This document shows, one piece after another, positions 1 to 20,732 of a DNA stretch of 20,732 nucleotides. Under the pieces are notes generated by a model. That model did no database searches, was not told the DNA's origin, and saw nothing but the letters and a program-made list of their open reading frames with translations. A program made the translations under genes and the position numbers. The DNA lies in NCBI GenBank assembly GCA_015039365.1, contig WION01000762.1:1-20732 (forward strand), written 5' to 3'. This stretch comes from Amanita rubescens. Taxonomy: Eukaryota > Basidiomycota > Agaricomycetes > Agaricales > Amanitaceae. Positions within the stretch are counted from its first letter, which is position 1. Each line of letters opens with the position of its first letter.

Positions 1-551
1 AATTGCATGCAACTGATTTTTCAGCTCAGTTTCTGCAGCTTTCTTTTCAATAAATTCCCAAGCCATCTCCAATTCCTCAGTTGCACCAGACTCAAAACCC
101 TGAGAATCATGGAAGATAAAGTTGCTTCCATGTATGTAATTTGATGCTCAATGTCATGTATACCTCTCTGTCATCATTAAATATGTTTGATTTATGCATC
201 ATCATTGAATTTACCTCAACTGATGGAATCAAATGAGTCTTGGAAGGTACTATTTGATTACCTATAAGGAACTATATAGTTGAAAAGAATAAGGAAGAGC
301 ATGATTCCTCACCATCCTTGCCATATATAACAGGCTTTGTTCCCTTGGCTACAATACAAACCTTCTCCAAGATGGTTGTCTTGCCTGCATTAGCCCTTCC
401 TATGACCAGAATACGAAAGTATGGGCATTTGTATTGTTCCTAAGGCCTGCAATATCTGTTAGATATTCACAGGTCACATGTCAGTATTGTGTCATGCTGT
501 CAAGAAGCATATTTTGACATACAATTGGTGATTACTAGTAATGTTTTCCAT
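1..551 (-). pseudogene. P-loop GTPase, left copy, 5' part only, probably broken
   Basis: This minus-strand fragment is cut by the window start. It matches the first four exons of the intact gene at 9734-9163. Exon 1 is about 551-523 (starting Met-Glu-Asn), exon 2 446-313 with the P-loop G-R-A-N-A-G-K-T-T, exon 3 249-215, and exon 4 from 167 leftwards with F-H-D-S-Q-G-F-E. Exon 2 lacks one base of a C run near 439-440 (CC here, CCC in the right copy). Exon 4 lacks one base near 131 (one T where the right copy has two). Exon 1 is also five bases shorter between its Met-Glu-Asn start and the donor, so joining it to exon 2 runs into a stop. Either this copy is dead or these are base-calling errors in runs; the amino acids outside the shifts are well kept. 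The remainder, possibly with its own microexon array, would lie left of the window. Confidence 0.75.
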
Positions 552-1225
552 TGTGCCAGAATACCAATAGTTTTAGAGACAAGGTCAGAAATGCAATAGT
601 AGTGTTTATCTTGAGAACTGAGTGCAATATTTGTAGACCTGTTGTGGTGGGGCAATCATTGTGTGTGAGGCTTAAAAGATCAATGTTTGCACAGCTGGAT
701 TGGTCCTTACTGAGCAGGCAGAGCACTGGATAATTAATGTCAGATCAATCAGTTGAGATGGTAAACAAGGTATTGAATGATGCTGGCAACCTTCAGAAGA
801 TGAACACAATACTTACATGAAGAGCAGCTGGACGGAGAGATTCAAGGCACGGTACTGTATTAGTACTCGCCAGTCAGGCTCGTGGGATCAATTGGCAGTT
901 GGGATGATGCTCACTGCCAGTTCAGGTGCAATAGATCTGTAATTTGAGGCAGCACTGGCTGGTGAGTTGAGCAAAGATTGAGGCAGAGGAGATCGATTCA
1001 GCGTGAGTAAAGATGTTCCAGCTTTGATCGATTTGATCGCACATTTGTGGAAGCGGAGCCCAATTATGGCTCCCGGCCATCATCTGAGCCGACTCGGAAG
1101 CCGCGCTCGCTGCTGCCACAACTTCCACTCTATGGCCACTCTCTCAAATGCTCCACTGAGACGCCCACGTCGGAAACGATTTGCCACGAGCTACCATCTC
1201 AGCTCCCGGCTACTATCTGTGCTGC
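1..1225. repeat. Direct repeat, left copy (GTPase 5' region)
   Basis: Position 1 aligns with 9165. The two stretches stay alike, with scattered substitutions and small indels, through the GTPase 5' exons and the sequence upstream of them. Similarity fades near 1225 and 10325, after the shared motif CGGAGCCCAATTA (about 1054 and 10226). The offset of about 9.16 kb and the same orientation point to a tandem duplication. The left copy runs off the window, so its full length is unknown. Confidence 0.9.
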
Positions 1226-2109
1226 CCTCCGACATTGCAAGCACGCTGAGGTGAAGAAGCAACTTATCTCGCGACGAAAGGGGCAAGCATTGGTGATGTT
1301 GAATAACGCCCATACGGAGAAGCAACGGCTGTGAGAGATGGAGAACGAAATGCGAGACGCGTGAATCGATGCACGCTCGCGTTCAGAATAGAAAACTAAA
1401 GAGTTCGTGAATCTCGGCCTTCCGTATGTCGCAAATCAATTGTCATCCAACGATTTGACTGATTCATCTTTCTAGTTTATCTCTCAATGTATTCGTTCCG
1501 CCACTTCTCACACAGGAAGAGGTTCCCTGTACTTCCACGTAGGGTAAGTATTCTCCGTCGGTATCGGGAGATCGGAGTCGATATGAATGATTAGATGCTT
1601 CAACTTGGTTCCTGGGATGCTCTGTTTGCCCAGGCGCAGTACATCTCTGCTGAACGGTCGGGTTGCTGCATGAAGCCAATCAGACGGAAATGCGCGCTAA
1701 GCGATTCAAGTCAAACATTGGATCTTTCGGCGTCGCATTCTCCTCTCGTGATTTCATAAATCCGTATAACAACCGGCTCCAAGGCCTTTCGGCGGGTAAG
1801 ACTTTCGAACATTAACTACCTTTCCATTCTAACGGTGTGGTTTAGACCCACACTCGATCCACCAATGACCACATAGTAGAGCATCTTGCCTACTTGAAGG
1901 ATAATATGCGCCATTCCAATCCCTGGTACCCGCCACCGAATGAGGAGGAGACGACCTATTGATAAACGGTTCTCTCCGAGAGTACATCAACTTGAGGCAA
2001 AAGCTTGCGTAAGCCTGGTGCAATGGCAGTTGTCGAGCGGTGAAATGTCGTAAGTCTCTCCACATGCACGAGCATACATACCACCCACTGAAGTGTCACT
2101 CGTTTATGA
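1226..2109. other. Stretch without a recognised gene
   Basis: There are only short overlapping reading frames here and I recognise none. A CCAAT box lies near 1676. A plus-strand patch at 1880-1960 reads as plausible peptide (H-L-A-Y-L-K-D-N-M and then P-P-P-N-E-E-E) before two stops. A patch near 2028-2050 faintly resembles a decayed dynamin P-loop (S-S-G followed by a changed Lys) and may be the lost 5' exon of the gene to its right. Confidence 0.4.
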
Positions 2110-3325
2110 ACAGATCGTAACAGTATTGTTGGAAAAGACTTTTTACCGCGCGGACAAGGAAACGTGACGCGCAGGCCGCTCGTGCTTCAGCTCATCCATA
2201 CGCCCATTCCGCCAGAACCCAATCCAACTGCTTCCCACATACAGAGTGTGCGCAATTCCTCCACACGGACAAACGGTTTACGGACTTTAGCGAGTGTGTA
2301 GAGAGATTGAGCAGGAGACGTACAGAGTCGCGGGTCAGAATAAAGGCATCAGCAAGCTACCAATACACCTTCGGATATACGGCCCGGATGTGTTGGACTT
2401 GACGTTGGTGGACCTTCCTGGTTTGACAAAGGTACGGTATCATGCCATCGATGTTTGAACTCTTCTCATTCCAGAATTCAGATTCGTCGGTGATCAACCA
2501 AGCGATATTGAATGGCAAATTAGAAACCCCGTTATCGAGTACATTTCAAAACCGAACAGGTATTCTCGGCAATCCTGTTTTTAGCGCGTCTCATCGACCA
2601 TAGCATTGTCCTCTCCGTTTCTGCCGCAAATATCGACCTTGCCAACTCAGATTCTCTCAAACTTGCCCGCACTGTTGACCCTCAAGGCCGAAGAACCATA
2701 GGCGTTCTTACCAAACTTGACCTCATGGACACCGGTACCAACGCCCTTGACGTCCTCGCTGGACGTGTTTACCCCCTCAAGCTTGGATTCATTGGTGTCG
2801 TTAACAGAAGCCAACAGGACATCAACGGAAAAAAAGAGCTTGGGAGGCTTTGGAAAGCGAAACTGAATTCTTCCGTAACCAACCTGCCTACCGGAATATT
2901 TCCCACAAAAACGGAACAAAGTACTTGGCAAAGACGTTGAATATGGTGGGTATATACATTGTTTTGAAGGCATAGTGTTGATGATTTGATTGAAAAGGTA
3001 CTTATGAACCACATTTGTGACAAGTTGTCAGATATGAAGGCATGTCTGAATACGTTGATGGGACAGGCTCAGCAGGAGAGACACAGCTCATTTGGTGATG
3101 TGGCCATCTTTGGAGACAAGAATCAGGTATGTTGACTTGAGCATCGTTTAACGAATCCTACTCACCGACGATCTACAGCAAGGTTCCCTTGTTCTACGCC
3201 TCATGACACAGCTTGTGAGGAGACTTCATTTCTTCAATTGAAGGAACCAAATTGATGTTTCAACCAAAGAACTCACTGGTGGTGCATGCATATACTACAT
3301 TTTCCACGATGTCTTCAGAATGTAA
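2110..3325 (+). pseudogene. DNM1: Dynamin-related GTPase (Dnm1/Drp1 type), truncated and frameshifted
   Basis: Proteins of this family assemble on mitochondria and peroxisomes and drive their fission by GTP hydrolysis. The plus strand shows, in order: D-F-L-P-R-G and T-R-R-P-L-V-L-Q-L near 2135-2190; [11 protein letters not shown] from about 2305; the G3 region L-V-D-L-P-G-L-T-K at 2405-2431; an intron 2432-2474; G-D-Q-P-S-D-I-E; an intron 2560-2603; [10 protein letters not shown]; the G4 motif T-K-L-D-L-M-D near 2712-2735; [10 protein letters not shown] at 2795-2825; introns 2946-2997 and 3127-3178; and I-Y-Y-I-F-H-D-V-F near 3290-3320. V-Y-P-L-K-L-G-F followed by V-V-N-R-S-Q-Q-D-I fits Dnm1 better than Vps1. 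The P-loop exon is missing or unrecognisable, and the stalk and GED (roughly the last half) are absent. One-base shifts occur near 2292, 2833, 2842, 3215 and 3255. Splice sites are kept, so the decay is recent or partly sequencing error. Confidence 0.8.
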
Positions 3326-3727
3326 TTTAGATTGAAGAATGCCCACACCATTGAATAGGAGACATGAATTAGTTTGTCCATGTCGGAAGGTTGGGGGATA
3401 GAAAGGTTGGTACAGCAGTTATCTGGGCTTGGTACTCACGCTGGTAGTGGGAATCAAGAAGCCAGGTGCCGCTGTAGCTCTTGGCCATGCACTGGCAGCA
3501 GAATACGACACTGTGCATGCCAATATGTTGTGTAAGGTGCCAGAGTCATTGAAGTTCACAACTGTATACAGACAATTTTTACATGAACGAGAAATTGGAC
3601 ATGATGGTACAACAAAAAAAGGCATGTAGCAAAATTGGAAAAAACTGTGATTGCTGAGTAAGGTTTCCCTAAATGCATATTGGTATTCCCACTAGTATTG
3701 CGTTCATTGCTGCCAAAGAACATACCA
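3326..3727. other. Gap between two convergent genes, no recognised gene
   Basis: This lies between the end of the dynamin remnant and the stop codon of the minus-strand GTPase gene. Short frames exist on both strands. One on the plus strand at 3429-3629 contains K-K-P-G-A-A-V-A-L-G-H-A, but I cannot tie any of them to a family. Later exons of the GTPase gene could lie here if the TAA at 3728-3730 is not the true end. Confidence 0.5.
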
Positions 3728-6700
3728 TTAAACTTTGAAGTCAATGACCAGTTTGTAGAGGAATGAAACCAAAGCTTCTTTGTCATCTTCAGAAGGCATT
3801 TCAGACTCTGATGTAATGTGAGTCTGGATCTTCTCCACATAGTCTTGTTGAGTCTTGAATTGGTCCAAAGCCTCCATGAATGATTCCAAAAATGGCTTGT
3901 TTATCCAAAATGATAGCTTTGCCATTACGACAATTCCTTGAACTCATGTTAGTATATACATAGAGTGAAAGAATGGTATACTATATTACCAGCTAAGACT
4001 TGGCAGGCTGTAGGCTTATTACAGGAAATCAATTCTTCATCAATGGGAAAAACACAGCACATACAGTTACTGAAAATTCTCCTGGTTGGTCTCCAAACAA
4101 GGAGAAAAGTTCAGGCTGACTATAAGAAAGAGGAAATTTCCAATGTAATGCTGGACTTACACACTGTGTTAATTAATATTGAGATTAAAATATCCTGCAA
4201 CTTGATAACACTTACCTGAAAAGCTAGGAAAATCAAGGGTGTCAGGTGCAGTACATTCCAAGAGCCTCTTACAATCTATGGGTGGCAGTAAAATTAGAGA
4301 AAGCAAAACAGTCTAAAACTACTGTTCTCACTGTCTGTAATGTCCATCAAAGACATGGATGTGTCACTGGGATTTCAGAAAATTGAGGCATTTCACACAC
4401 TTCCTATAGGTTAACAGAATAATGTCAAAGGGCCTGTCTTAAAAAGGTTTAATATCACTTACTTCCTGTTGGTCATAAGATATGATGGCATGCTTTCATA
4501 AATTTAACAATACCACCCACTGCCTGGAGATTGTGGGACAAAATGAGGACTACTTTTCAGAAAAGTGTTCTGTCACTCACTGCCTATAGGTCATTGGGAA
4601 AACCACATTGGGCACTCTATTGTTGAGAATATGCAACATATTATCCCTCACTTCCTGTTTGTGGTTATCAAAGTTATAGAAAGGTCATTGTTCAGAGCAT
4701 TATCACTCACATGCTGTTGGTTATGAAGGAGAATGTGATAAAAGAACTTCAAAATAATGTGCACTGTACTCACTACCTGTTGGCCATAACATAGATGAAG
4801 TTATAATAAAGAGAAAATGGGCAAGTTACATTACTCACTTCCTGTTATTGTGGCAGAAGACATGATGAAATTGCCTTTCAGAACAATAGAATATGGTGCT
4901 CACAGCCTGATAGTCAAGATGATATGTTGCAATAAGTTTCACAAAAGTGTCTAATGCCACTCACTGCCTACAAGTTTATTATGCATGTCCGAATAGTTAG
5001 CCTTTCATACTCATGTACAATACCACTCACAATGTCATATCCCGTTCCAGGACTCCACCCAAACTCCGTGACCTCGGACCCCGATGGACTCCTGGACTAT
5101 ACCCATGGACCACTTTCCACCCATGTCGCATCTCATATCAAGCCTATGCCAAAACTCCGAAAACTCCGTGACAAACTCCGTGACGGACTCCGTCACAACT
5201 CCGTCACAACTCCGTGCATATTCGCTAAGTTCCTTTCTACGTATTTTCCATACTTGTTTCACCTCTTGTTTCATCTCGGGTATCCACTGGTATCATTATC
5301 CCTTCATACCATATGCTCTACTCCACTTCCTGTTCCATATCTCCATAGTTTCCTGTTCTCATCAGAACACGGCCATAACTCCCCTTGTCGGACTACGTAT
5401 ATAAGGCCTCACTTGTACTCATACAGTAGTCCGAATATCGACTTGGATTGTGCCCCAACTCGTATTGACTCCCTGTCTTTCATTGTCTAAGACCTCATCC
5501 AGACCGCTCGCCCTTCGGACTCCGGTCCCGGACTCCATCCCGACTCCAGAGCGTTCTCCAGAAGTTTAGGCAAGACGTACGTTAGCACGGCGCAGCTTGC
5601 ACGCTGAAGCCTAGCCTTTCCCCACTACGTCCGGACTCCGTTATACTCCATCCTTCCTGTCCGCGGCGTAGTTCCCGGGCTCCGTCCCAATTAGGATCAC
5701 CGTCCTTACACACAAGCTGTTCATCATATGTAGGAGAATATGTGATGTGACTACTTTAGCAAAGTGTGCAGAATGACTTACTTCCTGCTCATCAAATAGA
5801 TATTTTGAGATTTAATTTTGTGCAACTAGTATCACTCACTTCCTGTAGGTTATAGTAAGGGATTCAGAGGTGCACTCTTAGAAAACTTTGCAACATGACT
5901 CACATGCTGTTGACCATAAGATTTGATGACATCACAAACACTGGTTACTCACTTGCTGTTGGTCATAAGATGAGATGGTGATGAAACACTGTTTCATAAA
6001 ATTTGCAATAATCTCACATTCTGTTAAGTAATTATAAAAAAATGATATGATGAGATAGCATTTCAGGAATGAGCAATGACATTCACTCTCTGTGAAGAAG
6101 TGATTTACACAAGACAGATTTTGCAACAATCAGTGCTCACTAGCTGTAATCAGACACAAGAAATATGTGATGAGATGACTTGTGAAAACAACTGCAAGCA
6201 TCACTGACTTCCTGGAAAGATTTGAATCTTTCAAAAAAACACAAGATGTGATACCACACACTTCCTATTGAGCAAGGAAGATGTGATGAAGCAGGTTTCA
6301 AGAAAAGTTGAAATGTTTCTCACATCCTATGAGTCACAGTAGAATATGTGATGAGACAGATTTCCTGGGATTTGTGCAATGTTCTACTCACATACTATCA
6401 GTCACAGAAGAAGGTAGGCAGCTGTTTGAAAAAAGATGCAATGTTACTCACTTCCTGTCAATTGCATAATATAATCAGATTGCATTTCAGAAATGCACAA
6501 TGTCACTTACTTCCTGTTGGTCATAGGAAACTTGAATCTGATTACAATACCGAGAAATGTACATTGTCACTCACTCGCTTTTTGTCACAATAAGGATAGG
6601 ATGCGACCATTCATCTGAAATTTCCAATGACACTCACATTCTGATAATCATACAAAAAAAGAATGACATTGGCAATTGCATTTTGCAAAATCACTCACCC

Positions 6701-9700
6701 ACTGTTGGTCATAGGTAAGACTGCATTTGAAAATGTGTAATATACTCACTGCCTGTTAGAATATATCATGAAGAGATTGGCTCTCAAGGATATATTACTC
6801 ACTCCCTATTCAAGGGAAAATCAGAAAACTGTTTTCCAGAGAGCCATGCAGCTTCACTTACATACTGTTGTTCATACTATGTGTATCAGATTTAACTAGG
6901 CAAACTTGACTCACAATCTGTTGCTCACATGATTTGATGACAAAAGAATGTGTATCATCACTCACTTGCTATTGGCAGTGATGGTTCTATGAGATGTAAT
7001 CATGATGGCAGAAAATGTTGTAGTCTTACATGCTGTCAAGAGCTCAATTATCATGATGCAACTAATAGAAAAATGAAGACACTTGCTCTTTTCATCTCTG
7101 GCTGTTGATTGTAATATGAGGAGTGCCATTGCAACCCTGCAAGCAATGTTACTTACACTCTATTTGTTGTGCAATGAGATGTGACACAATTCTGGGTGCA
7201 TCAATCTAGTGTCAACTCACTTCCTACAAAAAGAATAATGTGATGAAGCTGTCATGTAGTTAATACCAAATAATGCTTACAAACTGCACATCATAAAATT
7301 GGAGGCATAAGGCTGCCAAGTTCTTTGAAATGTAAGATTCTCACATACTGTTGCTCACAACTCAAGATTGCACATTTGAAGATGGTGTTACTCACTTCCT
7401 AATGATCATATTGCAAGATGTGATCTGATTGCTGGAAGAGGCAAGATCAAAATCCTCACTCTCTGCATGATACAGTGGGGATGTGATGAGCTTTCCACAA
7501 CAAAAAAGAGTGTTGTGTCACACACCTCCTGTTAATCATGGAATAGGAAGTAACAAGTCTTGCTGTCAAGGAAATCTCACTAACTTTCTATTGATTTCAG
7601 GATGAGCTATATGTATGTCCTGAGGTTGTTTCAGAAGAAGTGTAACCCACATCCTATTAGTTGCAAGGTGTTAATCATGAGACATCCATGAAGATATGTA
7701 AGTCACTACTTACTGCCTGTTGTTGCACAACAAAATAATTAAATTGTATAATTGGAGAAAGAATGACTGTATCATTCACTTGCTGTTCATAGGATGAGAG
7801 GATTAGAAAAGCTGTCACTCAGATAAAAATATAATGTACCAACTTTCTGTTGTTTATTGAATCAGGTCATACTACATACATGTACATAAATTGTAATGTC
7901 ACTCACTTTCTGCAGGCAAGAGGATTCAATTTCATGTAAGTAAAATGGTAATACAATGCTGCTCACTGCCTGACAATCTTTTAGTGTAACATGATTGAAC
8001 CACATACAAAGCAGCTCACATCCTGTTTGTCATATGATAAGTTGCTACCATAAATTGAGGATTGTTACTCACTGCCTGTTGAGAATGTTACAAGTTTGTT
8101 AAGCAGTAAATTATAGATCATTCACAAACTGTTGGCCATCAAACAAACCATGTCAAATGTATGCTGGTTCATTTGTATCTACCCACTTTGATCCCTATTA
8201 TTCAATTTTGTTGCAAAGTGAAATATAACTTACTTTTATTTCATTTGAGGAAGTCTGAAGTATGGATAACCAAATTGCCATAGAAATGGATTGAATAAAT
8301 TGACCACCTGCTGCATAAGGTGTTTTAAAATAGCTGTCATTTTATAGACATGACACTGACATTTCTGTCCACCTGTTCTCAATTGAGTTTTCCAACTCCA
8401 TAACTATTTGCAAAATATGCATACCCAGAAATGTGGGAATTTAGTGATAACCTGAAGAATGAGGGTTTCCCATTCAGTGATGTCTTCAAATGCATGTCTG
8501 GGATTGGTAAACATCTGCATGTGGTAATTTGTAAGTGATCCTCACTAACTCAAGTGCAGATTTAACACAGAGATCCAGATTATTCATCTGTGTTGAAACA
8601 AAAAGCTGGTGGATAATGTCATCATCAATTGCATCAGCAGTTGTCTGGGTCAATTCAGGACAGTTCTCCTCTGGTAAATCCATGTCTATTGAACAGCATT
8701 ATCTCTATTTAGAGAATGATATGTTGTTATTCTGACCTTCCAATCTCACATATCCTTTGGGAGGGTATTGAGCATTCAATACTTTGGGAAGATAAACAGT
8801 CTGGAAAGTAGTTTCAGCATTCTCACGGGCCTTACCCCACTTATCCTCAATCTCAACATCCAGCAAGTTGGCATATTCATTGATTATTTGACCATCAAAT
8901 TTGGTGAATACAGCTACCAAAGGGACTATAAAAATGCAAGTTGTTGGTCAGTATGTGTCTTGCAGAAGGGAAGCATGAAAAAAAACCAAAGGCAGACCAA
9001 ATAAACATTGTGAGAGATAAATACCTTGGGACTTACCTTTGCCAGTCCCCCTGCTAAAGAACTCAAGCTCTGTAGGTAGAATGGGTCGAGGACTGTCCAT
9101 GGGTATGCAATACCTACAAGAAGCTTGGTCAGCTAGTTTTATATAGCCAAAGTCAAAAATACCAAATTGCATGCAACTGATTTTTCAGCTCAGTTTCTGC
9201 AGCTTTCTTTTCAATAAATTCCCAGGCCATCTCCAATTCATCAGCTGCACCAGACTCAAAACCCTGAGAATCATGGAAGATAAAGTTGCTTCCATTGTAT
9301 GTAATTTGATGCTCAATGTCATGTATACCTCTCTGTCATCATTAAATATGTTTGATTATGCATCATTGTTGAATTTACCTCAACTGATGGAATCAAATGA
9401 GTCTTGGAAGGTACTATTTGATTACCTATAAGGAACTAACTAGTTGAAAGTGAATAAGGGAGGGCATGCTTTCTCACCATCCTTGTCATAGATAACAGGC
9501 TTTGTTCCCTTGGCTACAATACAAACCTTCTCCAAGATGGTTGTCTTGCCTGCATTAGCCCTTCCTATGACCAGAATGCGAAAGTATGGGCATTTGTATC
9601 GTTCCCTAAGGCCTGCAATATCTGTGTCAGATGTTCACAGGTTACATGTCAGTATTGTGTCAATGCTGTCAAGATACATATTTTGACATACCATTTGGCC

Positions 9701-9734
9701 CTGATGTACTAGTAATGTTTTCCATTGCTGACAT
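3728..9734 (-). CDS. P-loop GTPase with an array of 3-nt microexons (about 70 exons)
   Basis: The product is a G-domain protein that should bind and hydrolyse GTP; its cellular role is unknown to me. Exons on the minus strand are: 9734-9692, 9612-9478 (P-loop G-R-A-N-A-G-K-T-T), 9413-9379, 9332-9163 (D-I-E-H-Q-I-T-Y, then the G3-like H-D-S-Q-G-F-E), 9113-9037 (Y-C-I-P-M-D), 8925-8737 (G4 motif T-K-F-D), 8685-8546 (Q-L-F-V-S-T-Q and L-D-L-C-V-K), 8514-8452, 8403-8373, 8333-8308, 8254-8234 and 8194-8183. Then come 54 triplet exons plus exons of 15, 8 and 5 nt, and a last exon 3936-3728. Phases agree across every join, and exon lengths total 1341 nt, or 446 codons plus TAA. The start at 9734 is the first ATG of an open exon; a second ATG is at 9725. 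The GTPase part is sure. Between 8452 and 8234 the splicing is less certain, because 8403-8245 also reads open without the inner introns, and the 31-nt intron 8545-8515 is very short. The last acceptor is AAG rather than YAG. The C-terminal exon encodes an acidic stretch (E-S-E-M-P-S-E-D-D-K-E) with no family I know. Confidence 0.8.
3990..4967 (-). other. Microexon array, last block
   Basis: Triplet exons, by lowest plus-strand position and codon: 4965 GCA, 4904 GCT, 4839 GAA, 4774 GTA, 4711 CAT, 4652 GAA, 4581 GCA, 4521 GCA, 4463 GAA, 4401 GAA, 4332 ACA, 4273 ATT. The array then becomes irregular: an 8-nt exon 4223-4216 (between CTAG and GTAAGT), TGT at 4161, a 5-nt exon 4069-4065 and CTG at 3990. 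The 8, 3, 5 and 3 nt together restore the phase needed by the final exon at 3936. The last small exon could instead be 18 nt (4007-3990), which keeps the same frame and also reads open. The 8-nt exon could alternatively be a zero-length site, since TTTTCAG lies directly against GTAAGT. Confidence 0.7.
5028..5032. repeat. Target-site duplication, left (CACAA)
   Basis: The five bases CACAA directly precede the TG of the solo LTR and match the five bases after its CA end. Confidence 0.93.
5153..5217 (+). repeat. ACTCCGT motif cluster inside the LTR
   Basis: Six copies of ACTCCG, most followed by T, occur at 10-12-bp steps, several as ACTCCGTGAC or ACTCCGTCAC. More copies of GGACTCC lie elsewhere in the LTR. 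The cluster is upstream of the TATA box, so it may be a promoter or enhancer repeat of the element; this is inference. Confidence 0.75.
5398..5404 (+). promoter_or_regulatory. TATA box of the LTR
   Basis: The sequence TATATAA lies at about position 366 of the LTR and is a plausible core promoter for transcription from the element. It points antisense to the GTPase gene. Confidence 0.6.
5711..5715. repeat. Target-site duplication, right (CACAA)
   Basis: The sequence CACAA follows the terminal CA of the LTR. On the minus strand it reads TTGTG, that is, the last two bases of the microexon CTT plus the first three bases of the donor. Confidence 0.93.
5714..7032 (-). other. Microexon array, middle block
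   Basis: Triplet exons, by lowest plus-strand position and codon: 7030 CAT, 6966 CAA, 6915 ATT, 6862 TAT, 6803 GGA, 6750 GCA, 6699 TGG, 6638 AAT, 6575 CGA, 6511 GAA, 6452 GAA, 6392 TAT, 6324 GAT, 6262 GAA, 6209 GAA, 6141 CTA, 6087 AGA, 6018 AAT, 5953 CAA, 5904 CAT, 5840 GAA, 5782 GAA, 5714 CTT. Introns are 46-66 nt. The unit at 6575 has an AAG acceptor instead of YAG. The unit at 6209 has the donor GTCAGT. Introns share a layout: a donor often followed by ACATTGCA-like sequence, a middle TTCTGAAA, then CATCACAT, and an end close to TATGACCAACAG. Confidence 0.82.
7033..8254 (-). other. Microexon array, first block (minus-strand 5' end)
   Basis: Lead-in exons are 8254-8234 (21 nt, T-S-S-N-E-I-K) and 8194-8183 (12 nt, G-S-K-W). 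Triplet exons follow, given by lowest plus-strand position and codon: 8126 TTT, 8073 GCA, 8020 GAT, 7967 GCA, 7907 AAA, 7844 AAA, 7780 CAA, 7714 GCA, 7651 GAT, 7585 AAA, 7526 GAG, 7460 AGA, 7396 GAA, 7345 TAT, 7281 TTT, 7221 GAA, 7157 AGT. A 15-nt exon, 7101-7087 (P-E-M-K-R), closes the block; it follows a CAG and ends at GCAAGT, the usual form of a GC donor. Every triplet is preceded by CAG or TAG and followed by GT, in most cases within GTGAGT or GTAAGT. Some donors are weaker (GTTGGT after 7844, GTTAGT after 7585, GTGTGT after 7526). Confidence 0.8.
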
Positions 9735-10325
9735 CTGGTGCCAGAATACCAATAGCTAAGTTAGAGACAGAGGTCGGAAATGCAATAGCAGTGTTTATCT
9801 TGAGAACTGAGTGCAATATTTGTAGACCTGTTATGGTGGGACAATCATCATGACTCAGGCTCAAAAGATCAACATGTTTGCACAGCTGAATTGGTCCTTA
9901 CGTGAGCTGGCAGACTGGATAATTAAATGGATGCTGGCAACAAAGTGTAGCCTTCAGAAGATGAACACAATACTTACATGAAGAAGCAGCTGGACAGAGA
10001 TTCAAGGCACGGTACTGTATTCGTACTATACTACTACGCCAGTCAGGCTCGTGGGATCAATTGGCAGTCGGGATGATGATGCTCACTGCCACTGCTCAGG
10101 CGCGAAAGATCTGTAATTTGAGGCAGCACTGGCCCTGGCGAGTTCGAGCAAAGATTGACAGTATGGAGGAGATCGGTTCAGCGTACTGATCGATTTGATA
10201 GTACGCGTTTGGACATTTGTTGAAGCGGAGCCCAATTACCAGCTATCATCTTCGGAGCCGGACTCGGACTCTCTCCTAATGCACCCCACGAGCTACCATC
10301 CTCAGCTCCCGGCTACTATATGGCC
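9165..10325. repeat. Direct repeat, right copy (GTPase 5' region and promoter)
   Basis: This is the partner of 1-1225. It contains exons 1-4 of the intact GTPase gene (9734-9163) and about 600 bp upstream, the presumed promoter and 5' leader. A conserved donor-like site (TTCAT followed by GTAAGTATTG on the minus strand, near 9976) occurs in both copies and may end a 5' non-coding exon. The right copy carries the extra base in CCC at 9604-9606 that keeps the reading frame. Confidence 0.9.
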
Positions 10326-13300
10326 ATTCCTACAACTGTGCTCATCTGAACCCTCGTCCTCGCCGACCCTTCCTGGCTTGCAGCAGTGGTAGCCTCTTAC
10401 CATCGGCATCTGCCACAGACATGCCAAAAAGTGCCGCTCAGTAAAAGGCACCTCCGGACCAACCCCTAGTGACTCTACTAGATACCACCTGTAATACTGC
10501 TCCTATGCCTTGTCCTCCACTTTTGCCCTGGAAAACGCCGTTGTCTGAAATACCAAGCCTGCAAGAGACGCGCCGATTTGCTGCTTTAAAATGTGATCGC
10601 TGAGTTAGGCTAGTCGCAAACCGTCAAGTGGATATAGTACGAGCGCCAGCACCACATTATTTTCGCGTCCACGGAGTGCCACGAGAGGTGGAGCTGTTCC
10701 TCCGTCAGCCGATGATATTTTACCGTCCTGGGACGCCCGAAAAGGCGGTAGATCAAAATCGACCTCCGACAACCTCCACCCAGTATATCCAGCGCGCCCT
10801 GTCCGTTTGTCGTTGCTACAGGCTTCAACCCTATTTCTGTTCATGCCGCCCTTCCAGCTTTTCCATTTTGGCTGTTGCGGCATTGGTCGCCCCTTTTTCA
10901 ACTAGGCAGAGTACCTCCCAAGAATGGTCGGCGCGAACAGGTTGTCTGTTCCAGACTTCCAGTTATCGTTATGATCATTGGAGGGATATCAAAGCTATGC
11001 ACAGCGATGAAGACGATAATATCGCGTTTCCGTTCTATGCCGATTATAACCTGGCATGATGGAACTTTTTTGAATGAAGTTACATTGCATTCCAGCGATT
11101 GCAGTTTACATTTTATAAGGTCAAGCGACACATACATATCCCCATCCTCATTCTACTTCTTCCCATCTCATCTTCGCCGTGCAATCGTCCTCTTCCACAT
11201 CCTTCTTCTCCTTACAATCACTATCGTTCTACACCCCAGGATATGCTAGAGGAAAAGGTGTTGAGAATACCGCGATGCAACGCGAAGCGATAAGCAGACC
11301 TACCTGGGCGATCAGAAGCATAGTTATAGACAACATCGTTAATTTGATTTCCACCCATGTTGCTTTTCTTGATAGCCCTTGATGGGACTTTCAGAAATTT
11401 ATCCTGAGTCTGCTTACCGACCCGCAGGTCCAGGCCACAGTCGAGTCTACCTGTGGGGGAAAAAAAACCCACCGCACTCAAACAAGCCATCCATGCGTAA
11501 CTCATTGGTTACAGTAAACCAAGTCCTAGAGCACAGGGTGGCGACTCGCAGATTGTGGGTGCAGCTGAAACTGAAAATGTATTTGCAACGTCATGCGCGA
11601 ATTGAGCCATATGGTAGCAGCTGCTAAGCTATTTGGGCCTCACCGCGTGCACAGATATCAAAAGAGGTCTTAGTCTGGACTGGCTTATGGGTCTACGACG
11701 AGCGCCGCTTGTCCGAAGTGTGTTAGACTCTTTGAAGGAACGAGCGTCATGGAGCGATAGATTAGTCAACTTGGGGGATTAGTGGCGTCAATACTTGGGG
11801 GCCAGGGTCCAAGGACGAGGTGCAGTGATGTTATGAACGCACACGATTTTGACATAATTAATTTGGTTTTGGGCTATGTTACTGCTCCGTGACAGACCTG
11901 TTATTCCCCATCCGAACGCGACCCAAACTCGTCTGAACTCACCAGATCCACCGTGGACGTTGGAAAAAGGTCATGATTGCACCACCAAGACGCGAAGGTG
12001 TCAAGACGTGCAAGTAGACGTGGGAAATCGATATGGATAGTATTGAACTCCGTAGAAGACCCGATATGAGTGGATCACGGGTCATGTACGTATAAATGAA
12101 TGCCTTTAGGAGTAACAGTTCTGACCTACTCGTGTCGAGAAGTCGCGGTGTTGCGGGTGCGTGAGGCCGCGACGTCAGGACAACCTCCTGAGACTTTACA
12201 GCGAAGGCACTTGCAGCTGGATGGTCAGGTACTTTTTGGCGTCCATCATGGTATTCTCATGTTTTTCCCAGCTGAATAAGACCTAAACCGGTGTTGCCGA
12301 CATGAAGGTAATGCTCCTATGAACAGTGAGGCTCATGAGGCGCTATCCTTTCCGAAAACGATGCCAAGATCATACCTTGTCCCGATTATGCTAATATTGG
12401 CGTGACGACATTCGAAGCGCGGAGCCTCAGGCCTCATTTGGCTCAAATTTGCTTATCTCTTGACATGTCACGCACACGCAATTTACCTTCTTTTGGGTGA
12501 CACCGTTTTGCGTGCTCAATCGCTCCGTTTGAAGCCAATCAGGCTAGGAAATGCACTATGGTGTTCTCCATATGATTAGTGTACTCGAGTGTGTCGCGGT
12601 GGCTATATTTGGGAATCTGGTAATGGCAAGGCTCCGTAGAATCAATGATCAACCCAAATTAGCCGTCTATACCAACGAAACAGCACCGACGAGCCCGGCA
12701 TCTGTATTTCGAGACTCGGCGTTCCGGGACACTGGCCACTGGTTGAGCGAAATTGTCATTGGACGGTGGGTATACGGTATTGTGGGGACTTTATGGGGCA
12801 GAAACATTCGAAGTCGTCGGGGAAGGAAGGCCTTGTGCATCAGGGCAGGGCAAGTTTTTGAGCCGAGATGGTGATGGTGAGGCCGTGGCGGACTCGATCC
12901 TCACATCGTTAGAAACGTGACGCCGCACAGCGACTAAAGTAAGAGGAGGCGTTGAGGAAATAGATTTGGACATGGGAAATCGATTTGCACAATAACAGAT
13001 GGAGAAGCGGGCTTTGTTTTCAAAACGAAAATAAGCTCGACGATGACGTCGCGTTCCCGGCATGGGTATATGGAGCGAAATAGGTACCGCAACAGTTGTA
13101 TCCGAATAGCAGCCACCATTGGACGCCGTGACCCGGTTTACAACCCCAAGAATTCTTTTTCGTGCTAAGATGTCTAAATGACGGATATGGGTACAGACCG
13201 TGAGTTTTCCTAGACCACGCATTGGGACCTATGAGTGAATGTTTTAACTTGCAGCCGTCCGCGCCCATCAATGAGGAAAGTGAGGCCTGAGTACGACGCT

Positions 13301-14192
13301 ACCATCGCTACCAGAGGAGACAGCCAGCGGGTCCCGCGGGAATCATCCAAAGTGGATACTTGCAGAGAACATCAGCAGGGACTTGGACTTGAAAGAAAAA
13401 CTTGTACCTGGAGTGGCGTCTACAGCCGCCTCGTGTCGGCATATGACCAAATGGAGGTCTTGAACTTTGACCATGCCAGCGATTCGATTGGAACTGTTAC
13501 GAAGTGCAGAAGACTCGGAATAAGAGCGGGAGCACAATTTTTGGGCATCCTGCCTCCAAAATCTTGTCTTTGATAATGGTCCCATAGACAATACAAGTGA
13601 GGCTTGCACGCGGACATGGTAGACGGTATCGGGCGTGGTGTGATGACAACTTGGAACGTGGTGTCCTAATTCGGTTCGAATTTAATTTCAATTTATTTCT
13701 TTGTGCGCAATTTACCCTGTTTAGGTTGTTTCAATTATGAGTTGTTCCTCGAACCAAATCATGTTCTTGATGTATCGTTGTATAAGATCTCGTATGATAT
13801 ATGATCAATGGTAATGAAATGGAATCTTGGTCTGGATGTTATTCCGTAATCATCTGTGTAAGCTCAGCAGACCATGATGAGTTGGCAGGCGACTCGATGA
13901 CCAACAAGTAATTTAACCATCTCTGGCCAGCAACTCCGAATCCCCCCCAACGAAAAATGGTTCAACCGTTCGCAAAATTTAAATTTGACAAAGGGCAATC
14001 ATAGCGATGATGTTCCGAGCACTAGCGCTCCGTTGTAAGACGCCAATCAGAGGACTAGTACCATCGCCGCTCGCTTCCGGCCCGGCAGGGGGTTCATATA
14101 GTCATTTGGGGATCAACCAGGTTAACTGACAGCTTGTCATTTCTCCATAACCATGCTCCCCTACACCTTGTTAGTTCCTCCGCCCATCCTTC
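10326..14192. other. 3.9-kb stretch without a recognised gene
   Basis: Reading frames reach 143 codons on either strand (for example 10628-11059 plus and 12791-13222 minus). None shows a domain, and several overlap on opposite strands in a way typical of chance frames in GC-balanced DNA. I see no convincing exon chain. The phrase TGGGAAATCGAT occurs at about 12020 and 12975, with an RCG or ACA difference just before it. CCAAT boxes lie near 12535 and 14043, the latter about 150 bp upstream of the F-box gene. Decayed genes, or genes broken by one-base errors as seen elsewhere in this window, could be hidden here. Confidence 0.4.
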
Positions 14193-15877
14193 ATGAAATC
14201 TTTGCCTCCCCAGGTATGGGTCGCCATCGCCCGCTTCATCCCTGCCCTATGTCTCAAAGACATGCTCTCCGTCAACCGATTCTTCTTTAACCTCGCAATG
14301 GACTACCGATATAGACAGATAAGCTTTACGTATCTCAATGAACGCATGTTGTGGTTGTTACTTCGCTTGAAGTGTGCTTATTCCTTCTTTCCCTCCTTTT
14401 TTGCGCTTACACGAACTAGGGACTCGGCCATCGCGCAACGCGTCAAAACACTTTACATCTACCCCGACTTTCTCAAACGCGAACTATACACAAATCATGC
14501 CCAAGAAGACGTGAAAATCTCTTCGGACGTGCTTCGACACAAGATCCTCCTCAAATCGGGCAAATGCGGCCTCCCTGCAAAATTCATCATCGAGTTCATG
14601 CAGGACGTGCTCTCAAAACTCCCCAACGTTTCCGAATACCATATCACATGGACCGGTCTTCCCCTCACCTGCCTCTCCAACAATCCTGCGCAAATCTTTT
14701 CCAGTATTTTCGCATCTGCACCCATCCGCCGCCTCACCATCACCATCTCACTCGAAAACCTCTCCTACCTTGACGCGCAAGTCTTTTCCAGGCTATCTTG
14801 CCTCGAAGAACTTCGAATGGTTCTTCACAGCGAAATCCCCACTAGCACCGTTCTACCCATCCCCGCCACTCCCGACTTGCCTCATGTACTCCACCACCGA
14901 TTTCCTCACCTTCACCTCCTCATCCACAACCCTCGCCTCCGCCATAAACTACGTCCGCAACACTCTCAAAACCCTCGAAATAGAAATCCGCGGCCCCAGC
15001 CCATTAGGAAGCTTCCTCCCCCTCATCAACGACATCCCCAACCTCGAGAAGCTCCTAGTCAGCCTCCCCATCGACGGCGACATCCAATTCGACAACGACC
15101 ACTCCGCTCTGGAGCACCTTCATCGATCGCCACAGCGCACGTTACGCGTTCTCGCTTTACGCGCTGAACAGCCCATCTTTAGCCTAGGCGGAAGGCGCGG
15201 TGGATCATCATCAATAACATCCGTCAACTCGGACCCAGATCCTTTCTTCCTCGATACGCGGTTCCAAAAGTCGTTGCAAAATATTCGACAAACGCGTTTA
15301 CGATCGTTGGATCTGAACACGACCCATATACCAATCGATACGTGTCTAGCGTGTATAGGGACGTTTAGATCCACGCTTGTCTCGTTGTCGTTGACTGGGC
15401 AGTATCAGTCTTTGTCGTTTATTGAAGAGGTTTTGGAGGAGTTGGAGGTTGAGTGCGATGATGGTCGATGTGGGTTGAGAGAGTTGAGGTTGAGAGAGCT
15501 GAGGTTGGGATCGGTGGTGTTGACACCGAATTTGATGGATTGTTGTCGGAAAAGGCGCCGAGGTTGGAGAAGCTTTGTTTACTCGTCAAGGATGTCGCTT
15601 CGTCCTCTTCGCCATCGCCGTTGTCTTCCTGCGGAAGATTGTTGTGGGAGGCGAGAACAACAGATTGTGAGTTTATTTGTCGCCTAATTAAAGAGCTGTT
15701 GTTGACGTCGAGGTAAATTAGGAATCGTTTTTTGCAGAGATGAGTAAACGGAGGTATCGAGAGTGGCAGTTGAAGCATATCAAGTTGGTGCTGTCAATGC
15801 CGGATGTGGAGTGTTGGCAGTCGCAGGTCGAGATGGTCTTGGGAGAGTGTATACCGTCGATCAGGACATTTGCATAG
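14193..15877 (+). CDS. F-box protein, interrupted by frameshifts
   Basis: F-box proteins are substrate adaptors of SCF ubiquitin ligases. The N-terminus reads L-P-P-Q-V-W-V-A-I-A-R-F-I-P, followed by L-S-V-N-R-F-F-F-N-L-A-M-D-Y-R-Y-R. This is the F-box-like start seen in many basidiomycete proteins of this type. Leucine-rich sequence follows, for example L-P-N-V-S-E-Y-H-I-T-W and T-L-K-T-L-E-I-E-I-R. The frame moves by one base between about 14835 and 14890, where the following peptide T-T-D-F-L-T-F is clearly coding. It moves back near 15525-15550, before E-K-A-P-R-L-E-K-L-C-L-L-V. The end is probably an exon 15738-15877 after an intron 15667-15737 (GTGAGT to TTTGCAG). It encodes M-S-K-R-R-Y-R-E-W-Q-L-K-H-I, a common ending for these proteins, but that join does not stay in frame as read. 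Pseudogene or assembly error are both open. Confidence 0.7.
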
Positions 15878-15930
15878 CGTACGTACGCGCTGTGTGGCTG
15901 CTAAGGCCGGTTTCTTGAATTTTCGCGTTA
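15871..15930 (+). repeat. Short dispersed repeat, copy A
   Basis: It contains AGCGTACGT, then GTGTGGCTGCTAAG, then GGTTTCTTG and ATTTTCGC, and starts at the end of the F-box gene. The same sequence with a few changes lies at 18763-18815. The two copies bracket the potassium-channel gene in the same orientation. Confidence 0.75.
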
Positions 15931-16200
15931 CTTTGGCGTTTTGTTAGACGCTGTAGGAGCGCTCGCCCTTTCACTGCAGGCCACGGTCAGTCTCTCGTCA
16001 TTCCCTTGTTCACCACCTTTCGAACCGCGGAATTCTTAGTTTCACTCCCGTGACGGTCCGCTCCACAAGCCGATCGGATAAGATTTATATTACGCTAATG
16101 GACGGGATTATTTCGTCTGTCTCATGTCATGCCATGAATCCAAAACCCAGGCTCAACATTTGAGTCTAAAAAGCTCGCGCCAACGCATGCCGCTCATGAC

Positions 16201-18114
16201 ATGGAAGCGTATAAGCGCCAAGTCCAGGTGCAAGCGGCCCGTCATAAGGCTCTGAGCAGACCTTGGTGGTTCATTTCCGCCATTCTCCCTCTTATCTGCG
16301 CAGCAACAGCCCTCTAGCCAATCTATTTACGATTCTCGCATTTTTTGAACCATGGGTCGTTTTCACCCAACCCATCCTGGGACGAAGAGCCCATAACACA
16401 GCTTTGTGAGTCCTTCACTCTCAACCACTGTTCAATAAACACAACATGACTTTACAGAATCTACGCTCTCAACTCGGTAGCCCTCGTAACAGCTATATCC
16501 GCCAACATTCTCCTCATCCTGAACTTTGCTCGTAGAATCCGGTACTTCATATCCAACCAGCCACAATCTTCCTCTGGCAAGTCCCCCTCCTCTTACCGTC
16601 CGCCTAACCACTAACCTCCCAACAGGTACGTCTCTGGAACAGCCCACATCGTCGCACTCAGCTGCACCAAGGCGGGCGTTGACGAGATCCACTCCCAAGC
16701 CTACTATTACGCCCTCATCTCCTGCGTCATGCACTCTTCAACGCAACCTTACTCCTCACATCCGTCCTACCCACCCTCCACTGGCCCATCTTCCGGGACA
16801 CATTCCCCGCATACCGGCCCCAAGTTCTCCTCTCAGCCCCCCAACGCACCTCATGTTCCAAACCATGATGTTCACGCTCTACCTCGCCTTAGGCGGGGGA
16901 ATATTTTCCTCCATCGAAGGCTGGACGTACCTCGATGGGATATACTGGACAAACTATTCGTTGCTCACGATCGGCTTTGGTTCGGATTTCCTACCTACGA
17001 GTCCGGCGGCCAAGATCGTCTTGATACCCTACACCGCGATGGGCATACTCGTGCTGGGTCTCATGTGACGAGTATCCGCGCGCTATTCGTAGCGCGGTTC
17101 AGAGAGCGAATCGTATGGGGAAAAGAAGTCATGAAAAATCAACGCCAAAAATGGTTCCAAGTCCAACTTCGGGGCTACGAAAAAATTCTTCCGTCTCTTG
17201 TCTTGGGTCAGAAATCCGAGAAAGACTAGACCGAGAGTCCTACGTTTCAAACGCCGATAAAGTGGAGTAGGGACGAATGGGAGGTAATGAGGTATGTGAA
17301 GAAGAGCGCGGATGATAGGAGGAAGTATTTATCGCTTTTGGTGACGTTTACGTTGTTCGGGGTCATCTGGTTCGGAGGCGCGCTCATATTCTGGATAACA
17401 GAACGGGTGAGGAGTCAAAACCCTTGTTTAACACCATTTCTTTTTTGACATTGTCTGCACAGCACTTGGAACAACAAGCGGGAAAATACACCTACGCCCT
17501 CCCTCTACTTCACCTACGTCTCCCTCATAACCATCGGCTACGGTGACGTCATACCCCGGTCTCGCGCCGGTCGACCCGTTTTCGTAGCTTGGTCCCTCGC
17601 CGCCATCCCCGCCATGACGCTCCTCATCTCTGACATTGGCGCCACCCTGGCAACATGGGTAAAAGAAGGCCCCATCGAAGGCATCATTGGTAAATGGCTC
17701 ATTGGGACGGTCGACATTTACCGGGACGACGAACAAAGCGAAGACGGCGAGGGGAAAGAAAAAGACGCAGACGGCGGGTCTGCTCCCGTGGTTCCCAAAA
17801 AGCCGGATGCGAATATGTCCGAAAAGGAAAAGAGTGATAAACACGAGGTGACGAGGGCTATGAGGCTCATTCGGGGCGTTCGACAAATTATCCAAGATGA
17901 TGAAAACAAAAAGTATACGTGGGAGGAGTGGGAAGAGATTATCACGCTGTTGGGGTTGAATCGAGATAGAGGGTGTGAGGATGGTGATGTTTCGAATTGG
18001 ACGTGGTTGGGAGATGAGGGGCCGTTGTTTGCTAGAGGGGAGTCGGAGAAGATTTGGATTTTGGAGAGGATTCGGGAACAGGTGGATCAAAAGTTGGGGG
18101 AGATGTTGAAGTAG
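16201..18114 (+). CDS. TOK1: TOK1-type outward-rectifier potassium channel, with frameshifts
   Basis: Fungal TOK channels have eight membrane segments and two pore loops and let K+ out at the plasma membrane. The first segment follows R-P-W-W-F-I-S. Pore 1 has T-I-G-F-G (near 16970) and pore 2 has T-I-G-Y-G-D (near 17532). The last membrane segment includes A-M-T-L-L-I-S-D-I-G-A-T-L. A charged cytoplasmic tail follows. Introns are 16406-16457, 16577-16625 (a GC donor, GCAAGT, to ACAG) and 17407-17462. The GC intron is supported because its join makes a Trp-Tyr codon pair where the family has W-Y. Along 1.9 kb I see about seven one-base shifts, near 16312, 16562, 16737, 16849, 17066, 17267 and 17466. 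All but the last are losses, mostly within doubled bases, and the amino acids around them are well kept. The start is tentative; the frame is open back to 16138, so an upstream first exon is possible. Confidence 0.85.
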
Positions 18115-19200
18115 CATGGGTACGTACGGGGAGCGGCGGTGACTGGGGCATTCCATGACGCCGGACCCTCCCCAATTCGTTTCGGCCTCGGAACTGGGCT
18201 GGAACATGAACCAGAGCCCTGCACAAGGCCATGCCAAATCGTCCCTTCACGGCTGGCAACGATGCAGACAAGACGCCTCTTCAAATTTGGTACCACAACC
18301 CCAGAAAAAGATATTGCATATGAGCTTGCACTCCCCACTCTCGCAAGTCGGACGCAAGACTTGCCTTTAATGCATCGGTTTCATCATCCGTGATCGGCGA
18401 CTAGATTCATGGACCATGGTTATTTTCGTTCGTCCTCGGAATGAACAAAGAATCGTACCTACGTCGCTGTAAACGAAGTATGCGGCAAACGGCCCAAGGG
18501 CGGGGGTGGAGGAATGTTATTGGAGACAGCGCTGAGCAAGGGGAGACGCTCGTCGTGTCGGGCTGAGGAAAATGGCTGTATTGAACGGTCGCTGCTTCTT
18601 CTTTCCGCTTGGCCGTCCCCATGCTCTAGGAGCACTGCACATACCGAACGCCAATCACCCGAGAGATCAAACCATCGTGGGCCACGCTCAGGCACGGCGG
18701 AGGGCCGAGTGGCGTGGCGTTGAGCGAGAGTGTATAGGACGTCTGATGGCATTGCATAGATGATAGCGTACGTCGGCGTGTGGCTGCTAAGACTGGTTTC
18801 TTGCATTTTCGCAGTTGCTGTAGTACTACAATCCGGGTCAGCTCCGGCAGCCGAGAGCCGACAATTGGGCTCCGACTCGGACGTCCAATTGGGGGTCCGC
18901 TTTTAAAGGGGCCCGAGTTGTCTCGCCACCACTTTATCTGTTGCCTCAAATTGCCCTGAGCACAAGATTCAAGGTACTACTACAGTTGTGGACAATCAAA
19001 GTCCGCTTTTTTTCCCATGTTATTTCTAGACTCTACAATCCATCAGAGTACATCTATTACTGTATAATAGGCTATTTAGAATTATCATGATGAGATTTGC
19101 ATGCATGAGCCAATTCCTGCATTTCAGCATTTCTTTTTTTTTTCCTACAAAATTTGGCCACCCCCTAAATTTGCATCCTAGGGAATGGCAGGGGTATACC
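18115..19200. other. Intergenic region without a recognised gene
   Basis: This follows the channel stop codon. Overlapping short frames on both strands show no family. A CCAAT box lies near 18651. Near 18864 the sequence AATTGGGCTCCG occurs; its reverse complement is found upstream of both GTPase copies (about 1054 and 10226), so it may be a shared promoter element. A 13-T run precedes a C-rich patch near 19160. Confidence 0.45.
18763..18815 (+). repeat. Short dispersed repeat, copy B
   Basis: It contains AGCGTACGT, CGTGTGGCTGCTAAG, TGGTTTCTTGCATTTTCGC. It matches 15871-15930 with small gaps and is followed by an unrelated sequence. Confidence 0.75.
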
Positions 19201-19407
19201 CTCGATGATCCCTAGCACTAAGAGGGTGCCACTGGTAACTGCACTTCAGGTGTTTGTAGGGTTTGGTTTGTGGTTGAGTGTGCTTGCTGCATATCAGCAG
19301 CCCCTTATTGAGTGGCTTTCAACACCTCCTCCAGGACATGACAATGGTAGTACCAGCAAAGAAGAGCACGTGCACATAGCCAGCATAGTGGAGGAAATAG
19401 AGGATGG

Positions 19408-19763
19408 CACCAAGTGGCAGGTCCAAGCCCCGTCTCTTATTCTCTCTTATTCTCTCTTTGGCAATGTTTGGTGCTCTTCCTCTGGCTCTCTTTGGCAATG
19501 TTTGGCACTCAGTCCCTGGTCCCAAGTAGTAGACTAATGATATACAACTATGAAATGTTGGATTTTCCAGGTCTGAGGTGTTGGGGAAACAAGAGTGGAC
19601 AATGAGTGGGTGAACTTCATGCTTGTATTTTGAGCTCTGCTCATAACAAACATGTAAAGAAGTACAAACAAACAAACTACCATATGAGCACCAAACATTG
19701 CCAAAGAGAGAATAAGAGAGAATAACTTGAATAAGAGAGGGGCCTCGGATCTGCCACTTGGTG
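19408..19763. repeat. Large inverted repeat (about 70-bp arms)
   Basis: The left arm, 19408-19476, runs from CACCAAGTGGCAG to GGCAATGTTTGGTGCTC. The right arm, 19686-19763, is its near reverse complement, with one extra segment of about 9 bases. The loop is about 210 bp. The layout suits a small non-autonomous DNA element or its remains, but I see no clear target duplication. Confidence 0.8.
19453..19519 (+). repeat. Two tandem copies of a 34-bp unit
   Basis: The phrase CTCTCTTTGGCAATGTTTGG starts near 19452 and again near 19486, with similar tails ending in CTGG. The first copy overlaps the left arm of the inverted repeat. Confidence 0.75.
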
Positions 19764-19800
19764 GCCCACATCTACAAGTCCTGCCAATATGTCACCATTT

Positions 19801-19966
19801 CAATCTTCAAAAAAATGGGAAAATACTCTGCCCATCCCAATGCTGTGATTGGCAGAGTTTTTTCCACCTTTATTGTGGATTATCCTGATATGTCGCTGTC
19901 CCAATCTTCAAAATAATAGGAAATACTCTGCCAATCCTAATACTACAATTAGTGGAGTATTTTTAT
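19801..19966. repeat. Two tandem hairpin units, about 101 bp apart
   Basis: Unit 1 (19801-19864) and unit 2 (19902-19966) both begin CAATCTTCAAAA and contain ACTCTGCC. Each ends with the inverted counterpart (GGCAGAGT in the first, a diverged GTGGAGTA in the second). Each unit can therefore fold on itself, and unit 2 has drifted in its right arm. Confidence 0.7.
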
Positions 19967-20039
19967 GTCCAAATGATAGGGTTATTACACTATATTCTAA
20001 GGGTTACAGGCATTTGGTGGGGTGGATGTAGTATCAAAG

Positions 20040-20205
20040 TCATCTGGACCCTGAAATGACTGGTTATGACTGGTCATGGAGATAGACCAATTTTGTATGA
20101 CCACAACTGCAACTTTGTTCAACAAAGTGCAACCATAACTGCAGTCATGCCATGACTGTGGTCATGGTTGGTCATGTGACCAGTTGTGACTGGTCATGCA
20201 ACCTA
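20040..20205. repeat. Cluster of palindromes built on TGACTGGTCATG
   Basis: Perfect or near-perfect inverted repeats include ACTTTGTT-C-AACAAAGT (20112-20128), CAGTCATG-C-CATGACTG (20142-20158) and TGGTCA-TG-TGACCA (20169-20182). The word GACTGGTCATG recurs at both ends of the cluster. No coding role is apparent. Confidence 0.75.
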
Positions 20206-20732
20206 ACTTAGTCTCAATCACACAAATGACAAAATCAGCACGAATGCCAGCCTCTTCCTTTTTGATCACCACCTTCTGGATTGAGACAGCTCTCCAAAAT
20301 CATCAATGCAATACTGCTACTGAAAATACACCACACACCTCAATGAGGGCTGAGGAACTCTTTTCTCTTTCTGTCTCACAAACTTCTCCCTTTCCTTTTT
20401 CATAGGTGTCAATAAATATGTCTTCCCCTCCATCCAGCTGTGCCCCTCCAATACCCTACAATGACAAGTCCCAAATGCACTTGCATACATGAAGCATCAC
20501 CCTCATAGAACATGTCAAATCATATCAAATCACTGTGGGGCCATTGTCTGCAAACAAGGAATGGATGGCCATGGATTTTTCCATTCTCCAAAATAAAATT
20601 ATGTAGTTGTACTCAGTAGGTTGAATTGAATTTTTAATAAATTTATATATAAATATTCATAAAAATAATTTTGTTTTTATTTTGACATATATGATTGATT
20701 TGAATCTCAATAAAATAAAATAAGAATAAAGT
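20206..20732. other. Non-coding end, AT-rich from about 20590
   Basis: No gene is recognised. The last 140 bases are almost entirely A and T, including TTTATATATAAATATT and AATAAAATAAAATAAG, which would suit an intergenic spacer or a transposon remnant. Confidence 0.5.

Follow-up and report, generated by a model that had tools for sequence, protein, structure and literature searches.

Gene structure

The window, a stretch of 20,732 nt of Amanita rubescens (a basidiomycete), carries on its minus strand a GTPase gene that runs from an ATG at 9734 to a TAA at 3728. In our gene model, 69 exons, 55 of them exactly 3 nt long, are separated by 68 introns, and the ~1.4-kb coding sequence encodes an open 465-residue protein (Table 1). 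The exon boundaries were set in part by eye and in part with splice matrices trained on YAG-NNN-GTRAG sites. Two parses were used. The first parse favoured 3-nt exons and penalised stops; the flat parse left stops unpenalised and applied an equal penalty to each exon length from 0 to 30. Within an LTR-like insert the first parse called seven exons, which were left out.

Table 1. Features of the GTPase gene in the window
Feature	Position	Strand	Basis or remark
Start codon and GTPase domain (GRANAGKTT, HDSQG, TKFD) up to FPHFW	8425..9734	-	8 ordinary coding exons, open frame over canonical introns
Small pre-array exons: 12-nt VDRN 8372-8361, 3-nt CAG 8310-8308, 21-nt TSSNEIK 8254-8234	8234..8372	-	gene model
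3-nt exon TGG (Trp)	8183..8185	-	TGG then TTT is the array opening in most other loci
Array part 1: 40 exons of 3 nt, TTT 8128 to CTT 5716, introns of 46-66 nt	5714..8128	-	gene model
15-nt exon CCAGAGATGAAAAGA (PEMKR), GCAAGT donor (GC donor)	7087..7101	-	gene model
LTR-like insertion, 678 nt (TGT...ACA; 5-bp target duplication TTGTG)	5033..5710	-	empty sites in c737a, c73a, c737b, c73b
Array part 2: 13 exons of 3 nt, GCA 4967 to TGT 4163-4161	4161..4967	-	gene model
Zero-length exon AG|GTAAGT, predicted recursive splice site	4216/4215	-	within the 109-nt intron between ATT and TGT
Closing exons: 4115-4065 (PELFSLFGDQPGEFSVT), 4014-3990 (PTACQVLA), 3936-3728 (IVVMAKLSFW...FKV, stop)	3728..4115	-	alignment with C-terminal parts of P0033, P0028, P0038, P0088

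The eight ordinary exons share 79% identity with the corresponding part of P0002, a 378-residue protein on a 1,494-nt contig. The peptide TSSNEIKWFA, which leads into the array, is identical in P0002, and its WF residues also occur in P0015, P0060, P0028, P0033 and P0038. A 12-nt exon (GGATCAAAGTGG, 8194-8183) is possible in place of the Trp codon, but the relatives carry Trp only. Of all parts of the model, the 31-nt intron at 8545-8515 carries the most doubt. Downstream of the GTPase domain, the 55 single-codon exons very probably specify a variable linker to a predicted C-terminal helical domain, and it is thus likely, judging from the genomic sequence and its relatives, that a portion of this GTPase is spliced together codon by codon.

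The initial annotation had described 54 minus-strand triplets between acceptor and donor sites at 3990..8128. Acceptor-NNN-donor sites extend from 8128 to 4161, a range that holds 53 three-nt exons, with the 13 Glu and 8 Ala codons that had been counted before. CAG 8310 and TGG 8185 raise the total to 55, and CTG 3992, if it was the 54th triplet, is part of the 25-nt exon 4014-3990. The array is also less uniform than first described, given that it contains a 15-nt exon, the 678-nt element and a zero-length exon. The 15-nt exon keeps its length and is stop-free in all five copies of the locus, despite differing sequence. The zero-length site could be drawn alternatively as an 8-nt exon (CTTTTCAG, 4223-4216), which we rejected because the preceding AG is missing in four of the five copies; a zero-length exon also fits P0028, P0033 and P0038, in which a single residue stands between I and PEL/PGL.

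The LTR-like element, missing from the other four copies of the locus, splits the donor that follows CTT, so the window's own allele may be impaired. Among the genome matches listed, the element has 35 further copies at 94-99% identity, some of which form same-strand pairs spaced 2.8-2.9 kb apart.

Departure of the array from chance

Excluding the inserted element, the array spans 3,418 nt and contains 40 strict YAG-NNN-GTRAG units, as against a mean of 0.26 (maximum 2) in 500 dinucleotide shuffles, which rejects chance or composition as its source. The opposite strand has none, and every other spacing from 0 to 15 between YAG and GTRAG occurs at most once. When eight arrays were pooled and parsed flat (the near-copies W, c73a, c737b, c73b and C328 being left out of the triplet count), 381 exons were 3 nt long, and the next commonest length was 0 (n=12). 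None of the 381 triplets is a stop, compared with 28.9 expected, which extends to other arrays the earlier remark that the triplets are stop-free in frame. A period-3 artefact is likewise rejected, because intron lengths spread over all remainders modulo 3 (109, 103 and 116 of 328 for 0, 1 and 2).

At some sites a second reading begins 4 nt further on, as AG|TGA or TAA|GT, in a register that would give stops; the chain parses avoid that register. In 12 of 13 parsed loci the array ends with a zero-length AG|GT exon; c73a reads AG|GC there. The array of C117 may be degraded, since its first parse holds one TGA triplet and its flat parse, which holds none, has more odd exon lengths.

Agreement of the triplet peptide with related proteins

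Does the peptide read from the joined triplets occur in proteins? Over 56 residues, the window's array peptide aligns with P0002 at 54% identity without a gap (E 2.7e-18 among 120 proteins; E 3.6e-8 after scaling to 5.8 billion sequences). The match scores 64.3 bits, compared with at most 30.4 bits for 200 shuffled array peptides, and no match came from reading the joined triplets in frame 2 or 3. The P0002 contig is very likely a transcript from another Amanita, because 1,494 nt is too short for the unspliced gene. More generally, the unlabelled contigs of P0002, P0060 and P0033 are probably transcripts, judging from their length and absence of introns, and they belong to other species, with no genome row listed above 90% identity. 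No A. rubescens transcript was recognised among the contigs compared with the genome.

Extension of the query by the predicted array and tail raised the scores of P0002 (538 to 624 bits), P0033 (425 to 529), P0028 (429 to 520) and P0038 (418 to 499). P0002 parallels the window protein to about residue 361 and then has a different end. A second array peptide, that of C46, matches P0060 (E 3.7e-7). Among the 16 array peptides compared, those of C117, C168 and C124 gave weak matches only (E 0.02-0.7), and those of C23, C328 and C101 gave none at E 1. A protein search with the region alone (residues 300-465) gave no hit at E 0.001, whereas local comparison of the array region with proteins from the same database gave a clear match. 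The ungapped P0002 alignment, the stop-free triplets and the retention of splice sites while introns diverge (see below) strongly favour the original proposal that a GTPase gene is divided into exons of one codon each.

GTPase class

A 251-residue draft of the window protein matched no Pfam family at 0.001. Against MMR_HSR1 (PF01926; cut-off 21.9 bits), P0002, P0033 and P0038 score 19.2, 18.1 and 16.1 bits, and P0030, at 36.1 bits, exceeds the gathering cut-off for this GTPase family. NACHT and ankyrin families are absent among the Pfam matches of these four proteins at E 1 or better. Structure predictions for the family match best the immunity-related GTPases (IRGs) Irga6, Irgb6 and Irgb10, and also GM4951, which we take to be an IRG; the likeness is one of predicted structure, at 10-12% sequence identity in those matches. 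EngB-type GTPases and septins follow closely when only the G domain is scored. A Foldseek search with the P0002 model returned the same GTPase class, with no TM-score (normalised by query length) above 0.41. These models tentatively suggest a GTPase of the immunity-related or dynamin-like kind.

Family size and array evolution

The gene, first treated as a single case, belongs to a large family: its last exon has at least 150 genome matches, corresponding to at least 150 matching loci with alleles counted. Four of 150 last-exon matches, each with an internal stop, were left out of pairing. In a sample of 20 loci (L013-L032, including five copies of the window's locus and several other near-identical alleles), all 20 have 7-13 sites on one strand, compared with 0-1 on the opposite strand. 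Almost all sampled family loci bear an array, of up to ~70 triplets, and the flat parse of 13 loci gave 38-68 exons of 3 nt per array. The A. rubescens genome is likely to hold several thousand 3-nt exons.

Comparison of the tandem paralogues c737a and c737b separates splice sites from introns. None of 106 donor and none of 106 acceptor bases changed, compared with 231 of 2,521 intron bases (9%), and none of 52 indel events lies in an exon. The exon triplets themselves change about as fast as the introns, and all 11 differing triplets alter the amino acid, so the array peptide appears weakly conserved at best. Between c737b and c73b, a single ~120-nt deletion takes out exactly two units. Of six arrays compared, C46 and C773 alone show clear likeness among units, with introns up to 97-98% identical and no single period; c737a has no tandem signal with distance. 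The last exon shows in-frame indels between copies.

Proposed mechanism and alternative explanations

We propose that each intron of ~57 nt would be recognised by the spliceosome as a unit (intron definition), since exon definition could not operate on exons as short as 3 nt, and that adjacent introns would be taken out in succession, the main message retaining every codon. A codon with its intron would then be the unit of evolutionary change. Unequal exchange or slippage would duplicate or delete whole units, lengthening or shortening the linker by amino acids while the frame is kept, and a point change within a triplet would replace one residue. The near-identical introns in two of six arrays and the two-unit deletion in one allele are what such duplication and deletion predict. 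With less confidence, we suggest that the linker may be a fast-changing recognition or interaction segment.

The most serious alternative accepts the exons as real and holds that combinatorial alternative splicing joins a different subset in each message, yielding many linkers per gene. The closest precedent, the NACHT-ANK (nank) genes of truffle, is so described in the accounts available (PMC4986451, PMC9815663, PMC10197012); the array introns are in phase 0, so any subset of exons would stay in frame, and the zero-length exon implies that a unit can add no codon. However, the P0002 linker has the length of the window's full set over its 56 aligned residues, which indicates that in this message, at least, practically no codon was dropped, and no gene was represented by two isoforms. 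We regard subset splicing as possible but distinctly less probable than full retention.

It is improbable that the array was once spliced and has since decayed, leaving pseudogenes in A. rubescens whose triplets are neutral. The intron-like rate of triplet change, the LTR in a donor of the window's allele and the untidy parses of C117 would fit such decay, but the compared copy pairs show no splice-site loss, eight separate arrays are stop-free and the indels of the last exon are in-frame. Least probable of all is a non-coding satellite removed within one long intron, its splice-like motifs being the core of a tandem repeat: the units do share a consensus (GTGAGTGAcAtTgcacat ... TATgAccAACAG) and those of C46 resemble recent copies, but the triplet peptide matches P0002, stops are absent from the pooled triplets, GT and AG are unchanged between compared paralogues whose introns changed, and intron identity in c737a (~0.62, compared with 0.61 when shuffled) implies that the motifs outlived the repeat.

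On balance, we lean towards a broader reading, in which part of an immune-type GTPase family in Amanita would have become a codon satellite, comprising thousands of single-codon exons at well over 100 loci. Codon and intron would be inherited together, the linker would lengthen, shorten and change by whole residues without frameshift, and the arrays, having arisen independently of those in truffle NLRs, would point to a general fungal route to receptor diversity.

Relation to known systems

The initial annotation knew of no documented run of one intron per codon on this scale in a fungus. Such runs are described for the nank genes of Tuber melanosporum, which are reported to contain dozens of 3-bp exons (Iotti 2012, as cited in PMC9815663, PMC4986451, PMC3689799 and PMC10197012). 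As far as these accounts go, the two systems have in common that 3-bp exons follow one another by the dozen (55 in the window model), in a varying part of the protein, and that the proteins, which bind NTP, belong to an expanded family of a mycorrhizal fungus. The truffle genes encode ascomycete NLRs with ankyrin repeats, with alternative splicing of the C-terminal recognition domain reported. In contrast, the Amanita gene encodes a basidiomycete GTPase, its array would encode a linker inside the protein, and in the single probable transcript open to comparison practically every codon is present. Relative to the truffle precedent, the gene family (GTPases), the phylum and the scale are new, and we found no report of the array in Amanita in the open-access literature.

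The schistosome MEG genes form micro-exon gene families, expanded and fast-evolving, with many tiny exons. The bicycle genes of aphids are described as another such family (PMC9168663). Bicycle genes, which encode putative effectors, are reported there to average ~17 exons, nearly all internal exons being of one phase; the Amanita exons differ in being single codons and in lying in a GTPase. Exons of codon size or smaller can be spliced precisely, as reported for a 3-bp exon of Drosophila homothorax (PMC7392893) and a 1-nt exon of Arabidopsis APC11 (PMC4674806), but those exons are isolated, whereas those of the Amanita gene form a run of more than 40. Near-identical introns arising by duplication are likewise described for Cryptococcus, in which repeat expansion added two introns to one gene (PMC2395259), and for introners, elements inserted in many genes (PMC9860276); the Amanita copies compared lie inside one array, each bringing a codon.

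If spliced as predicted, the array would be an extreme test of spliceosomal intron definition, with dozens of consecutive exons too short for binding and one of zero length, and protein length would evolve codon by codon without the risk of frameshift. The predicted structural likeness to immunity GTPases makes it possible to test outside truffles the idea that receptors diversify through codon-sized exons. Widespread mis-annotation of the GTPase family is probable, given that, of five deposited A. rubescens models inspected, P0003, P0009, P0019 and P0045 end near the array start and P0088 skips the array.

The gene and its array of predicted single-codon exons

The gene under study lies on contig C718 of the 75.7-Mb genome of Amanita rubescens, an Agaricales basidiomycete. 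Its open-frame exon model consists of 69 exons and 68 introns, of which 55 exons are 3 nt long and one is 15 nt long, and its 1,398-nt coding sequence contains no premature stop. The median intron is 57 nt long, and 62 of the 68 introns are in phase 0. The initial annotation had placed 54 apparent single-codon exons after the GTPase domain. The array is real; the model count is 55. Once the LTR-like insert is excluded, the array measures 3,418 nt and contains the strict motif YAG-NNN-GTRAG 40 times, against a mean of 0.26 and a maximum of 2 in 500 dinucleotide shuffles. The motif is absent from the opposite strand of the array, and YAG and GTRAG are found at each other spacing from 0 to 15 at most once. 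Of 328 array introns examined, 279 would cause a frameshift or a stop if retained singly.

Features of the window
Feature	Position	Strand	Remark
Gene model	ATG 9734 to TAA 3728	minus	open-frame exon model
Zero-length exon AG/GT	4215-4216	minus	recurs at array end in 12/13 loci parsed
LTR-like element, 678 nt	5033-5710	minus	TGT...ACA ends; 5-bp target duplication TTGTG
Start of tandem second copy	1-604	minus	matches 5' part of same gene
Ion channel pore domain PF07885	16526-17068	plus	E 6e-9

Match to proteins from likely transcripts

Are the triplets joined and translated? A protein search with the GTPase part, in which the best 120 of 1,279 matches were considered, listed proteins of 378-478 aa encoded on contigs just 1.4-1.7 kb long. 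These contigs are very likely transcripts, because the A. rubescens genes of this family need at least 4 kb. Downstream of the GTPase domain, the sequence is TSSNEIKWFAEAKKQADGEREYFQ... in the related protein P0002 and TSSNEIKWFADAKKQADKEREYFES... in the window model; the array peptide and P0002 align gaplessly over 56 residues, 54% of them identical (E 2.7e-18 in the set of 120 proteins and 3.6e-8 after scaling to the full database). The array of c737a, another copy of the locus, scored 64.3 bits, against at most 30.4 bits for 200 shuffled peptides, and the two wrong frames of its joined triplets gave no match. Two further family arrays are supported, C46 by P0060 (E 3.7e-7) and C73d by P0002 (1e-12). 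Of the 16 array peptides tested, three gave no hit at E 1 and another three gave only weak hits. Extending the query from the GTPase part to the full 465-aa model raised the scores of P0002, P0033, P0028 and P0038 by 81 to 104 bits each. A protein search restricted to residues 300-465 returned no matches; local comparison does find them. Judged by sequence identity, the P0002, P0060 and P0033 transcripts belong to species other than A. rubescens, since their top identities to its genome among the matches listed are 90%, 89% and 79%.

Selection on triplets and splice sites

Eight distinct arrays were pooled in a flat chain parse that left stops unpenalised and penalized every exon length from 0 to 30 equally; the window array, c73a, c737b, c73b and C328 were left out as near-copies. 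The parse yielded 381 exons of 3 nt, 12 of length 0, five of 12 nt and five of 6 nt. Because YAG-NNN-GTRAG sites served as the training set for its splice matrices, the independence of the 3-nt result leans on the shuffle and spacing test. None of the 381 triplets is a stop, against 28.9 expected from position-wise base composition (Poisson about 3e-13); a parse favouring 3-nt exons gave one TGA triplet, in array C117. Between the tandem paralogues c737a and c737b, 0 of 212 GT/AG bases changed versus 231 of 2,521 intron sites, none of 52 indel events falls in an exon, and all 11 differing triplets alter the amino acid.

The third position of codons in the eight pooled arrays is nearly devoid of G and C, unlike that of the ordinary exons of the window gene. 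In eight two-fold codon pairs, 205 array codons end in A/T and 9 in G/C, versus 88 and 71 in those ordinary exons. Part of this bias may be explained by avoidance of a second AG, which NAG codons would put beside the donor.

Precedent and possible role

Codon-sized exon arrays, dozens of 3-bp exons long, are already recorded in truffle NACHT-ANK genes by Iotti et al. (2012), as reported in passages of later papers (PMC9815663, PMC4986451, PMC3689799, PMC10197012). On those accounts, such arrays are known as a kind, which amends the initial view that a run with one intron per codon on this scale is not known in a fungus. What is new, as far as the open-access text searched shows, is the occurrence in this GTPase family and in this phylum, together with the zero-length exon and the scale.

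The AlphaFold2 model of P0038 (pTM 0.79) shows, for the most part confidently, a GTPase domain and a C-terminal helical bundle (361-478). The array-equivalent stretch between them (316-359) is probably flexible because its pLDDT is 35-38. A charged helix is possible, given that the P0002 model shows this stretch as helices at pLDDT of about 50-65. The top-ranked similar structures are immunity-related GTPases, aligned across the G and helical domains, and EngB-type GTPases and septins rank close behind when only the G domain is considered. Any part in immunity or recognition is thus a guess by resemblance.

Array evolution and family size

Array size varies among family loci. The 3-nt-favouring parse gave 40 exons in C773, 49 in C168, 50 in C25, 54 in c737a and 71 in C46, and the flat parse gave 39, 44, 45, 52 and 68 exons of exactly 3 nt, respectively. 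Six hand-picked distant loci contain 18, 24, 0, 5, 35 and 8 sites. Intron-to-intron identity within an array reaches 97% in C46 and 98% in C773; c737a introns are hardly more similar than shuffled introns. In c73b, a single deletion relative to c737b removed two codon units. Because array sizes vary, introns can be near-identical and two units were lost at once, we propose that a codon plus its intron would be the unit of gain and loss. In the C46 array (L027, L037), the codon differs in 37 of the 62 unit pairs whose identity is 85% or more, which hints at faster change in codons than in the surrounding introns.

The AG/GT zero-length exon is likely a recursive splice site. The LTR-like element sits after donor position +3 and has at least 35 genome copies at 94-99% identity, several forming same-strand pairs 2.8-2.9 kb apart that resemble short LTR elements with two LTRs.

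At least 150 G3-exon matches (150 of 338 candidates scored, all matched) and at least 150 last-exon matches (150 of 213 candidates scored) exist in the genome. With 146 of the 150 last-exon rows used for pairing, 106 of 150 G3 exons have a last exon 3.1-7.7 kb off. The formula (distance - 1700)/63 gives 38-70 units where direct counts were 40-71, and by this estimate the 106 loci would hold about 5,300 units, alleles counted separately. Locus L055 (C439:967300-971300) has no 3-nt exon sites in the 4 kb downstream of its G domain and is possibly an array-free form of the family. At the position of the linker, the distantly related JGI proteins P0111 and P0112 show low-complexity sequence, for example EEEEYHHHHHYLEYEEYL; this would be consistent with the presence of arrays in other fungi. 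Three near-identical locus copies, about 96-99% alike over the gene, occur in one assembly on C718, C737 and C73 and look like alleles or haplotype contigs. The remaining exons and array of the second tandem copy are found on C737 and C73.
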